From Sphingomonas telluris (GTDB lineage Bacteria; Pseudomonadota; Alphaproteobacteria; Sphingomonadales; Sphingomonadaceae), in assembly GCF_022568775.1 (NCBI RefSeq), contig NZ_JAKZHW010000002.1:633501-697500 (forward strand): a DNA stretch of 64,000 nucleotides, given 5' to 3'. The position numbers and the translations under genes were made by a program. Position 1 is the first letter of the stretch; each line of letters opens with the position of its first letter. This document shows positions 1 to 64,000 of the stretch, in pieces. Below the pieces are notes generated by a model. It saw nothing but the letters and a program-made list of their open reading frames with translations, did not search any database and had not been told where the DNA came from.

Positions 1-63
1 GGCCAGCGCAAGCTCGATGACCTGCTGAGTGCTCACTTCGGCAGCAACCCCGCGACGCCGTAG
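1..63 (+). CDS. C-terminal end of an unidentified protein (partial)
   Basis: The first 20 codons of the window read as an open frame ending in TAG, with peptide GQRKLDDLLSAHFGSNPATP. Third codon positions are almost all G or C, as in neighbouring genes, and the peptide is hydrophilic like a real C-terminus. It converges with, and overlaps by about 31 bases, the small reverse-strand gene that follows nrdA. The protein starts outside the window and nothing here identifies its family. It could be a chance open frame. Confidence 0.35.
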   Translation, partial: GQRKLDDLLSAHFGSNPATP

Positions 64-209
64 CGTTGCGCGACCTGCAGCAGCTCGGCGCTGAAATAGA
101 CGGTCGCAACGAACCCGATGAAGTCGAGCAAGACCAGCCCGCCGACGACACCGCCGGCGACCTTCGCGACCTGGCGGGTCCGCTGTGAGATTACTGGCAG
201 GCCAGGCAT
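33..209 (-). CDS. Small single-pass membrane protein downstream of nrdA (58 aa)
   Basis: A reverse-strand frame begins at an ATG at 209 inside the 3' end of nrdA (19-base overlap) and encodes 58 residues. A basic N-terminus (SQRTRQVAK) is followed by one hydrophobic segment of about 22 residues (GGVVGGLVLLDFIGFVATVY) and a short amphipathic tail, as in a single-pass inner-membrane peptide. Third positions are GC-rich. No family is recognised and the ribosome-binding site is weak. The overlap suggests translational coupling to nrdA, so it could be a small accessory protein. The alternative is a chance open frame. Confidence 0.4.
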   Translation of the reverse strand: MPGLPVISQRTRQVAKVAGGVVGGLVLLDFIGFVATVYFSAELLQVAQRYGVAGLLPK

Positions 210-2062
210 TCGTCGTAGTCCGTGGTCGTGGTGACCTGGATTTCGCGGAGCTCGGGCGTGTTGTCCGCTTCCACCCCGCCGGCGAAACCGGCGCGCTGCA
301 CCGACTTGGAGCGCAGGTAGTAGAGCGACTTGATGCCCAGCTCCCACGCGCGGAAGTGGAGCATCAGCAGGTCCCACTTGTCGCAGTCGGCCGGGATGAA
401 CAGGTTCAGCGACTGCGCCTGGTCGATGTAGGGCGTGCGGTCGCCCGCAAGCTCGAGCAGCCAGCGCTGGTCGATCTCGAAGCTGGTCTTGAACACGTCC
501 TTTTCTTCCTGCGTGAGGAAGTCGAGGTGCTGGACCGAACCGCCCTGCTCGAGGATCGAGTTCCACACCTTGTCGGTGTCCTTGGCCTTGTCCTTCAGCA
601 GCTTTTCGAGGTGCGGGTTGCGGATCGAGAAGGAGCCCGACAGCGTCTTGTGGGTGTAGACGTTGGCCGGGATCGGCTCGATGCAGGCCGAAGTGCCGCC
701 ACAGATGATCGAGATCGACGCGGTCGGCGCGATCGCCATCTTGCAGCTGAAGCGCTCCATCACGCCCATGTCCGCGGCGTCCGGGCACGGCCCGCGCTCC
801 TTGGCGAGCATCATCGACGCTTCGTCGACCTGCGCGCGGATATGCTTGAAGATCTTCATGTTCCACGACTTCGCCATCGCACCCTCGAACGGGATGCCGC
901 GGGCCTGGAGGAAGGAGTGGAAGCCCATGACGCCGAGGCCGACCGAGCGCTCGCGATCGGCGCTGTACTTGGCCCGCGCCATCTCGTCCGGCGCGCGGGC
1001 GATATAGTCGCTGAGCACGTTGTCGAGGAAGCGCATCACGTCCTCGATGAAAGTCTTGTCCTTGTTCCACTCGTCCCAGGTCTCGAGGTTCAAGGAGCTG
1101 AGGCAGCAGACGGCGGTGCGGTCGACGCCGAGATGGTCCTTGCCGGTCGGAAGGGTGATTTCCGAGCAGAGGTTGGACGTCGTCACCTTGAGGCCGAGAT
1201 CGCGGTGATGCTTCGGCATCGTCTTGTTCACGGCGTCGATGAAGATGATGTACGGCTCGCCGGTCGCGAGGCGGGTCTCCACCAGCTTCTGGAATAGGCT
1301 GCGTGCGTCGACCTTGCCGCGCTCCGATCCGTCCTTCGGGCTGCGCAGCACGAATTCCTCGCCGTTGCGGACCGCTTCCATGAACTCGTCCGTGACGAGC
1401 ACGCCGTGGTGGAGGTTGAGCGCCTTACGGTTGAAGTCGCCGGACGGCTTCCGGATCTCGAGAAATTCCTCGATCTCGGGGTGATTGATGTCGAGATAGC
1501 AGGCGGCCGAGCCGCGACGCAGCGAACCCTGGCTGATCGCCAGCGTGAGGCTGTCCATCACGCGGACGAACGGGATGATGCCGCTGGTCTTGCCGTTGAG
1601 GCCGACCGGCTCACCGATGCCGCGGACGCTGCCCCAATAGGTGCCGATGCCGCCGCCCTTGGAGGCGAGCCACACGTTCTCGTTCCAGGTGCCGACGATG
1701 CCGTCGAGGCTGTCGGAAACGCTGTTCAGATAGCAGCTGATCGGAAGGCCGCGGCCGGTGCCGCCGTTCGACAGCACGGGCGTCGCCGGCATGAACCACA
1801 GCTTCGAGATGTAATCGTAGATCCGCTGCGCGTGGTCGGCGTCGTCGGCGTAGGCCGCGGCGACGCGCGCGAACAGGTCCTGGTTCGTCTCGCCCGGAAG
1901 CAGGTAGCGGTCGCGCAGGGTTTCCTTGCCGAAGTCGGTGAGGAGCGAGTCACGAGACTCGTCGGTCGTGACCTCGAACGCGCGCGCGTCAACCGTCTTG
2001 GACGTGCGGACTGCCGTCGCCGTATCGTCGCTCGGAACTTCTGAGCCGGTAGAAAAATCCAT
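191..2062 (-). CDS. nrdA: Class I ribonucleoside-diphosphate reductase, alpha (large) subunit
   Basis: This is the catalytic subunit that reduces ribonucleoside diphosphates to deoxyribonucleotides together with a beta subunit, which is not in this window. I chose the ATG at 2062 (623 aa), preceded by GGGGAAG, over the longer frame to 2140. Visible hallmarks are the active-site SNLCSEI (cysteine flanked by Asn and Glu), the radical-transfer tyrosine pair in SLYYLRS, and the C-terminal redox pair in DECLACQ. The catalytic fold starts almost at once (TDFGKETLRDRYLLPGE near residue 40), so the roughly 90-residue N-terminal ATP-cone of E. coli NrdA is absent. Overall activity control is therefore expected to differ. 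Two NrdR-like boxes lie upstream. Confidence 0.95.
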   Translation of the reverse strand: MDFSTGSEVPSDDTATAVRTSKTVDARAFEVTTDESRDSLLTDFGKETLRDRYLLPGETNQDLFARVAAAYADDADHAQRIYDYISKLWFMPATPVLSNGGTGRGLPISCYLNSVSDSLDGIVGTWNENVWLASKGGGIGTYWGSVRGIGEPVGLNGKTSGIIPFVRVMDSLTLAISQGSLRRGSAACYLDINHPEIEEFLEIRKPSGDFNRKALNLHHGVLVTDEFMEAVRNGEEFVLRSPKDGSERGKVDARSLFQKLVETRLATGEPYIIFIDAVNKTMPKHHRDLGLKVTTSNLCSEITLPTGKDHLGVDRTAVCCLSSLNLETWDEWNKDKTFIEDVMRFLDNVLSDYIARAPDEMARAKYSADRERSVGLGVMGFHSFLQARGIPFEGAMAKSWNMKIFKHIRAQVDEASMMLAKERGPCPDAADMGVMERFSCKMAIAPTASISIICGGTSACIEPIPANVYTHKTLSGSFSIRNPHLEKLLKDKAKDTDKVWNSILEQGGSVQHLDFLTQEEKDVFKTSFEIDQRWLLELAGDRTPYIDQAQSLNLFIPADCDKWDLLMLHFRAWELGIKSLYYLRSKSVQRAGFAGGVEADNTPELREIQVTTTTDYDECLACQ

Positions 2063-2242
2063 TACGCTTCCCCGTCCGCTATCGGCCTCTTCAGGAGGCC
2101 TTTGTTCCCCAATTGTTCGACTCGGAGCCATGCCGGTCATCCTAGCCGTTTTCGGCGTTCAGAGGGGCTTTTTCACTGGTCGTCCCTGTGGAAATCGGGG
2201 ACGAGTTTGCCCATCACCGGAATATAGTGATTCCAGCGCGAA

Positions 2243-2289
2243 ACACCAGTAATTGCGAGTATCCCCCTGTTCGCTACAACCTATTGTGC
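2243..2289 (-). promoter_or_regulatory. Putative pair of NrdR boxes upstream of nrdA
   Basis: Two 16-base near-palindromes lie at 2274-2289 (reverse strand GCACAATAGGTTGTAG, 11 of 16 to acaCwAtATaTwGtgt) and 2243-2258 (TCGCAATTACTGGTGT, 10 of 16). Their starts are exactly 31 bases apart, about three helical turns, the spacing usual for NrdR box pairs. A -10-like CTATAT follows at about 2222-2227 on the reverse strand. Both boxes are degenerate, so the spacing carries much of the argument. The rest of the 2063-2423 gap shows no gene. Confidence 0.55.
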
Positions 2290-2423
2290 CTCAATCGCAT
2301 TAGGACGCAAGCGGGTAAATTCGTTGTGAAGCAAAAAATGCTGTGGATGAGTCCCATCCGCAACGACCGTCCCAAAGCGAGTCAGTTTTCAGAAGAGGAG
2401 GCCAGCCGCCTCCGCGATGGGCG

Positions 2424-3497
2424 TCAGCCGCGAGTGACGGCCGAGGCGGGTTCAGGCGGGTCGAAGGGCTCGGAATTCGCACGGCTTCTGCCGAATTCCC
2501 GCCAGCGTTTTTGCGCCCTGTCGAAGGCCACCGCGGCAAGGCACGACATAAGGTAGGCGATAGCCGCCGCGGACAGCATCGAAGGCAGGCTTCGCTGGTC
2601 CCAGACGGACCGAATCGCCGTCAGCATCATCGGATGGATGCAATAGATGATCAGCAGATAATGCTTGCGTCTCGACAGCCACTCGATTGACTTCGCTGCA
2701 GGCAGGGCACGGGCGAACAGAAACACCGACAACGCGAACGGTATCGTTGCGAGCGTCACCGCCATCTTCCGGTCGGACGAATAGCCCGGGGCCGTTGCCA
2801 GCCACTTGTCGTCGAAGACTTGCAGCCAATAGCAAAGGAACGCAGCCAGGCCGAACAGGACCGCCCATCGCGGAACGTTTCGCCTGGCGAGCAGCACGCC
2901 GATCATCACCAGCAGGGGCGACGTCAGGGCGAGCGCCCGGAAGGCGTGACCCTGATAGCCGAGAAACATCTGGTACGGACCGGTCAGCAGCCCGAGAGCG
3001 GCGATTGAGCCGAGCACGACCCAGGTCAGGCGCTCACCCAGGAATCGAAGGGAGAGGGAGGTGACGGACAGAGCCGCCGCCAGCGCCGGGAGGAACCAGA
3101 GGTGCCGGGTCGTCACTCCGAACGTGACGTCGTGGAGAAGGTCGAGATAGCCGTTCCCGCTCGAGTGCCATGCCGTCACAGCATAGAAGGCGCCCCAGCC
3201 GGAGAAGTAGGTGACGACCGCGTAGATCGCCATCCACAGCAGATAGAGGGGGATCAGCTTTCCAAGCGACCAGCGGGTGACCGCGAAGGGGCTGCCCTCG
3301 CGCCACCGTAGGAAGTAGCCGCTGGTGATGAAGAAGGCAGGCACCGAGCTCTGGGCGGTGACCAGCAGAAGGAACGTCGCGAAGCTGCGTTCGAGCGGCA
3401 AGCCGAACAGCCACCAGGCATGCGCCATCACCACGGTGAACATGAGGGCGAACCGCATCGCGTTCACCCCAGGTTCGCTGGACTGCCTCGCGGCCAT
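2424..3497 (-). CDS. Membrane acyltransferase, acyltransferase-3 family
   Basis: A 357-residue polytopic membrane protein with about ten hydrophobic segments. The early AHAWWLFGLPLE stretch and the late HYLLIIYCIHPMML segment match acyltransferase-3 (OafA/YrhL-like) proteins, which O-acylate cell-surface sugars or other exported molecules using a conserved membrane histidine. An internal ATG 13 codons in is an alternative start. It stands alone, divergent from the LigD-type polymerase gene, so the substrate cannot be inferred from context. It could modify lipopolysaccharide, exopolysaccharide or a membrane lipid. Confidence 0.75.
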   Translation of the reverse strand: MAARQSSEPGVNAMRFALMFTVVMAHAWWLFGLPLERSFATFLLLVTAQSSVPAFFITSGYFLRWREGSPFAVTRWSLGKLIPLYLLWMAIYAVVTYFSGWGAFYAVTAWHSSGNGYLDLLHDVTFGVTTRHLWFLPALAAALSVTSLSLRFLGERLTWVVLGSIAALGLLTGPYQMFLGYQGHAFRALALTSPLLVMIGVLLARRNVPRWAVLFGLAAFLCYWLQVFDDKWLATAPGYSSDRKMAVTLATIPFALSVFLFARALPAAKSIEWLSRRKHYLLIIYCIHPMMLTAIRSVWDQRSLPSMLSAAAIAYLMSCLAAVAFDRAQKRWREFGRSRANSEPFDPPEPASAVTRG

Positions 3498-3639
3498 ACA
3501 ACTCGCCCCCTTTGTAATGACAAGTTAACAGGACTGCGTGCGGGGTGAACAGCAGTAATTGTAAGGACTTCGGCCCAGCCTAGGACGGCGTCGATGCAAT
3601 CACACCAGCGCGAATTTGCGGGAAGCGCGTTGTCCGCGC

Positions 3640-4500
3640 ATGACCTGGACGCCGGAGCCGACCTACGAGAAGCCCGAAATCAGCGTTCGCGCGACGACTC
3701 TCTATTACCAGATCGTGGCGCCGATCATGCTTCCCTTCATCGAGCGGCGCCTGCTCAACCTGTACCGCTGCCGCGAGGGGAAGTGCTTCTTCCAGCGCAA
3801 CCGCGAGCACCCGCCCACGGGCAAGGAGTTCGACGAGCTCGTCCATTTCGAGCGTGTCGAGCAGAAGAACGGCCGGGCCGAGAAGTATCTCTACGTCGAG
3901 AGCGCGCGGGAGATCGCCGGTTGCGCGGGACTGCAGTGCGTGGAGTTCCACGGCTGGGGCAGCCGCGCGGGTGAAGTCGAGACGCCGGATCGGCTCGTCA
4001 TCGATCTGGACCCTGACCCCGCGATCGGCTTCGAAGCCGTGAAAGAGGCCGCACTGCAGTTGCGGCGGTCATTCGATGCGGTCGGCCTCGAAAGCTTCGC
4101 TCTGCTTTCGGGCGGCAAGGGCATCCACGTCGTCGTGCCGCTGCAGCCGGTGGCAGAGTGGGACGAGGTACGAGGCTTTGCCAAGGCATTCTGCACAACG
4201 CTGGCCGAAGCGGATCCCGAGCGGTTCACCGTCGCGCTTCCGAAGAGGGAGCGGCGCGGCCGCATCTTCCTCGATTTCCTGCGCAACCAACGCACCGCCA
4301 CGGCGATCATGCCTTATTCGGCGAGGGCTCGTCCGGGTATGCCGGTGGCCGCGCCGGTCGCCTGGGACGAACTGGGCGACCTTGATCGATCGGACGCCTT
4401 CACGATCGCCCAAGTGGAGGCGCTCCTGAAGCGCGCCAGAGGTCGGAAGCTACGGGGCTGGGGCGCTGCAGCGCAGTCGCTGCCGAGGCTGGCGGGCTAG
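3640..4500 (+). CDS. Stand-alone LigD-type polymerase (primase-polymerase) domain protein
   Basis: About 286 residues matching the polymerase domain of the bacterial end-joining ligase LigD, an archaeo-eukaryotic-primase-type enzyme that fills in DNA ends. Family landmarks are FFQRN near the front, the metal-binding DLDPDPA, the nucleotide-binding SGGKGIHVVVPL and the C-terminal RGRIFLDFLRNQRTATA with PYSAR. There is no ligase or phosphoesterase domain, unlike full-length LigD, and neither Ku nor ligase is adjacent. The N-terminus seems slightly shorter than in LigD. I chose the ATG at 3640; an upstream TTG at 3616 is possible. It converges on the nuclease gene with overlapping stop codons. 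Confidence 0.8.
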   Translation: MTWTPEPTYEKPEISVRATTLYYQIVAPIMLPFIERRLLNLYRCREGKCFFQRNREHPPTGKEFDELVHFERVEQKNGRAEKYLYVESAREIAGCAGLQCVEFHGWGSRAGEVETPDRLVIDLDPDPAIGFEAVKEAALQLRRSFDAVGLESFALLSGGKGIHVVVPLQPVAEWDEVRGFAKAFCTTLAEADPERFTVALPKRERRGRIFLDFLRNQRTATAIMPYSARARPGMPVAAPVAWDELGDLDRSDAFTIAQVEALLKRARGRKLRGWGAAAQSLPRLAG

Positions 4501-5093
4501 CACCAACCCATCTTGAACCCGCCGAGATAGCGGTGCGCGAGCCCGTTCTCCCGCATCTCCGAGGCGATCGATTGATAGGTTCCATCCGGCAGCTTCCGCT
4601 GAAGGGTGCGCAGGTCGCGGCCGTAGCGATCTTGCGTCGAATAGATCGGCGCGACCATCTCGAATGCGCCCCGGTTGAGGAGTTCCTGCAGCCTGGCCGT
4701 CGCGAGTTCGCCCAGCCGCGCTTCCTCCGGACATCGCGCCGGATGCGTTTCGGGTGCGTCGATGCCGATGATCCGCACCTTCCGGTCGCCCAGCTTGAAC
4801 GTGTCTCCGTCGATGACGCAGGCGTGCCCGCGGCCGGGTCCGCAGCGCGTGAACGTCTCGGCGACCCGCTCCGGGTCCGTCGAGAGCAAGGCGGGTGGCT
4901 CGACCAGCGCGGGATCGTATCCGACCCACAGGGCGCCGAGCACGGCGGCAAGCATGAAGGGCCGGGCGGCAAACGCAAGGCGGCGGAGAGGGCTTCGCCG
5001 AGGTTCGGGCCAGAATCGGATACGCTGGGGCGGGGCGAACTCGTTCAGGCCCTTGAGCCGGCGTCTTCCGCGGAACCGTACGATTTTGCTCAC
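4497..5093 (-). CDS. Staphylococcal nuclease-like (thermonuclease) protein with N-terminal membrane anchor
   Basis: A 198-residue protein with a basic N-terminus (MSKIVRFRGRRRLKG), a hydrophobic segment near residues 45-62 (PFMLAAVLGALWVGY), then an SNase-like domain. Core motifs are VIDGDTFKL, a calcium- and phosphate-binding set, IIGIDAPETH and QDRYGRDLRTL, containing the usual Asp, Glu and Arg catalytic residues. It probably acts in the periplasm or at the membrane, degrading nucleic acid. Homologues in this family are usually called thermonuclease family protein. Substrate and physiological role are not evident from the neighbours. Confidence 0.85.
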   Translation of the reverse strand: MSKIVRFRGRRRLKGLNEFAPPQRIRFWPEPRRSPLRRLAFAARPFMLAAVLGALWVGYDPALVEPPALLSTDPERVAETFTRCGPGRGHACVIDGDTFKLGDRKVRIIGIDAPETHPARCPEEARLGELATARLQELLNRGAFEMVAPIYSTQDRYGRDLRTLQRKLPDGTYQSIASEMRENGLAHRYLGGFKMGWC

Positions 5094-5137
5094 GCGGCCA
5101 GATGGCCGGAAAGTCCGCGGCTTCGCAACCGCTCTCC

Positions 5138-6034
5138 CTAAGGCGCGATGACGTTCAGGGCGCCCTTGCGGACCTTGTAGTCGAGCGGGGCAGGCGTGCT
5201 CTCGACTTCTCCGTCGACGGAGATGACCAGGCGGCTGCGGCGGCTGGCGACGCGAAGGCGCTCGACGTCGTCGAGGCGCACCATGTCGTCGGGACGGGTG
5301 CGATTGAACAGGGCGCGGATGCAGGCCGCGACGAAGCTGCGGCGGGTCTTCTTGCGCATGACGAAGACGGAGAGGCGGCCGTCCGACAGGCTCTCGCGAT
5401 GGCCCGGCGCGCCGAGGTCGAGTCGGTAGTCGTTGTTGCCGACGAACAGCAAAGGCGTGTCGACCTGCGCCTTCTGGTCGTTGACCGTCAGCGTGAGCCG
5501 ATGATGGCCGAAGCGGGCGAGCGTGCGGACGCTCGCAACGACCATGGCCAGGCGCTTGCTTCGGCCGAGGCGCTTCTGCTGCAGGTCTCGGTCGAGGACC
5601 ATGAGCGGGTAGAGGCCGACGGCGCTGTTGTTGATGAAGATGCGTCCGTTCACTTCGGCAACGTCCAGGGCTTGAACCTTGCCGGCGGCGATGAGCTTCG
5701 CCGCTTCCTTGAGGTCGGGTGGAACGCCGATGTCGCGTGCGAAGTGATTGAGCGTGCCGAGTGCGAGGATGCCAAGCCGCGTCTTCGTGCCGGCGAGCAC
5801 TCCAGCTGCTGCGCTGACCGAGCCGTCGCCGCCGGCGACGATGAGCAGTTCGGCGCCTTCATCGACGGCGCGCTGAGCCTGCTCCGTGATCCCGCCGCCG
5901 GGCAGCAGCTTCACGTCCGCATCGACGCCCGCATCGGCGAGCGCCGATCTGATTTCCTCGGCTTCCTTCTCGCCGCGCTCGAGCCCGCCGCTCGAGCGGT
6001 TGACACAGACCAAGACCTTGCGCGCGTTCGTCAT
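5138..6034 (-). CDS. Diacylglycerol kinase-family lipid kinase (YegS/BmrU-like)
   Basis: A 298-residue soluble protein with the DAGK catalytic fold. It has an N-terminal VCVNRSSGG, the nucleotide-binding GGDGSVSAAAG followed by LGILALGTLNHFARD, and the C-terminal beta-sandwich ending LVISVDGEVES. These are the motifs of YegS/BmrU/DgkB kinases that phosphorylate diacylglycerol, phosphatidylglycerol or sphingoid lipids with ATP. In a sphingolipid-making organism a sphingosine or ceramide substrate is possible, but the sequence does not decide it. It is 17 bases upstream of a same-strand VOC gene. Confidence 0.88.
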   Translation of the reverse strand: MTNARKVLVCVNRSSGGLERGEKEAEEIRSALADAGVDADVKLLPGGGITEQAQRAVDEGAELLIVAGGDGSVSAAAGVLAGTKTRLGILALGTLNHFARDIGVPPDLKEAAKLIAAGKVQALDVAEVNGRIFINNSAVGLYPLMVLDRDLQQKRLGRSKRLAMVVASVRTLARFGHHRLTLTVNDQKAQVDTPLLFVGNNDYRLDLGAPGHRESLSDGRLSVFVMRKKTRRSFVAACIRALFNRTRPDDMVRLDDVERLRVASRRSRLVISVDGEVESTPAPLDYKVRKGALNVIAP

Positions 6035-6050
6035 GCGCGCGCTCTAACGC

Positions 6051-6446
6051 TCAAGCTTGCGGAGAGATGTTGAAGACCGCGAATTTATTGCCGTCGAGGT
6101 CGCGGAAATAGGCGAAATAGTAGCCGAGCTTCGCGTCGCCGCGGAAACCCGGATCGCCTTCGTTGCTTCCGCCGAGTTCCAGCGCCTTGGCGTGGAAGGC
6201 GTCGACCTTTTCCATCGAGTCCATCACCAAGGCGGTCATGGTGCCGTTGCCCGGATCGGCGGCCCGTCCGTCGTACGGGCGTGTGACGACGACCGAAGGC
6301 CGGTTCATCGCCACGCCGTACATGGTGAAGCCGCGCTGATCCTCCAGCTGCATCAGGCGGCGGCCGCCGATGCTGCCGAACAGCGCGTCATAATAGGCGC
6401 GCGCACGGTCGAGATCGTTGGTCCCGACCGTGACGTAGCCGATCAT
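6051..6446 (-). CDS. VOC-family (glyoxalase-fold) protein
   Basis: A 131-residue protein with one vicinal-oxygen-chelate unit. It begins MIGYVTVGTNDLDRARAYYD and ends with LGYYFAYFRDLDGNKFAVFN, the two beta-alpha-beta modules typical of single-domain VOC proteins. It resembles the VOC gene at 33523 in layout. The start overlaps the stop of the upstream DUF3617 gene by four bases (ATGA), so the two are probably translationally coupled. Such proteins range from dioxygenases to resistance proteins and the reaction is unknown. Confidence 0.85.
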   Translation of the reverse strand: MIGYVTVGTNDLDRARAYYDALFGSIGGRRLMQLEDQRGFTMYGVAMNRPSVVVTRPYDGRAADPGNGTMTALVMDSMEKVDAFHAKALELGGSNEGDPGFRGDAKLGYYFAYFRDLDGNKFAVFNISPQA

Positions 6447-6955
6447 GCCTTCTTCTCAGGGGTCGCAGCGGCTGGCGGGCATTCCCCGATACGCTTGGCC
6501 GCGACGGTGCGGGTCATCGCATAGTCGCCGGTGCCCGACAGATAGGTGCTCGTGCTGACTTCAGTATCGAGGCTGTCCTTCGTGAAGGTGCCGGAGACCG
6601 ACTGACGCACTTCGCCGCTGTTGCCCTTGCGCTTGCAGGTGAGGTCCAGGCTCATGCGGCCGTTCCCCATGTAGGGGTTCGCGGCCGTGCAGCTGTCGCC
6701 GTCCTCGGCGAACAGCGCCGGATCGACCGTGCCGTCTGCTGTCACGCAAGCGGTCGTCGTGCCGGTCGCGTCTACCTTGAGGTTCGTTGCGGGCGTCGTC
6801 TTGTCGACCGAGCGGATCGCGGAGACTTTCCAGTCTGCCTGGTACTGGCCCGGTGCGAGGCTCGCCGCCTCCTCTTCCTGCTTAGGCGCGGGCGCTTCGC
6901 TGCCGCACGAGGCAACCAGGACTGCCGCAGTCGCGGCGATGATCGTCTTACGCAT
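6443..6955 (-). CDS. DUF3617-type lipoprotein
   Basis: 170 residues from the ATG at 6955, which follows a strong GGGAGGGG; the longer frame to 6994 lacks a better site. An N-terminal signal ends in the lipobox VASC, so it is a predicted lipoprotein. The mature part carries the DUF3617 pattern: LAPGQYQ, conserved cysteines in TACVT, DSCTA and LTCKR, and a late TRTVAAKRIGECP. A second DUF3617 gene lies 19 bases upstream on the same strand, and the pair looks like a tandem duplication. The function of the family is unknown; it is common in sphingomonads. Confidence 0.8.
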   Translation of the reverse strand: MRKTIIAATAAVLVASCGSEAPAPKQEEEAASLAPGQYQADWKVSAIRSVDKTTPATNLKVDATGTTTACVTADGTVDPALFAEDGDSCTAANPYMGNGRMSLDLTCKRKGNSGEVRQSVSGTFTKDSLDTEVSTSTYLSGTGDYAMTRTVAAKRIGECPPAAATPEKKA

Positions 6956-6974
6956 GTTTCCCCTCCCGTTCGAA

Positions 6975-7526
6975 CTAGCCTTGCTTGGCTTCACACTCCC
7001 CCACGCGCTTTGCGTCGACGCGCATGCGCATGCTCATTCCGGAAACCGATTCAGGACCGCCTTCGGTCCTGGTTTCCATCGTCATCTTGTAAGTCTCGGG
7101 CGAATAGGCGCCGCTCATGTTCATGACCTGCTGCATGCCCTCGTGTTCGCATTTCATCTGCGCGTCGATCTTGCCGCCGCCCATGGTGAAATGCTCGTAG
7201 CGGCATGAGTTGCTCTTGCCCGCGAAGAAGTCCTCCTTGGGCCGCTTCGCCTGCTCTGGAGTGAGGCAGCTTTCGTACGCCTGGTGCTGCGCCATCATGC
7301 CGCGCATTTGCTCGCGGACCTGCGCCGGCATGCTTGGCGCCGAGAAGTCTTCCATCGTCACGCTGGAAAGCCATTTGCCGGGCTTGATGAAACCGGGCTC
7401 GCTCGTGGCGCCGCTTACCTGCTCCGCGACTTCGGCGACAGACGCGTTGCGCGCATTCACTTCGGGCTCGGATTTCGAGCAGGCGCACGAGGCGCCCAGC
7501 GCAACCAGCAAAAGGAAATGCCTCAA
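6975..7526 (-). CDS. DUF3617-type lipoprotein, tandem paralogue
   Basis: 183 residues with a signal peptide (MRHFLLLVALGASC, with a second cysteine at CACS) giving a predicted lipoprotein. The mature protein shows FIKPGKWLSS, CLTPEQAKRP, SCRYEHFTMGGGKI and a terminal RVDAKRVGEC, the classic DUF3617 layout with paired cysteines. It shares the closing VAAKRIGEC / VDAKRVGEC motif with the next gene, supporting a duplication followed by divergence. Both are probably transcribed together. The role in the envelope is unknown. Confidence 0.82.
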   Translation of the reverse strand: MRHFLLLVALGASCACSKSEPEVNARNASVAEVAEQVSGATSEPGFIKPGKWLSSVTMEDFSAPSMPAQVREQMRGMMAQHQAYESCLTPEQAKRPKEDFFAGKSNSCRYEHFTMGGGKIDAQMKCEHEGMQQVMNMSGAYSPETYKMTMETRTEGGPESVSGMSMRMRVDAKRVGECEAKQG

Positions 7527-7596
7527 GTCGCTGTCCCCCTGTTGCGGCGAAGCATAATACGCGCGCCGCCTATTACAATTGCGGCCCTCGCCAAGC

Positions 7597-7857
7597 CTAC
7601 CGCGTCGTCGCGTGGAAGTCCGGTTCCTTGTTTGCGATCCAGGCGATGAAGCGGCCTATGCGCGGATCGGCCCGGATCGAACCGACGGCGTCACCGAATG
7701 CCGCCAGTTCCGCGTTCGAGAAGGTCTTGTGCAGCGTGCGGTGGCAGATCGGATGAATCGGCACGGTGTCGCGCCCGCCTCGGCTCTTGGGGATCGGATG
7801 GTGCCATTCGACGCGGCGGCCCAGCGGCCGTGAGCACAGCCAGCAAGCCTTAGCCAA
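7597..7857 (-). CDS. Small HNH-type nuclease-like protein
   Basis: The conserved part is CWLCSRPLG, VEWHHPIPKSRGG and HPICHRTLH, a compact HNH domain with two CxxC-like zinc pairs. The open frame reaches 7962, but that upstream part lies inside the racemase gene and looks like shadow sequence. A TTG at 7857, overlapping the racemase stop by eight bases, gives an 86-residue protein starting just before the first CxxC, and I prefer it. Small free-standing HNH proteins of this kind are widespread and mostly uncharacterised. DNA cleavage is a family-based inference. Confidence 0.7.
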   Translation of the reverse strand: MAKACWLCSRPLGRRVEWHHPIPKSRGGRDTVPIHPICHRTLHKTFSNAELAAFGDAVGSIRADPRIGRFIAWIANKEPDFHATTR

Positions 7858-8572
7858 CCGGTCCGCCCCGCCAGGTGGGGAAGGGGCGCCGTCCGGTGCA
7901 GACTTCGAATGCGGCGCGGGCGAGCAGCCGCGTTGAGTCGAGAATGGGTAGTGGCGACACATCCGCGGTCACCAGCAGCGGGATTTCTGTGCAGACGAGA
8001 GCGACGCCGTCGCAGCCTCCTTCGCGCTTCAGGCGATCGATGATCTCGACGTATCGGCGGCGGGAAGGCTCGGTGAAGACGCCTTCCACCAACTCGTCGA
8101 AGATGATGCGATCGACGTCGGCGCGCTCCTGCTCATTGGCGAAGACCGGCTCGATCCCAACTGCGGGAAGCGATCGCCGGTAGACGGGGCCGCCCATGGT
8201 GAAGCGCGTGCCGAGCATGGCGACGCGCGTCATCCCGAGCGCCGCGGCCTGATCCGCGACGATGTCGCCGATGTTGAGACCGGGGAGCGGGAGGTCGGGT
8301 CCGGCGGACTCCAAGGCGATGTGAGCTGTGTTGTCGGGACAGGCAAAGAAGTCGCATCCGCCGTCCGCGAGCCGCGCAATCGACTGGGCAAGGAAGGCGC
8401 GGACCGCGGGATGATCGCCGGCGTCCCAAGCGGGCATGATCCGCCCCATCGCCTCGCAGTCGAGCATGACGTCCGGGTGCATGTGCGCTTCCTCGCGGAA
8501 GCCGTTGCGGCAGAATTCGAGGAAGCAGAGGGCCGCGCCTTCGGCGCTATGGGCCAGGATTCCGAACCGCAT
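7850..8572 (-). CDS. Aspartate/glutamate racemase-family protein
   Basis: 240 residues of the Asp/Glu/hydantoin racemase fold, in which two cysteines act as acid-base pair across a pseudo-twofold axis. Both are visible, in FFACPDNTAH (about residue 88) and ALVCTEIPLL (about residue 195). The second half also carries RVAMLGTRFTM. It may interconvert L- and D-aspartate or a related amino acid, but substrate specificity cannot be read here. It is divergent from uvrB with 45 bases between start codons and overlaps the HNH gene. Confidence 0.85.
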   Translation of the reverse strand: MRFGILAHSAEGAALCFLEFCRNGFREEAHMHPDVMLDCEAMGRIMPAWDAGDHPAVRAFLAQSIARLADGGCDFFACPDNTAHIALESAGPDLPLPGLNIGDIVADQAAALGMTRVAMLGTRFTMGGPVYRRSLPAVGIEPVFANEQERADVDRIIFDELVEGVFTEPSRRRYVEIIDRLKREGGCDGVALVCTEIPLLVTADVSPLPILDSTRLLARAAFEVCTGRRPFPTWRGGPVG

Positions 8573-8617
8573 CGTTCCTCCGTTGTTCTACCGCGCAAGG
8601 CAACCATATAGGACGCA

Positions 8618-10813
8618 ATGGCGATTCAAATCCGCACTTCGCTGGCAGAACCCGAAGCGGCCGAGAGCTTCGTGCCGCACCGTCCCGCGCGTCCCGACAA
8701 GGCGGAGGGCGGCAAGAAATTCAAGATCGTCTCCGATTTCGAGCCGTCGGGCGACCAGCCCACGGCGATCAAGGAGTTGGTCGAGGGCATCGCGGAAAAC
8801 GGTGACGTGAGCCAGGTGCTTCTGGGAGTCACCGGCTCGGGCAAGACCTTCACCATGGCGAAGGTCATCGAGACCGTGCAGCGGCCGGCGCTGATCATCG
8901 CTCCGAACAAGATCCTCGCCGCGCAGCTCTACGGGGAGTTCAAGAGCTTCTTCCCCGACAACGCCGTCGAATATTTCGTCAGCTACTACGACTACTACCA
9001 GCCCGAGGCCTACGTCCCGCGCACCGACACCTACATCGAGAAGGAGTCGAGCGTGAACGAGGCCATCGACCGCATGCGCCACTCGGCGACGCGGTCGCTC
9101 CTGGAGCGCGACGACGTGATCATCGTCGCTTCGGTGTCCTGCCTCTACGGCATCGGCTCGGTCGAGACCTATTCGGCCATGACCTTCTCGCTGAAGAAGG
9201 GCAGTAGCGAGGACCAGCGCGAGGTCATCCGCAAGCTCGTCGCGCTTCAGTACAAGCGCAACGATGCCGCCTTCGCGCGCGGCAATTTCCGGGTGCGCGG
9301 CGATAATCTGGAGATCTTCCCGTCGCACTATGAAGACACCGCCTGGCGCGTGTCCTTCTTCGGCGACGAGATCGAGGAGATCGTCGAGTTCGACCCGCTG
9401 ACCGGCCAGAAAGCGGCCAGCCTCGACAGCGTCAAGGTCTACGCCAACTCGCACTATGTGACGCCCGGCCCGACGCTCAAGCAGGCGATGGAGGCGATCA
9501 AGCATGAGCTCGAGGAGCGACTGAAGGAGTTGGTCGCGGAAGGGCGGCTGCTGGAGGCGCAGCGCCTGGAGCAGCGCACGAACTTCGACCTGGAGATGAT
9601 TGCCGCGACGGGGAGCTGCGCCGGCATCGAGAACTACTCGCGCTTCCTCACCGGCCGCCTGCCCGGCGAGCCGCCGCCGACCCTGTTCGAATATCTCCCC
9701 GACAACGCATTGCTGTTCATCGACGAGAGCCACCAGACGGTGCCGCAGATCGGCGCCATGGCGCGCGGCGACCATCGGCGGAAGATCACGCTTGCGGAGT
9801 ACGGCTTCCGCTTGCCGAGCTGCATCGACAACCGCCCACTTCGATTCAACGAGTGGGACGCAATGCGTCCGCAGACGACCTTCGTCTCGGCGACGCCCGG
9901 CCCGTGGGAGATGAACGAGACGGGCGGCGTGTTCTCCGAGCAGGTGATCCGCCCGACCGGCCTCATCGACCCGCCCGTCGAGATCAAGCCGGTCGAGGAC
10001 CAGGTCGACGATCTCGTCCACGAGGCGAAGGAGACTGCGCGCAAGGGTTACCGGACGCTCGTCACGACGCTGACCAAGCGTATGGCCGAGGACCTGACGG
10101 AATACCTGCACGAGGCGGGACTGCGCGTCCGCTACATGCACTCCGACGTCGAGACGCTGGAGCGCATCGAGCTGATCCGCGAGCTGCGACTTGGCGTGTA
10201 TGACGTGCTCGTCGGTATCAACCTGCTGCGCGAAGGTCTCGACATTCCCGAATGCGGCCTCGTCGCGATCCTCGACGCCGATAAGGAAGGGTTCCTGCGC
10301 TCCGAGACGTCGCTGATCCAGACCATCGGCCGCGCCGCTCGCAACATAGACGGGCGGGTGATCCTCTATGCCGACACCAAGACCGGCTCGATCGAGCGCG
10401 CGCTCGCGGAGACGGATCGCCGCCGCGAGAAGCAGCTGGAGTACAACAAGCTCCACGGCATCACGCCGGAAAGCATCAAGCGGCAGATCAGCGACATCAT
10501 CGCCCACGTCTCGACCCGTGACGGCGTGGTCGTGGATACCGGCGACGAAGAGCGCCCGCACCTCGTCGGGCACAACCTCAAGGCCTACATCGCGGACCTC
10601 GAGCAGCGCATGCGCAAGGCGGCCGCAGACCTGGAGTTCGAGGAGGCTGGGCGCCTCCGCGACGAGATCCGCAGGCTTGAGGAGGACGACCTCGGTATCC
10701 CCCACGACCAGCGCGTCGCGCCGCGCCCGGCGGGCAATTCGACCGAGGGCAAGCCCGGCACCCGCAAAGGCCGCTTTGGGAAGCAGCAGCGCACGCGGTT
10801 CGGGCGCCGTTGA
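8618..10813 (+). CDS. uvrB: Excinuclease ABC subunit B
   Basis: 731-residue UvrB, the damage-verifying helicase-like component of nucleotide excision repair, which receives DNA from UvrA and recruits UvrC. Visible parts are Walker A GVTGSGKT at about 70-77, the damage-inserting beta-hairpin region around [15 protein letters not shown], helicase motifs including [12 protein letters not shown] and the [14 protein letters not shown] [12 protein letters not shown], and the C-terminal UVR motif ([20 protein letters not shown]) that contacts UvrC. The tail is very basic. The start is preceded by AGGA. It is slightly longer than E. coli UvrB (673 aa) because of N- and C-terminal extensions. Confidence 0.97.
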
Positions 10814-10877
10814 GTCGTTCAGCCTCGCGCAACCCAAACGACTGCACGGAGTTTGATCTGAAAGTCGCAACGGGAGC

Positions 10878-10895
10878 GCGCCGCACACGCGGCGC
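10878..10895 (+). other. Hairpin in the leader of the first L,D-transpeptidase gene
   Basis: GCGCCGC-acac-GCGGCGC forms a perfect 7-bp stem ending seven bases before the ATG at 10903, where a Shine-Dalgarno site would normally be. It is followed by TAAATTT. It could act as a weak terminator after uvrB or as a translational control element. No U-run strong enough for a confident terminator follows. Confidence 0.4.
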
Positions 10896-10902
10896 TAAAT
10901 TT

Positions 10903-12204
10903 ATGAACAAAAAGGTTCGATTGATTCTCGGCGCAGCAGCGCTGTTCGCTGCAACTCCGGCCTTTGCCTCCGGCGAGCCGCGTGGCGACGAGCCGGTCGC
11001 GGTGCCGCGGTCGATCAAGCAGGGCGTCGATTTCGTCTATGTCGACCCGCAGATGAGCACGGTCGCGCGGCGGCACCAGCGGCCGCAGAACTGGTTCGCC
11101 CGTCTGTTCAACCTAAACCTCGGGTCGAGCGGAAAGAGCTCGCCGAACCCGCTGTTCATCCAGCTGGCCCGGGGCATGCAGCAGTACCAGATGAGCTACG
11201 GCCGCCTGCCGCAGACGAAGATCCCGGCGGGTCCGGTGCTGAAGCGCGGGTCGACCGGCAAGCGCGTTTCGCTGCTTCGCCAACGGCTCGGCCTGTCGCC
11301 GAACGGCGGTTACGACGAGCAGCTGTTCCAGGCCGTCGCGAGCTACCAGACGGTCCACGGCATTGGGCCTGCCGACGGCATCGCCGGCAAAGGCACGATC
11401 GCCTCGCTCAACCGGGGCGCGGACTATTATCTGAAGCGGCTCGCGATCAACGTCGAGCGCGCCTACCGGCTTCCGACGACGCGGACGTTCGACCGCTACG
11501 TGGTCGTCGATTCAGGGTCGGCCGAAGCCTATCTCTTCGATCGCGACCGGGTCGTGGATGGGATGAAGGTGGTCGTCGGTTCGCCGAAGACGAAGACGCC
11601 CATGATCGCGGTCATCATGCGCAACGCCAAGGCGAATCCCTATTGGAACGTGCCGCCGGAGCTGATCCGCAGCCTGACCGCCAAGCGTATCGGCGAGCAG
11701 GGCCTCTCCTACCTGAAGGACTTCCACTACGAGGTCCTGTCGGACTGGTCGGGCAACGCCCAGATCATCGATCCGAAGACTGTCAACTGGAAGGCGATCG
11801 CGTCGGGCAAGAAACAGCCGACCGTCCTCGTCCGGCAGCTTCCGGGACCGTGGAATTCGATGGGCAACATGAAGTTCGAGATGCCCAACGATTACGGCAT
11901 CTACCTGCACGATACGCCGCACAAGGAGCTCTTTGCGGAGAACGAGCGGCATCTCAGCAACGGCTGCGTGCGCCTTCAGGATTATCGGCGTTTCGCCACC
12001 TGGGTGTTCGGGCGAGTTCCGCAGCCGCAGGGACATCGCGAGGAATATTTCCCGCTGCCGCGCCCGGTGCCGATCTACCTGACCTACCTGACGGTCGAGC
12101 CGAGCAACAACGGCGTCGTCTTCAAGCCCGACCCCTACGGGTTCGACGCGCTTGCCATGCCGCAAATGTTCGGCGGAACGAGCCGGGTCGCCTCGCCGTC
12201 CTGA
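10903..12204 (+). CDS. Exported L,D-transpeptidase with peptidoglycan-binding domain
   Basis: 433 residues from the ATG at 10903, which gives a clean Sec signal peptide (MNKKVRLILGAAALFAATPAFA); the frame's earlier start at 10810 overlaps uvrB. A PG_binding_1 repeat (GSTGKRVSLLRQRLGL to DGIAGKGTIASLN) is followed by a YkuD catalytic domain with HDTPHKELF and the active-site SNGCVRLQDY. Such enzymes make 3-3 peptidoglycan cross-links or attach envelope proteins. The architecture resembles YcbB/LdtD. A close paralogue is at 16525. The upstream hairpin replaces a normal ribosome-binding site. Confidence 0.9.
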   Translation: MNKKVRLILGAAALFAATPAFASGEPRGDEPVAVPRSIKQGVDFVYVDPQMSTVARRHQRPQNWFARLFNLNLGSSGKSSPNPLFIQLARGMQQYQMSYGRLPQTKIPAGPVLKRGSTGKRVSLLRQRLGLSPNGGYDEQLFQAVASYQTVHGIGPADGIAGKGTIASLNRGADYYLKRLAINVERAYRLPTTRTFDRYVVVDSGSAEAYLFDRDRVVDGMKVVVGSPKTKTPMIAVIMRNAKANPYWNVPPELIRSLTAKRIGEQGLSYLKDFHYEVLSDWSGNAQIIDPKTVNWKAIASGKKQPTVLVRQLPGPWNSMGNMKFEMPNDYGIYLHDTPHKELFAENERHLSNGCVRLQDYRRFATWVFGRVPQPQGHREEYFPLPRPVPIYLTYLTVEPSNNGVVFKPDPYGFDALAMPQMFGGTSRVASPS

Positions 12205-12208
12205 ATTC

Positions 12209-12230
12209 GGGCGGCGCCCCAACGCCGCCC
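12209..12230. terminator. Bidirectional hairpin terminator candidate
   Basis: GGGCGGCG-ccccaa-CGCCGCCC is a perfect 8-bp stem with a 6-base loop starting five bases after the L,D-transpeptidase stop and ending nine bases before the end of the convergent membrane-protein gene. The position between convergent genes fits a shared terminator. No clear T-run follows on either strand. Confidence 0.55.
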
Positions 12231-12238
12231 GCTTCAAC

Positions 12239-12685
12239 TCACCTGAGCACGCCCTTCGCGGCCATGTTCCTTGCGTAGAGGAACAGCACGATCGCGATGA
12301 TCCAGATGAAACCGGTCATCATGTACATGGCCGGCGTCGTCAGCGCTGCAGGCGGCGTGGACATGCCGAATTGGTAGATCGTCGTCAGCAGAAGGCCGAG
12401 CAATGACACCGCATAGAGCGGCACCGCCCACCGGCTGCGGATGAGCAGCGCTAGCGACCCTGCAAGGCTCCCCCACACGCCTATCGCCCAGAGGGCGACG
12501 ACCCAGGCCGGGAAGCTGGTGAAGTAGGCGGCAGCCTCGTCCCCGCCCATCATCTTCAGATATTCGGCGTTCTGCTTCTGCGTCATCACATAGTCGTAGC
12601 AGCCAAACGCCGTCCAAAGCGTCGCAAGTACGCCGACGACCCAAAGATGTGTGGGCGTGCGTGCGGTCTCAGCAGTCGTTGCCAT
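12239..12685 (-). CDS. Four-helix integral membrane protein of unknown function
   Basis: 148 residues from the ATG at 12685, which has a strong GGAGGG nine bases upstream; the longer frame to 12763 is rejected for lack of a site. Four hydrophobic segments are evident (LWVVGVLATLWTAFGCYDYV, AWVVALWAIGVWGSLAGSLA, WAVPLYAVSLLGLLLTTIYQ, MYMMTGFIWIIAIVLFLYA), with an Asp-Tyr motif in the first. Similar proteins are common in sphingomonads and unnamed; some databases label them sugar-transporter-like without evidence. No function can be assigned. Confidence 0.75.
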   Translation of the reverse strand: MATTAETARTPTHLWVVGVLATLWTAFGCYDYVMTQKQNAEYLKMMGGDEAAAYFTSFPAWVVALWAIGVWGSLAGSLALLIRSRWAVPLYAVSLLGLLLTTIYQFGMSTPPAALTTPAMYMMTGFIWIIAIVLFLYARNMAAKGVLR

Positions 12686-12765
12686 GATTTGCCCTCCCCA
12701 AGTCGCAGCACGACAGGCGCTGCTTCCAACGCAAACGGGGCCAGTGCGGGCGGTCCCCCGCACCG

Positions 12766-12786
12766 CCGGGGCCGATGAGGCCCCGG
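12766..12786 (-). terminator. Hairpin terminator candidate after the autotransporter gene
   Basis: CCGGGGCC-gatga-GGCCCCGG is a perfect 8-bp GC stem with a 5-base loop, 20 bases past the autotransporter stop on the reverse strand. No U-run follows, so termination is inferred only from stem strength and position. It also lies upstream of the next same-strand gene. Confidence 0.45.
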
Positions 12787-12805
12787 TTGGGGGCTCAAGT
12801 CAAGG

Positions 12806-14635
12806 CTAGAAGCCGGCGTGCAGTCCGACCTGCGCAGAGACGTCGTTGCCCTGGTCGCGGCCCAACGTGGCCGAGCCGATGGCGTTGATCGTCACGTTGC
12901 TGAACAGGCCCGCGCTGCCGCCGAACGACACGCGGCCGTAGGCCTTGGTCGAACGGTCCTCAAACGCCCAGGTGTTGACGATTCCAGGCGCGCTGGTCTG
13001 CGCGAACTGGACCGAGCGGCCGTCGTCGCTCAGTTCCTTTTCGAGCATTGCGGAAGCGAACGGTCTGATCGACGATCCGCCGCTTTCGAAGTCGCCGCGG
13101 ATCTCGGCGCCGATGCCTGCCGTGAACGACTTGGCCGAGGTCTTGCCGACGTTGAGCGAGAGCGCCGCGTCGCCTTCCTCGGTGTAGCCGTCGACCTTTG
13201 CCTTGGCATAGTCGAGCGCGACGACCGGACCGGCGCGCATTGTGCCCAGCGGGAAGAGATAGCCCGCCTTCGCGCCCGCAAGCCAATGGTCCCCGTCGGG
13301 GCTGGAATTCAAGTTGTTGACGACGCCCGCGCGCTCGATGTCGTTATTGTCCTGGCCGTAGCCGAGATAGCCCTGCACGAAGCCGCCCGCGATCGAAAAG
13401 CCGCCGAAGCCGCCGATCTGCCAGGTGTCCACGTCGTTGCGCGACGCATCATTGCCGAAGCGCACGCGCGGACGGGTGTAGTTGGCCGCAATCCCGACGG
13501 TGCCGTTGCCGAAGCCGTAGGAGGCACCAACCGTGCCGCCGACGCCGTCGATGTCGAAGCCGTCCGTCGCGGCATCGGCCTTCACGTCGCGGGAATAGGT
13601 GTCGCCGACGATGAAGAGCTTCAGGCCCTCGGCGACATCGCCGTCGCGCGGCGCCGTGAGGTCGACGCGGCTGGAAAGGGTTCGGCCGAACTGGCGAGCC
13701 GTCTCCATCCCAGCCTCGCTCGGGGCTTCGAGCGTCAGCGGTGCCTGCAGCTGAGCAGCGATATAGCGCCCGACGATCGCGAAACCGGCGGACGTCAGGT
13801 GCAGGTTGTCCACGTAGAAGAGGAACTGGTTTGTAAGGTTCGAATCCGCGATGCACGCCGGAGCGGGAGCGCAGGCGCCGGCGCTTTGCAGGCCGTAGGC
13901 GCCAGGGTTCGCGACGATCTGCTGACCGATCGCGGTCAAGTCGAGATAGTGGACGATCACGCCATCGGCCGCGTAGCCTGCGAGAACGCCCTGCATCTGC
14001 GTGTTGAACGTGGTCGAATAGCTCTGCCGGATGGCCTGAGCGGCGGGATCGTTCGCGATCTCGGGCAGGATCGCCGTATTGCCGGCGAGGAAGCTGATGT
14101 TCTGCGCGCCGGCGTCGACCAGCGCATTGAGGCCAGCCGTAGCAAAGGCCGCCGAAGCTGTGGCAGCCGCGGGCGCTCCCGCCAGCGTTCCGCCTTGCTG
14201 CTGGTAGAAGCGTGCGTCGTTCCCGCCGACCGAAAAGGTGACGAGATCGCTGGAATCGAAGGTGCCCGACACGGCCGGGAACGGTCCGCCGCCGCCCGCG
14301 AGAAAGGCGTTCCACTCGGTGACGAAGCCGGGCAGGCCGACGCCGTTGGTGTTCGTATTGTTCGTGAGCGCTCCGCCGATCGCGAAATTATCCACCGGCA
14401 CGTTGAGCAGCTGCGACAAGGTGTCGATGTAGTTGGTGCCACCCGAGAAGCGGCCGGTCGGATAGACCAGAGGCGCCGGGTTGAAGCCCAGGATCTCGAA
14501 CAGGTTGCCGGTATCCGCATAGCTGTCGCCGAATGCGGTGATGGAATCGACGCGCTGCGCCGCCGCGGACGTCGCAATAGTCGCAAGTGCCGTTGCGCCC
14601 AGAAGGGCACGGCCAAAGAGGCTACAAACAGTCAT
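12806..14635 (-). CDS. Autotransporter GDSL esterase/lipase
   Basis: 609 residues from the ATG at 14635, preceded by GGGGGAGGG. A signal peptide ends at SAAAQ. The passenger is a GDSL hydrolase with ITAFGDSYADTG (Ser about 37), the oxyanion block VGGNDARFY and the catalytic DNLHLT (Asp and His). The last 270 or so residues form an autotransporter beta-barrel of alternating polar and aromatic strands, ending in Gly-Phe as expected for BAM recognition. It resembles EstA-type esterases, which stay anchored in the outer membrane facing outward and hydrolyse esters or lipids. It stands alone. Confidence 0.92.
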   Translation of the reverse strand: MTVCSLFGRALLGATALATIATSAAAQRVDSITAFGDSYADTGNLFEILGFNPAPLVYPTGRFSGGTNYIDTLSQLLNVPVDNFAIGGALTNNTNTNGVGLPGFVTEWNAFLAGGGGPFPAVSGTFDSSDLVTFSVGGNDARFYQQQGGTLAGAPAAATASAAFATAGLNALVDAGAQNISFLAGNTAILPEIANDPAAQAIRQSYSTTFNTQMQGVLAGYAADGVIVHYLDLTAIGQQIVANPGAYGLQSAGACAPAPACIADSNLTNQFLFYVDNLHLTSAGFAIVGRYIAAQLQAPLTLEAPSEAGMETARQFGRTLSSRVDLTAPRDGDVAEGLKLFIVGDTYSRDVKADAATDGFDIDGVGGTVGASYGFGNGTVGIAANYTRPRVRFGNDASRNDVDTWQIGGFGGFSIAGGFVQGYLGYGQDNNDIERAGVVNNLNSSPDGDHWLAGAKAGYLFPLGTMRAGPVVALDYAKAKVDGYTEEGDAALSLNVGKTSAKSFTAGIGAEIRGDFESGGSSIRPFASAMLEKELSDDGRSVQFAQTSAPGIVNTWAFEDRSTKAYGRVSFGGSAGLFSNVTINAIGSATLGRDQGNDVSAQVGLHAGF

Positions 14636-14742
14636 GAATCCCTCCCCCAAACGGCCGCACGGCGGCCGCGGACGGGAGGGATTATGAGCCGGGATTCCGC
14701 GATCTTACAAGTGGCGGTCCGGCAACAGCCGTTTCCAATCGG

Positions 14743-14883
14743 CTAGCGGTGGCCACCGTGGCCGGCGTTCTGCTTGTGGCCCGTGCGGCTCGCGCTTTCG
14801 CCGTTGGCATGAGCTTTCTGGTTGCCGCCGATGTCGTTCTTGCGGGCCTGGTCGAAGTCGCCCTTCTTCTTGTGGTCGGTCAT
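14743..14883 (-). CDS. Very small hydrophilic stress-type protein (46 aa)
   Basis: A 46-residue frame beginning MTDHKKKGDFDQARKNDI, with a ribosome-binding site containing GGAG. The rest is Gly, His, Asn and Lys rich (KAHANGES, HKQNAGHGGH) with no hydrophobic core, so it is probably disordered, like small Con-10/KGG-type or LEA-like stress proteins. An EcfG-like -35/-10 pair sits at a good distance upstream (see 14911-14937). Family assignment is uncertain. It is divergent from the gene at 15068. Confidence 0.6.
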   Translation of the reverse strand: MTDHKKKGDFDQARKNDIGGNQKAHANGESASRTGHKQNAGHGGHR

Positions 14884-14910
14884 TGTTTCGATCTCCGGTT
14901 GGGGAGAGGC

Positions 14911-14937
14911 TGAACGCCCGCGGTGTGGCGCCGTTTC
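14911..14937. promoter_or_regulatory. EcfG-like promoter candidate between two divergent small genes
   Basis: On the reverse strand GAAAC (complement of 14933-14937), 16 bases and CGTT (complement of 14913-14916) are one mismatch from GGAAC-N16/17-CGTT. The predicted transcript start is about 20-25 bases before the 46-aa gene. The same DNA read forward gives TGAAC-N16-CGTT (14911-14935), also one mismatch. A further GAAAC-N15-CGTT (14989-15012) reads toward the gene at 15068. All are imperfect, so this is a candidate only. Confidence 0.4.
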
Positions 14938-15067
14938 GAGGCTACGGCACGCTGCCCGACAAATCGGGCCAACCGTCTCAAAGCCTAAGAAACTAGTGCC
15001 GTCGCGGGCGTTGGAGGACCGTCGCCTGATTGCGGCAGACTCAATCCAGCCCCCGAGGAGGACTTCA

Positions 15068-15415
15068 ATGCAGCAAGGACAATCGAGCGAGCAGACCGGC
15101 ACGCGCGACGATACATATGACGTGATCTCGGTGGTTTACCACGCGCTCCAGGGCGCGGAGAATTGCGAGATCTACGCCGACGACGCTGAAGACGAGCGGC
15201 TCCGCAGCTTCTTCCAGCAGGCCTACGAACAACAGCGCCAGTTAGCCGAGCAGGGCAAGCAGGTACTGATGCATTGCCTGCAGAACGAAGGCGGACAAGG
15301 CGTCGGCCAGAGCGCATTCGGCTTCGGCAAAGGCCAGACGTCCGGCCAATCGAGCGACAGTCGCAGTGAGAGGGTGACCTCCGGCACCAGCCAGACCGAC
15401 ACCGGTATCGGCTAA
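15068..15415 (+). CDS. Small acidic helical protein of unknown function (115 aa)
   Basis: 115 residues from the ATG at 15068, preceded by AGGAGG. The central part (DDTYDVISVVYHALQGAENC to QGKQVLMHCLQN) looks like a two-helix, ferritin-like or bacterioferritin-associated fold with acidic residues (IYADDAEDERL). The C-terminal 40 residues are low-complexity Gly/Ser/Gln. It lies opposite a tiny hydrophilic gene, and both may belong to the general stress response. No catalytic motif is seen. A DUF892-like relation is possible but not shown. Confidence 0.65.
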   Translation: MQQGQSSEQTGTRDDTYDVISVVYHALQGAENCEIYADDAEDERLRSFFQQAYEQQRQLAEQGKQVLMHCLQNEGGQGVGQSAFGFGKGQTSGQSSDSRSERVTSGTSQTDTGIG

Positions 15416-16431
15416 TCCACCAAGGCCCCGGCGGCTTCGGTCGCCGGGGAACTTTCCGGCCCTTCGAAGGCTGCCATGACTTCGGCGATCATCATCTCCT
15501 CCTCTTTCTCGTAGCGCGGGGAGAAGTGGAACGGCTCGAGCCGTCGCACGCCCGCAGCGCGCGCAATCTCGCCCGCAGCCTTGGTGGTCAGGTGCGCACG
15601 ATGGCGCGCCTGGTCGGCATCGGCTGCCGCGAAGCGCGATTCCAGGAAGAACAGGTCCGCGCCCGCCGCGAGCTCGGCAATCGCCTCGCGGTTTTCCGGA
15701 GTATCGGCGACGTCCGTCACATAGGCGATCTTCTGACCGGGACCGATCTTCACGAGATCGCGCAACTGGCCGAGGGGAAGATGGCGGCCGTCAGGCAGGG
15801 CAATCATGACCTTGTCGTCCCAACCCGCCAGGATCCCTTTCTTCAACCGCTGCAGCCACTGGCCCGGCTCGACGTCGAGCTCGTCGAGGCGGTTCTTCCA
15901 GACGTTCGCATGTGCCGGTTCGCTCAGGGTGAAGCCGAGGCAAGGCCCATGGTGCTGGAGGAAGGTCGCGTGCACCTCGAACCCCTCGACGTTCAGAGGT
16001 GGCGGCGGGATGGGGACTTCCCAGGCGAAGCGGCGCTTGAAACGGAAGCGGGCCGCCCGTGGCGCCTCGTGCTCCCGCAATCCGGTGACCAGGAAGACGA
16101 GGTCTTGATCGTACTTGTCCGCGAGGTCCCAGTCGTAGCCCTGAAGCTTGTGATGGATGCGCTCGCAAAGACCGTCCGGGCCGATGAACCGGATGACCTT
16201 CTGGCGCCCGATATTTGCCCGGAGAAGCGCATCGAACCCGACGAAATGATCCATGTGCATGTGGCTGACGAACACATGGCTGATGCGCAGGAGGTCGCGG
16301 GTGCTGAGCGCCGACAGGTCGCCGATGTCGAACAGCAACGCTTCACGCCGGTGAAGAATTTCGACGAAGACGGCCGGGTCGCCGAAGCGGCCGTTCACGA
16401 GCCTTGGGTGGAAAGTCGGGGTCACGCGCAC
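15412..16431 (-). CDS. RNase Z-like MBL-fold metal-dependent hydrolase
   Basis: 339 residues with a metallo-beta-lactamase fold. The metal-binding motif is SHMHMDHFVGFDALL near residue 57-70, with further ligands in LQHHGPCLGF, YVTDVADT and HLTTKAAGEIA. The layout matches RNase Z / ElaC-type proteins, but the domain is longer than tRNase Z and carries a large insertion. tRNA 3' processing is possible; other phosphodiester hydrolysis is equally so. The end overlaps the stop of the convergent 115-aa gene by four bases. It starts 93 bases from the second L,D-transpeptidase gene. Confidence 0.82.
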   Translation of the reverse strand: MRVTPTFHPRLVNGRFGDPAVFVEILHRREALLFDIGDLSALSTRDLLRISHVFVSHMHMDHFVGFDALLRANIGRQKVIRFIGPDGLCERIHHKLQGYDWDLADKYDQDLVFLVTGLREHEAPRAARFRFKRRFAWEVPIPPPPLNVEGFEVHATFLQHHGPCLGFTLSEPAHANVWKNRLDELDVEPGQWLQRLKKGILAGWDDKVMIALPDGRHLPLGQLRDLVKIGPGQKIAYVTDVADTPENREAIAELAAGADLFFLESRFAAADADQARHRAHLTTKAAGEIARAAGVRRLEPFHFSPRYEKEEEMMIAEVMAAFEGPESSPATEAAGALVD

Positions 16432-16524
16432 TCAGAACGTCGCAGCAAGCCTTCGGTTCGCCCTTGGATTCTGGAGCCGTTCATCTGGTGCTGCTACAAG
16501 ACGGACGGGTGTGAAGGGGTGGTA

Positions 16525-17817
16525 ATGCGCAAATTCGTCCTTGTTCTTGCAGGTCTCTGCCTGCCTGCTTCGGCGCTCGCCGCCGCTAGCCAGCAGCCGA
16601 TCGAGCCGATCGAGGTTCCGCCGAGTGTCGAGCAGGGTCTCGACATGGTCTACATCGACCGCGAGATCGCGCCGTCGATGCAGCAGCGCGACGCGCAGCA
16701 GCACGACCAGGGAATCGACCAGTTCAAGGTCGCCGACGCCGACATGTTCGCGCCGGTGCACCCGCTCTACACCGATCTTCGGCGAGCGCTGGTTCGCTAC
16801 GAGATGCGCTGGGGCGACCTGCCGCAGGTGCAGATCCCGGCCGGCCCGACGCTGAAGCTCAACATGACCGGCGATCGCGTCGCGCTTCTGCGGCAGCGGC
16901 TGGGGCTTCCCGAGGGGACGAAGTTCGACGCACCGCTGGCTGCGGCGGTCAAGGAATTCCAGGACGTTCATGGCTTGAAGGCAGACGGCGTCGCAGGCGC
17001 GGGGACGATCCAGGCGCTGAACCGTGGCTTCAAGCATTACGAGGATGTGCTGCTGCTCAATCTCGAGCGGGCGCGCCGCCTTCCGCAGACAACCGAATCC
17101 GGCCGCTACATCCTCGTCGACGCGGGCTCGGCGCGCCTGTTCATGTACGAGAATGGGAAGCCGGTGGACTCCATGCGCGTCATCGTCGGCAGCAAGGTAA
17201 CCGAGACGCCGATGATGGCGGCGCTGCTGCGCTACGTCAGCCTCAATCCTTGGTGGAATACGCCGCCGGAGCTGGCGACGAAGTCAGTCGCTCCGGGCGT
17301 ACTCAAGGAAGGCCTAAAGTACCTCACCGACCGCGACTATGAGGTCCTTTCGGACTGGACTGACGACGCGACGCCGATCGATCCATCGACGGTGGATTGG
17401 CAAGCGGTCGCCGACGGAAAGGCGACCGTTCGCCTCCGGCGTGGGCCTGGACCGTGGAATTCGATGGGCGACATGCGGTTCAACATGCCGAACGACTTCG
17501 GCATCTACCTGCACGACGTGCCCGACTTCGAGCACGCGCTGTTCGACAAGGACGACCGCTGGATCAGCAACGGCTGCATCCGGCTTCAGGACGCGCATCG
17601 CCTGGCGAAATGGCTGTTCGGCCGGACGATGGTCGCGGATTCGAAGACGGAAGAGAATGTCGACGTGCCGGATCCCGTACCCGTCTACGTCACCTATCTG
17701 ACCGCCGAGGCGGGTGCGAACGGGCCGAAGTTCCGTGCCGATCGGTACAATCGCGACCCGGCTCTCCTGGCCCGCTATTTCGGCAAGGATCAGCAGGTCG
17801 CGTCCGCCGGAAACTGA
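16525..17817 (+). CDS. Exported L,D-transpeptidase with peptidoglycan-binding domain, paralogue
   Basis: 430 residues from the ATG at 16525, with GAAGGGG upstream; the open frame to 15526 is antisense shadow of the RNase Z-like gene. A signal peptide (MRKFVLVLAGLCLPASALAA) is followed by a PG_binding_1 repeat (MTGDRVALLRQRLGL to DGVAGAGTIQALN) and a YkuD domain with GIYLHDVP and active-site SNGCIRLQDAH. It parallels the protein at 10903 along its length, including the VEQGLDMVYID / IKQGVDFVYVD segment, so the two are paralogues 5.6 kb apart. They may act at different growth stages. Confidence 0.9.
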   Translation: MRKFVLVLAGLCLPASALAAASQQPIEPIEVPPSVEQGLDMVYIDREIAPSMQQRDAQQHDQGIDQFKVADADMFAPVHPLYTDLRRALVRYEMRWGDLPQVQIPAGPTLKLNMTGDRVALLRQRLGLPEGTKFDAPLAAAVKEFQDVHGLKADGVAGAGTIQALNRGFKHYEDVLLLNLERARRLPQTTESGRYILVDAGSARLFMYENGKPVDSMRVIVGSKVTETPMMAALLRYVSLNPWWNTPPELATKSVAPGVLKEGLKYLTDRDYEVLSDWTDDATPIDPSTVDWQAVADGKATVRLRRGPGPWNSMGDMRFNMPNDFGIYLHDVPDFEHALFDKDDRWISNGCIRLQDAHRLAKWLFGRTMVADSKTEENVDVPDPVPVYVTYLTAEAGANGPKFRADRYNRDPALLARYFGKDQQVASAGN

Positions 17818-17821
17818 CGGC

Positions 17822-18850
17822 TCAGTTTCCGCGAACGGTGGGCCAGCCGTTTCGCCATTCGATACGATCGACCAGCATGACCCGGCGGGTGTTCACCTCG
17901 TCGGTGGGCTTGGTGCGCGGCCGGCCGACGTCGACGGCGTGATAAAGGATCCAGCTGTTCCCGCGAGCGTCGGTCGCGACGGAATTGTGCCCGGGCGCGA
18001 TCCACTTGCCGCGCTTAGATAGGATGATGCTGTGCGGCGTGCCCTTCGCGTGCTGGAGCGTCTCGAACGGGCCCGTGGCGCTTTTGGAACGTGCAACCAT
18101 CACCGCATAATTGGCCTTCGCGCCGCAGCAATTATCGCCCGAGTAGAACATGTAATACCAAGGCCCGTGACGGAGCACCCAAGGTCCCTCGACGAGCACA
18201 GGAAACTGGTCCTTCGCCGGGTTCGGGCCGATGAGATCCTTCGGAGTGGTGCCGGGCGCGAAGGCCATGCGGTTGGCCTTGAGCTCCTGAACCTTGATCG
18301 GCTTGAAGCCGGAACCCCAGTAGAGGAGCTTCTTGCCCGTCGCCGGATCGTCGAAGGCCATCGGGTCGATATTGACGAAGCTCTCTCCGCACTGGAGCGG
18401 ATGACCCATGTCGGTGAACGGGCCTTCGGGGCGCGTCGCGGTGGCGACGGCGAGGCAGAGCCCGTGCCGCTCGTCAGCCGTGTCCGGCTTCGCAGAGTAG
18501 TACATGATATAGCGGCCGCCATCGCGCAGCACGTGCGGGGCCCAGAAGTCCTGCGTCTTGCTCGCCCAGTGCGGCTTGGTCGGTAGCGCATCGCCGAGCA
18601 GCCGCCAGCGCTTCAGGTCCTTCGACCGCGCGACCTGAAGGTTGATCCACTTGCCGTTGCGCTCGGTCTGCGTCGCATAGGCGTAGTAGAAGCCGTCGGG
18701 CGCCTTCAGGGCTGCGGGGTCCGGGAAGTCGGCGTCGATGACCGGGTTCGACGAACTCGCCGTTGCGCTTCGTGCGGAACTCGCCGCCGGCGCGAGGCAA
18801 AGAGCAACAGCCGCGAGGGGCGAGAGAAGCGACTGGACGCGTACAACCAT
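17822..18850 (-). CDS. Exported GH43-family glycoside hydrolase
   Basis: 342 residues with a signal peptide (SLLSPLAAVALCLAPAASSA) and a five-bladed propeller of the GH43 type. Proposed catalytic residues are Asp44 in FPDPAAL (base), Asp162 in NIDPMAF (pKa modulator) and Glu221 in LVEGPW (acid). It would release arabinose or xylose from plant polysaccharide in the periplasm or outside. It is the first member of a carbohydrate-use island, divergent from a second GH43 gene with 94 bases between starts. The exact linkage cut is not evident. Confidence 0.88.
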   Translation of the reverse strand: MVVRVQSLLSPLAAVALCLAPAASSARSATASSSNPVIDADFPDPAALKAPDGFYYAYATQTERNGKWINLQVARSKDLKRWRLLGDALPTKPHWASKTQDFWAPHVLRDGGRYIMYYSAKPDTADERHGLCLAVATATRPEGPFTDMGHPLQCGESFVNIDPMAFDDPATGKKLLYWGSGFKPIKVQELKANRMAFAPGTTPKDLIGPNPAKDQFPVLVEGPWVLRHGPWYYMFYSGDNCCGAKANYAVMVARSKSATGPFETLQHAKGTPHSIILSKRGKWIAPGHNSVATDARGNSWILYHAVDVGRPRTKPTDEVNTRRVMLVDRIEWRNGWPTVRGN

Positions 18851-18944
18851 GCGCGCGAGGTTATCGCGTGCGCGTGGCGAAACAATGATCTCTTTAAGCG
18901 AATTCAGGGTTTTATCGCCCGGCCAGCGCGCCTAGCGCGCACCC

Positions 18945-20333
18945 ATGTTCGAGTCCCCCGAGTCTTACACGATCGATGCCGTCGAAGACGGTGAAGCCAG
19001 CCTCCTGAAAGTCGCATCGCCCGACGGCCGCACCTGCGAATATCGCATCGCCGGCGGCGAGCATCCCGACTACCTGCGATTCTTTGCCGAGCTCTCACGC
19101 GATTTCGAAACACGGGTGCCGGGAGCGCACGAAGGTCCTGCCGCGGCGATGGGCGACATCAAGTGGAAGCCGCTCGTCATCGAAAATCTCAGCGAGCGGT
19201 CGCTCTACGGGTACGGCGATCCCGCGGTGCTCAAGGTCGAAGACGGTTGGATCCTGACGGCGACCACGAACGACGCGCCCGACGCCTTCCCGATCGTGCA
19301 TTCGCCCGACCTCAAGCATTGGGAGCATCGCGGCTTCGTCTTCCCCGAGGGCCATGCGCCCGACTGGACCGCGACCGGCAAGCATGTCGCCGACTTCTGG
19401 GCCCCGGAAATGGCGAAGGTCGGGGACGAATATTGGATTGCCTACACGGCCAGGCAGAAATCCAATGCGCTTGCGATCGGATTGGCGCGGGCACCATCAC
19501 CGTATGGGCCGTGGGTCGACAATGGCGAACCGCTGATCACCGGTGGTGAAGTGCTCTACCCCGGAACCGCGGCAAGCGGCGGAGTGATCGACTCCCACAT
19601 CTTCGTCGACGACGACGGCACGCCCTATCTGTTCTGGAAGAACGACACGAACGGCTTGTGGCCGAGGCCGCTGGCCGGATTGCTCCGCGAGCATCCGGAG
19701 CTGATCGAGGAATTGTTCGCGAGCGAACGCGATCGCCGCACCGCCGCATTCGCCGCCGCGATACAGCCCTGGGCGAACACGCGCAGGCCAATGGAGCGCT
19801 TCTTCCTGATGCAGCCGCTGATCGAGGCCGCGCTGGAGAATTGGCCGAGGGTCAAGAAGGCGCTTCTCGGCCTCGCCCATGCGTCGAAGATCGTCGAAGC
19901 GATGCGGACGCCGATCCATGCACGCCGCCTTTCACCCGACGGCCGCTCGCTGGCGGGTGAGGAGCATGTCGTCCTCGCAAACGACCTCGATTGGGAAGGG
20001 CATCTAATCGAGGGCCCGTTCGTGACGAAGCAACAAGGCCGTTACTGGATGTTCTATGCCGGCAACGACTTCTCGACGCCTGCGTACGGCATCGGTGTTG
20101 CCGTCGCCGATCATCCGTTCGGTCCTTACGTGAAGCGGCCGGAGCCTTTGCTGAAATCGGTTCGGGAATGGTGGGCACCGGGTCATGCCTCCGTTACCGA
20201 AGGCGCGGACGGAAGGCCGCAGCTGTTCTTCCACGCCTTCTTCCCAGACCGCTGCGGTTACAATGCCTTCCGCGGGCTGCTGACGGTCGGGCTGGACTTC
20301 ACGCGCGACGAAGTCAGGCTGCGGCAAGTTTGA
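18945..20333 (+). CDS. Cytoplasmic GH43-type glycoside hydrolase
   Basis: 462 residues, GH43-like, without a signal peptide, so it probably acts on imported oligosaccharides. Catalytic positions are recognisable as the Asp in YGYGDPAVL, the Asp in [12 protein letters not shown] and the Glu in LIEGPFV. A region of about 100 residues in the middle ([18 protein letters not shown] onward) is an alpha-helical insertion. About 75 N-terminal residues precede the propeller. No Shine-Dalgarno is visible; a GCGCG/CGCGC inverted repeat sits right before the ATG. The internal ATG at MGDIKWKPL is an alternative start. Confidence 0.82.
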
Positions 20334-20370
20334 CCGCTCTACCCGATCCGCATCCACGAATGAGTTCGCG

Positions 20371-21408
20371 ATGCCTGTAAACCGTATCTTCGCCGTCGCA
20401 GCGGCGCTCCTCACCGCAGCATGGACGGTCCCGGCTGGCGCCGATCCGTCCTTCGTGCCCGTCTACGAGGACAATTTTCCTGACCCGTTCATCACATTCC
20501 ACAATGGCGAGTTCATCGCCTACTCGACGAACGACGGTCCGAACCTGCCGATGCTGACGTCGAGCGATCTCGTGCACTGGAAGAGGGTCGCGGCAGCCGA
20601 TGGACGGCGGATCGACGCGATGCCGAAGATGGCACCGTGGGCGAAGCCGGACCGGACGTGGGCGCCGGAGGTCATGAAGTCCGGCGACAAGTGGCTGCTG
20701 TATTACACGGCAGCGAGCGCGAAGAAGTCGATGCAGTGCATCGGCGTTGCCGTCGCCAGCGATCCGAAGGGTCCGTTCGTGGACAATTCCGCCGAGCCTT
20801 TGGTGTGCCAGACGGACGAGGGCGGAAGCATTGATCCCAATCCCTTTCGCGACGCCGACGGCAAGCTGTACCTCTATTACAAGAGCGACGGGAATGCGGT
20901 TGGGAAGCACAGCTTCATCTGGGGCCAGCGCCTGTCGGACGACGGCCTCAAGCTCGTCGGCGACGCCGTGCCCTTGCTGACCGACGACCAGAAATGGGAG
21001 TGGAAGCTGGTCGAGGCGCCATCGATGGTGAAGTCGCCTACGGGCTACCAGATGTTCTACTCGGCCGCCTATTACGGCTGGGATTATCCGGGCGAGCGGC
21101 TGTCGAACTATGCAACCGGGTACGCGAGCTGCTCGGGCCCTCTAGGCCCCTGCAAGGACGCGCCGGAAAATCCGCTGCTGCACAGTTTCAACGATCGCGA
21201 CGCAGGGTGCCTCAGCGGCCCGGGGCATCCGGCCGTGTTCCAGGCCGGCAAGCAGCACTTCCTCGCCTTCCACGCCTGGGCGGCGACTTCGGGCTGCCGC
21301 CCGCTCGACCCCGAGCGCTACCTCTATATCGCGCCTCTGTTCTGGAAGGACGGCAAGCCGACCCTGGGGCCGAGCCTGCGTGAGAGGAAGGCGCAAGAAC
21401 GGGGTTGA
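20371..21408 (+). CDS. Exported GH43-family glycoside hydrolase, third copy
   Basis: 345 residues with a signal peptide (MPVNRIFAVAAALLTAAW, cleavage near AGA-DP). GH43 landmarks are NFPDPFI (Asp38), TWAPEVM, SIDPNPFRDADGKL and LVEAPSM, where the acid Glu lies in EAP rather than EGP. Several cysteines (QCIG, ASCSG, DAGCL, SGCRP) suggest disulphides in the periplasm. It follows the cytoplasmic GH43 gene by 37 bases on the same strand, so they are probably co-transcribed. It converges on the halogenase homologue. Confidence 0.88.
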   Translation: MPVNRIFAVAAALLTAAWTVPAGADPSFVPVYEDNFPDPFITFHNGEFIAYSTNDGPNLPMLTSSDLVHWKRVAAADGRRIDAMPKMAPWAKPDRTWAPEVMKSGDKWLLYYTAASAKKSMQCIGVAVASDPKGPFVDNSAEPLVCQTDEGGSIDPNPFRDADGKLYLYYKSDGNAVGKHSFIWGQRLSDDGLKLVGDAVPLLTDDQKWEWKLVEAPSMVKSPTGYQMFYSAAYYGWDYPGERLSNYATGYASCSGPLGPCKDAPENPLLHSFNDRDAGCLSGPGHPAVFQAGKQHFLAFHAWAATSGCRPLDPERYLYIAPLFWKDGKPTLGPSLRERKAQERG

Positions 21409-21437
21409 TCGAAGCGACGGGCAGCCGCGGTGGTCGT

Positions 21438-22952
21438 TCAGCGGCTTGATTGGGCAGCACAGGCCTTGGCGATGAATTCGGAATGCGTTGGCATGTGCTC
21501 GGCCATGTGCCGGTAGCTGAGGTACATCTTGTCGAGCGCATCGCTCAGAACATCGGGGGCGATCGCCCTGGCGGCTGGCTCCTGCTCCTCGGGGACGATT
21601 CCTTGGCCCAGCAGAACGGCGACCCAGCTCGCTGTTCCGAACAGCTCGCATCCCTCGCGAAAAAGCCTGCCCTTCGCCCGCCACAACTCGAGCCTCCGGG
21701 CAAGGCTGTCGGGCACGTCCATCGTCCGGCAGTAGTTCCAGAACTCGGAATCGTCTCGCCTGGTTGCCTTGTAGTGAAGGATCACGAAGTCGCGGACGTC
21801 CTCGAAAACGTGCTGCATCTGGCGATTATATTCATCCCGTTCGACGGGATCGAAGCGCCTGTCGGGGAAGAGCGCGAGCAGCTTCGCAATGCCGCTTTGG
21901 ACGAGATGGATGCTGGTCGATTCGAGCGGCTCGACGAACCCGCTGGACAGGCCCAACGAAACGATATTTGCGTTCCACGCGAGACGCCGACGCCCGGCCG
22001 TGAATGACAGATGCCGCGGCGCGGCCAGCGGCTCGGCTTCAAGGTTTGCCAGCAGCAACTGTTCAGCCTGGCTTCGCTCGAGGTGCGCGCTCGAGTATAC
22101 AAGTCCGTTGCCCATGCGGTGCTGGAGCGGAATGCGCCACTGCCACCCGCTTTCCCGACCCGTCGAGCGGGTAAAGGGATCAGCCGGACCGGCCAGGCGG
22201 CTCGGCACCGCCACCGCCCGGTCGCAGGGCAGCCAGTGGCTCCAGTCATCGTAACCGGTCCCGAGCTTTTCTTCGATCAACAGGCCGCGGAATCCCGAAC
22301 AATCGATGAATAGTTCGCCCTCGATCGTCCGATCGTCCGCGAGCGTGACGCTGCGCACGTGACCGCTCTCGCCATCGAGCGTTAGGTCGACGATCTTGCC
22401 TTCGAGACGCTGCACGCCGGCCCGTTCGGCATGCGCGCGAAGGAATTTGGCATAAAGTCCCGCGTCGAAGTGAAAGGCGTAGGCCAGCTGCGACAAAGGG
22501 AGGCGTGCATCCGGGCCCGGCCTCGCAAACTTGCCAAGTGCTGCCGCAACGCCGCTCATCGACCATTCGCGAATGTCCGGGAGCGAGCGCCGCTTCGATT
22601 CACGCAGGTACAATTGGTGGAAGTGGACGCCGCGCAGGTCCTGGCCATGCGGTCCGAACGGGTGGAAATAGCGTTCGCCCTTCGCGCCCCAGTCGACGAA
22701 CTCGATGCCGAGCTTGAACGTGCCCTGTGCCGCTGCAAGGAACTCGTCCTCCGCGATTCCGACCATCTTGTTGTAGGCGATGAGTGGCGGGATCGTGGCT
22801 TCACCGACGCCGACGGTGCCGATCTCGTCCGACTCGATCAGCACGATCTCGACCGAAACCTTTTCGAGCAGAGCGGAAAAGGCGGCCGCGGCCATCCACC
22901 CGGCGGTCCCACCGCCCACGATCACGATCTTGCGGATGGCATGGTCGCTCAT
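21438..22952 (-). CDS. Flavin-dependent tryptophan-halogenase-family protein
   Basis: 504 residues. It has FADH2-binding GGGTAGW near the N-terminus, the family lysine Lys80 (in GTFKLGIEF) that handles hypochlorous acid, the halogenase-diagnostic WQWRIP and FVEPLESTSIH near the active site. All features needed for halogenation are therefore present by eye. It requires reduced flavin from a partner reductase that is not adjacent. In sphingomonads and relatives such genes often sit beside sugar TonB receptors, as here, and their real substrate is mostly unknown. It is transcribed in the same direction as the receptor, 87 bases downstream of it. Confidence 0.92.
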   Translation of the reverse strand: MSDHAIRKIVIVGGGTAGWMAAAAFSALLEKVSVEIVLIESDEIGTVGVGEATIPPLIAYNKMVGIAEDEFLAAAQGTFKLGIEFVDWGAKGERYFHPFGPHGQDLRGVHFHQLYLRESKRRSLPDIREWSMSGVAAALGKFARPGPDARLPLSQLAYAFHFDAGLYAKFLRAHAERAGVQRLEGKIVDLTLDGESGHVRSVTLADDRTIEGELFIDCSGFRGLLIEEKLGTGYDDWSHWLPCDRAVAVPSRLAGPADPFTRSTGRESGWQWRIPLQHRMGNGLVYSSAHLERSQAEQLLLANLEAEPLAAPRHLSFTAGRRRLAWNANIVSLGLSSGFVEPLESTSIHLVQSGIAKLLALFPDRRFDPVERDEYNRQMQHVFEDVRDFVILHYKATRRDDSEFWNYCRTMDVPDSLARRLELWRAKGRLFREGCELFGTASWVAVLLGQGIVPEEQEPAARAIAPDVLSDALDKMYLSYRHMAEHMPTHSEFIAKACAAQSSR

Positions 22953-23039
22953 GCGCCGTCATCCTGCATGGCGCAGCGGCTCAGGCAAGCGCTGAGCCGC
23001 GCACGCAGACCCGGGCGGTGATCCGGCCGAGGAAGCTGC

Positions 23040-26000
23040 CTAGCCTCGTTCGGGGGCTGGCGGTGGCGGCGGGGGCGGGGGCGGCGGGGCCGGTTCGACG
23101 ACCGGTGGCGGCGGTGGCGGGGGCGGAGCGGAGACCGGCGGTGGCGGAGCACTTGCCCGGCTTTCCCCGCCGAAGCGGAACCGAATCCCGCCCGACATCA
23201 CCGACTCATTGTAGCGGACGACCATCGGGAACTCTTCTCGGCTCGTCGGCTGGCCCGCAGCATAATTGACGCGGACGATATCGGAGCGGAACGGGATGTT
23301 CAGGATGTTCGTCCAGTCGAAGAACAAGGTTAGCTTGTCGTTGACGGCGTAGCTGCTGGACCAGTCGAGCCGGCCACTGCTCCTGCCCCGGCCCTGGAGG
23401 GTGTAAAAACCGTCCCGCGGGTCGAGAGTGCCTTCAGGATAGTCCGTGCGATGATTGTAGGAGAGCCTCGCCGAAATCGGGCCACTCTCGTACATGCCGA
23501 CCAGGTTAAACGTCCATTTGGAAACGTCCGGAATGCGGGTCCTGAGCACTGTTGCGTTCGGACCCGCCGCGGGCCCTGGGACGCACTCCTCGGCCGCAGG
23601 CGCGCAGAACAGTGGGAAGTCCACCTTCGCGTCAATGTAAGTGGCATTGGCCTGAATACCGAAGCCGCGTGCCCACGTCGGCACAAAGCCCCAGTCGAAG
23701 AAGGTGCTGACCTGGGCCTCGAGGCCTTGAATACGGCCCTCATTGGTGTTCACCGGGCCCGTGATCCGCACGGGCAGTCCCGTCGCCTCGTCGGTCATCG
23801 CTTCAAACGTGCGATTGACGATGAAGCCGCGCATGTCGCGGCGGAACACCGCGACAGAAGCGAAGCCCGTCCGTGAGAAATAATATTCGAGACTTGCGTC
23901 GTAGTTGTTGGACTTCAACGGACTGAGGGAGGGATTGCCGCCCGACCCCGTGATCTCGCAAGCCGGATTTGCGGGATCGAAGCAGTTCGGTGTGCCGAGG
24001 GCGAAACCTGGATTCAGTTGCTCGAACAGGGGCCGCGTGATCGTCTTTGTGGCGGCCAGCCGAAGTACGATGTCACGGCTGAAGTGGACGTTCACGTTCG
24101 CGTTGGGCAACCAGTTCGTATAGTCGTTCCCGACGTCGAGCGGCTCGAAAAGAAAGTCGTCTGGGTTCGGCGTGGATGCGTTCGGCACCCGCTGGAAGCC
24201 GTTGATGCGATCCTTGGTGTGCACCACCCGGACACCGAGCAGCCCGTCGACCGGAACGGATCCCTGGAAGTCGAATTTAATCTGGGCATAGCCCGCGAGC
24301 GTCTTCTCGTTGATGCCGAAGTCGCGCGTCGGGACCGGCGCTGGCGGATTGGCGTCGTTGTTTTGCGAGCGGTTCGGATTGCGATCGAGCGGGATGCCCT
24401 GGTCTACGTTGAACTGGCGCAGCGCGCTCAGACTGTCCCACACGCTGTTGAACGTTGGTGCGAGCCAGCTAGTGGGAGTGGGCTTGTTGTCGTCGCCTCG
24501 GAAGGCGGAGTGGAACAGCGCGTAGTCCAGGGGCACCTGGCTAATGAGAATGTTGAATCCCCCGGCAGCGACGTTCCTGAAGTTAGCGTCCCAGTAGCGC
24601 TCGCCGTCAGAACGGCCGGCGTCACGGTCAACGTAGCGCACGCCGGCCTGGATGTTCGGCAGCCAGTTGAGACCTGGCTCATATTCCGCATCGAGGCGAG
24701 CCTGCCAGTCCTTGCCGTCCGCGACGAGATAGCGCTCGAAGAAGCCGCGGTAATTGTAATTTGCCGGGTCCGCGAAATCGAGGCCTGTGATCTCCAAAGT
24801 CGGACCGTCGCCGCCCGGGCGACCGGTGAACCAGTTGACCGTGAAATTCTCGTTGTTGATCCCGAAGTCCACGCTTTCCGCGCGCAGCTTGAAGGTACTG
24901 TCCGTGTGCGCAAGGTCAGCGGTAATCCGCAGGGGCCCAGCATCGTAGCGGCCGCCGACGGCGAATTGATACGTGTCCGTCTTGCGCTTCGTAGCCCCCT
25001 GGAAGCCCTGGGTCTGGTAGGTGTCGTTGCAGCAACTGCCCGGATTGGTGACCGTGCCGCTGATCACCTGGCCGTCTTCGACGACCAGGTTGGAGTAAGC
25101 CGAGCCGCCCCAAAGCGGCACTTGCCACATGCGGTCAGTGCTTTCCTCCCGATAGCCTTGCCACAGGCCCTCGGCGTAGAACTCCAGGTCGGCGCTCGGG
25201 CGCCACTGCAGCGCGCCGTTGATCGATGGCCGCCAGCGATCGGCCTCTTCGTAGTGAAGCTCCGGCCAGTCGGGCGAACGGCCGCCGGCAGCACCGCCAA
25301 GATTATCGGCAATGAAGAACGCGTGCCGCCTAATCGAGTCCTGGTAGTGCATGCGCGTGTAGGAGAAGTTGATCAGCGCGCCGAAGTCGCCCCAACGGTT
25401 GCTAAGCAGGAGCTGCGCATTCGGCTTAAAGTCTTGCGCCTGCTTCGTGTGGTTGCCCCAAACCGACCCCGCGACCTCCAGACCGGTGAAGTCGAAGGGG
25501 CGGCGCGAACGAACGTTGATGAGTCCGGCCAAGCCAGGCTCGACGAGATCCGCCGTCGACGTCTTGAACGCCTCGACGGCTGCGATCGCGCCGGCGGGGA
25601 AATCCTGAAGCGCGACGGAGCGAGTCTCGGCGGTGAAAATCTCGCGGCCGTTATACGTGGTCGTATAATAGGAGCGATCGAGCCCGCGCAGCAGCACACG
25701 GCTCGCTTCGCCACCCGTCCTCTCGACCTGGATGCCGGGGATGCGCGCCGCCGTGTCGGACACGGTGATGTCTGGGAGCTTGCCGATGTCCTCGGCGACG
25801 ACTGCGTCGACAATCTGCGGGCTATTGCGCTTGATGTTCTGCGCGGACTGCAAGCTGCGCCGCAAACCCGTAACGACGATCTCGCCGCCGCCCTGATCCT
25901 CGCCGCTGGCAGTCTGAGTGGAATCGTCCGTTTGCGGGGAGCCGTCCGGAGCCGCCGGGTTGGTTTGCGCCTGAACTGTCGGGTCGGGGGGCGTTGCCGG

Positions 26001-26084
26001 CTGCGACTGAGCCCAGGAGGGCGTTGCAAGATTCGCGAAGGCTATGGCCGTGGTCGACCACAGGATGGTGCTCGTACGCAGCAT
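23040..26084 (-). CDS. TonB-dependent outer-membrane receptor with proline-rich C-terminal tail
   Basis: 1014 residues from the ATG at 26084 (GGAGAG upstream). Signal peptide, then a low-complexity spacer, then a plug (EIVVTGLRRSLQ through GLAGLINVRSRRP) and a 22-strand-type barrel. It matches the large Caulobacter/Xanthomonas-type carbohydrate receptors. The last barrel strand GGIRFRFG does not end the protein. About 42 further residues follow, rich in proline runs (APPPPVSAPPPPPPPP and similar), which is unusual because the terminal aromatic strand is the BAM signal. It lies between the halogenase homologue and an ABC importer, and probably binds a plant-derived glycan. About 130 bases upstream hold no gene. 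Confidence 0.93.
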   Translation of the reverse strand: MLRTSTILWSTTAIAFANLATPSWAQSQPATPPDPTVQAQTNPAAPDGSPQTDDSTQTASGEDQGGGEIVVTGLRRSLQSAQNIKRNSPQIVDAVVAEDIGKLPDITVSDTAARIPGIQVERTGGEASRVLLRGLDRSYYTTTYNGREIFTAETRSVALQDFPAGAIAAVEAFKTSTADLVEPGLAGLINVRSRRPFDFTGLEVAGSVWGNHTKQAQDFKPNAQLLLSNRWGDFGALINFSYTRMHYQDSIRRHAFFIADNLGGAAGGRSPDWPELHYEEADRWRPSINGALQWRPSADLEFYAEGLWQGYREESTDRMWQVPLWGGSAYSNLVVEDGQVISGTVTNPGSCCNDTYQTQGFQGATKRKTDTYQFAVGGRYDAGPLRITADLAHTDSTFKLRAESVDFGINNENFTVNWFTGRPGGDGPTLEITGLDFADPANYNYRGFFERYLVADGKDWQARLDAEYEPGLNWLPNIQAGVRYVDRDAGRSDGERYWDANFRNVAAGGFNILISQVPLDYALFHSAFRGDDNKPTPTSWLAPTFNSVWDSLSALRQFNVDQGIPLDRNPNRSQNNDANPPAPVPTRDFGINEKTLAGYAQIKFDFQGSVPVDGLLGVRVVHTKDRINGFQRVPNASTPNPDDFLFEPLDVGNDYTNWLPNANVNVHFSRDIVLRLAATKTITRPLFEQLNPGFALGTPNCFDPANPACEITGSGGNPSLSPLKSNNYDASLEYYFSRTGFASVAVFRRDMRGFIVNRTFEAMTDEATGLPVRITGPVNTNEGRIQGLEAQVSTFFDWGFVPTWARGFGIQANATYIDAKVDFPLFCAPAAEECVPGPAAGPNATVLRTRIPDVSKWTFNLVGMYESGPISARLSYNHRTDYPEGTLDPRDGFYTLQGRGRSSGRLDWSSSYAVNDKLTLFFDWTNILNIPFRSDIVRVNYAAGQPTSREEFPMVVRYNESVMSGGIRFRFGGESRASAPPPPVSAPPPPPPPPVVEPAPPPPPPPPPPAPERG

Positions 26085-26218
26085 GTCTCTCCCCTGTTCA
26101 CCACGCACTCTCCAATGCGCGGTTAGCGGGAGGTATGTGCCTCACCAAAAATGCTTACAACCCATTGGATACAAACATAAGTTAGTTTCGGGTCCGAATT
26201 AATCGAGGTGTTGCCCGT

Positions 26219-27526
26219 TTAATCCAGTTCGCCGAGCAGGGTGTTCACCCGATTCTCGGCCTGGCGAAGCGCCACGTCAATCGGCTTCTGTCCCGTATAG
26301 GCAGCCGCCATTTCCTCGCCGACGATCCCCTCGATCGCGTTCTGCCGCCGGACGTAACCGGGCAGCGGGCGGCCCATCTGGGCTAGCGGCGAAATGTCCT
26401 CGCGGTGCGGGAGGGACCTGAACCGGGGGTCGTCGAGCACCGCCTTGAAGGCGGGCAAGTGGCCGGTGCGCGTCCAGTCGTAATTGTGATCGGCCATGAA
26501 GCGGAAAAAACGCGCGATCGCCGTCCGCTGCTGCTGCGTCCGGTTGCGCTTGGGCACGATCCATGTGTGGCCGCTGACGAACTCCACCCGCTGACCCCAA
26601 AGGCGGGGATAAGGGAAGACGGCGTAGCTGTTGAAGAGCGGCCGGCCGGGCGTCGTCGCCTCCTTCTCGAACGTGCCGAGCATCCAAGTGCCCGTCGGAT
26701 AGATGCCCCCCTCCCCGTTGATGAACGCCGCGATCGCCGCGGGCGTGTCCATGTTCTGCGTGCCGAGCCGCTCGTCGTTGATGCGCTTGAAGAAGGTCGC
26801 GACCGAATGACCGATCGGCGTGGCGAGGCGGACATGCTTCGCGTCCGGGAAAAGCACGGCGCCCTCGGCCATCATGTAAGTGAACTGGTTGCGCGCCGCG
26901 TAGGCGGGGTCGGCGACGTTACTCTGGATGAGGTAGGGCTTGCCGGTGCGCTCCTGAAACTGGCGCGCCTGCTTCAGCAATTCCTCGGCGGAATTCGGAA
27001 GCACCGGCTTGCCGCCGCGCATCAGTCCCGCCTTCGCGAACAGGGCCGTGTTGATGTGGAAGAGCCCGCCATGCGTGTCCCACGGCAGCGCATAGATGCG
27101 GTTGTCGATCGTGACTGCCAGGCGCGTCGCATCGGTGAAGTCGCTTGGACTGATGTGCGCCTCCTTAAGGAACGGTTCGACCGGCTCGAGCAGCCCGTCC
27201 GATGCGTAATCGGAGATGACTCCGGAGTGCATCGTCACCAGGTCCGGCGGGTCGCGAGCCGCAATCTGCGCCGTCAGCTGGGGATAGCCCGGCCAGGCGA
27301 TGACGTTCACGTCGATATGGACGTCCGGGTTCTCGGCGTTGAAGCGGTTGATGAGCGCGGTCATGATTCCGCACTCGCCCTCCGCCTTCGCGACGTCAGT
27401 GGCGCCGCCATATTCGGCGCCGCACTCTCCAAAGAAGCGCTGGAGGTAGATGTGGGTCTTGCCGTCGTTCGGCGAGCAGCTGCCCAGCGCAAGCGCGGCG
27501 CAGATGGCCAGCAGCAGTCGTTTCAT
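26219..27526 (-). CDS. Sugar ABC transporter substrate-binding lipoprotein
   Basis: 435 residues from the ATG at 27526; the longer frame to 28270 lies inside the permease gene. The lipobox LGSC makes it a membrane-anchored binding protein. The body follows the extracellular solute-binding family 1 pattern: VIAWPGYPQLTAQIA, NRIYALPWDTHG, GEGGIYPTGTWMLG and the C-terminal ANG-type helices. It would hand a sugar or oligosaccharide to the two permeases encoded just upstream. The start overlaps the upstream permease stop by four bases. The operon runs ATPase, permease, permease, binding protein. Confidence 0.92.
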   Translation of the reverse strand: MKRLLLAICAALALGSCSPNDGKTHIYLQRFFGECGAEYGGATDVAKAEGECGIMTALINRFNAENPDVHIDVNVIAWPGYPQLTAQIAARDPPDLVTMHSGVISDYASDGLLEPVEPFLKEAHISPSDFTDATRLAVTIDNRIYALPWDTHGGLFHINTALFAKAGLMRGGKPVLPNSAEELLKQARQFQERTGKPYLIQSNVADPAYAARNQFTYMMAEGAVLFPDAKHVRLATPIGHSVATFFKRINDERLGTQNMDTPAAIAAFINGEGGIYPTGTWMLGTFEKEATTPGRPLFNSYAVFPYPRLWGQRVEFVSGHTWIVPKRNRTQQQRTAIARFFRFMADHNYDWTRTGHLPAFKAVLDDPRFRSLPHREDISPLAQMGRPLPGYVRRQNAIEGIVGEEMAAAYTGQKPIDVALRQAENRVNTLLGELD

Positions 27527-28368
27527 CGGACCGCCGCGCCGGCCATCGCGCGGACGATCTGCTTCTGGAAGACGATGTAGACGATGAAGATCGGGACCGA
27601 TGCGAATACCGCCTGCGCCATCAGGAACCCGAGGCCGCTCGTCTGCGCATAGTTCATCTGGCTCGCCGCGAGCCCGACGGTCAGAGTGTACATGTTGCTG
27701 CGCGTCGCGGAGATCAGCGGCCACCAATAATCGTTCCACGACCCTAGGAAGGTGAAGACGGCGAGAGTCGACTGTGCCGGGATCGTCAGCGGCAGGATGA
27801 CCGACCGGAAGATCTTCCAGCGCGACGCTCCGTCGAGCATTGCCGCCTCGTCCAGTTCCTTCGGAATCGCGCGCATGTAGGTCGTCATGAAGAACACGCC
27901 GAACGGCGCGACGAGGCCGGGCAGGACGAGTCCCGGATAGCTGTTGTGGAGGTGCAGCCAGGCGAACAGCTGGTGCTGCGGCAGGATGACCGCCTGGCTC
28001 GGGATCGCGAGGCCGACCAGTACGAAAACGAACAAGGTCCGGCGGAACGGGAATTCGAGCCGGGCGAAACCGTACCCGGCTAGGCTTGCGAGGATCAGGA
28101 CGCCCGCCGTCGTGCAGAGCGACACGATTATGCTGTTGAGCAGCCAGCGCATGGTCGAGCTGTTGCCGAAGATCGCGGCGTAGTTTTCGAGCGTGTAGGG
28201 CGGATGGAAGGCCGCGCCGCTGTTGCCGACGAGCGACGCATTGCTCTTGAGCGAGAGCAGCAGCGCCCACAGCAAGGGCGACACCATCAGGATCGCGCCG
28301 ATGGTCAGCGCAACATAGCCCGCGCGCGTCAGCCGGGCGCGATCAACCTGCGCGGCCACGTCCGCCAA
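27523..28368 (-). CDS. Sugar ABC transporter permease (MalG-like)
   Basis: 281 residues with six predicted membrane segments and the cytoplasmic EAA loop (LDEAAMLDGASRWKIFRSVI) that contacts the ATPase. It is the second permease of the carbohydrate uptake importer (CUT1 type). The gene overlaps the upstream permease by 26 bases and the downstream binding-protein gene by four, indicating a tightly coupled operon. Substrate is inferred only from the neighbouring GH43 and receptor genes. Confidence 0.93.
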   Translation of the reverse strand: MADVAAQVDRARLTRAGYVALTIGAILMVSPLLWALLLSLKSNASLVGNSGAAFHPPYTLENYAAIFGNSSTMRWLLNSIIVSLCTTAGVLILASLAGYGFARLEFPFRRTLFVFVLVGLAIPSQAVILPQHQLFAWLHLHNSYPGLVLPGLVAPFGVFFMTTYMRAIPKELDEAAMLDGASRWKIFRSVILPLTIPAQSTLAVFTFLGSWNDYWWPLISATRSNMYTLTVGLAASQMNYAQTSGLGFLMAQAVFASVPIFIVYIVFQKQIVRAMAGAAVR

Positions 28369-29227
28369 CCCGCATCTGGCCGGTCGCCCAATATTGGGTG
28401 AGCGTCACGGCGAGGATGATCAGGAACAGCACTTCCGCTGCGGCGCTGGCGTAGCCGAGCTCCCAGCGGCCAAAGGCGCTTTCAAAGAGGAAGAGGACGG
28501 CCGTGCGCGATGCCCCGCTCGGGCCGCCGGCCGTCAGCAATTGCGACTGGCCGAACATCTGCAGCTGGGCCGCAGTCTGCAGCATGACGACGAGGATCAA
28601 CGTGCGCTTCAGCGACGGCAACGTAATGCGAGAGAAGGTCGTCCAGCGGCTCGCGCGGTCGAGCGCCGCGGCCTCGTACATGTCCTGCGGAATCTGCTGC
28701 AGCCCAGCCAAGAACAGCAGCATCGGAAAGCCGACCGACCACCAGATCGTCGTGATCGCCAGCGCCGGAAGCACGAGGTGCACGTCGCTGAGGAAGGGCA
28801 GGGGCTCCCAGCCAAGGCTCTTCCAGATTTCACCCAGCAGTCCGGCGTCCGGCGCCAGGACGAAGCGCCAGATGAGGGTGACGATGGTGACGGACAGAAC
28901 CGCCGACGAGAAGAAGATGCCGCGGATGAACGCGGCCGTCCGGCCCGCTCGGTTCAGCGCCAGCGCCAAAGCCAGCGCGATCACTGTCAGCGGCGGAACG
29001 ATCATCAGCGTGACGAGGAAGGTGTTGATCAGCGACTGCTGGAAGATCGGATCGCCGAACAACCGCTCGTAATTGCCGAAGCCGATGAAGTGCCCCGGCC
29101 CGAACAGCTCGATGCGGAAGAGACTCAGCCACAGGCCGCGAAGCAGCGGGAAGATCAGGATGGCGCTGTAGACGAACAGGAACGGCGCAACGAAGAGCAG
29201 GCCTTCCCAGCGCCGCGACTGGGTCAT
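28343..29227 (-). CDS. Sugar ABC transporter permease (MalF-like)
   Basis: 294 residues with six predicted membrane segments; the EAA loop is MYEAAALDRASRWTTFSRIT. It pairs with the MalG-like permease to form the membrane channel of the importer. It lacks the long second periplasmic loop of E. coli MalF, as usual in CUT1 permeases other than maltose. The start overlaps the ATPase gene end by four bases. Confidence 0.93.
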   Translation of the reverse strand: MTQSRRWEGLLFVAPFLFVYSAILIFPLLRGLWLSLFRIELFGPGHFIGFGNYERLFGDPIFQQSLINTFLVTLMIVPPLTVIALALALALNRAGRTAAFIRGIFFSSAVLSVTIVTLIWRFVLAPDAGLLGEIWKSLGWEPLPFLSDVHLVLPALAITTIWWSVGFPMLLFLAGLQQIPQDMYEAAALDRASRWTTFSRITLPSLKRTLILVVMLQTAAQLQMFGQSQLLTAGGPSGASRTAVLFLFESAFGRWELGYASAAAEVLFLIILAVTLTQYWATGQMRVGGRGRAG

Positions 29228-30306
29228 TCCGCCCGCCGATGATAGCCTGTGCCGTCAGGCCCGAAGAGGTGGGCACGCTCGCCGTCGATGGTCAGCGGCA
29301 CAAGCTCGCCGACGCGAACGCCGGTCATTCCGGAATCCTCGGCCGTGATCGAACGTCCGTCCTTCAGCTTGCCGTAGATGATCGACCGCTCCCCAAGGCG
29401 TTCGACCAGCAGGACTTCGGCGGTCGTCGCGCTCTCGCTCTTGGCGACGCGGACGTGCTCGGGTCGCAGGCCGATCTCGACGTCGTCTGCAGGCAAACCG
29501 TCGCGCGGGACCGCGGTCTGAACGACGGTGCCGTCACCGAGCTTAACCTTCGCCACCGGGCCATCGTCCAGGATGATCGCCGGTGCCAGCGACATGGCGG
29601 GAGAGCCGACGAAGCGCGCCACGAACGTGTTCGCCGGCCGGCTGTAGATCTCGACAGGCGTGGCGACCTGCTGGATGCGGCGGTCGTTGAACACGACGAT
29701 GCGGTCCGCGAGCGTCATCGCTTCGGCCTGGTCGTGGGTGACCATGATCATTGCTGCCTCTACGCGCTGGCGAAGCTGGGCGAGCTCGACCCGGGTGCGC
29801 AGCCGCAAGGCTGCGTCGAGGTTCGATAGAGGCTCGTCGAGCAGGAACAGCTTCGGGCGCTTGACGATCGCGCGGCCGATCGCGACGCGCTGGCGCTGCC
29901 CGCCCGAAAGCTGGTCGGGCTTGCGCTCGAGCAGTTGTTCGATCTCGAGGACTCGCGCCGCGTCGTCGACCAGCGTGTCGATCTCGGCGCGTGGAACGCG
30001 GGCGTTCCGGAGGCCAAACGCCATGTTCTCCCGCACCGACATGTGAGGGTAGAGCGCGTATTGCTGGAACACCATCGCCACGCCGCGCTCACCGGGCGGG
30101 AGCGTGTCGATGCGTCGCCCTTCCAGCCAGACTTCGCCCGCATCCGCGGTCTCCAGCCCGGCGATGATACGAAGGAGCGTCGACTTGCCCGAACCCGAGG
30201 GGCCGAGGAAGGCGATGAACTCGCGCGACTGAAGGGTCAGGGAAACTTCGTCGAGGACTGGGGTCGCGCCGAACGCCTTGCGGATGTTCTTCAGCTCGAG
30301 GCTCAA
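29224..30306 (-). CDS. Sugar ABC transporter ATP-binding protein (MsmK/UgpC-like)
   Basis: 360 residues from a TTG at 30306, which has AGGAG eight bases upstream (complement of 30313-30317) and places the protein start at the usual LELKNIRKAFG. The longer frame to 30357 has no better site. Motifs are Walker A GPSGSGKST, the Q-loop, signature LSGGQRQRVA, Walker B LFLLDEP and a TOBE-like C-terminal domain (VEIGLRPEHV). MsmK-type ATPases often serve several importers, but here the full importer is encoded in one operon. A 5-bp-arm inverted repeat lies about 52 bases upstream of the TTG. Confidence 0.93.
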   Translation of the reverse strand: MSLELKNIRKAFGATPVLDEVSLTLQSREFIAFLGPSGSGKSTLLRIIAGLETADAGEVWLEGRRIDTLPPGERGVAMVFQQYALYPHMSVRENMAFGLRNARVPRAEIDTLVDDAARVLEIEQLLERKPDQLSGGQRQRVAIGRAIVKRPKLFLLDEPLSNLDAALRLRTRVELAQLRQRVEAAMIMVTHDQAEAMTLADRIVVFNDRRIQQVATPVEIYSRPANTFVARFVGSPAMSLAPAIILDDGPVAKVKLGDGTVVQTAVPRDGLPADDVEIGLRPEHVRVAKSESATTAEVLLVERLGERSIIYGKLKDGRSITAEDSGMTGVRVGELVPLTIDGERAHLFGPDGTGYHRRAE

Positions 30307-30461
30307 CGCACACTCCTCTCCCGCGGCGACTTCTACAGAAAGGCCGTTGGGCTGCAACGCCTTAGGTTAGGCGCTTCGGCGTAGAGCGCGACGGATTGAT
30401 GAGAACCAAAAGTATGGCATCATGACCGGACTTCCCGGCGCATCGGGGAAGAGGGGGAAAT

Positions 30462-30947
30462 ATGTCGACACACCGGCTTACGGCGAGTGTGCTTATGCTT
30501 TGCCTGGCGTTGCAGGCCTGCTCATCGAGACCTCGAGAATTCACGCCTGAGCTCGCAAGGGCTCCGGATAGCCAATCCGACTTCGAGACTGCCTATGGGA
30601 CCTGTCAGCAGTTGCTCGTCGAAGGCAAGCTGGACTCCAGCGGCAGAGGCGTTTCGGCAGCAGCGGGCGCGGGGGCCGGGGCCGGAACAGCGGCGGTCGG
30701 CGCTGCAACGGCGACGGCCGTGGGCGGCTATGGCGGGCTCGCGCTTGCCAGCGCCACCATCGTCCTGCTGCCTTTCGCAGTGCTTGGCGGGGCGTGGGGA
30801 ATGTCGCGGATGAAGCGCGCGAAGAAGGAGCACGCGATCCAGACGGCGCTTCGGGGATGCCTGCACGAACGCGGGTATGAGGTCGCCAGCTGGACCAAGG
30901 CGCCGAAGAAGAAAGGCGTCCCTGTGGCCGACCTCGCGAGCAAGTGA
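30462..30947 (+). CDS. Small lipoprotein with glycine-zipper-like segment
   Basis: 161 residues with a lipoprotein signal (MLCLALQAC). After a polar part (DSQSDFETAYGTCQQLL) comes an Ala/Gly-rich stretch (AAAGAGAGAGTAAVGAAT) and one hydrophobic segment (LALASATIVLLPFAVLGG), then a basic helix. This is the glycine-zipper layout of small envelope proteins. Function unknown. The upstream region contains an inverted repeat (CTTCCC and GGGAAG arms) just before the ribosome-binding site. It is divergent from the ABC importer operon and convergent with a membrane-protein gene. Confidence 0.7.
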   Translation: MSTHRLTASVLMLCLALQACSSRPREFTPELARAPDSQSDFETAYGTCQQLLVEGKLDSSGRGVSAAAGAGAGAGTAAVGAATATAVGGYGGLALASATIVLLPFAVLGGAWGMSRMKRAKKEHAIQTALRGCLHERGYEVASWTKAPKKKGVPVADLASK

Positions 30948-30958
30948 GGCGCGGCGTC

Positions 30959-31357
30959 TTAGGCCGTCTCAGCCAGCGGATCGTGAACGAAGACCAGCCA
31001 GGCGAAGCTGACCGCTAGTAGCGCGAACGTGGCGGCTACGACGGTGACCGCCAGCGGCAGGTCGCCGGAGATGGCCGGCTTTCCCAATGAGAGCGCTGCC
31101 GTGAGGAACAGCAGCAGATTCCCGATGCCGGTCGGCCGCGCATAGATTCCGCCGATCCGGTTTCCACGGCTCATCCAATTTAGCGCCGCAAATCCCAGCG
31201 AGCCGCTTCCGGCGAGCTGAACCATGAGAGGCATGGAGCGCGACGGAGCGGGGTCGAGCAGCCGCGCCACCTCATCTGCCGCGAAAAGCGCTGCCCCGCC
31301 GGCGATGAACAGGATGAGGGCGCTCAGGGTGAGGATGAAGCGCCCGGGCGTTTTCAC
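30959..31357 (-). CDS. Four-helix membrane protein of unknown function
   Basis: 132 residues with four predicted membrane segments (FILTLSALILFIAGGAALFA, MPLMVQLAGSGSLGFAAL, GIGNLLLFLTAALSL, LAVTVVAATFALLAVSFAWL). No named domain is recognised. The start overlaps the end of the upstream M20 peptidase gene by four bases, so it is probably translated from the same messenger. The function may relate to that peptidase or be independent; the sequence does not decide. Confidence 0.72.
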   Translation of the reverse strand: MKTPGRFILTLSALILFIAGGAALFAADEVARLLDPAPSRSMPLMVQLAGSGSLGFAALNWMSRGNRIGGIYARPTGIGNLLLFLTAALSLGKPAISGDLPLAVTVVAATFALLAVSFAWLVFVHDPLAETA

Positions 31358-32658
31358 CGCCGCTCCTTCGAAAGCCGGCTCATCAGAATGGCCGCCCGCT
31401 TCGCCTGGCGGGAGATCGACGGGATGTCGACGGACTCGCCCGGCGCATGGCTGCCTGCGCCAGCCGGCCCGAGCCCGACCAGGCCATCCACGTCCTTGGC
31501 GACGAAGCTGATGTCGCCCGCGCCGCGATCCATTGGATCGAGCTCACCCATTTGCGGCAGGCCCATGTCCGTGTTGATACGGTTGAGGCGCGCAAGAATG
31601 GCCCGATTGCCTTCGGTCGGCGCCATCGGCGGATAGCCGCCCTTGTCGAAGCTGATCTGCGCTTTCGTGCCGGGCAGCGACTGGGCCACGATCGTCATCA
31701 TCCGCGCTTTCGTGCGATCGATCTGGTCCTGCGAGATGGCGCGGAGATCGCCGCGCGCGACGGCGGTCGCGGCAATGATGTTGGACTTGCCGGTTGCGTT
31801 GAGACGGATGCGGCCGGCGTCCAGTTCAGCCGATGCCCCACCACCAATCAGGCCGACGTTATAGGTCAGCTTGTCCTCGCCGAGTTCACGGCGGAACGTG
31901 TCGATGATCCGGGCGAGCTCATAGATCGCGCCATAGCCCGGATGCATGACGGTGCTCGAATGGCCGGTATTGCCGGTGACGGTCACCGTCCAGCTGTCGG
32001 AGCTGCGGCGAGCGGTCGAGCCCATGTCCTGCTCGTTCTTCCGAGCGAGCCCTTCGAAATCGAGCGCGACGTCGGCCCATTTGCCGGCCTCGATCAGCGG
32101 CGCGCGCGTGACCTCGATCGGGTCGCCAGCGTCTTCCTCGTCGCCCGTCAGGACGACCGTGATGTCCGCATTCTTGAGCGTTCCGGCCGCCTTCATTGCC
32201 CGGAGCGAGGCGATCATCACGGCCATGCCGCCCTTGTCGTCGCCCGAGCCCGGTCCGATCCCGCGATCGCCCTTGAGCTCCCATTTCTGAAAGGGAGAGT
32301 CCGGCTCGAACACTGTGTCGAGGTGGCCGATCAGCAGCATGCGCTTGTCGCGGCCATTGCCCTTGTGGCGCGCGACGATGTGGCCGGCGCGGCCGGCGGC
32401 CTTCATGTCGATCGAGTCGACCTTGAATCCGAGCGGCTCCAGCTCCGAACGAAGCATCTTGCCGACGGCTTCCACGCCCGGCGAGTTCAGGCTTCCGCTA
32501 TTCTGGTTCACCCAGGTGGCGAGCATGTCGACCGTGCGCTGCTGCTCGGCATCGACGGTCTGAACCATCTTCTGCTCGGCCGAGGAAAGCTCGGCTGCGG
32601 CGGGCGTGGCGAACAAGGCGAAGGCGGCGGCAACCGCCGGGAGGAGACGCGGACTCAT
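31354..32658 (-). CDS. Exported M20-family metallopeptidase (carboxypeptidase G2-like)
   Basis: 434 residues with a signal peptide (LLPAVAAAFALFATPAAA) and a two-zinc M20 fold. Metal and catalytic motifs are LLIGHLDTVF (His and Asp), GSGDDKGG (bridging Asp), TGDEEDAG (catalytic Glu pair) and the late GAGSHAPGE. The dimerisation domain contains GNTGHSST. It is like glutamate carboxypeptidase (CPG2), which removes C-terminal glutamate from folates or peptides in the periplasm. Substrate is an inference from the family. Confidence 0.9.
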   Translation of the reverse strand: MSPRLLPAVAAAFALFATPAAAELSSAEQKMVQTVDAEQQRTVDMLATWVNQNSGSLNSPGVEAVGKMLRSELEPLGFKVDSIDMKAAGRAGHIVARHKGNGRDKRMLLIGHLDTVFEPDSPFQKWELKGDRGIGPGSGDDKGGMAVMIASLRAMKAAGTLKNADITVVLTGDEEDAGDPIEVTRAPLIEAGKWADVALDFEGLARKNEQDMGSTARRSSDSWTVTVTGNTGHSSTVMHPGYGAIYELARIIDTFRRELGEDKLTYNVGLIGGGASAELDAGRIRLNATGKSNIIAATAVARGDLRAISQDQIDRTKARMMTIVAQSLPGTKAQISFDKGGYPPMAPTEGNRAILARLNRINTDMGLPQMGELDPMDRGAGDISFVAKDVDGLVGLGPAGAGSHAPGESVDIPSISRQAKRAAILMSRLSKERR

Positions 32659-32689
32659 TCTATTGGGTCTAGCGGCGCTCGGCTCAGGG

Positions 32690-33526
32690 TCAAAGCCGCT
32701 CGGCGTGCCAGCGGATGTGGTCGGCCATGAAGGTCGAGATAAAGTAGTAGCTGTGGTCGTATCCCTCGCGCAGGTTCAGCGCGAGGCGGATGCCGGCCGC
32801 ATCGCAGGCACGCTCCAGCAGCTCCGGTCGCAGCTCCTTTTCGAGGAACGGGTCGGCGGTACCGATGTCGACCAGCAATTCGTCGAGCCGGGCGCCGTCT
32901 TCGATCAGCGCGACGGCATCATGCTTGCGCCATGCCTGCTCGTCCGGGCCCAGGTAGCCCGCGAGCGCCTTGTGCCCCCAGGGCACCTGGCTCGGAGCGA
33001 CGATCGGCGCGAAGGCCGAAGTGCTGCGAAAGCGGCCGGGATTGCGCAGCGACACGGTCAGTGCACCGTGCCCGCCCATCGAATGCCCGGTGATCCCCTG
33101 CCGGTCTATGTCCACCGGGAACTCGGCGGCGACGAGCGCGGGAAGCTCCTCCGTCACATAGGTCCACATGCGGAAGTGCTGCGACCAAGGCTCCTGCGTC
33201 GCGTCGACGTAAAAGCCGGCACCCTGACCGAAGTCATAGTCCTCGGCATTCGGCACACCTTCGCCGCGCGGGCTCGTGTCCGGCGCGACGAACACGATGC
33301 CGTGCTCGGCGCAGGCGGCGCGATACTCGCCCTTCTCCGTGACGTTCGCGTGGGTGCAGGTAAGTCCGGACAAGTACCAGAGCACCGGCAGATTCCCCCC
33401 ATTCCCCGCCTGCGGCGGGAGGAAGATCGAGAAGGTCATGTCGGTGCCAGTAGCCGACGACGCATGCTTGACGACGAGTTGGCGCCCCCCGTGCGAGCGG
33501 GCTTCGCTTGTGATCTCGAGGCTCAC
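32690..33526 (-). CDS. fghA: S-formylglutathione hydrolase
   Basis: 278 residues from a GTG at 33526 that overlaps the stop of the VOC gene (GTGA). It has an alpha/beta-hydrolase esterase fold with nucleophile GHSMGGHGAL, the PDTSPRGEGV block and a C-terminal DHSYYFIS (His). The enzyme hydrolyses S-formylglutathione to formate and glutathione, the second step of glutathione-dependent formaldehyde detoxification, after the dehydrogenase encoded at 34278. The two genes belong to one operon with a VOC and a cupin gene between them. Confidence 0.93.
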   Translation of the reverse strand: MSLEITSEARSHGGRQLVVKHASSATGTDMTFSIFLPPQAGNGGNLPVLWYLSGLTCTHANVTEKGEYRAACAEHGIVFVAPDTSPRGEGVPNAEDYDFGQGAGFYVDATQEPWSQHFRMWTYVTEELPALVAAEFPVDIDRQGITGHSMGGHGALTVSLRNPGRFRSTSAFAPIVAPSQVPWGHKALAGYLGPDEQAWRKHDAVALIEDGARLDELLVDIGTADPFLEKELRPELLERACDAAGIRLALNLREGYDHSYYFISTFMADHIRWHAERL

Positions 33527-33909
33527 TGGTCGGCCGGGATCCGATAGAAGCCGCAGAGCTTGTTGCCGTCCGGGTCGCGCAGGTAGGCGAGGTACATCTT
33601 GCCGAACCCCGCGTCGCGAATGCCGGGCGGATCCTCGATCGCCGCGCCGCCGTTGGCGACGCCCGCCGCGTGCCACGCGTCCACCGCCTCCGGGCTTTCG
33701 GCCTTGAAGCCGATGGTGGAGCCATTGCCGTGGCTGCAGGCCTCGCCGTTGAGCGGCGGCCCGATGCCGAGCGAAGCATCCTTGTTACCCCACCAGTCGG
33801 ACTTGCCGAAGTCGGCGCCCGGCTTGAAGCCCAGCGCCCCGAGCGTCGCGTCGTAGAATTCCCTCGACCGTTCGCGGTCGCTGCATCCGAGCATGACGTG
33901 GCTGAACAT
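33523..33909 (-). CDS. VOC-family protein in the formaldehyde operon
   Basis: 128 residues, single-domain glyoxalase fold (MFSHVMLGCSDRERSREFYD to YLAYLRDPDGNKLCGFY). A site GGAGAAG lies upstream. It is encoded between the cupin gene (12 bases) and fghA (four-base overlap). The embedding suggests a job related to glutathione adducts or formaldehyde, such as isomerising or cleaving a glutathione thiohemiacetal, but that is inference. It resembles the VOC gene at 6051 only in general fold. Confidence 0.85.
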   Translation of the reverse strand: MFSHVMLGCSDRERSREFYDATLGALGFKPGADFGKSDWWGNKDASLGIGPPLNGEACSHGNGSTIGFKAESPEAVDAWHAAGVANGGAAIEDPPGIRDAGFGKMYLAYLRDPDGNKLCGFYRIPADQ

Positions 33910-33921
33910 GCGTCTTCTCCC

Positions 33922-34277
33922 CTAGATCTCGACCGCCTTGGTGGCGGTGGCTTCATCGCCCGTGTTGGGCATGTCCCGTGGATCGATCAGCAACAGCTTG
34001 GTCTCGCCGCTGCGCGATACCGGGCGGTGCTCCGTTCTCCGCGGAACGACGAACAGCTCGCCGGGCTGCAGGTGCACGGTGCGGTCGCGAAGCTCGATGT
34101 CGAGCGCGCCTTCGATCACGAGGAACAGCTCGTCGGTGTCCTCGTGCTGGTGCCAGATGAACTCGCCCTCGACCTTCACCAGGCGAACCTCATTGTCATT
34201 GTAGCGCGCCACGATCCGCGGCGCCCAATGATCGGAGAAGCTGGCCAGCTTCTCGGCGAGGTTCACCTTGTCGGCCA

Positions 34278-34278
<1 letters not shown>
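33922..34278 (-). CDS. Cupin-domain protein in the formaldehyde operon
   Basis: 118 residues from the ATG at 34278, which overlaps the adhC stop by one base (TGATG); a TTG at 34281 is less likely. Cupin motifs are GEFIWHQHEDTDELF (metal-binding His and Glu) and PGELFVVPRRTEHR, with a strand of beta-barrel sequence. It may bind a metal and act on or sense a small molecule. Its co-translation with adhC suggests a role tied to formaldehyde handling, which is unproven. Confidence 0.83.
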
Positions 34279-35390
<1,112 letters not shown>

Positions 35391-35424
35391 GGAATCGGTC
35401 CCCCAAAGTGAGATTTGCGGGTGC

Positions 35425-36102
35425 CTATGCCTCCAAGAAGCGCCGTATCCAACCGGCAACTCGCGCATTGTCGTTCGGAGCGTCGAGCGACGCCATGGCA
35501 GCATCGGGGTTCGGCACGATGTCGTAGCGTTTCTCGATCAGCGCCTTGGCGAAGGCGGGCGAGAATTCCGGATGGAATTGGAACGAGATAGCCGGGCGGT
35601 CGGTCCAGGCGAGGCCCGCGAAGGGCGTGAAGTCGGACGCAACGGTCACGTCTGTATTGGGTGGTTGGACGACCACCTGGTCCTGGTGCGACGCGGGGTC
35701 CGCGATCGAGCTTGCGGCATCCATCCAGGGTTCCTGACGAACCACATCGTAGCGATGCAGGCCTGCACCCCAACCCTTGTCGGACTTCTCGACGCGCCCG
35801 CCGAGTGCCTGCGCCATCGCCTGGTGCCCGAAGCAGATGCCGACCATCCGACTCTCTTTGGCCGAGCGGATGAACTCCAGCAGCGGCTCGATCCACGGAT
35901 GTGGATCGTAGACGCCGGCGGGCGACCCGGTGATCAGCACCGCATCGTGAGCGTTCCGGTCCGGAAATTCGCCGGCCTCAACGTCGAAGACTTCGATCTC
36001 GAATCCCCGTCCAAGCATCTCGTCGAACATTGCCGGATAGTCGCCGAACTCTTCGGCAAGCTGACCGGGCGGACGGCCGGTCTCGAGGATCGCAAGCTTC
36101 AT
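35425..36102 (-). CDS. Class I glutamine amidotransferase-family protein
   Basis: 225 residues of the GATase1 fold. The nucleophilic cysteine is in [10 protein letters not shown] and the His-Glu pair in QFHPEFS. It lacks a synthetase domain, so it resembles stand-alone GMP-synthase-glutaminase-like or GuaA-type proteins that hydrolyse gamma-glutamyl bonds of small molecules. It lies 34 bases upstream of the formaldehyde operon on the same strand and is divergent from the acyl-CoA operon. The glutamyl substrate is unknown. Confidence 0.88.
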
Positions 36103-36163
36103 GGCGGCCGCCTTGCCACCTCATTGGGGTTCGGCCAATGCAGTTTCGCGAAAGGGGAGAGCG

Positions 36164-36934
36164 ATGCACGCTGACCATCCGCTCGACGGGCGTCATGCCC
36201 TGATCACAGGCGGCGGGACCGGGATTGGAGCTGCCGCTGCGGAGCTTCTGAGCGCCGCCGGGGCCAAGATCTCGCTGCTCGGCCGCCGGATCGAACCGCT
36301 TCAGGAGGTTGCCTCGCGCGTCGCCGGAGCGGCCATCCGTTGCGACGTTGCGGTTCCGGAGAGCATCCAAAAGGCGTTCGAGGAAGCGCGGGCGGCGAAC
36401 GGGCCGATCGACCTGCTGATCGTCAATGCCGGCATAGCCGAGAGCGCGCCCTTTCATCGCATGACGCGGGGGGCCTGGGACCGGATCATCTCCGTCAATC
36501 TGACTGGCGCGTTCGACACGGTTCAGGCGGGCCTGCCCGACCTTCTCAACACGGAAGACGCGCGCGTGGTGTTCATCGCCTCGGTCGCCAGCCTTCGGGG
36601 CGTGCCCTACGCGGCACACTATGCGGCTTCGAAGCATGGCCTTCTCGGCCTGATGCGGTCGATGGCGGCGGAATATGCCAAGTCGAAGATGACGGTGAAC
36701 GCCATCTGCCCCGGTTACGTCGACACGCCGATGACCGACCAGTCGGTCGCGCGAGTGTCCCAGATCACCGGCCGCGGCGAAGGCGATGCCCGATCGGCCA
36801 TCACGAACATGAATGCGAGCGGGCGGCTGGTCGATCCGAAGGCCATCGCCAACTTGGTGCTGACGCTGTGCCTTCCGCTCAGCCGCGACATCAACGGCGC
36901 CGCGATCACCATCGACGGAGGCACGAGCGCGTGA
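36164..36934 (+). CDS. SDR-family NAD(P)-dependent oxidoreductase
   Basis: 256 residues from the ATG at 36164 with AAAGGGGAG upstream. Rossmann motif [11 protein letters not shown] in VNAGIAE and the catalytic Tyr-Lys in YAASKHG. It is the first gene of a five-gene operon (SDR, crotonase, acyl-CoA dehydrogenase, RidA, ligase). In that setting it probably acts on a 3-hydroxyacyl-CoA or a ring-derived hydroxy intermediate. The stop overlaps the next start (GTGA). Confidence 0.88.
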
Positions 36935-37740
36935 CCTTCGACGCGGCGAACTTCCGGCCCGAGCACTTCCTGTGGGAGTTCAAGGAGGGCGTCGCGATCG
37001 TCACGCTGAACCGGCCGGAGCGGAAGAACCCGCTCACGTTCGAAAGCTATGCCGAGCTACGCGACACCTTCCGTGCGCTGAGCGATGCCAAGGACGTAAA
37101 GGTCGTCGTGATCCGCGGCGAGGGCGGCAATTTCTGCTCCGGCGGCGACGTCCACGAGATCATCGGCCCGCTGACGAAGATGGACGATGCCGGGCTGCTG
37201 CAATTCACGACCATGACCGGCGACCTGGTCAAGGCGATCCGCGCCTGCCCGCAACCGATCATCGCGGCCGTCGAGGGCGTCTGCGCAGGGGCGGGAGCGA
37301 TCCTCGCCATGGCCAGCGACATCCGCTTCGCCTCGCCCGGCGCGAAAGCGGCCTTCCTGTTCACGCGCGTCGGTTTGTCGGGCGCGGACATGGGCGCTTG
37401 CGCGATCCTGCCGCGAATCATTGGTCACGGCCGCGCGGCGGAACTGCTCTTCACAGGCCGCAGCATGAGCGCTGACGAGGGCCTCGCCTGGGGCTTTTGG
37501 AACCGCGTGATCGAAGACGTGATGGCCGAGGCGAACGCCCTCGCGCTGGAACTCGCGCGCGGGCCCACCTTCGCGCATGCGATGACCAAGCGGCAGCTCG
37601 ACGCCGAGTGGCATGTGTCGATCGATGAAGCGATCTCGATTGAGGCGGAGGCGCAGGCCATCTGCATGAAGACGAAGGACTTCCACCGCGCCTACGAAGC
37701 CTTCGCGAACAAGCGAAAGCCGGAGTTCCATGGTGACTGA
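36931..37740 (+). CDS. Enoyl-CoA hydratase/isomerase-family protein
   Basis: 269 residues from a GTG at 36931 overlapping the SDR stop. The crotonase fold has oxyanion-hole motifs [12 protein letters not shown] and [13 protein letters not shown]. By eye, the two catalytic glutamates of enoyl-CoA hydratase are absent. An Asp in [14 protein letters not shown] aligns instead with the Asp of PaaG-type isomerases and 4-chlorobenzoyl-CoA dehalogenase. That fits an isomerase or ring-opening role rather than simple hydration. It overlaps the next gene by 11 bases. Confidence 0.88.
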
Positions 37741-38860
37741 CTGGCTCGACTGGCCGTTCTTCGAGGACCGCCATCGCCGGCTGGCGGAAGAGCTGGAAAA
37801 ATGGTGCGCGGCGAACCTCGATGAGCCGGGCGAGGACGTCGATGGATATTGCCGATCGCTCGTCGGGAGGCTCGGGGACGCAGGCTTCCTGAAGCTGTGC
37901 ACGGAGGGCGATGTCCGCAGCCTCGCCATTGCCCGGGCGACGCTCGCCTACCATTCCGGTCTCGCCGATTTCGCGTTCGCCATGCAGGGGCTTGGGTCGG
38001 GTGCGATCCGCCTGTTCGGCACCGAGGAGCAGAAGGCGGAATGGCTGCCGAAGGTGGCGAGCGGTCAGGCCATCGCGGCCTTCGCCATGACCGAGCCTGA
38101 GGCGGGGTCGGACGCTGCCAACATGGTGACTAGCGCTGCGAGTTGTGACGGCGCATGGGATCTCACCGGCGAGAAGACGTACATCTCGAACGGGGGCATC
38201 GCCAATTTTTACGTTACCTTTGCCCGCTCGGGCGGGGAAGGATCGCGAGGCCTGAGCGCGTTCATAGTGCCGGCCAACAGCCCCGGTCTCACCGTCGAGG
38301 AGCGGATCGAGGTCATCGCACCGCATCCGTTGGCGCGGCTCAAATATGACGACGTGCGGCTTCCGCCGGACGCGTTGATCGGTGAGCCGGGCGAAGGCTT
38401 CCGTATCGCCATGGAGACGCTGAACCTGTTCCGCGTGACGGTCGGCGCCGCCGCCCTCGGCATGGCCGGTCGCGCGCTGGTCGAAGCCGTCGATTTCGCG
38501 AGCAGGAGGCGGCTCGGTCAGGGCACGCTCGCCGACAACGCAGTGACGCAGGCCAAGCTCGCCGACATGGCGCTCGCCCTCGATGCCTCAGCGTTGTTGA
38601 TCGCTCGCGCTGCGTGGCAGCAGGACGAGCGGAGCCGCGACAATCGCCGCGCTGCCGCCATGGCCAAGCTCAACGCGACCGAGAAAGCGCAAAAAATCAT
38701 CGACGCAGCGGTGCAGATGCATGGAGGCATGGGCGTCACCAAGGGCGCCAAGGTCGAAGAGCTCTACCGCGAGATCCGCGCGCTGCGCATCTACGAAGGC
38801 GCGAGCGAGGTGCAGCGGCAGATCATCGCCCGCGACCTGTTGAAGGAGCAGCGCACATGA
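37730..38860 (+). CDS. Acyl-CoA dehydrogenase-family protein
   Basis: 376 residues of the FAD-dependent acyl-CoA dehydrogenase fold. Motifs are [16 protein letters not shown] (flavin binding), [14 protein letters not shown] and the C-terminal [20 protein letters not shown] (flavin and dimer region) with [11 protein letters not shown]. It oxidises a saturated acyl-CoA to the enoyl form in the operon's pathway. The start overlaps the upstream gene and the stop overlaps RidA (ATGA), so expression is coupled. Confidence 0.92.
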
Positions 38861-39249
38861 AGGCGCTCCAGCCTCCGGGTTGGCCCCGGCCGAAGGGCTA
38901 TTCGAACGGCATGGCGGCGCGGGGCCGCATCATCGTCACGGCGGGCGTCGTCGGCTGGAACGAGGAAGAGCGCTTTACCTCCGACCGCCTGGCGGATCAG
39001 TTTGCGCAGGCGCTTCGCAACATCCTGGCTATTCTCGCGTGCGACGGAGCAGGCCCCGGCCGCATCGCGCGACTGACATGCTACGTGACCTCCATCGACG
39101 AGTATCTGGAGAGCGCGAAGGAGATTGGCACCGCCTGGCGCGAGATCATGGGCAAGCACTATCCGGCGATGGCTTTGGTCGAAGTCGTTCGACTGGTTGA
39201 GCGCGACGCGAAGGTCGAGATCGAGGCAACGGCGGTGGTGCCGGAGTGA
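38857..39249 (+). CDS. RidA-family protein (enamine/imine deaminase)
   Basis: 130 residues from the ATG at 38857 overlapping the upstream stop. The YjgF/RidA fold is seen in [29 protein letters not shown] and YPAMALVEV, though the usual conserved Arg and Glu positions need an alignment. RidA proteins hydrolyse reactive enamines and imines, and in this operon type they may deaminate an amino ring intermediate. That points to an amino-aromatic substrate for the pathway. It overlaps the ligase start by four bases. Confidence 0.85.
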
Positions 39250-40829
39250 GAGACCGGTTCGTCGAAGAACGCCTGCCCGCGCCGGACCAGCTGCCGGAAT
39301 TCCGCTTCGACCTGCCCGAGCTTCAATATCCCGAGCGCCTGAACGCCGCCGCCGAGCTGCTCCAGGGCGGTGCGCCGGATGCCCGCGCGATCGTCAACGA
39401 TCATGGCCACTGGACCTACGCGGATCTGGACGACTTCAGCGGCCGCATCGCGCGGCTGCTGGTCGAGGAAGAGGGCCTGATCCCCGGAAATCGCGTGCTC
39501 CTGCGTGGGCCGAACGGCTACACCATGTTTGCGGCATGGCTCGGCGTTCTGAAGGCTGGCGGTGTCGTGGTCGCGACCATGCCGCTGCTCCGTCCCGGCG
39601 AGATCGCCACGGTGATCGAGCGCGCGCAGATCAGCCACGCCGTTGTCGACAGCCGCTTTATCGGCGACTTCCGCGATGCGGTCGACCAGACGCACTTCGT
39701 CAAGCACATCGTAAAGTACGATGGCGACTACGGGCGCGGTGAATTGGAAACGCGCACAGCGTCGCACGACCCTCTTCCACCCGCTGACACCCACCGCGAC
39801 GACCCGGCGCTGATCGCCTTCACCAGCGGCACGACGGGCGTGCCCAAGGGGTGCGTCCAGTTCCACCGCGACGTGCTCGCGCCTTGCGACACGTTCGCGA
39901 AGCATCTCATCGACCCCAAGCCCGGCGACGTGTTCATGACCAGCGCGCCGATGGCCTTCACCTTCGGCTTGGGCATTACGCTCATGTTCCCGCTGCGCTT
40001 TGGCGCGGCGGCTGCGACGATCGAGCAGGCGAGCCCGCCGAAGATGCTCGAAGCCATGACGAAGTTCGGCGTCACGCACCTCGGCACCGCGCCGACGGCG
40101 TACAAGGCGATGCTGTCGCAGCCGGGTCTCGACAATGCGCTGAAGACCTTGCGCTACTGCGTCTCGGCCGGCGAGCACCTGCCCGAGGCGACCTGGCGAG
40201 CGTGGAAGGAACGGACGGGCATACCGATCACCGACGGCATCGGCTCGACCGAGATGATGCATGTCTTTGTCTCGGCTGCGGGGGAGGACGTTCGCGCCGG
40301 CTCCACGGGCAAGGCCGTTCCGGGATATGCGGCCGCTATCCTGGATGAGGGCGGCAACGCTCTCGACGAGGGGATCGGACGCCTTGCGATCAAGGGCCCG
40401 ACCGGCTGCCGCTACCTCGATGACGAGCGCCAGCGGAACTACGTCGAGAACGGCTGGAACATCACCGGCGACACCTACCGCCGCGATGCCGACGGCTATT
40501 ATTGGTACCTGGCGCGCAGCGACGACATGATCGTCAGCTCCGGCTACAACATCGGCGCGCCCGACGTGGAGAATGCGCTGCTGGCGCACCCCGCCGTCGC
40601 CGAATGCGCGGTCATCGGCGTGCCCTGTGCGGAGCGCGGGCAAAGGGTGAAGGCGTTCATCGTGCTCGCCGATTTCGCCGAGCCCAGTACCGAGCTCGCC
40701 GAGAAGCTGCAGGCCTTCGTGAAGGACCGCATCGCCCCCTACAAATATCCGCGCGAGATCGAATTCGTGGGCGAGCTTCCGAAGACCGCGACGGGGAAAG
40801 TTAGACGGGGCGAGTTGCGGTCTCGATAG
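39246..40829 (+). CDS. AMP-dependent acyl-CoA ligase, 2-aminobenzoate/benzoate-CoA ligase type
   Basis: 527 residues from a GTG at 39246. Adenylate-forming landmarks are FTSGTTGVPKGC, DGIGSTEMMHVF and the C-terminal TATGKVRRGEL with the catalytic lysine. The N-terminus and acceptor segment resemble benzoate and 2-aminobenzoate CoA ligases. With SDR, crotonase, acyl-CoA dehydrogenase and RidA this is the core of the aerobic 2-aminobenzoyl-CoA (anthranilate) operon known from Azoarcus-type bacteria. The expected 2-aminobenzoyl-CoA monooxygenase/reductase is not in the window. Benzoate or another aryl acid remains possible. Confidence 0.85.
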   Translation: MRDRFVEERLPAPDQLPEFRFDLPELQYPERLNAAAELLQGGAPDARAIVNDHGHWTYADLDDFSGRIARLLVEEEGLIPGNRVLLRGPNGYTMFAAWLGVLKAGGVVVATMPLLRPGEIATVIERAQISHAVVDSRFIGDFRDAVDQTHFVKHIVKYDGDYGRGELETRTASHDPLPPADTHRDDPALIAFTSGTTGVPKGCVQFHRDVLAPCDTFAKHLIDPKPGDVFMTSAPMAFTFGLGITLMFPLRFGAAAATIEQASPPKMLEAMTKFGVTHLGTAPTAYKAMLSQPGLDNALKTLRYCVSAGEHLPEATWRAWKERTGIPITDGIGSTEMMHVFVSAAGEDVRAGSTGKAVPGYAAAILDEGGNALDEGIGRLAIKGPTGCRYLDDERQRNYVENGWNITGDTYRRDADGYYWYLARSDDMIVSSGYNIGAPDVENALLAHPAVAECAVIGVPCAERGQRVKAFIVLADFAEPSTELAEKLQAFVKDRIAPYKYPREIEFVGELPKTATGKVRRGELRSR

Positions 40830-40854
40830 GTCGGCACAAGCGACCACCCCACGC

Positions 40855-41055
40855 CTACTTGCTATCAATCTCCATTCCACATCTCGGTGCCACAGACTTG
40901 GTGGCCACACCGAGATACACGATCAAGGCGATCAGAGCTCCGGTGGGTGAGCGATCGTCAATAAGACAAATTGCTTGCCAAATCGCCGCGGCGATCAACA
41001 GCGCCAAAAAACACGGATGATATGAAGACGCGATGGTGAACCAAAAGCGAAGCAA
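40855..41055 (-). CDS. Possible small two-helix membrane protein (66 aa)
   Basis: A 66-residue frame starting at a TTG with AGGAG only two bases upstream. It has two hydrophobic segments (PCFLALLIAAAIWQAICLI and GALIALIVYLGVATKSVA) and lies in a gene-poor, relatively AT-rich pocket. It is downstream of, and on the same strand as, the Panacea-domain gene, which is interesting because some Panacea antitoxins pair with small membrane-active toxins. The gap is 161 bases, so the pairing is weak. It may also be a chance frame. The rest of the 40830-41216 gap shows nothing recognisable. Confidence 0.28.
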   Translation of the reverse strand: MLRFWFTIASSYHPCFLALLIAAAIWQAICLIDDRSPTGALIALIVYLGVATKSVAPRCGMEIDSK

Positions 41056-41216
41056 GCTCCTGGCGGCGACGCAAATTTTCGGTCTGTACTTCTACCCGGT
41101 AGCATTGAGCTTCTAGGAAACGCAGACGGGCCCGTTCCTAAGCAGCTGCTTCCATATCGCTGTTTTCTTGGTCGATGGAGCTGTCACGAGCATGCTTTGA
41201 GTGGCGAGCGGACGCC

Positions 41217-41735
41217 TCACCTTGCTTCTTGAGATCCGGCCGTTTCAGCGATTTTGACAAACTGATCTCTCACCAAGCTGTGCGGAATGTCTCGACGCTC
41301 GCCCGCACCAGCCGCGAATGTTTTGTGCCAAGGTGTTCCTGGTCGCTGAGTGATGGTGGCCAGTTGAGCCGCATCTAAACAGCTATAGTCTCTATAGACC
41401 ATTGCGATTGTGTCCGATTCGGACCCATCGAGGTCCGCTTTGGCGACCTGCACCGAGCCTTGCACCGGCCAGGCTCGATGAAGATCCCCGACACAAATAG
41501 CGCTTGTGACAGGAGCGCGACCGTACCGCGCCAGTGCAATCGCGAGTCGGCGATAGACTGGGCCAAAAGACCAAGCTTCCGGACGATCGCCGGTCAGTGG
41601 ATTGTCTGTATAGGCGAGGCACCAGCCGTGCGCGATGTAGACCAGCTTCTGAAGCTGCATCTGGTTGAGTGCATGCCTGTTGGCCTGCGCCATACGAATG
41701 AATTCATTGGCGATTTCTGGCGACCAGGCTGGCAT
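41217..41735 (-). CDS. Panacea/SocA-domain (DUF4065) protein, antitoxin-like
   Basis: 172 residues from the ATG at 41735; the open frame extends to 41861 but the upstream part lacks homology features. The domain runs from SPEIANEFIRMAQ through MQLQKLVYIAHGWCLAYTD to EAWSFGPVYRRLA, the DUF4065 pattern seen in SocA (a proteolytic adaptor) and in PanA antitoxins. The canonical core KLVYIAHG is exact. A toxin partner is not evident: the only adjacent candidate is the 66-aa membrane frame. A solitary phage- or stress-related adaptor is an alternative. Confidence 0.78.
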   Translation of the reverse strand: MPAWSPEIANEFIRMAQANRHALNQMQLQKLVYIAHGWCLAYTDNPLTGDRPEAWSFGPVYRRLAIALARYGRAPVTSAICVGDLHRAWPVQGSVQVAKADLDGSESDTIAMVYRDYSCLDAAQLATITQRPGTPWHKTFAAGAGERRDIPHSLVRDQFVKIAETAGSQEAR

Positions 41736-41917
41736 GTCACCGTCATAGACACTTTCACGGTGCAAGAACAGAACAGGAACCTGAGACGTGTCCGGAATGG
41801 AGCAGATCGGGATTCCACTTGCGAGTTCGCGCGCTGGGTTCCGTAGGCGCGATTTCTGCAATTCCTGGCGTCGGATCGCTTCGCTTCGATTGCAATGGCG
41901 GCTAAGGAGCGGCGCAA

Positions 41918-44050
41918 ATGAATGACAAGCCGACCAAATCCGACTGGGAAGCGCTCGCCGCGAAGGAGTCGCGCGGAAAGGACCTGACGCGCGAGACGTT
42001 CGAGGGCATCCGCCTCGACAACGTTTACGGACCCGATGCCGCGATCGACAGCGGCTACCCGGGCGTCGCTCCGTTCACTCGCGGGCCCTATGCGACCATG
42101 TACGCGGGGCGGCCGTGGACGATCCGCCAGTACGCCGGTTTCTCGACCGCCGAAGAGTCCAACGCTTTCTACCGCCGTAACTTGGCCGCGGGTCAGAAGG
42201 GCCTGAGCGTCGCCTTCGACCTAGCCACCCATCGCGGCTACGACAGTGACAATCCGCGCGTTGCCGGCGACGTCGGCATGGCGGGCGTGGCGATCGACAG
42301 CGTCGAGGACATGAAGCTGCTGTTCGACGGCATCCCGCTCGGCGAGATGTCTGTCAGCATGACCATGAACGGCGCGGTTCTTCCGGTCATGGCTTTCTTC
42401 ATCGTCGCAGGTGAGGAGCAGGGCGTTCCGCATGCGCAGCTGACCGGCACGATCCAGAACGACATTTTGAAAGAGTTCGCGGTCCGTAACACCTACATCT
42501 ACCCGCCCGAGCCGAGCATGCGGATCGTGTCGGACGTGATCGCTTTCTGCGCTCGCGAAATGCCGAAGTTCAACTCGATCTCAATCAGCGGCTATCACAT
42601 GCACGAGGCCGGAGCGACGGCGGTGCAGGAGCTCGCCTACACGCTCGCCGACGGCATGGAATATGCGCGCGCGGCGATGAAGCAGGGGCTCGAGATCGAC
42701 GCCTTTGCGGGCCGCCTGAGCTTCTTCTTCGGCATCGGCATGAACCTGTTCATGGAGGTTGCGAAACTGCGGGCGGCGCGCACCCTGTGGCACAGGATCA
42801 TGACCGATCTCGGCGCGCAGAAGGACGAGTCCAAGCGGCTGCGCACGCACTGCCAGACCAGCGGCGTCAGCCTGACCGAGCAGGACCCGTACAATAATAT
42901 CGTTCGGACGACGGTCGAGGCGCTGGCGGCGGTGCTCGGCGGCACGCAGTCGCTGCACACCAACAGCTTCGACGAGGCGATCGCGCTGCCGACCGATTTC
43001 AGCGCGCGCATCGCCCGCAGCACGCAGCTGATCCTTGCCGAGGAAAGCGGCATCACCGCGGTTGCCGATCCGCTCGGCGGAAGCTGGTACGTGGAGAAGC
43101 TGACGCGCGAGCTGGAAGAGCGCGCTTGGGAGCTTATCCAGGAAGTCGAGCAGCACGGCGGCATGACCAAGGCGGTTGCGGAGGGTCTGCCTAAGCACCG
43201 CATCGAGGAAGCGGCTGCAGCACGTGCGGCGAAGGTCGATACGGGCGAAACGGTGATCGTCGGGGTCAACCGCTATCGTCTCACCGAGGAGGAAGAGCAT
43301 GACATCCTCGAGGTCGACAATGCGCGCGTTCGTGCGGGGCAGATTGCGCGGATCGAAAAGACCCGCGCGTCACGCGACGAGGAAAAGGTTCGTGCGGCGC
43401 TGACGGCACTGGAAGAAGGCGCGCGCGGCGATGCGAACCTGCTTGACCTTAGCGTCGCAGCGGCTCGCGAACGCGCAACGCTTGGCGAGATCTCGGATGC
43501 GCTGGAGCGGGCGTTCGGCCGCTACCATACGACGCCCGAGCCGGTGCGCGACATCTACGGCAAGGCGCGCAACGACGACCGCTGGAAAGCTGCGGAAGGC
43601 GGGACCCGCTCGGTCGCGGACCGTCTCGGCCGCAAGCCGCGGATCATGATCGCCAAGATGGGCCAGGACGGCCACGACCGCGGTGCGAACCTCGTGTCGT
43701 CCGCCTTCACCGACCTCGGCTTCGAAGTCATTCCGGGGCCGCTGTTCCAAACGCCCCGCGAAACGGCTCAGATGGCGATTGACAATGACGTGGACGTGGT
43801 TGGCGCAAGCTCGCTCGCCGCGGGCCACCGAACGCTCATTCCGGAGATGATCGAGGCGCTGAAGGACATGGGTCGCGCCGATATCAAGGTGGTCGCCGGC
43901 GGAGTCATCCCGCCGCAGGATTATGCTGCGCTAAGGGCTGCGGGCGTTCAGGCGATCTTCGGCCCCGGCACCAACCTCGCCGACGCCGCCGACGAGGTGC
44001 TCCGCCTACTCGGTCACAATCGGCCGCCGCTCGACGAGGCGGCTGAGTGA
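41918..44050 (+). CDS. scpA: Methylmalonyl-CoA mutase
   Basis: 710 residues; one chain carries the substrate TIM barrel and the C-terminal B12 domain. The adenosylcobalamin-binding motif GQDGHDRG is at about residues 582-589. The early [16 protein letters not shown] and the [14 protein letters not shown] stretch are family-specific. The enzyme interconverts (R)-methylmalonyl-CoA and succinyl-CoA, the last step of propionyl-CoA assimilation. GGAG precedes the start. It overlaps the next gene by four bases, and mce and the carboxylase genes lie close by. Confidence 0.96.
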
Positions 44051-44409
44051 TCGACGAAGACTCAAGCGTCGAGCCGAAGGCCGTCGCCGGCTCAGACCAT
44101 TTCGACGCGGCGGTTCTCTACGATTTCTCGAAGTTCCTCACGACGCTTTCGCTGCTTGCGCTCGGCGGCGTGCTGACGCTGAGCCAGACCGCCGATCAGC
44201 ACGTGGTGAAGAAGCCCGTCGTGGCGATGGTCGTTTCGTTCATTGCCCTGGCGGGCGTCAGTGCGTTCAGCGCGGCCGGAAAGCTTGCCAAGTTGGGTCT
44301 CAGCAGGCGAAAGGAGCGCCTCGCGCCGCAGCACTATCTGTTCGCTGCTGTCGCCTTTCTCGGCATGGGAGCAGGCGGGTTTCTGATAATGTGGTGGAAG
44401 AGCCTGTAG
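44047..44409 (+). CDS. Small membrane protein between mutase and carboxylase genes
   Basis: 120 residues from a GTG overlapping the mutase stop (GTGA). Three hydrophobic segments are seen ([57 protein letters not shown]) after an acidic N-terminus. pccA starts right after its stop codon, so it is part of the propionate operon. No function is recognised. It could be a scaffold or an unrelated passenger. Confidence 0.72.
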
Positions 44410-46416
44410 ATGTTCTCGAAAATCCTGATCGCCAATCGCGGGGAAATCGCCTGCCGCGTCATCCGCACGGCGAAGCGAATGGGCATCAAGACGGTCGCGG
44501 TTTATTCGGACGCTGACGCGCGCGCGCCCCACGTCCTCATGGCTGACGAAGCGGTCCGCCTCGGCCCGCCGCCCGCGTCGGAATCCTACCTCAAGGCTGA
44601 GCTGATTATCGACGCCTGCAAGGCGACCGGCGCCGAGGCCGTTCATCCGGGCTACGGCTTCCTTTCGGAGCGAACGAGCTTCGCCGAAGCGCTCGAAGCC
44701 GCGGGCATCGCCTTTATCGGACCGCCGCCAAACGCGATCGCGGCGATGGGCGACAAGATCGAGTCCAAGAAGCTTGCGCAGGCCGCGGGCGTCAACGTCG
44801 TTCCCGGCTATCTCGGCGACATCGCGACGACCGACGAGGCAGTGAAGATCGCGGGCGACATTGGCTATCCGGTGATGATGAAGGCCTCGGCCGGCGGCGG
44901 AGGCAAGGGCATGCGCCTCGCATGGTCGGAGACGGACGTCCGTGAGGGCTTTGAGGCGACCAAGCGCGAGGGGCTCAACAGCTTCGGCGACGACCGCGTC
45001 TTCATCGAAAAGTTCATCGAGCAGCCGCGTCACATCGAGATTCAGGTGCTCGGCGACCAGCACGGCAACATCCTCTACCTTGGCGAGCGCGAGTGCTCGA
45101 TCCAGCGCCGCCACCAGAAGGTGGTCGAGGAAGCGCCGTCGCCGTTCGTCACGCCCGATATGCGCAAGGCGATGGGCGAGCAGGCCGTCGCCCTCGCCCG
45201 CGCGGTCGGTTACTATTCCGCGGGCACGGTCGAGCTGATCGTTTCCGGCGCGGATACGACCGGCGAGAGCTTCTACTTCCTCGAAATGAACACCCGGCTG
45301 CAGGTCGAGCATCCGGTGACCGAGGAAGTCACCGGCCTCGACCTCGTCGAGCAGATGATCCGCGTTGCCGCCGGCGAGAAGCTGAAGCTCAAGCAGGAAG
45401 ACGTGAAACTCAACGGCTGGGCGGTCGAGAACCGCGTCTATGCGGAGGACCCGTACCGCGGCTTCCTGCCATCGACCGGCCGCCTGGTCCGCTACCGCCC
45501 GTCACCGGAGAAGCGCGACGGCATCGTCGCGCGTGTGGACGACGGCGTTTACGAGGGTGGCGAGGTGTCGATGTTCTACGACCCGATGATCGCCAAGCTG
45601 GTGACCTGGGGGCCGAGCCGCGAGGCGGCCATCGACGCGCAGGTCGCGGCGCTTGATGCGTTCGAGATCGACGGCATTGGCCACAACGTCGATTTCCTCT
45701 CGGCGCTGATGCAGCACCCGCGTTTCCGCGAAGGCAACATCACGACGAACTTCATCGCCGAGGAATATCCGGAGGGCTTCGAGGGCGCTCCCGCCGACGA
45801 TCAGCTGATCTCCGACCTCGCCGCGATTGCCGCGATGATCGAAACGACGCGCGAGGCGCGCGCAGGGCAGATCAGCGACCAGCTCAACACCAACATAGAG
45901 CCGCCGCGCGACCACAGCGTGAAGATCGCCGGCAAGGTGCATCGCGTGCACATCGAGCCGTTCGAGGGAGGAACGATGGCGAGCGTCGACGGCGGCGCTC
46001 CGGTCGAGATCTTCGGGAGCTGGACTCCGGGTCAGCGCCTGCTCGGCCTGACGATCGGCGGGCGCCAGCGCACCGTGCAGGTGAGGCGTGACGGCCGGAA
46101 GTGGGTGCTGACGAGCCGGGGCGCGAGCCACAAGGTGCAGGTGCTCGATCCCCACGTCGCCGAGCTGTCGGTGCACATGATCGAGAAGACGCCGCCGGAC
46201 CTCTCGCGGCTGCTACTCGCGCCAATGCCGGGGCTGGTGACGAAGCTTGACGTCGCGGTGGGCGACAAGGTCGAGCCGGGCCAGCCCGTCGCCGTCATGG
46301 AGGCGATGAAGATGGAGAACATCCTCCGCGCTCCAAAGGCTGCGACGGTCAAGGCGACGCCGGTGAAGGCTGGCGAAAGCGTTGCCGTCGATCAGGTCAT
46401 CGTCGAGTTCGAATAG
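44410..46416 (+). CDS. pccA: Propionyl-CoA (acyl-CoA) carboxylase, biotin-carrying alpha subunit
   Basis: 668 residues with biotin carboxylase (KILIANRGEIACRVIRTAK at the N-terminus, ATP-grasp GGGGKGMR, catalytic EMNTRLQVEHPVTE), a BT linker domain and a biotinyl domain with EAMKMEN (Lys634). With the beta subunit at 48276 it carboxylates propionyl-CoA to methylmalonyl-CoA. Acetyl- or methylcrotonyl-CoA carboxylase is less likely because mutase and epimerase are adjacent. The gene follows a membrane-protein gene with no gap. Confidence 0.95.
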   Translation: MFSKILIANRGEIACRVIRTAKRMGIKTVAVYSDADARAPHVLMADEAVRLGPPPASESYLKAELIIDACKATGAEAVHPGYGFLSERTSFAEALEAAGIAFIGPPPNAIAAMGDKIESKKLAQAAGVNVVPGYLGDIATTDEAVKIAGDIGYPVMMKASAGGGGKGMRLAWSETDVREGFEATKREGLNSFGDDRVFIEKFIEQPRHIEIQVLGDQHGNILYLGERECSIQRRHQKVVEEAPSPFVTPDMRKAMGEQAVALARAVGYYSAGTVELIVSGADTTGESFYFLEMNTRLQVEHPVTEEVTGLDLVEQMIRVAAGEKLKLKQEDVKLNGWAVENRVYAEDPYRGFLPSTGRLVRYRPSPEKRDGIVARVDDGVYEGGEVSMFYDPMIAKLVTWGPSREAAIDAQVAALDAFEIDGIGHNVDFLSALMQHPRFREGNITTNFIAEEYPEGFEGAPADDQLISDLAAIAAMIETTREARAGQISDQLNTNIEPPRDHSVKIAGKVHRVHIEPFEGGTMASVDGGAPVEIFGSWTPGQRLLGLTIGGRQRTVQVRRDGRKWVLTSRGASHKVQVLDPHVAELSVHMIEKTPPDLSRLLLAPMPGLVTKLDVAVGDKVEPGQPVAVMEAMKMENILRAPKAATVKATPVKAGESVAVDQVIVEFE

Positions 46417-46422
46417 GGCTCG

Positions 46423-47070
46423 CTAGGGCGCGGTCGCGAAGTCGAACGCGGCCTTCTTCATGTCCCGGTCGATCGCGTGACCGCCGTTGAACCAGTGAAT
46501 TTCGGGTGCGTAGCCGGCGCGCTCCAGCGCTTCCGCCATCTGCTTCGTGTTGCTCGCCGGCAGGATCGGGTCGTGCCGCGCATGGGCGATGAAGATGCGC
46601 TGCTTCGTATCGAGCAGCGGAGGTCCGATCCCATAGCCCGGAGAGAAAGCGACGATCCGGGGGAACAGGTCCGAGAAGGCGAGGCCGACTGTCAGCGCGT
46701 AACTTGCCCCATCCGAGAAGCCCATGACGGTCGTGCGCCTGGGATCGACCGCGGCCTTCGCGGAGATTTGCGCCACTGCCGCCTTGATATTGGCGACGTC
46801 AGCTTCGCTGTCGTTGGGCGGACGCTTGGGCCACGTGTCGGCGCTCGATTGGACGGAAAGCAGGATGATGCCGCGGTCGTCGGCGTCACGCTTGAACTGG
46901 CTCAGGAAAGAACGCGCGTCGCCTCCCAATCCGTGGAGCAGGACGACGAGCGGGGCCGGTGACGCAGCGCTCGTCGGAACGTAGGCGAAGGCGTTCCGAG
47001 TGACCCTCTGAACGGAGGGATGGTTTGCAGCAAGCGATGCCGCCGGTGTCACGGTGAGGATTGCCGCCAC
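46423..47070 (-). CDS. Exported esterase/PHB-depolymerase-like alpha/beta hydrolase
   Basis: 215 residues from a GTG at 47070. The alpha/beta-hydrolase fold shows LVVLLHGLGGDARSFL (oxyanion), nucleophile GFSDGAS and a terminal GGHAID. A CTG at 47094 that overlaps the mce stop (CTGA) would give a fuller signal peptide, MTRSALWLVAAILTVTPAAS. The other junctions in this cluster are four-base overlaps too. Feruloyl esterase or PHB-type depolymerase homology is likely; the real substrate is unclear. Confidence 0.82.
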   Translation of the reverse strand: MAAILTVTPAASLAANHPSVQRVTRNAFAYVPTSAASPAPLVVLLHGLGGDARSFLSQFKRDADDRGIILLSVQSSADTWPKRPPNDSEADVANIKAAVAQISAKAAVDPRRTTVMGFSDGASYALTVGLAFSDLFPRIVAFSPGYGIGPPLLDTKQRIFIAHARHDPILPASNTKQMAEALERAGYAPEIHWFNGGHAIDRDMKKAAFDFATAP

Positions 47071-47090
47071 CAGCCAAAGGGCAGATCGCG

Positions 47091-47510
47091 TCAGTGCGCC
47101 GATTTCGGCGTCTCCATGATCTCGGTGAGGACCCCGCCCATGTCCTTCGGGTGCACGAAGAAAACGAGCGTGCCGTGCGCACCGATGCGGGGCTCGCCGA
47201 GGATGCGGGCGCCCTTCTCCTCGAACTCCGCCTTGGCTGCGTGGATCTCGGGCACCTCGAAGCAGACGTGATGCTGCCCGCCTAGCGGGTTCTTCTCGAG
47301 GAACTTCACGATCGGCGAATTCTCGCCGAGCGGTTCGATCAGCTCGATCTGTGAGTTGGGAGTGTCGACGAAGCAGACGCGGACGCCCTGGGCGGGCAGG
47401 TCGAAGGCGGGACCGTGCGGCTCGGCGCCGAACAGGGTGCGGTAGAGCTCAAGGTTCTTCTCGATCGAAGGCGTGGCAACGCCGACGTGGTTGAGGCGGC
47501 CGAGGTTCAT
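47091..47510 (-). CDS. mce: Methylmalonyl-CoA epimerase
   Basis: 139 residues from the ATG at 47510; the frame reaching 47621 is not supported. It starts MNLGRLNHVGVATPSIEKN and shows the VOC-fold metal and substrate motifs GGQHHVCFEVP and GVLTEIME. It converts (S)- to (R)-methylmalonyl-CoA between the carboxylase and the mutase. It is encoded in a reverse-strand cluster opposite the mutase and pccA and next to pccB, with a four-base overlap to OsmC. Confidence 0.93.
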   Translation of the reverse strand: MNLGRLNHVGVATPSIEKNLELYRTLFGAEPHGPAFDLPAQGVRVCFVDTPNSQIELIEPLGENSPIVKFLEKNPLGGQHHVCFEVPEIHAAKAEFEEKGARILGEPRIGAHGTLVFFVHPKDMGGVLTEIMETPKSAH

Positions 47511-47968
47511 TGTTGGATTGTCACTTCCGTGTTGACCGAGTTCGCGATGAAGCAGGCTTCGTGGGCGCGATGGTGGAGGTCGGCGACGGTTGCTCCGTCC
47601 GGCGTCATCCCCCCTCCCCAAAGGACTCGCGGACGGAGCAGGACGCGGGTCATGGCCATTTTTCCGTCCCCGCGCTTTTCCAAAACGCCTTCCGCTTCAT
47701 CAGTATAACCGTCGACGATCAGTCCGGCCCGTCGCGCGAAGTCGATGAAGAAGAGCATGTGGCAGGAGGACAGGGAGGCGACGAACGCTTCCTCAGGGTC
47801 GACGGCGTTGAGGTCGGACCATGGTGCGGGGACGACGTGGGGGCTGGGCGAGGCGGGGACGGTCACGCCGCCGTCGAACTCCCACTCATGCGCGCGGCTG
47901 TACTGGCCCTTGGTGAAGTCGCCGTCGTCCTTGCGGGTCCAGCGGATCGTGGCGGTGTAGATGCTCAT
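47507..47968 (-). CDS. OsmC-family peroxide reductase-like protein
   Basis: 153 residues of the OsmC/Ohr fold. Redox cysteines are visible in SLSSCHMLFF and AHEACFIANS, the pair used to reduce organic peroxides. It overlaps the upstream and downstream genes by four bases (ATGA at both ends). It may protect the acyl-CoA enzymes from oxidants or simply share the transcript. A general stress role is likely. Confidence 0.88.
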   Translation of the reverse strand: MSIYTATIRWTRKDDGDFTKGQYSRAHEWEFDGGVTVPASPSPHVVPAPWSDLNAVDPEEAFVASLSSCHMLFFIDFARRAGLIVDGYTDEAEGVLEKRGDGKMAMTRVLLRPRVLWGGGMTPDGATVADLHHRAHEACFIANSVNTEVTIQQ

Positions 47969-48306
47969 AGCAGGCTAAGGCTCACGAACAGGCCCAGAAG
48001 GGCAAGTCCGGCCGCAATCACCCCAAATCCCATCATCAGCCAGTAGCCGATCGGGCTGGTTTCGCGACTGCAAATCCGTGAGCCCCACTCCTTGAACTCT
48101 CTCTTCTGCCAACTCCAAGTGAGAGACAGCGCGATTCTCAGAAACGCCGTCGCGCAAAAGATGGCGAAGACGTATGGGAAGACGTTGCCGAAAAAGAGGC
48201 TCATCAACGAAACCGGCAGAAGAACGAGCGTCGCGAGGACGCTGGCTGCAAGGACTCGTGCAAACCACGGCCGGTCTACAAAGGTATATTGTCGTGCTTC
48301 TTCCAT
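47965..48306 (-). CDS. Small membrane protein of the pccB cluster
   Basis: 113 residues with three hydrophobic segments ([60 protein letters not shown]). The N-terminus overlaps the end of pccB by 31 bases, and the stop overlaps the OsmC start. Family unknown; the coupling suggests one transcript pccB, this gene, osmC-like, mce, esterase. Confidence 0.68.
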
Positions 48307-49808
48307 GGGTTCTCGAGCTGCTTGTTCCTCAGCTTTCGTAGCCCCAAGGCAACCCGCCGCCGCGTGGAGTGGGGCATGATCACCTCGTCGATGAAGCCCT
48401 TGCTCGCGGCCACGAAGGGGTTGGCAAAGCGCTCTTCATATTCGGCGGTGCGCGCAGCGATCTTTTCGGCATCGCCGATGTCCTTGCGGAAGATGATCTC
48501 GACCGCGCCCTTGGCGCCCATCACCGCGATCTCAGCGGTCGGCCAAGCGTAGTTCAAGTCGCCGCGAAGGTGCTTGGATGCCATAACGTCATAGGCACCC
48601 CCATAGGCCTTGCGGGTGATGACGGTGATCTTCGGGACGGTTGCCTCGGCATAGGCGAAGAGCAATTTCGCGCCGTGCTTGATGATGCCGTTATGCTCCT
48701 GCGCGACGCCAGGGAGGAAGCCCGGCACGTCGACGAAGGTCAGGATCGGGATCTCAAACGCGTCGCAGAAGCGCACGAAGCGCGCGCCCTTCTTCGACGA
48801 GTTGATGTCGAGGACGCCCGCCAGCACCATCGGCTGGTTGGCCACGACGCCGACGGTGCGGCCCTCGATGCGGCAGAAGCCGATGATGATGTTCCCGGCG
48901 TGGCCCGGCTGAACCTCGAAGAACTCGCCCTCGTCGGCGACCTTCCGGATCAGCTCGTGCATGTCGTACGGCTGGTTCGCGCTCGGCGGGATCAAAGTGT
49001 CGAGGCTCTCGTCGAGGCGGTCCCATGGGTCGCTGCAGGGTCGCTCGGGCAAATCGTGCCGGTTCGACAGCGGCAGGAAGTCGAAGAATTCGCGGGTGGC
49101 GAGGAGAGCGTCGATGTCGTTCTCGAAGGCCACGTCGGCGACGCCCGACTTGGTCGTGTGGGTGATGGCTCCGCCCAGCTCTTCCTGGGTCACCACCTCG
49201 TTGGTCACGGTCTTCACCACGTCCGGGCCAGTGACGAACATGTAGGAGCTGTCCTTCACCATGAAGATGAAGTCCGTCATTGCCGGCGAATAGACCGCGC
49301 CGCCCGCGCACGGGCCCATGATCAGGCTGATCTGAGGGACGACGCCGGACGCGAGCACGTTGCGCTGGAAAACCTCGGCATAGCCCGCGAGCGAGGCGAC
49401 GCCCTCCTGGATGCGCGCACCGCCGGAATCGTTGAGGCCGATGACGGGGGCACCAACCTTCATCGCCATGTCCATGACCTTGCAGATCTTCTGGGCGTGG
49501 CGCTCGGAAAGCGAGCCGCCGAACACCGTGAAGTCCTGCGCGAAGACGTAGACGAGGCGGCCGTTGATCGTGCCGGAGCCGGTGACCACGCCGTCGCCGG
49601 GGATCCGCTGGCTCTCCATGCCGAAGTCGACGCAATTGTGCTCGACGTACATGTCATATTCTTCGAAGCTGCCCTCATCGAGGAGGACGCTGAGGCGCTC
49701 CCGGGCCGTCAGGCGGCCCTTGGCATGCTGGGCTTCGATGCGCTTCTCGCCGCCGCCGAGCTTGGCCGCATCGCGGCGCTTTTCCAGTTCTTCGATGGTT
49801 GTGGCCAA
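48276..49808 (-). CDS. pccB: Propionyl-CoA carboxylase, carboxyltransferase beta subunit
   Basis: 510 residues of the crotonase-like carboxyltransferase fold, with oxyanion motifs [20 protein letters not shown] and [16 protein letters not shown] in the N-half and [17 protein letters not shown] and [10 protein letters not shown] in the C-half. It transfers carboxyl from biotin of PccA to propionyl-CoA. The gene runs opposite to pccA and mutase, but together with mce they encode the complete methylmalonyl-CoA route. The 260-base gap at its 5' end is shared with the divergent glycosyltransferase operon. Confidence 0.95.
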
Positions 49809-49846
49809 GGCCGATCTCCTTGGGCCCGCCTCCTTCCACGACGGCC

Positions 49847-49871
49847 GGAACGGGTCAATGCGGGAGACGTT
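49847..49871 (+). promoter_or_regulatory. EcfG-type promoter, distal
   Basis: GGAAC at 49847-49851, 16 bases, then CGTT at 49868-49871 exactly match the alphaproteobacterial general-stress (EcfG) pattern GGAAC-N16/17-CGTT. It reads toward the glycosyltransferase operon, about 200 bases from its start, and crosses the pccB 5' region in the opposite sense. It would give a longer leader than the proximal site. Confidence 0.55.
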
Positions 49872-49996
49872 TACTGAGGGTCGATCTTGAATAGTGCGTC
49901 AGGCCGCGGGCCTGTATTCCGCGCTTTGTCGCTCCCGACTCGCAGCTTGGCTTATGTTGCGCTGCACAACCCGTGATTTTGATTAACTTTGATCAA

Positions 49997-50028
49997 GGTT
50001 CCGGAACCGTAACCGCTGAATCCCCGTT
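49997..50028 (+). promoter_or_regulatory. EcfG-type promoter, proximal, with overlapping palindrome
   Basis: GGAAC at 50003-50007, 17 bases, then CGTT at 50025-50028 exactly match the EcfG pattern. The predicted start near 50035 leaves a leader of about 34 bases with AGGAGG at 50053-50058 before the ATG at 50069, a normal layout. The -35 element lies in a perfect 12-base palindrome GGTTCCGGAACC (49997-50008), which could let another protein bind. Confidence 0.65.
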
Positions 50029-50068
50029 GGACAGACAAGTTTCCAACAAACAGGAGGTTACACGCGAA

Positions 50069-51286
50069 ATGCTGACCAGCGCCGGGGTCCCCACAGTGTC
50101 TGAAGCCGAACCCACGGCGCCCGATCAAGCACGCCCAACTCTCCTGTGCTTTTCGCACCTGCGGTGGGACTTCGTTTTCCAGCGCCCGCAGCATCTCATG
50201 AGCCGCTTCGCGCGCGACATGACGGTGGTGTATTGGGAAGAGCCGATTGAGATCGGGGATCGCGAGACTGCCTTCCTAAAGGTCCGTCAGGCCGACGACT
50301 TCCCGAACGTCCGGGTCGTCACGCCGCATCTTCCCGCGCGCCTCAATGATGAGCAGCGCGAGAATGCCTTGCGCCGCCTGCTCGACGCCCATGCGGCCAG
50401 CCTCGTTCGTCCGCTGGTGACCTGGTACTACACGCCGATGATGCTGCCGTTCTCGCGGCATCTCGACGCCAGCGCCGTCATCTACGACTGCATGGACGAG
50501 CTTTCGAAGTTCCGCTTCGCGCCGGAGCGCCTGCTCGACCTGGAGCAGGAGCTGATCGATCGCGCCGACCTCGTCTTCACCGGCGGCGCGAGCCTCTACG
50601 AAGCGAAGAAGAGCCGCCATTCGTCGGTGCACTGCTTCCCCTCGTCCGTCGACCGCGCCCACTTCGCAAAGGCGCGTAAGGAACTTCCGCAGCCCGCCGA
50701 CCAGGCCGAGCTGAAGCATCCGCGCCTGGGCTTCTACGGCGTCATCGACGAGCGCTTCGACATCGACCTGCTGCGTGAGATGGCCGACCTTCGGCCCGAA
50801 TGGTCCTTCGTGATGGTCGGCCCGGTCGTGAAGATCGGCGAGGACGAGCTGCCGCGGGCAGCGAACATCCACTACGTCGGCGGCAAGACCTACGAGCAGC
50901 TCCCGGCCTATCTGTCGGGCTGGGACGTCGCGCTGATGCCGTTCGCGATGAACGAGTCGACCCAGTTCATCTCGCCGACCAAGACGCCTGAGTATCTGTC
51001 GGGCGGAAAGCCGGTGGTCTCGACCCCGGTTCGCGACGTCGTCCGTTCGTACGGACACCTCCAGGGCGTGCACATCGCGCACGATGCGGACGGCTTCGTC
51101 CGCTGCTGCGAGAAGGCGCTCGAGCAGTCTCATGAGGTCGAGGGCGACTGGCTCGCTGAAGCGGATCTCCTGCTGTCGGCGACGAGTTGGGATACCACCC
51201 AGGCGCGCATGGCCGGGCTCATCACCGAGGTTCTTGGCGAGCGCACCGCTCGTGAGACCTCCGCTCTGCTGGTGGCCGCAGAATGA
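50069..51286 (+). CDS. Glycosyltransferase (GT1/GT4-like)
   Basis: 405 residues from the ATG at 50069 with AGGAGG upstream; the frame back to 49973 is not used. The N-terminus has SHLRWDFVFQRPQHLMSRF, typical of a subfamily of GT-B glycosyltransferases. The C-terminal donor domain includes PFAMNESTQFISPTKTPEYL (donor-binding Glu region) and GGKPVVSTP. It probably transfers a sugar to a lipid or polysaccharide at the inner membrane. The next gene makes UDP-galactofuranose, so Galf or a related sugar is a plausible donor. It overlaps glf by four bases. Confidence 0.85.
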   Translation: MLTSAGVPTVSEAEPTAPDQARPTLLCFSHLRWDFVFQRPQHLMSRFARDMTVVYWEEPIEIGDRETAFLKVRQADDFPNVRVVTPHLPARLNDEQRENALRRLLDAHAASLVRPLVTWYYTPMMLPFSRHLDASAVIYDCMDELSKFRFAPERLLDLEQELIDRADLVFTGGASLYEAKKSRHSSVHCFPSSVDRAHFAKARKELPQPADQAELKHPRLGFYGVIDERFDIDLLREMADLRPEWSFVMVGPVVKIGEDELPRAANIHYVGGKTYEQLPAYLSGWDVALMPFAMNESTQFISPTKTPEYLSGGKPVVSTPVRDVVRSYGHLQGVHIAHDADGFVRCCEKALEQSHEVEGDWLAEADLLLSATSWDTTQARMAGLITEVLGERTARETSALLVAAE

Positions 51287-52467
51287 ACGCGTTCAGCTTC
51301 ACTCCGCCCGGCGAGCCCAAGCGCTACGACTATCTGATCGTCGGAGCCGGTTTTGCCGGCTCCGTTCTTGCTGAGCGTCTTGCAAGCCAGCACGGAGCGC
51401 GCGTCCTGCTCATCGATCGTCGCGAGCATGTCGGCGGCAATGCCTACGACGAGCCGAACGACGCGGGCATCCTGTACCACAAGTACGGACCGCACATCTT
51501 CCACACGAACAGCGAGCAGGTCTTCGAATATCTCTCGCAGTTCACCCAATGGCGGCCGTACGAGCATAAGGTGCTTGCCCACGTGCGCGGGCAGCTGGTG
51601 CCGATCCCCATCAACCGGACGACGCTGAACAAGCTGTTCGACCTCGATCTTCAGACGGATGAGGAGGCGGCCGACTATCTGGCGTCGCGTGCCGAGCCGG
51701 TCGAGGACATCCAGACGTCGGAAGACGTGGTCATCAACTCGGTTGGACGCGAGCTCTACGAGCTCTTCTTCCGCGGCTACACCCGCAAGCAGTGGGGCCT
51801 CGATCCGTCGGAGCTCGACAAGCAGGTGACGTCGCGCATCCCGACGCGGACGAACACGGACGACCGCTATTTCGGCGACACGTTTCAGGCGATGCCGCTG
51901 GAGGGCTACACGAAGATGTTCGAGCGCATGCTCGACCATCCGCTGATCGACATCCGCACCGGCGTCGATTTCGCCGAGCTGAAGGACCAGGCGTTCGAGA
52001 TCGCCGATCACCTGATCTACACGGGACCGATCGACGAATATTTCGACTTCCGTTTCGGCAAGCTGCCCTACCGCAGCCTGAAGTTCGATCACCAGACCCT
52101 GGAGCAGGAACAATTCCAGCAGGTCGCGGTGGTGAACTATCCGAGCGAGGACGTGCCGTTCACCCGCATCAGCGAGTACAAGCACCTCACCGGGCAGGAA
52201 GCGCGGGTGACCACCATCACCTACGAATATCCGTCGGCCGAGGGCGATCCCTATTATCCGATCCCGCGGCCGGAGAACCAGGAACTTTTCAAGAAGTACG
52301 AGGCGCTTGCCGACGCGACAGAAAACGTGACTTTCGTGGGCCGGCTCGCGACCTATCGCTACTACAACATGGACCAGATCGTCGGGCAGGCGCTCGCGAC
52401 CTTCCGCCGCATGGAAGAGAAGCTGGACAAGGAGCGGCCGCAGCCGACAGCGGTCGCAGCCGAATAA
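51283..52467 (+). CDS. glf: UDP-galactopyranose mutase
   Basis: 394 residues. FAD-binding begins YDYLIVGAGFAGSVLAERL, and HVGGNAYDEP, YGPHIFHTN and the LPYRSLKFDH segment are UGM-specific. It interconverts UDP-galactopyranose and UDP-galactofuranose, the donor for galactofuranose in bacterial glycans. The gene overlaps the glycosyltransferase stop by four bases and the next start by one (TAATG), so expression is tightly coupled. Confidence 0.95.
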   Translation: MNAFSFTPPGEPKRYDYLIVGAGFAGSVLAERLASQHGARVLLIDRREHVGGNAYDEPNDAGILYHKYGPHIFHTNSEQVFEYLSQFTQWRPYEHKVLAHVRGQLVPIPINRTTLNKLFDLDLQTDEEAADYLASRAEPVEDIQTSEDVVINSVGRELYELFFRGYTRKQWGLDPSELDKQVTSRIPTRTNTDDRYFGDTFQAMPLEGYTKMFERMLDHPLIDIRTGVDFAELKDQAFEIADHLIYTGPIDEYFDFRFGKLPYRSLKFDHQTLEQEQFQQVAVVNYPSEDVPFTRISEYKHLTGQEARVTTITYEYPSAEGDPYYPIPRPENQELFKKYEALADATENVTFVGRLATYRYYNMDQIVGQALATFRRMEEKLDKERPQPTAVAAE

Positions 52468-54653
52468 TGGACGCCCGGGCCCCCACGAAGGGCCTGGGCT
52501 CCGCTCCACCACTCGAATTGTGGGGCGGGGTCGAGTGCAGCATCGTGCGCATCGGAGACGATTACCGAAACCAGGTAGTCGACACGGGCCATTCCTGCAG
52601 GCTGGACGATATCGACACGATTGCCGAGCTCGGCGTCAAGGCGGTCCGTTACCCGATTCTCTGGGAATCCGTTGCGCCGGAAAGCCCCGGCGAGCTGGAC
52701 TTTACGTGGCACGACGAGCGGTTGAAGCGCCTCCGCGACAAGGGCGTGAAGGTGATCGCGGGGCTGGTGCATCACGGGTCGGGCCCGCGATATACGAGCC
52801 TGCTCGATCCGAATTTCCCTGACCAGCTTGCCGATTATGCTTCGCGGGTCGCCCGTCGATATCCCTGGATCGACATGTGGACGCCGGTGAACGAGCCGTT
52901 CACAACGGCGCGCTTCTCATGCCTCTACGGCCATTGGTATCCGCACCGGAAGGACATCGATTCTACCTTCCGGGCGACGGTGAACCAATGCCTCGCAACG
53001 CTTCGAGCGATGCGCGCCATCCGCATCGTCAGCCCGGAGTCGAAGCTCATTGCGACCGAGGACATCGGCAGGACCTTTTCGACGCCGGAGCTCGCGTACC
53101 AGGCGGAGCATGACAACGGCCGTCGCTGGCTGACCTTCGACCTTCTCTTCGGGCGCGTCGTCGAGGGCCACCAGTTCCGACGGTGGCTGCGCAACAAGGC
53201 GGCGTCGGAGGAGGTGCTGGAAGAGCTGGCGACGGGAGAGGGCCGTCCCGACATTATTGGGTTCGACCATTACCTGACCAGCGATCGGTTCCTCGATCAC
53301 CGGGTCGAACGCTATCCGGGCGTCGAGCACGGGTCGAACGGACAGCACAGCTACGTGGACGTCGAAGCGGTTCGCATCGACAAGCTCCGCCCTCGTCTCG
53401 GTCCTGGCTTGCGCCTTCGAGAGACCTGGGAACGATATCGAACGCCGATCGCAATCACGGAAGTGCATCACGGCTGCACCCGCGAAGAGCAGGTGCGGTG
53501 GCTGCATGAAATGTGGTCGGCAGCCGAGCGGGAGCGAGCCCGCGGCGTGGACATTCGCGCAATCACACTTTGGGCGCTGTTCGGAATGATGGACTGGCGT
53601 TCGCTGCTGACCAGGCGGGAAGGCGATTATGACGTGGGCGCGTTCGACACGCGCTCCGAAACGCCGCGTCCAACGCTGCTGGCCAAGGCGGCAGCGCAGC
53701 TCGGCCGTGGTGAGCAGTTCGAGCATCCCGTCCTCGATCTGCCCGGTTGGTGGAAACGCCCCGGCCGAACTCACGCCCGTCGCCGCTTCGAGACCTTGCC
53801 GCGACAGGCGGTGAAGGCGCGACCAATCCTGATCACCGGCGCAACCGGAACGCTTGGGCAGGCCTTTTCACGGCTATGCGCGCATCGCGGCCTGGCGCAC
53901 GTTCTCACCAGCCGCGGCGAACTCGACATTTCCGACGAAGCGTCGATCGCTGCGGCGCTCGAACGCTACCGGCCATGGGCAGTCGTCAACACGGCCGGGT
54001 TTGTCCGGACCTGGGAGGCCGAGCAGAAGGCCGACGAATGCTTCCGCGCGAATGTGACGGGTCCCGAGCTACTCGCGTCCGCATGCAAGCTGCATGGCAT
54101 TCCGCTTGTCACTTTCTCGTCGGACCTCGTGTTCGACGGAAAGCTGGGCCGTTCCTACGTGGAGCCGGACGCAACTGCGCCGGTCTGCGAGTACGGACGG
54201 AGCAAGGCCGAGGCGGAGGCTCGCCTCATGGCCATCGACGCCGATGCGCTGATCGTGCGAACCAGCGCTTTCTTCGGCCCTTGGGACCGCCACAACTTCC
54301 TCGTGAACACCGTCGAGCGGCTCGTCCGCGGCGAAGATGTTTTCGCGAGCGCTAAGACCATCGTCTCGCCGACCTACGTGCCGGACCTCGTACACGCGAC
54401 GCTCGACCTGCTGCTGGATGACGAGAAGGGGATCTGGCACCTTACCAACCAAGGATCGGTGAGCTGGCACGAGCTCGCACAGGCGGTCGCCGATCGCGCG
54501 CGTCTCGACGTGGGCAGGATCATCGTTCCCCAGGTGGACGAGCCGTCGGACACCAGCCTGACGAGCAAGCGCGGATTGCTGCTGCGACCGCTCGACCGCG
54601 CGCTTGACGATTTCGCCATCCATTCGGAATCGCTAAGCGCGCTGAACCGCTAG
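52467..54653 (+). CDS. Fused GH1-like glycosidase and RmlD-like sugar-nucleotide reductase
   Basis: 728 residues. Residues about 15-430 are a GH1-type TIM barrel with the acid/base VNEP (about 143) and the nucleophile-like ITEVHHG (about 332). Residues about 452-728 are an RmlD-like NAD(P)-binding domain with ITGATGTLGQAF, FSSDLVFDG and YGRSKAE. The join (KRPGRTHARRRFETLPRQ) is a short basic linker and the reading frame is continuous. A glycosidase fused to a sugar-nucleotide reductase is uncommon. Both catalytic sets look intact. It may trim and remodel a sugar during glycan assembly. It lies between glf and a PhyH gene. Confidence 0.88.
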   Translation: MDARAPTKGLGSAPPLELWGGVECSIVRIGDDYRNQVVDTGHSCRLDDIDTIAELGVKAVRYPILWESVAPESPGELDFTWHDERLKRLRDKGVKVIAGLVHHGSGPRYTSLLDPNFPDQLADYASRVARRYPWIDMWTPVNEPFTTARFSCLYGHWYPHRKDIDSTFRATVNQCLATLRAMRAIRIVSPESKLIATEDIGRTFSTPELAYQAEHDNGRRWLTFDLLFGRVVEGHQFRRWLRNKAASEEVLEELATGEGRPDIIGFDHYLTSDRFLDHRVERYPGVEHGSNGQHSYVDVEAVRIDKLRPRLGPGLRLRETWERYRTPIAITEVHHGCTREEQVRWLHEMWSAAERERARGVDIRAITLWALFGMMDWRSLLTRREGDYDVGAFDTRSETPRPTLLAKAAAQLGRGEQFEHPVLDLPGWWKRPGRTHARRRFETLPRQAVKARPILITGATGTLGQAFSRLCAHRGLAHVLTSRGELDISDEASIAAALERYRPWAVVNTAGFVRTWEAEQKADECFRANVTGPELLASACKLHGIPLVTFSSDLVFDGKLGRSYVEPDATAPVCEYGRSKAEAEARLMAIDADALIVRTSAFFGPWDRHNFLVNTVERLVRGEDVFASAKTIVSPTYVPDLVHATLDLLLDDEKGIWHLTNQGSVSWHELAQAVADRARLDVGRIIVPQVDEPSDTSLTSKRGLLLRPLDRALDDFAIHSESLSALNR

Positions 54654-54669
54654 GCCTGCGCGAGGACAT

Positions 54670-55497
54670 ATGGTGCGCACGGAAACCTCCTTCGATGTCG
54701 CCAGCATCATGGGCGGACTTTACGGCGACGGCATCATCGCGCTGAAGGGCGCCTTCACTCCCGACTGGGCCGACGTTCTTCGCGAAGAGATCATGGCCCT
54801 GTTCGAGGAGGCGCGGAAAATCGAGGGCGGAGCGCTGCCGCGCGGTCCGGAGCGCTGGTACGTCGAGGTCCAGCCAGAGCGGATCAGCGGCTTCGTCGAC
54901 ATCGCCACGCACCCGTGGTTCGTCTCGGTCTGCGAGGCCCTGCTCGGCCCCGAGTACAAGATCGTGGAAATCGGGTTCGATATCCCGTTCCCCGGTGCGC
55001 AGGACCAGCCCTGGCATCGCGACTTTCCGTCGCCGCCGGAAACGCTCGAAGGACGCAGGCTCAACTCGCTCGCGTTCAACCTGACTGCCATCGACTCGAG
55101 GCCGGAGCATGGGGCGTTCGAGATCGCTCCTGGCACGCAGTGGGACGACATACGCGGCTGCAAGAACGACATGTTTCCGCCGAGGGAGCTATGGGACCGC
55201 TACATCGAGCGAGCAGTGCCCAAGCTGCCGCAGCGCGGTGACATCTCGGCCCGCTCTGCGCTGACCATCCACCGCGGCACTGCCAACCGCTCCGACGAAC
55301 CGCGGCCAGTCCTGGTCGTGGGCGTAGACGCGCCCGACGGAATCAACGCGAAGCATCACGATCTGCAGGTCACACGCGCCTATCTCGACAGCCTGCCCGC
55401 GCAGGTGCGGGATCATCTGACCTATCGCGTTGCGGATGAACTGGAACCGGTGATCCAGCACCATGTGATCGAAGGGCTGCTGGAGCCCGACTACTGA
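54670..55497 (+). CDS. Phytanoyl-CoA dioxygenase (PhyH)-family protein
   Basis: 275 residues of the Fe(II)/2-oxoglutarate oxygenase double-stranded beta-helix. Proposed iron ligands are the His and Asp of QPWHRDFP and the His of ALTIHRGTANRS, with Arg nearby for 2-oxoglutarate. It probably hydroxylates a small molecule, lipid or sugar nucleotide. The gene follows the fusion gene by 16 bases and ends the operon. PhyH proteins in sugar-coat operons may modify a sugar or lipid carrier, but this is inference. Confidence 0.85.
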   Translation: MVRTETSFDVASIMGGLYGDGIIALKGAFTPDWADVLREEIMALFEEARKIEGGALPRGPERWYVEVQPERISGFVDIATHPWFVSVCEALLGPEYKIVEIGFDIPFPGAQDQPWHRDFPSPPETLEGRRLNSLAFNLTAIDSRPEHGAFEIAPGTQWDDIRGCKNDMFPPRELWDRYIERAVPKLPQRGDISARSALTIHRGTANRSDEPRPVLVVGVDAPDGINAKHHDLQVTRAYLDSLPAQVRDHLTYRVADELEPVIQHHVIEGLLEPDY

Positions 55498-55498
55498 T

Positions 55499-56488
55499 CT
55501 ACTCGTCCCACTTGTGATGCTCGGCCCAGACGCGGCGGACCGTTCCCGAGCTTGCGCGCATCACGATGCTTTCGGTAGTCAGGCAGTTCTTCCGGCGGTG
55601 AACGCCCTTCAGAAGCGATCCGTCCGTCACGCCCGTCGCGGCGAAGATGCAGTCGCTCTTCGCCATGTCCTCGAGGTTGTAGATGCGGTCGAGGTCTTCG
55701 ATCCCCCAGCGGCGCGCCCGGCCGATTTCATCGTCGTTGCGGAAAACCAGCCGGCCCTGCATCTGCCCGCCCACACAGCGTAGAGCCGATGCCGCGAGCA
55801 CGCCTTCCGGAGCGCCTCCGCTGCCGATGTAGATGTCGATGCCGGTGGCGGGGTCCGTGACTGCAATCACGCCCGCGACGTCGCCGTCGGAGATCAGCTT
55901 CACGCCGCAGCCCAGCGAACGAAGCTCGTCGATGATGGCGTCGTGCCGATCACGGTCGAGGACGCAGGCGATAATCTCATTCGCCGGCACGCCCTTGGCC
56001 TCGGCGAGCGAGCGGACATTGTCGGCTACGCTGCGCGAGAGGTCGACCGTGCCTTCGGCATAGCCCGGGCCGATCGCCAGCTTCTCCATGTAGGTATCGG
56101 GGGCGTTGAGCAGGCCGCCCTCCTCGGAGATGGTAAGGACGCACAGAGCGTTCGGTCCGGCCTTGGCCGTCAACGTCGTCCCTTCGAGCGGATCGAGCGC
56201 GATGTTGATCTTGGGGCCCGTGCCCTGCGCGGAGCCGACCTTCTCGCCGATGTAGAGCATCGGGGCTTCGTCGCGTTCTCCCTCGCCAATGACGACCGTC
56301 CCGTCGAACGGAAGCTCGTTGAGCGCCTCGCGCATGGCTTCGACGGCCGCTGCATCGGCCGCATCATTATCGCCGCGCCCGATCCACTTCGACGCCGCCA
56401 CGGCGGCGGCTTCGGTCACTCGGACCATCTCGAGGACCAGGACTCGATCGAGAACGTGGGACGCCGGAACACGGGGGCTACGAAGCAT
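55499..56488 (-). CDS. glpX: Class II fructose-1,6-bisphosphatase
   Basis: 329 residues from the ATG at 56488; the longer frame is unsupported. GlpX motifs are WIGRGDNDAADAAAVEAMR, VIGEGERDEAPMLYIGE (metal Glu and Asp), DPLEGTTL and IGSGGAPEGVLAA. It hydrolyses fructose-1,6-bisphosphate in gluconeogenesis. It converges on the PhyH gene with one base between stops. The upstream gap of 65 bases before the DUF2721 gene could hold its promoter. Confidence 0.94.
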   Translation of the reverse strand: MLRSPRVPASHVLDRVLVLEMVRVTEAAAVAASKWIGRGDNDAADAAAVEAMREALNELPFDGTVVIGEGERDEAPMLYIGEKVGSAQGTGPKINIALDPLEGTTLTAKAGPNALCVLTISEEGGLLNAPDTYMEKLAIGPGYAEGTVDLSRSVADNVRSLAEAKGVPANEIIACVLDRDRHDAIIDELRSLGCGVKLISDGDVAGVIAVTDPATGIDIYIGSGGAPEGVLAASALRCVGGQMQGRLVFRNDDEIGRARRWGIEDLDRIYNLEDMAKSDCIFAATGVTDGSLLKGVHRRKNCLTTESIVMRASSGTVRRVWAEHHKWDE

Positions 56489-56553
56489 AAGAATGCGGTC
56501 TCCTGTTGCCACGGGCGATAGGAGCCACCCGTGACCTTGTCGAGGCAGGCCGC

Positions 56554-57024
56554 TTACTCCTCGACGGCATGCTCCAGCAGCTCGGAGCGAATGCGAACTG
56601 CTCGCGCGGCGACCTGGGTCTCCCACAGGAAAATGGCGAAGCCGGAGCCGATGGCAATCATCGAAGCGATGAAGAGCAGGGCTACCGCGGTACCGAAGTG
56701 GGCATGCGCGAGCGTCGCCGCGAACAGCAGCACGACGACCATGCAAATGAGGAGGGCCGAGAGGACGGTGAGGAAGATCGCCCGGCTGACCAGGCGTATT
56801 CGCCGGTCGAGGACCCGGAGGTCGGCCACGATGCGATCGTGCTCCGTGCCCCGGCTGGCGAGAAGCAGCGGCTCCAGCACCCGGCCGCGATCGATGATCC
56901 GCGCGAGCCGAGTGGCGCAAACGTTCAGGAAGGCGCCGATGCCTGCCAGCAAGAACACCGGCGCGACCGACAGCTGAATGATCTGCGCAACCGTTGCGAC
57001 GGAGGTCGGTGAGGTCGAGAGCAT
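56554..57024 (-). CDS. DUF2721-family membrane protein
   Basis: 156 residues with a hydrophobic segment near the start (IIQLSVAPVFLLAGIGAFLN), a polar loop (RLARIIDRGRVLEPLLL, DLRVLDRRIRLVSRAIF), then two more membrane helices. This is the DUF2721 pattern; function unknown. It is on the same strand as glpX and the fucosidase gene, 24 bases downstream of the latter. Confidence 0.82.
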   Translation of the reverse strand: MLSTSPTSVATVAQIIQLSVAPVFLLAGIGAFLNVCATRLARIIDRGRVLEPLLLASRGTEHDRIVADLRVLDRRIRLVSRAIFLTVLSALLICMVVVLLFAATLAHAHFGTAVALLFIASMIAIGSGFAIFLWETQVAARAVRIRSELLEHAVEE

Positions 57025-57048
57025 GCGGTCTCTATGCGCGAAGAGAAG

Positions 57049-58608
57049 TCATGCTGCCAATCCGGCACCGTCGATACGAAGGACCGGCACGAACTTGTCG
57101 CCCGCCGGTGGAAGCGTGAGCCTCAGCGCGTCGCGGGTCTGCTGGAAGGCGAGCGGCGGCCCGCCAAGCAAGGTGACGCGCTCCACACGGCCGCTCGCAG
57201 AGCCGAGCGAGGCGATCGCGACCTCGCTGGACGGCCAGTCGAGCAGAGCCGCGTAGAGCGTGCCACACTTGGCCGTGAAGCGGATGTCGTCGGCGACGAA
57301 GGGCTTGGCCTCACCTTCGGCCATCACGCCGAGCGGCGGCTTGGTCGGGCCTTCGCCGAAGCGTCGCCAAGGCCGGCTGCCGTAGATGGCCTCGCCGTTG
57401 ACCCGGAACCATGCGGCGAGGTCGTCGAGGATGCGCTCCTCCTTGTCGTCGATGGCGCCATTGCCGCGAACGGGAATGCTCAGCAGCAGGCATCCGTTCT
57501 TCGACACCACGTCGGCAAGGCGCTGCACCACCTGCTTCGCGCTCTTGTAGCCGCCGCGCTCGTACAGCGGGCGATCGTAATGCCAGTTGCCGATGCACGT
57601 GTCGGTCTGCCACGGGCGCGGCTGGATATCGGCGACGAAGCCACGCTCGACGTCCTCGACGATGATCCTGCGCTGCTCGTCGGTCAGACGCTTGGCGGTG
57701 AGTACGCCTTCGGGCGCGTGGGCGTAGAAATCGCGCATGGCGTCGAGGCCCATGGGGCCGAAAGGGATGCCATAATCGTCGAAGTAGACGAGGTCCGGAC
57801 GATATTTTGCGACGAGGTCCTTCTGGCGGAGCAGCCAGTTGCTCACGAACGCCGGGTTTTGGGGCGCGTCCTCCAGCCACTGGCCGTCGCGAGCGCCGTG
57901 CCAGTCGTCCATCGCCTTGATCGTGTCGATCCCATCGGGCGGGACGAAGCTCGGCCCGGTGTAGAGGTCCTGCGGATCGAGGCCGTCCCACCACGTGCCC
58001 GCGCCATGCTTCTTGCGCAGCCAGAAGGCGTCGTAGCGCCGGCCCTTCAGCGGTCCATCGGCGTCGTATCCATAGGCTGTCTGCCACCAATGCCAGGCGT
58101 GACCGCTGTGGTTGGAGACGCCGAACTTCAGGCCGGCCTGTCGCGCCAGCTTCTCCCACGTCCCGACGATGTCGCGCCTGGGGCCGGCACGCACGCTGTT
58201 CCAGCCTTGGTGCGTGCTGTCGAACATGTCGAAATTGTCGTGGTGATTGGCCATCGCCATGAAGTATCTGGCGCCGGCCTGCTTGTAGCGGCGGAGCAGA
58301 TATTCCGGCTGCCATTCCTCCGCCTTCCAGCGCCCGATGATGTCGAGGAAGCCGGTCTTGCTCGGATGGCCGTAGGTGCGGACGTGATGCTCGTATGCTG
58401 CGTGGCCCTGCACGTACATGAGCCGCCCATACCAATCGCCCATCTCCGGAACGCATTGCGGGCCCCAGTGCGCCCAGATCCCGAACTTGGCGTCGCGGAA
58501 CCAGTCCGGGACTTCGGTCGGCTGCAGCGTCTCAGCACGGAGGCCGGTAGCAGAACTCGCCAGCAGTGCGGCGGCCCCCGCGGCGATGCTGTCCCTTCTT
58601 GAGAACAT
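57049..58608 (-). CDS. Tat-exported alpha-L-fucosidase (GH29)
   Basis: 519 residues from the ATG at 58608. The N-terminus has a twin-arginine signal (SRRDSIAAGAAALLAS). The GH29 barrel shows WFRDAKFGIWAHWGPQCVPE, the HHDNFDMFDS motif and the nucleophile region LVYFDDYGIPFG (Asp). It would remove alpha-L-fucose from glycans outside the cytoplasm after folding in it. No ribosome-binding site is obvious. It is not close to other fucose genes, and its divergent neighbour is an M15-like peptidase gene. Confidence 0.9.
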   Translation of the reverse strand: MFSRRDSIAAGAAALLASSATGLRAETLQPTEVPDWFRDAKFGIWAHWGPQCVPEMGDWYGRLMYVQGHAAYEHHVRTYGHPSKTGFLDIIGRWKAEEWQPEYLLRRYKQAGARYFMAMANHHDNFDMFDSTHQGWNSVRAGPRRDIVGTWEKLARQAGLKFGVSNHSGHAWHWWQTAYGYDADGPLKGRRYDAFWLRKKHGAGTWWDGLDPQDLYTGPSFVPPDGIDTIKAMDDWHGARDGQWLEDAPQNPAFVSNWLLRQKDLVAKYRPDLVYFDDYGIPFGPMGLDAMRDFYAHAPEGVLTAKRLTDEQRRIIVEDVERGFVADIQPRPWQTDTCIGNWHYDRPLYERGGYKSAKQVVQRLADVVSKNGCLLLSIPVRGNGAIDDKEERILDDLAAWFRVNGEAIYGSRPWRRFGEGPTKPPLGVMAEGEAKPFVADDIRFTAKCGTLYAALLDWPSSEVAIASLGSASGRVERVTLLGGPPLAFQQTRDALRLTLPPAGDKFVPVLRIDGAGLAA

Positions 58609-58679
58609 GTTGTGTTTACTAATGATTGTTCGCCCCCTCGCAGGGGTGTAAGTAAGAGCCGCTGAGCGGGGGCTTTGCA

Positions 58680-59240
58680 ATGACTCGATTCGCTATCGGG
58701 CTGGTGTTGGTGATGGGCGCATCCGCCGCCAATGCGCAGGCTACGGACTTCGGAATTCGAACGGTTGATGGACGACGCGCTGTCGTCGAGGTCGCGGTTC
58801 ACCAGAAGGCTGGAACCATGGACAGCGCCACCGTGCAGGCCGCCGTGGCTCGTGAGCCTGCGGGCTCCTCCGCCTCATGGGCGCCGATCGGCGGCTCGGG
58901 CAATCTCAGTTCGGCGGCTCGTCTCGGCGACAACTGGGGCCGGGTGACGAGCACGCTGCGCTCACCCGCGCATAATCGGGCGGTCGGCGGCGTCCCGAAC
59001 AGCTATCACCTCCGCGGACGCGCGATCGACATCGCCCGCCGGCCCGGCGTCACGCACGCCATGATCGCGGCGGCGTTCCGCAATGCGGGATACAGGCTCG
59101 TGGAGTCGCTCGACGAGGGGGACCACAGCCACTTTGCCTTCGCATGGGGCGGAGGATCGCGGACGATCGCTGCGCTTCCCGACAAGCGCGAGCTCACGCA
59201 GTGGGGCGTCGTGACGGTTTCCAGCGCGCTGCTGCGCTAG
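58680..59240 (+). CDS. Exported M15-like (D-Ala-D-Ala carboxypeptidase-type) protein
   Basis: 186 residues with a signal peptide (MTRFAIGLVLVMGASAANA). The zinc motifs of the Peptidase_M15_3 type are recognisable: LRSPAHNRAVGG, SYHLRGRAIDIA (His and Asp ligands) and DHSHFAFAWG (terminal His pair). It probably cleaves peptidoglycan stems or a similar peptide. The stop is one base from the end of the convergent aminotransferase gene. The start lies 71 bases from the fucosidase ATG. Confidence 0.82.
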   Translation: MTRFAIGLVLVMGASAANAQATDFGIRTVDGRRAVVEVAVHQKAGTMDSATVQAAVAREPAGSSASWAPIGGSGNLSSAARLGDNWGRVTSTLRSPAHNRAVGGVPNSYHLRGRAIDIARRPGVTHAMIAAAFRNAGYRLVESLDEGDHSHFAFAWGGGSRTIAALPDKRELTQWGVVTVSSALLR

Positions 59241-59241
59241 C

Positions 59242-60420
59242 TCAACCGCTCGCCAGCATTTTCTTCACGCCGCGCGCCGCTTGGCGTAGCCGCTGCTCGT
59301 TCTCGACGAGGGCGATGCGGACATAGCCTTCGCCTTCCTCGCCGAACCCCACGCCCGGGGCGACGGCGACATGGCCTTCGACCAGCAGGCGCTTGGAGAA
59401 TTCCATCGCTCCGAGGTTGTGGAAGCGCTCGGGGATCGGAGCCCATGCGAACATGCTCGCCTGCGGCACGGGAATGTTCCAGCCCGCGCGGCCGAAGCAT
59501 TCGACGAGCACGTCGCGGCGCTTGCGGTAGAGATTGCGGTTGGCCTCGACGATGTCCTGCGGACCGTTGAGTGCCGCGACCGCGGCCGCCTGGATCGGCG
59601 TGAAGGCGCCGTAGTCGAGATAGGACTTCACACGAGCGAGCGCCGAGATCAGCTTCTCGTTGCCGACGGCGAAGCCGATGCGCCAGCCGGCCATGGAATA
59701 GGTCTTGCTCATCGAGGTGAACTCGACCGCGACCTCCTTCGCGCCTTCGACCTGGAGGATCGAGGGGGTCGGCTCGTCGCCGAAATAGATTTCCGAATAA
59801 GCGAGGTCGGAAATGACGATCAGCTCATGCTCTCGCGCGAACGCCACCAGACGCTCGTAAAATGGCAAATCGGCGACATACGCGGTCGGGTTGGAAGGAT
59901 AGCCGACGACGAGCACCTTCGGCCGCGGAACCGTGTAGCGCATGGCGTTGGTCAGGCGCTCGAAGAACTCCTCGCCGGGCGCGGCCGGGATCGACCGGAT
60001 CGCGGCGCCGGCAATGATGAAGCCGAAAGTGTGGATGGGGTAGGATGGGTTCGGCGCGAGGACGACGTCGCCGGGGGCGGTGATCGCTTGCGCGAGATTG
60101 GCCAGGCCTTCCTTAGACCCGAGCGTGACAATGACTTCCTTGTCGGCGTCGACCGTCACGCCGAAGCGGCGCTTGTAATAGGCGGCCTGCGCTTTCCTGA
60201 GGCCCGGGATGCCCTTGCTGGCCGAATAGCGGTGCGCGTTCGGCTTGTGCGCAACCTCGCACAGCTTTTCGATGACATGCTTCGGCGGCGCTCCGTCCGG
60301 GTTGCCCATGCCGAGATCAACGATGTCCTCGCCGCGCGCTCGTGCCGCAGCCTTCATCGCGTTCACTTCGGCGAAGACATAGGGCGGCAGGCGCTGAATG
60401 CGGTAGAATTCGTCGGTCAC
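59242..60420 (-). CDS. alaC: Class I/II aminotransferase, AlaC-like
   Basis: 392 residues from a GTG at 60420, matching the usual start (TDEFYRIQRLPPYVFAEV); the longer frame to 60534 overlaps the TRIC gene. PLP lysine lies in SMSKTYSMAGWR. Motifs LGMGNPDGAPPKHV and YPSNPTAYVADL fit AlaC (glutamate-pyruvate) or LL-diaminopimelate-type transaminases. It probably makes alanine from pyruvate. No strong Shine-Dalgarno is seen before the GTG. Confidence 0.88.
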   Translation of the reverse strand: MTDEFYRIQRLPPYVFAEVNAMKAAARARGEDIVDLGMGNPDGAPPKHVIEKLCEVAHKPNAHRYSASKGIPGLRKAQAAYYKRRFGVTVDADKEVIVTLGSKEGLANLAQAITAPGDVVLAPNPSYPIHTFGFIIAGAAIRSIPAAPGEEFFERLTNAMRYTVPRPKVLVVGYPSNPTAYVADLPFYERLVAFAREHELIVISDLAYSEIYFGDEPTPSILQVEGAKEVAVEFTSMSKTYSMAGWRIGFAVGNEKLISALARVKSYLDYGAFTPIQAAAVAALNGPQDIVEANRNLYRKRRDVLVECFGRAGWNIPVPQASMFAWAPIPERFHNLGAMEFSKRLLVEGHVAVAPGVGFGEEGEGYVRIALVENEQRLRQAARGVKKMLASG

Positions 60421-60457
60421 CCAATTAGCATGCCGACCATGCTGCACTGCGGCAAGC

Positions 60458-61075
60458 CTAGTCTCGGTAGGTCGGAAGCGACCAGCCTCGTGCGATCGCG
60501 AGTCCGCGCAGCGCGAACCCCGCTGCCGCAGCAATGAGCGCGGCCGGCTGAGGCGCCATCCCGAGGCTTGGAAGCCCGACCAGCAGCCCGGCCGAAAGCG
60601 CCGCGGCTGTCACGTAGAGCTCCGGCCGCATCAGAATCGATGGTTCTCCTGCAAGCACGTCGCGGATTATCCCGCCCGCGCAGGCGGTCAGCACGCCCAT
60701 CATGAAAGCCGGAACTGGCGCAACGCCGAAGCTCAGCGCCTTCGCCGCGCCGTATGTCGCGTAGGCGCCGAGGCCCGCTGCGTCGAACCAAAGCAAGGCG
60801 CGTCCGGCGATCAGGCGGTGGCTTGCGACCCAGGTGATGAGCGCTGCGCCAATGCAGATCAGAAGCGTGGCGTTCTTGTGGACCCAGAAGACGGGCGCGC
60901 CGATCAACAGGTCGCGCAGCGTTCCACCGCCGACTCCTGTGACCACCGCAAAGAAGATGAAAGTGACGAGGGTCTGGCGCTTTTCCGCCGCGAGGAGCGC
61001 CCCGGAAACGGCGAAAACGCCGATCCCGAAATAGTCGAGAAGGACGAGGGCCTGGGGAAGGGCGGCGGGCTGCAT
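60458..61075 (-). CDS. TRIC-family (UPF0126) cation channel-like membrane protein
   Basis: 205 residues with seven hydrophobic segments and a repeated pattern (VVTGVGGGTLRDLLIG and LTACAGGIIRDVLAGEPS), the signature of bacterial TRIC-type channels (YicG family). They form trimeric potassium or other cation pores. It begins 92 bases from phaC on the opposite strand, with a long inverted repeat between them. Confidence 0.9.
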   Translation of the reverse strand: MQPAALPQALVLLDYFGIGVFAVSGALLAAEKRQTLVTFIFFAVVTGVGGGTLRDLLIGAPVFWVHKNATLLICIGAALITWVASHRLIAGRALLWFDAAGLGAYATYGAAKALSFGVAPVPAFMMGVLTACAGGIIRDVLAGEPSILMRPELYVTAAALSAGLLVGLPSLGMAPQPAALIAAAAGFALRGLAIARGWSLPTYRD

Positions 61076-61080
61076 CGTCC

Positions 61081-61152
61081 CGTCATTGCGAGGAGCAGAG
61101 CGAGAAGCAATCCGCTAGCTCACTGGATTGCTTCGCTTCGCTCGCGATGACG
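61081..61152. repeat. 72-bp palindromic repeat (REP-like element)
   Basis: CGTCATTGCGAG and AAGCAATCC on the left are matched by GGATTGCTT and CTCGCGATGACG on the right, with one mismatch, around a short loop. This sequence family (CGTCATTGCGAG...GAAGCAATCC) is frequent in sphingomonad and other alphaproteobacterial genomes. It fills the gap between the TRIC gene and phaC and ends 14 bases before the phaC ATG. It could form a strong hairpin in either transcript. Confidence 0.8.
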
Positions 61153-61166
61153 AGTACAGAAGCAGC

Positions 61167-62942
61167 ATGGCTGATGGAACGGAAACGGCGAGCGCGATTC
61201 CGACGCTCGAGGACTGGCAGCACTGGACCTATGTGATGGGCCGGGCCCAGCAGATGCTTATGGAATCCTGGGCCGACGGACTGCCGAAGGGGAACGCCTG
61301 GCCCGCTTCGCCACCCGCTTGGGGCGCCTTTCCGCCGGCTTTCGGTGTCGGCTCTCCCGCGACCGCCGACCCGGCGGCGCTCTTCACGGCCGGCGCCGAG
61401 GCCTGGGCCAAGGGTCTCGAGACCTGGGGCAAGATGATGGGCCTCGACACCGAGGCCAAGGAAGGCGCGAAGGACCGCCGCTTCGCCGCTCCCGAGTGGC
61501 AGGAGAGCCCGGTCTTCGACACCATCCGCAAGACCTATCTCGCGCTGGCCGACAAGATGCTGGGGACCGTCGAGGAGATCGATGGCCTGGACGCCGAATC
61601 GCGGCAGAAGGCGCGGTTCGCGGTGCGCAGCTTCGTCGACGCGATGAGCCCGTCGAACTTCGCGCTGACCAACCCGCAGGTGCTGCGGCGCACGATGGAG
61701 ACCCGCGGCGAGAACCTTCTGAAGGGTCTCGCCAACATGCTGGACGACATCGCGGCGGGCCAGCTGACGCAAACCAAGGCCGGCGTCTTCGAGGTCGGCA
61801 AGAATCTGGCGATGACGCCCGGTAAGGTCGTCAAGGAAACGCCGCTCTATCAGCTGATCCAATACACGCCGGTGACCGACAAGGTGCTCGAAACGCCGCT
61901 GGTCATCTTCCCGCCATGGATCAACCGCTTCTACATCCTCGACCTGACGCCGGAGAAAAGCTTCGTCCGCTGGTGCGTAGAGCAGGGCATCACCTTGTTC
62001 ATGGTCAGCTGGAAATCGGCGGACGAGAGCATCGCCGACACTCATCTCGACGATTACGTGCTGAAGGGTCAGCTCGACGCGATCGACACCGTGCGCGACC
62101 TGCTTGGCGTCGAGAGCGCGCACGTCATTGGCTATTGCGTGGCCGGGACGACCCTGGCGGCGACGCTCGGCTATCTCCACGCCAAGAAGCAGCAGGCGAA
62201 GGTGAAGTCCGCGACTTTCCTGACGGCGCAGGTCGACTTCTCTCTGGCTGGCGATCTCAAGCTCTTCACCGGCGACGAGACCATGGCGCTGCTGGATGAG
62301 CTAACGCGCGACAAGGGGTACCTCGACGGGCGCTACATGGCGGCCACGTTCAACCTGCTGCGCGGCCGGGACCTCATCTGGAACTACGTCGTCAACAATT
62401 ACCTTCTGGGCGACGAGCCCGCGCCATTCGACCTGCTCCACTGGAACGGCGACACGACTAACCTGCCCGGCAGCTGGCACCGCGACTATCTCGAGACCCT
62501 CTACAAGGGAAATAAGCTGGTCCTGTCGGGCGAGATCACCGTCGCTGGGACGCCGATCGACATCGATATGGTCGAGACGCCGTCCTACATCCAGGCCGGC
62601 CGCGAGGATCATATCGCGCCGCCCGAAAGCGTCTGGAAAATCATGGACCATTTCGCCGGTCCGAAGCGGTTCGTTCTTGCGGGCTCAGGCCATATCGCGG
62701 GGGTCGTGAACCCGCCGGCGGCGCAGAAGTATCAATATTGGGTCAGCACCGAGGACCCCGAGACGCTGGAGCAGTTCGTCGCGGGTGCCGAAGAGCACAA
62801 GGGCAGCTGGTGGCCGGATTGGCTCGAATGGCTGAAGAGCCAGAACCCGAAGACGGTCGAGGCGAAGGGGGCGCGCATGCCCGGCGAGGGCAAGCTGAAG
62901 GCGATCGAGGATGCGCCGGGGCGGTACGTCAGGGAGCGCTAG
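61167..62942 (+). CDS. phaC: Class I polyhydroxyalkanoate synthase
   Basis: 591 residues from the ATG at 61167, with only a weak AG-rich site upstream. The PhaC alpha/beta-hydrolase fold shows nucleophile Cys324 in IGYCVAGTT, the Asp-containing central region and a His in GSGHIAGVVN. It polymerises hydroxyacyl-CoA into storage polyester. No phasin or phaA/phaB genes are adjacent. Acyl-CoA pathways elsewhere in the window could supply substrate. It converges on the YdeI/OmdA gene. Confidence 0.95.
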   Translation: MADGTETASAIPTLEDWQHWTYVMGRAQQMLMESWADGLPKGNAWPASPPAWGAFPPAFGVGSPATADPAALFTAGAEAWAKGLETWGKMMGLDTEAKEGAKDRRFAAPEWQESPVFDTIRKTYLALADKMLGTVEEIDGLDAESRQKARFAVRSFVDAMSPSNFALTNPQVLRRTMETRGENLLKGLANMLDDIAAGQLTQTKAGVFEVGKNLAMTPGKVVKETPLYQLIQYTPVTDKVLETPLVIFPPWINRFYILDLTPEKSFVRWCVEQGITLFMVSWKSADESIADTHLDDYVLKGQLDAIDTVRDLLGVESAHVIGYCVAGTTLAATLGYLHAKKQQAKVKSATFLTAQVDFSLAGDLKLFTGDETMALLDELTRDKGYLDGRYMAATFNLLRGRDLIWNYVVNNYLLGDEPAPFDLLHWNGDTTNLPGSWHRDYLETLYKGNKLVLSGEITVAGTPIDIDMVETPSYIQAGREDHIAPPESVWKIMDHFAGPKRFVLAGSGHIAGVVNPPAAQKYQYWVSTEDPETLEQFVAGAEEHKGSWWPDWLEWLKSQNPKTVEAKGARMPGEGKLKAIEDAPGRYVRER

Positions 62943-62962
62943 GCGCTCGGATTGCTTGCGCC

Positions 62963-62981
62963 GCCTGTCCCCCGGACAGGC
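62963..62981. terminator. Hairpin terminator between phaC and the YdeI/OmdA gene
   Basis: GCCTGTCC-ccc-GGACAGGC is a perfect 8-bp stem with a 3-base loop, 20 bases after the phaC stop and five before the convergent gene's end. Convergent placement supports termination in both directions. The T-run is not immediate. Confidence 0.6.
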
Positions 62982-62986
62982 TGGGC

Positions 62987-63583
62987 TCAGCAATTTTGAT
63001 ATTTCCAATGCCGCTTCTTGCCTTCGGCTAGCCATTCGATCGCGGTCGCGATCCGTTTCTCGCGGGTCGCGTCCTGCTTCGCCTCCGCGATCCATTCGAG
63101 GTAATCGCGCTGCGCAGACGGCGAGAAGCCTTCGAGAACCGCCTTCGATTTCGGCGCCTTGTCGAGCGCGGCCGCGAAGGCTGGAGGCATCGCAGGCGGG
63201 GGCTTCGGCTCATGCTTGGCCTTGCGCGGCGCGGGCGCGCTCTTCGCCAGGTCGGCGGCTTCGCGGATCAGGCGGTCGAGCTCGGCCTCGGGAGGAAGGT
63301 CGGCGAGTGAAGCGATCTTGCCGAACTGTCCCATGGCATCGCCGTTGGCCTCGTTCCCACGCATCTCCTGACCGCGCCAGAAATTGAGCGCCATGTGCGC
63401 CTTGAACGCTGCCATGATCAGCAGGATCTTCCCGTCCAGCGTGAACGAGGGCGCGCTCCACTTCAGCGTTTCTTCGACGTCCGGCACCACGGCGTGCACG
63501 CGCTCGCGGACATGCTCCAGGATCGGCTGTGCGAACGGCTGCGCCTTGGCGATGTAGCCGTCGATGCGCGGATCGCTGCTTAC
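62987..63583 (-). CDS. YdeI/OmpD-associated (DUF1801 plus OmdA) family protein with altered start codon
   Basis: The canonical start is a GTG at 63499, giving 170 residues. However, family-like N-terminal sequence continues upstream in frame (SSDPRIDGYIAKAQPFAQP, then ILEHVRERVHAV) to a GTA at 63583 that overlaps the upstream TAA stop as GTAA. This would be the usual GTGA overlap with one G-to-A change, which removes the start while keeping the stop. Full length would be 198 residues, the normal family size. The C-terminus LEWIAEAKQDATREKRI fits OmdA. Function is unknown. Start-codon loss, a non-AUG start or a read error are all possible. Confidence 0.75.
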   Translation of the reverse strand, partial: VSSDPRIDGYIAKAQPFAQPILEHVRERVHAVVPDVEETLKWSAPSFTLDGKILLIMAAFKAHMALNFWRGQEMRGNEANGDAMGQFGKIASLADLPPEAELDRLIREAADLAKSAPAPRKAKHEPKPPPAMPPAFAAALDKAPKSKAVLEGFSPSAQRDYLEWIAEAKQDATREKRIATAIEWLAEGKKRHWKYQNC

Positions 63584-63801
63584 AGGATGCCGCCGCCAAG
63601 CATGAGCCGGGCAATGCCGACGACGATCACGAACAGGTTGAGGTTGCGGCCTGCGGTGCTCTTGCTCAGCACGCCGGTTCCCGCGCCGATAATGGCGAGC
63701 GGAATGACGAACCAGTTGGCCCAGCCGAGGAAGGGCAGGAAGGCAAAGACGGCCAGGATCAGCGCTACGACGCCGATGACCAGCGAAACGACGTTGAACA
63801 T
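63580..63801 (-). CDS. Small membrane protein (73 aa)
   Basis: 73 residues from the ATG at 63801, preceded by GGAGCCGGG. Two or three hydrophobic segments (VVSLVIGVVALILAVFAFLP, WFVIPLAIIGAGTGVL, LFVIVVGIARLMLGGGIL) make an almost wholly membrane-embedded protein. No family is recognised; similar short proteins are common in sphingomonads. Its TAA overlaps the altered start of the YdeI/OmdA gene. Confidence 0.75.
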   Translation of the reverse strand: MFNVVSLVIGVVALILAVFAFLPFLGWANWFVIPLAIIGAGTGVLSKSTAGRNLNLFVIVVGIARLMLGGGIL

Positions 63802-63823
63802 CCCGGCTCCTTTGCAGCTGTCC

Positions 63824-64000
63824 CTAGTAAGCGGTCTGTATCCTCGTGATCTCCGCGAGGGTCTTGTCGCCGCAGCGGACGACGACGCTGCCGACCGGCT
63901 GCTGCAGCGGCCATTCCCAGCGCACTTCATGGGGCGACAGGACCTGCGCGTTCATGCTGCTGCCTTCCGGCGGGGCGACGTAGAGGGTGACGAAGGCCTG
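63824..64000 (-). CDS. C-terminal part of an unidentified protein (partial)
   Basis: An open reverse-strand frame enters from the window edge and ends at TAG (complement of 63824-63826) after 58 codons, with peptide features such as FVTLYVAPPEGSSMNAQ, WEWPLQQPVGS and a terminal CGDKTLAEITRIQTAY. Third positions are GC-rich, so it is very probably coding. The stretch looks like a beta-rich C-terminal domain. No family can be named from this end. Confidence 0.65.
   Translation of the reverse strand, partial: QAFVTLYVAPPEGSSMNAQVLSPHEVRWEWPLQQPVGSVVVRCGDKTLAEITRIQTAY

Follow-up and report, generated by a model that had tools for sequence, protein, structure and literature searches.

In the established mechanism of the general stress response, PhyR frees EcfG from NepR. 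UDP-galactopyranose mutase (UGM, Glf) is known mainly from surface glycans, and the plant SFR2-type galactolipid galactosyltransferase is a GH1 enzyme that acts as a transferase under stress. A considerable share of EcfG-regulated genes is described as having no known function, and the accessible passages of the same source list glycosyltransferase/exopolysaccharide genes (#3506-#3509) in the S. melonis EcfG regulon (PMC6599016).

Here we analyse a 64,000-nucleotide stretch of the genome of Sphingomonas telluris (the window), in which a UGM gene lies between a glycosyltransferase gene and a gene for a two-domain fusion protein. We found no description of a module combining EcfG, UGM and the fusion in the titles or passages returned by searches of an open-access library, so that its initial annotation as undescribed stands within that scope. 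The host is a soil-type bacterium.

Results

Profile searches with Pfam and NCBIfam identify four open reading frames on one strand, encoding a glycosyltransferase (GT), UGM, a GH1-like/RmlD-like fusion and a PhyH-family dioxygenase (Table 1). This supports the predicted glycan-type character of the gene set. The initial annotation had also described four mostly overlapping genes forming one unit. The frames of GT and UGM share 4 nt and those of UGM and the fusion share 1 nt, but PhyH starts after a gap of 16 nt from the fusion stop. When gene order was compared, GT-UGM-fusion was found in 11/11 close relatives with the upstream part covered, and PhyH was not part of the conserved arrangement. 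The conserved core is therefore GT, UGM and the fusion; the operon and its general-stress-type promoter both exist, but the operon is built differently from the four-gene unit first proposed. At GC-rich loci, genes were assigned by homology. Roughly every second close relative has a histidine phosphatase and an NAD(P)HX dehydratase downstream; both were taken as ordinary neighbours.

Table 1 Features of the locus (positions in the window)
Feature	Position	Strand	Basis
EcfG-type promoter, proximal, GGAAC-N17-CGTT	50003..50028	+	pattern match; conserved in relatives
Second match, distal, GGAAC-N16-CGTT	49847..49871	+	pattern match; probably chance
Shine-Dalgarno-like AGGAGG for GT	50052..50057	+	sequence
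Glycosyltransferase, group 1 type, 405 aa	50069..51286	+	PF13692
UDP-galactopyranose mutase, 394 aa	51283..52467	+	TIGR00031, PF03275
Fusion protein, 728 aa	52467..54653	+	Pfam, structure model and Foldseek, conserved catalytic positions
Divergent GH1-like domain, about residues 16-430	52512..53756	+	alignment, catalytic positions
RmlD-like SDR domain (about 452-690) and C-terminal tail	53820..54650	+	Pfam, alignment
PhyH-family 2-oxoglutarate dioxygenase, accessory	54670..55497	+	PF05721

PhyH scores 46.1 bits against PF05721 (gathering score 22), and its closest solved relative by sequence is kanamycin B dioxygenase (PDB search, E 6.7e-6), with which its HRD and IHRG motifs, carrying the His-x-Asp and the distal His, could be aligned. 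The gene occurs in 18/71 genus genomes and adjoins the fusion in 2 of 15 loci inspected, the host included (three PhyH genomes lie outside this set); within 400 nt upstream of PhyH a GGAAC site was found at none of the 15. It was rejected as a core gene on these grounds and is a local addition to the core operon. PhyH does co-occur with the fusion (7/12 versus 2/25, p 0.002), and eight metagenome contigs could be matched by length between the listed fusion and PhyH homologues (119 listed for each; controls with shifted lengths average 0.6 and reach at most 3), which weakly suggests a subclade having PhyH with the fusion.

The pattern GGAAC-N16/17-CGTT occurs exactly twice in the window, both times inside the 260-nt gap at 49809-50068. 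Two matches in one gap had been judged unlikely by chance, an argument that is weak on count alone, since dinucleotide shuffles of the window contain 1.03 matches on average and at least two in 27/100 cases. Genome-wide, 29 occurrences compare with 54 for the reversed form, and because this gives no enrichment, counts were dropped and conservation was used instead. The proximal site spans 66 to 41 nt before the GT start codon (its last base lies 41 nt before the A of ATG), and its GGAACCG is identical in 5/5 sequences when the window is aligned with four close relatives. In the same alignment only the window has the distal GGAAC, which reads GGCAC in the closest relative (L033), and the distal CGTT falls in a stretch missing from the other four. 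The distal match is thus probably due to chance and was ruled out as a second promoter: both exact matches annotated initially exist, but only the proximal one is conserved and promoter-like, and it is conservation rather than count that lifts one site above chance.

Among promoter sets that take in related genomes, GGAAC-N17/18-GTT lies upstream of GT in 26/28 alphaproteobacterial loci, compared to 1/28 for the reversed pattern; outside close relatives it is present at 14/16 alphaproteobacterial GT upstreams, and at 0/6 from non-alphaproteobacteria. The count of 28 leaves out the incomplete loci L037, L039 and L077, locus L117 (a repeat of L033) and two series of short duplicate loci, L040-L051 and L078-L086. 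The site was found in 23 of 43 additional GT upstreams, drawn from 42 genomes of the family, with 2, 0, 2 and 0 hits for four control patterns and 5 in antisense; the exact site is missing at the other 20, as it also is in Aureimonas and Paracoccus. Six of the 26 non-own fusion matches are absent from the fusion-locus set, and their GT upstreams fall within this set of 43. Named alphaproteobacterial loci outside these counts carry the site in 7/9 cases and other named loci in 0/4.

The host genome contains a PhyR-NepR-HWE-kinase locus with EcfG-type sites around it. Together with the conserved proximal site, this bears out the initial annotation of general-stress control: at the level of sequence, EcfG-type control from the proximal site is well supported, and transcription is predicted to depend on EcfG. 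Published data on S. meliloti 1021 were dropped as direct evidence, as no GT-UGM record was recognised as this strain. Among 28 Sinorhizobium plasmid records with GT-UGM, none is recognisable as 1021 (many rows carry no strain name), so the RpoE2 data of S. meliloti 1021 may not cover the module. Stress-type genes were seen near several loci in different phyla, an observation set against no background rate.

The GT is only distantly similar to TuaH (85.8 bits against NF047676, cut-off 550), and its SHLRW and QRPQ motifs are invariant in 33 aligned sequences. UGM, at 417 bits against TIGR00031 (cut-off 303.75) and 283 bits against the GLF domain PF03275, is the only one over the cut-off in a search of the host genome. 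In 17/28 loci, GT and UGM lie in one open frame without a stop.

The N-terminal part of the fusion reaches 51.2 bits against PF00232 (gathering score 22.6), and its structure model matches T. maritima GH1 in Foldseek with a TM-score of up to 0.67 by target. It stays far below the GH1 beta-glucosidase equivalog TIGR03356 (63.7 versus 478.5). Glu143 (in NEP) and Glu332 (in ITEV), which we take to be the acid/base and the nucleophile from GH1 enzymes in general, are kept, and a WGGxEC motif lies near the N-terminus. These glutamates are conserved in 46/46 and 47/47 aligned sequences. Such conservation would also suit a role in turnover or salvage, with the GH1-like domain hydrolysing a stress glycoside, the reductase recycling the sugar and GT-UGM being merely a co-promoted neighbour, and other glycoside hydrolases (GH5-like, weak GH43-like, GHL10) do occur near some loci.

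Linkage to the GT, however, argues against turnover. Fusion relatives are present in 27/298 family genomes, 22 of them with a match over both domains, and the GT accompanies all 27 (and all 22), compared to 54/298 genomes overall (Fisher 1e-23 and 7e-19, respectively, kinship being ignored). Counting against the reading favoured below, the fusion was not matched at E 1e-100 in 27 of the 54 GT-bearing genomes. In rhizobia, Azospirillaceae and Pantoea the same GT is accompanied by a second domain of GH type, which has 22-26% identity to the GH1 part of the fusion. It stands at the GT locus in 11/13 further named loci; in Sinorhizobium and Paracoccus its fusion partner is GT4, whereas in Pantoea it is the GT itself. 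A GH-type domain fused to transferases in other lineages speaks against salvage, which we regard as improbable; a biosynthetic role of the GH1-like domain is preferred. Fusion relatives are also found in Deinococcus, a cyanobacterium, Bacteroidota and Burkholderiales. As a class-wide search matched the GT in only 5/385 genomes, host included, independent lineages were drawn mainly from plasmid records. Only the GH part is kept in 5/27 fusion-positive family genomes, indicating that the reductase is dispensable somewhere.

The C-terminal part carries Tyr576-x3-Lys580 and an SSD motif and scores 186 bits against PF04321. As it is also the best rmlD match of the host genome, the fusion might be an ordinary dTDP-rhamnose enzyme joined to a spare glycosidase, with this domain serving as the rhamnose reductase of the cell. 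RmlB is present, and rmlC is commoner in genomes with the fusion (21/27 versus 129/271 without, p 0.004; 16/22 in the both-domain set, p 0.04), so that those genomes may have a link to rhamnose. Despite this association we disfavour rhamnose synthesis as very improbable: the domain falls below the RmlD equivalog TIGR01214 (184.3 versus 224.05), rmlC was not found in the host genome even at E 1e-3 and is absent at E 1e-40 from 6/27 fusion genomes (the host and five others), and seven same-genus fusion genomes (G007, G008, G009, G010, G020, G029 and G032) show a separate RmlD-like match. Because the host has RmlB but no RmlC, the keto-sugar that the fusion is predicted to reduce need not be a rhamnose precursor.

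The initial annotation proposed a surface glycan made under stress. Such a glycan would be a capsule, O-antigen or exopolysaccharide decoration with galactofuranose (Galf) outside the cell. The usual association of UGM with surface glycans and the glycosyltransferase/exopolysaccharide genes of the S. melonis regulon speak for this proposal, as does an ABC exporter (ABC_membrane and ABC_tran) that comes directly after the module at two loci, one from Skermanella and one from A. brasilense (L122 and L123), the only ones with this arrangement among the annotated plasmid loci examined. Against it, Pfam scans revealed no gene for export or polymerisation in the operon, in the three flanking genes scanned or among ten recurrent or notable neighbours, a weak objection given that such genes could lie elsewhere. 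On balance, we consider an external glycan rather unlikely.

Discussion

With moderate confidence, we favour a pathway that is induced by general stress and makes a glycoconjugate containing galactofuranose, and in which the GH1-like domain is a biosynthetic partner. After PhyR has released EcfG from NepR, EcfG-RNA polymerase would transcribe GT-UGM-fusion from the proximal promoter. UGM would convert UDP-Galp to UDP-Galf, from which the GT, joined with UGM in one polypeptide in many relatives, may transfer galactofuranose to an acceptor, either in the cytoplasm or on the inner side of the membrane. The GH1-like domain might then act on the same product, by transglycosylation or trimming, and the fused RmlD-like domain could reduce a keto-sugar, yielding a stress-protective glycolipid or small glycoside.

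More tentatively, the module could be a mobile stress cassette, in which a GH1-fold enzyme converted to a biosynthetic transglycosidase, a UGM-coupled transferase and a dedicated sugar reductase make a galactofuranose glycoconjugate. Such a cassette might be common to Alphaproteobacteria, Deinococcus, a cyanobacterium, Bacteroidota and Burkholderiales, and might have been placed repeatedly under EcfG in Alphaproteobacteria; its product would then be a novel desiccation or oxidative-stress protectant. The favoured glycoconjugate pathway is a defined and widely conserved candidate, and as the promoter, the gene order and the protein fusions all point the same way, a role of galactofuranose in stress survival becomes testable through a single UGM gene and three enzymes. 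The pathway would, in addition, clearly exemplify how a glycoside-hydrolase fold can be tied to a biosynthetic transferase.

Compared to known systems, the locus resembles the PhyR-NepR-EcfG regulon in having GGAAC-N16/17-CGTT at promoter distance from its first gene in a genome with PhyR and NepR, and the S. melonis regulon, in the passages accessible, likewise includes glycosyltransferase genes (PMC6599016). It differs in that control is predicted from sequence, and neither UGM nor 'galactopyranose' appears in the main texts consulted on S. melonis, Sphingopyxis granuli and S. meliloti. As in UGM glycan loci, a UGM over the curated cut-off adjoins a glycosyltransferase, but here the promoter is of stress type, the third gene is the fusion and the operon has no genes for export or polymerisation. 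The reductase shares with RmlD (PDB 1vl0, 3sc6) the fold, the SSD/STD-type motif and YxxxK, but scores under the equivalog cut-off, is part of a fusion and occurs without RmlC in some genomes. SFR2 offers a parallel as a GH1 enzyme working as a transferase under stress, drawn by analogy and without sequence comparison. Finally, the fold and both catalytic glutamates are those of GH1 beta-glucosidases (Thermotoga maritima, PDB 1od0/2j78), whereas the domain described here is 15-18% identical to them in structural matches, lies far under the TIGR03356 cut-off, is fused to a reductase and is genetically tied to a transferase.

Operon layout and the two upstream matches

The window belongs to a 3.03-Mb sphingomonad genome (G000, contig C2) and carries genes for a group 1 glycosyltransferase (GT), a UDP-galactopyranose mutase (UGM), a protein with GH1-like and RmlD-like domains (the fusion) and a PhyH dioxygenase. 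The initial annotation described a mostly overlapping four-gene operon, which holds for the starts of the first three genes (overlaps ATGA and TAATG), whereas PhyH is set off by 16 nt. A database copy of 728 residues agrees with the fusion start at 52467. An alpha-L-fucosidase gene also lies near the operon, and the S. daechungensis record has two alpha-L-fucosidase pieces annotated at the corresponding place.

Features of the operon region (window coordinates)
Feature	Position	Strand	Remark
Carboxyltransferase	48276-49808	minus	upstream flank, divergent from operon
Distal match	49847-49871		GGAAC-N16/17-CGTT
Proximal match	50003-50028		GGAAC-N16/17-CGTT
GT	50069-51286	plus	
UGM	51283-52467	plus	
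Fusion	52467-54653	plus	728 residues
PhyH	54670-55497	plus	
Class II fructose-bisphosphatase	55499-56920	minus	downstream flank, convergent
Alpha-L-fucosidase	57049-58680	minus	near operon

The 260-nt gap holds two exact GGAAC-N16/17-CGTT matches, a pair previously judged unlikely to occur by chance, but their number is not striking: 27 of 100 shuffles produced two or more matches somewhere in the window, and genome-wide the reversed form outnumbers the pattern itself (54 versus 29). It is conservation, not match count, that tells the two apart. When the window was aligned with four relatives (L033, L030, L031 and L070), the proximal GGAACCG was identical in all five sequences; the distal GGAAC was absent from the four relatives and present in the window alone, and the distal CGTT sits in a stretch that they lack. 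Both matches proposed as promoters therefore exist, but the proximal one alone is conserved among the aligned sequences.

Conservation of the EcfG-type site

The close-relative set with readable upstream regions comprised eleven loci, from ten same-genus genomes plus L031, a Sphingomonas. The site lies at -62 to -90 in this set, except in L074 and L075, whose sole sites are at -162 and -170; L072 has one site at each distance. Scanning from 330 nt upstream of GT to 30 nt inside the gene, we found GGAAC-N17/18-GTT at 26 of 28 alphaproteobacterial loci (L115, a GT fragment, included) and the reversed pattern at one, these and the following locus sets sharing ancestry and so not being independent by descent. 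The two loci without a site are L087, cut by a contig end, and L095, and none of six non-alphaproteobacterial GT upstreams has one. Among 43 further GT upstreams from 42 Sphingomonadaceae genomes, 23 carry the site; four control patterns gave 2, 0, 2 and 0, and the antisense strand gave 5. Additional named loci gave seven of nine Alphaproteobacteria (Sinorhizobium meliloti twice, Skermanella, Azospirillum brasilense, Rhizobium twice and Agrobacterium larrymoorei; not found at Aureimonas or Paracoccus) and none of four others, and four more class members gave three, the upstream region of the fourth being unreadable. Where the fusion heads its own unit, a site precedes it in 8 of 21 alphaproteobacterial cases and 1 of 4 others. 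Between GT and the fusion of genome G185 (L099) lies an overlapping EcfG-type site readable both ways (GGAACCGTTATCTCCCTGCAAGGTT and its complement), possibly a bidirectional stress promoter.

PhyR, NepR and an HWE kinase sit together in G000, with three GGAAC-N17/18-GTT sites within 10 kb around their locus. Judged from sequence, the operon is very probably EcfG-dependent, and this predicted stress control is the strongest part of the case.

A conserved module and its distribution

A relative of the fusion (E 1e-100) is present in 27 of 298 Sphingomonadaceae genomes; 22 matches cover both domains and five (G089, G169, G230, G241 and G290) the GH part with little or no reductase. GT occurs in 54 of the same 298 genomes, including all 27 with a fusion relative (Fisher 1e-23; 7e-19 for the 22 both-domain genomes alone; kinship ignored). 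The proposed four-gene unit survives as the GT-UGM-fusion order, kept in 11 of 11 close relatives, but not in its fourth member: PhyH adjoins the fusion in 2 of 15 inspected loci (G000 and G757) and occurs in 18 of 71 genus genomes. Among other sphingomonads, GT-UGM and the fusion point away from each other across a common intergenic region, or the fusion is located elsewhere.

An EcfG-type site directly upstream of PhyH was found in none of the 15 loci. Eight contigs match in size between the listed fusion and PhyH homologues (shifted control mean 0.6, maximum 3), which suggests a subclade in which PhyH joined the operon. Among solved structures, PhyH is closest by sequence to kanamycin B dioxygenases, enzymes whose substrate is a compound containing sugar.

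Fusion matches on 25 plasmid records comprise 19 that span 80% or more of the fusion length (Deinococcus 5, Caballeronia 4, Sphingobium 3, Sphingomonas 2, and one each in Microvirga, Azospirillum, Gloeothece, Novosphingobium and Runella) and six covering the GH part (Ensifer 3, Mesorhizobium 2, Deinococcus 1). Genome contigs bring Caldimonas, Desertivirga and a Flaviaesturariibacter MAG as further carriers, and the GT-UGM-GH order is retained in Mesorhizobium AR02 and Ensifer W2-B9. Azospirillum thermophilum (L109) carries a pair of GH1-RmlD fusions, encoded on opposite strands with about 3.3 kb between them, of which only one adjoins a GT. In S. daechungensis, the linear 'plasmid p_unnamed1' (NZ_CP060781.1; L033/L117) carries frame-broken GT and fusion genes and has genes in common with the window, and another fusion copy of 721 residues lies on a 2.98-Mb contig (P0019); this 'plasmid' is possibly a fragment of the chromosome, produced by error-prone assembly.

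Among the neighbouring genes, KGG-type ones adjoin the module in L032, L073 and D. ficus; those of L032 and L073 are so labelled because they resemble the D. ficus gene, whose record gives it this name. Ferritin-like genes lie nearby in Mesorhizobium, Ensifer and Microvirga (DUF892 by Pfam) and, by record annotation, near the Runella locus and D. ficus GT-UGM. Cyanophycin synthetase occurs at L089, D. ficus and D. deserti, Ku/LigD and GroEL at the Paracoccus locus, and catalase with a general stress protein at that of Agrobacterium. Across 47 loci, no family besides the module appears in more than four outside the close relatives. A family of about 370 residues lies near the module in L100, L092, L118 and L038, all outside the close relatives, and is GH5-like by Pfam in both members scanned (L092 and L118).

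Domain partnerships

GT and UGM share one stop-free frame at 17 of 28 loci having both, Gloeothece included, and are separate in G000 and its nearest relatives. A second GH-type domain, 22-26% identical to the GH1 part of the fusion, occurs at 11 of 13 further named GT loci (L120-L132, counting the A. brasilense query L123); this search did not find it at the D. ficus and D. deserti loci. It starts with GGFEC in Skermanella, A. brasilense and S. meliloti, the fusion counterpart being GGVEC. The domain is a single protein in both Azospirillaceae, is joined to GT4 in S. meliloti and Paracoccus, and in D. gobiensis lies in another gene about 4 kb before GT. In Pantoea soli, one chain of 1242 residues (L130:5870-9598) unites GH-type, GT and amine-oxidase-like flavoprotein domains. 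A GT4-Gfo/Idh/MocA-alcohol dehydrogenase protein adjoins in S. meliloti, Aureimonas and Agrobacterium. Next to GT, L120-L121, L124, L126, L131 and L132 encode proteins annotated as glycosyltransferases (about 1060-1130 residues), and all three scanned by Pfam (L120, L124 and L131) have this architecture. These varied fusions indicate a recurrent association of a transferase with a mutase or related flavoenzyme and a GH-type domain, an NAD(P)-type oxidoreductase often being included as well. Because polypeptides are shared and a genome search of G000 gave one UGM over the cut-off, GT probably uses a Galf donor.

The fusion protein and rhamnose genes

The fusion scores far under the GH1 beta-glucosidase cut-off and also under that for RmlD. 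The GH1 glutamates are retained in 46/46 and 47/47 aligned sequences covering them, the reductase Tyr in 46/47 and Lys in 45/48 (alignment numbering one higher than in the 728-residue protein). An AlphaFold model (17 sequences, mean pLDDT 75.4, pTM 0.77) has structural matches in RmlD and in T. maritima GH1, and no signal peptide was apparent on inspection of the N-terminus by eye. Among several readings, a biosynthetic GH1-like domain is the best, though we consider its chances evenly balanced.

Searches of G000 gave no RmlC, no RmlD over the cut-off and one RmlB over it, an orphan beside transposase and pilus genes; at this locus (L197/L203, contig C1, about 375 kb) these are an IS110-type transposase and pilus chaperone/tip genes. 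The best rmlD match is the fusion (187 bits), RmlB being the runner-up (52 bits). Five others of the 27 fusion genomes also lack rmlC, which is commoner with the fusion (21/27; 16/22 for both-domain matches) than without it (129/271).

Comparison with known regulons

In the titles and passages of the open-access literature covered, we found no description of the GT-UGM-fusion module. The main texts of PMC7083833 and PMC6180224 contain neither 'galactopyranose' nor 'glycosyl', and that of PMC6599016 lacks 'galactopyranose'. The S. melonis EcfG regulon reported in the last of these has the motif GGAAC-N17-20-GTT and includes other glycosyltransferase genes (PMC6599016).
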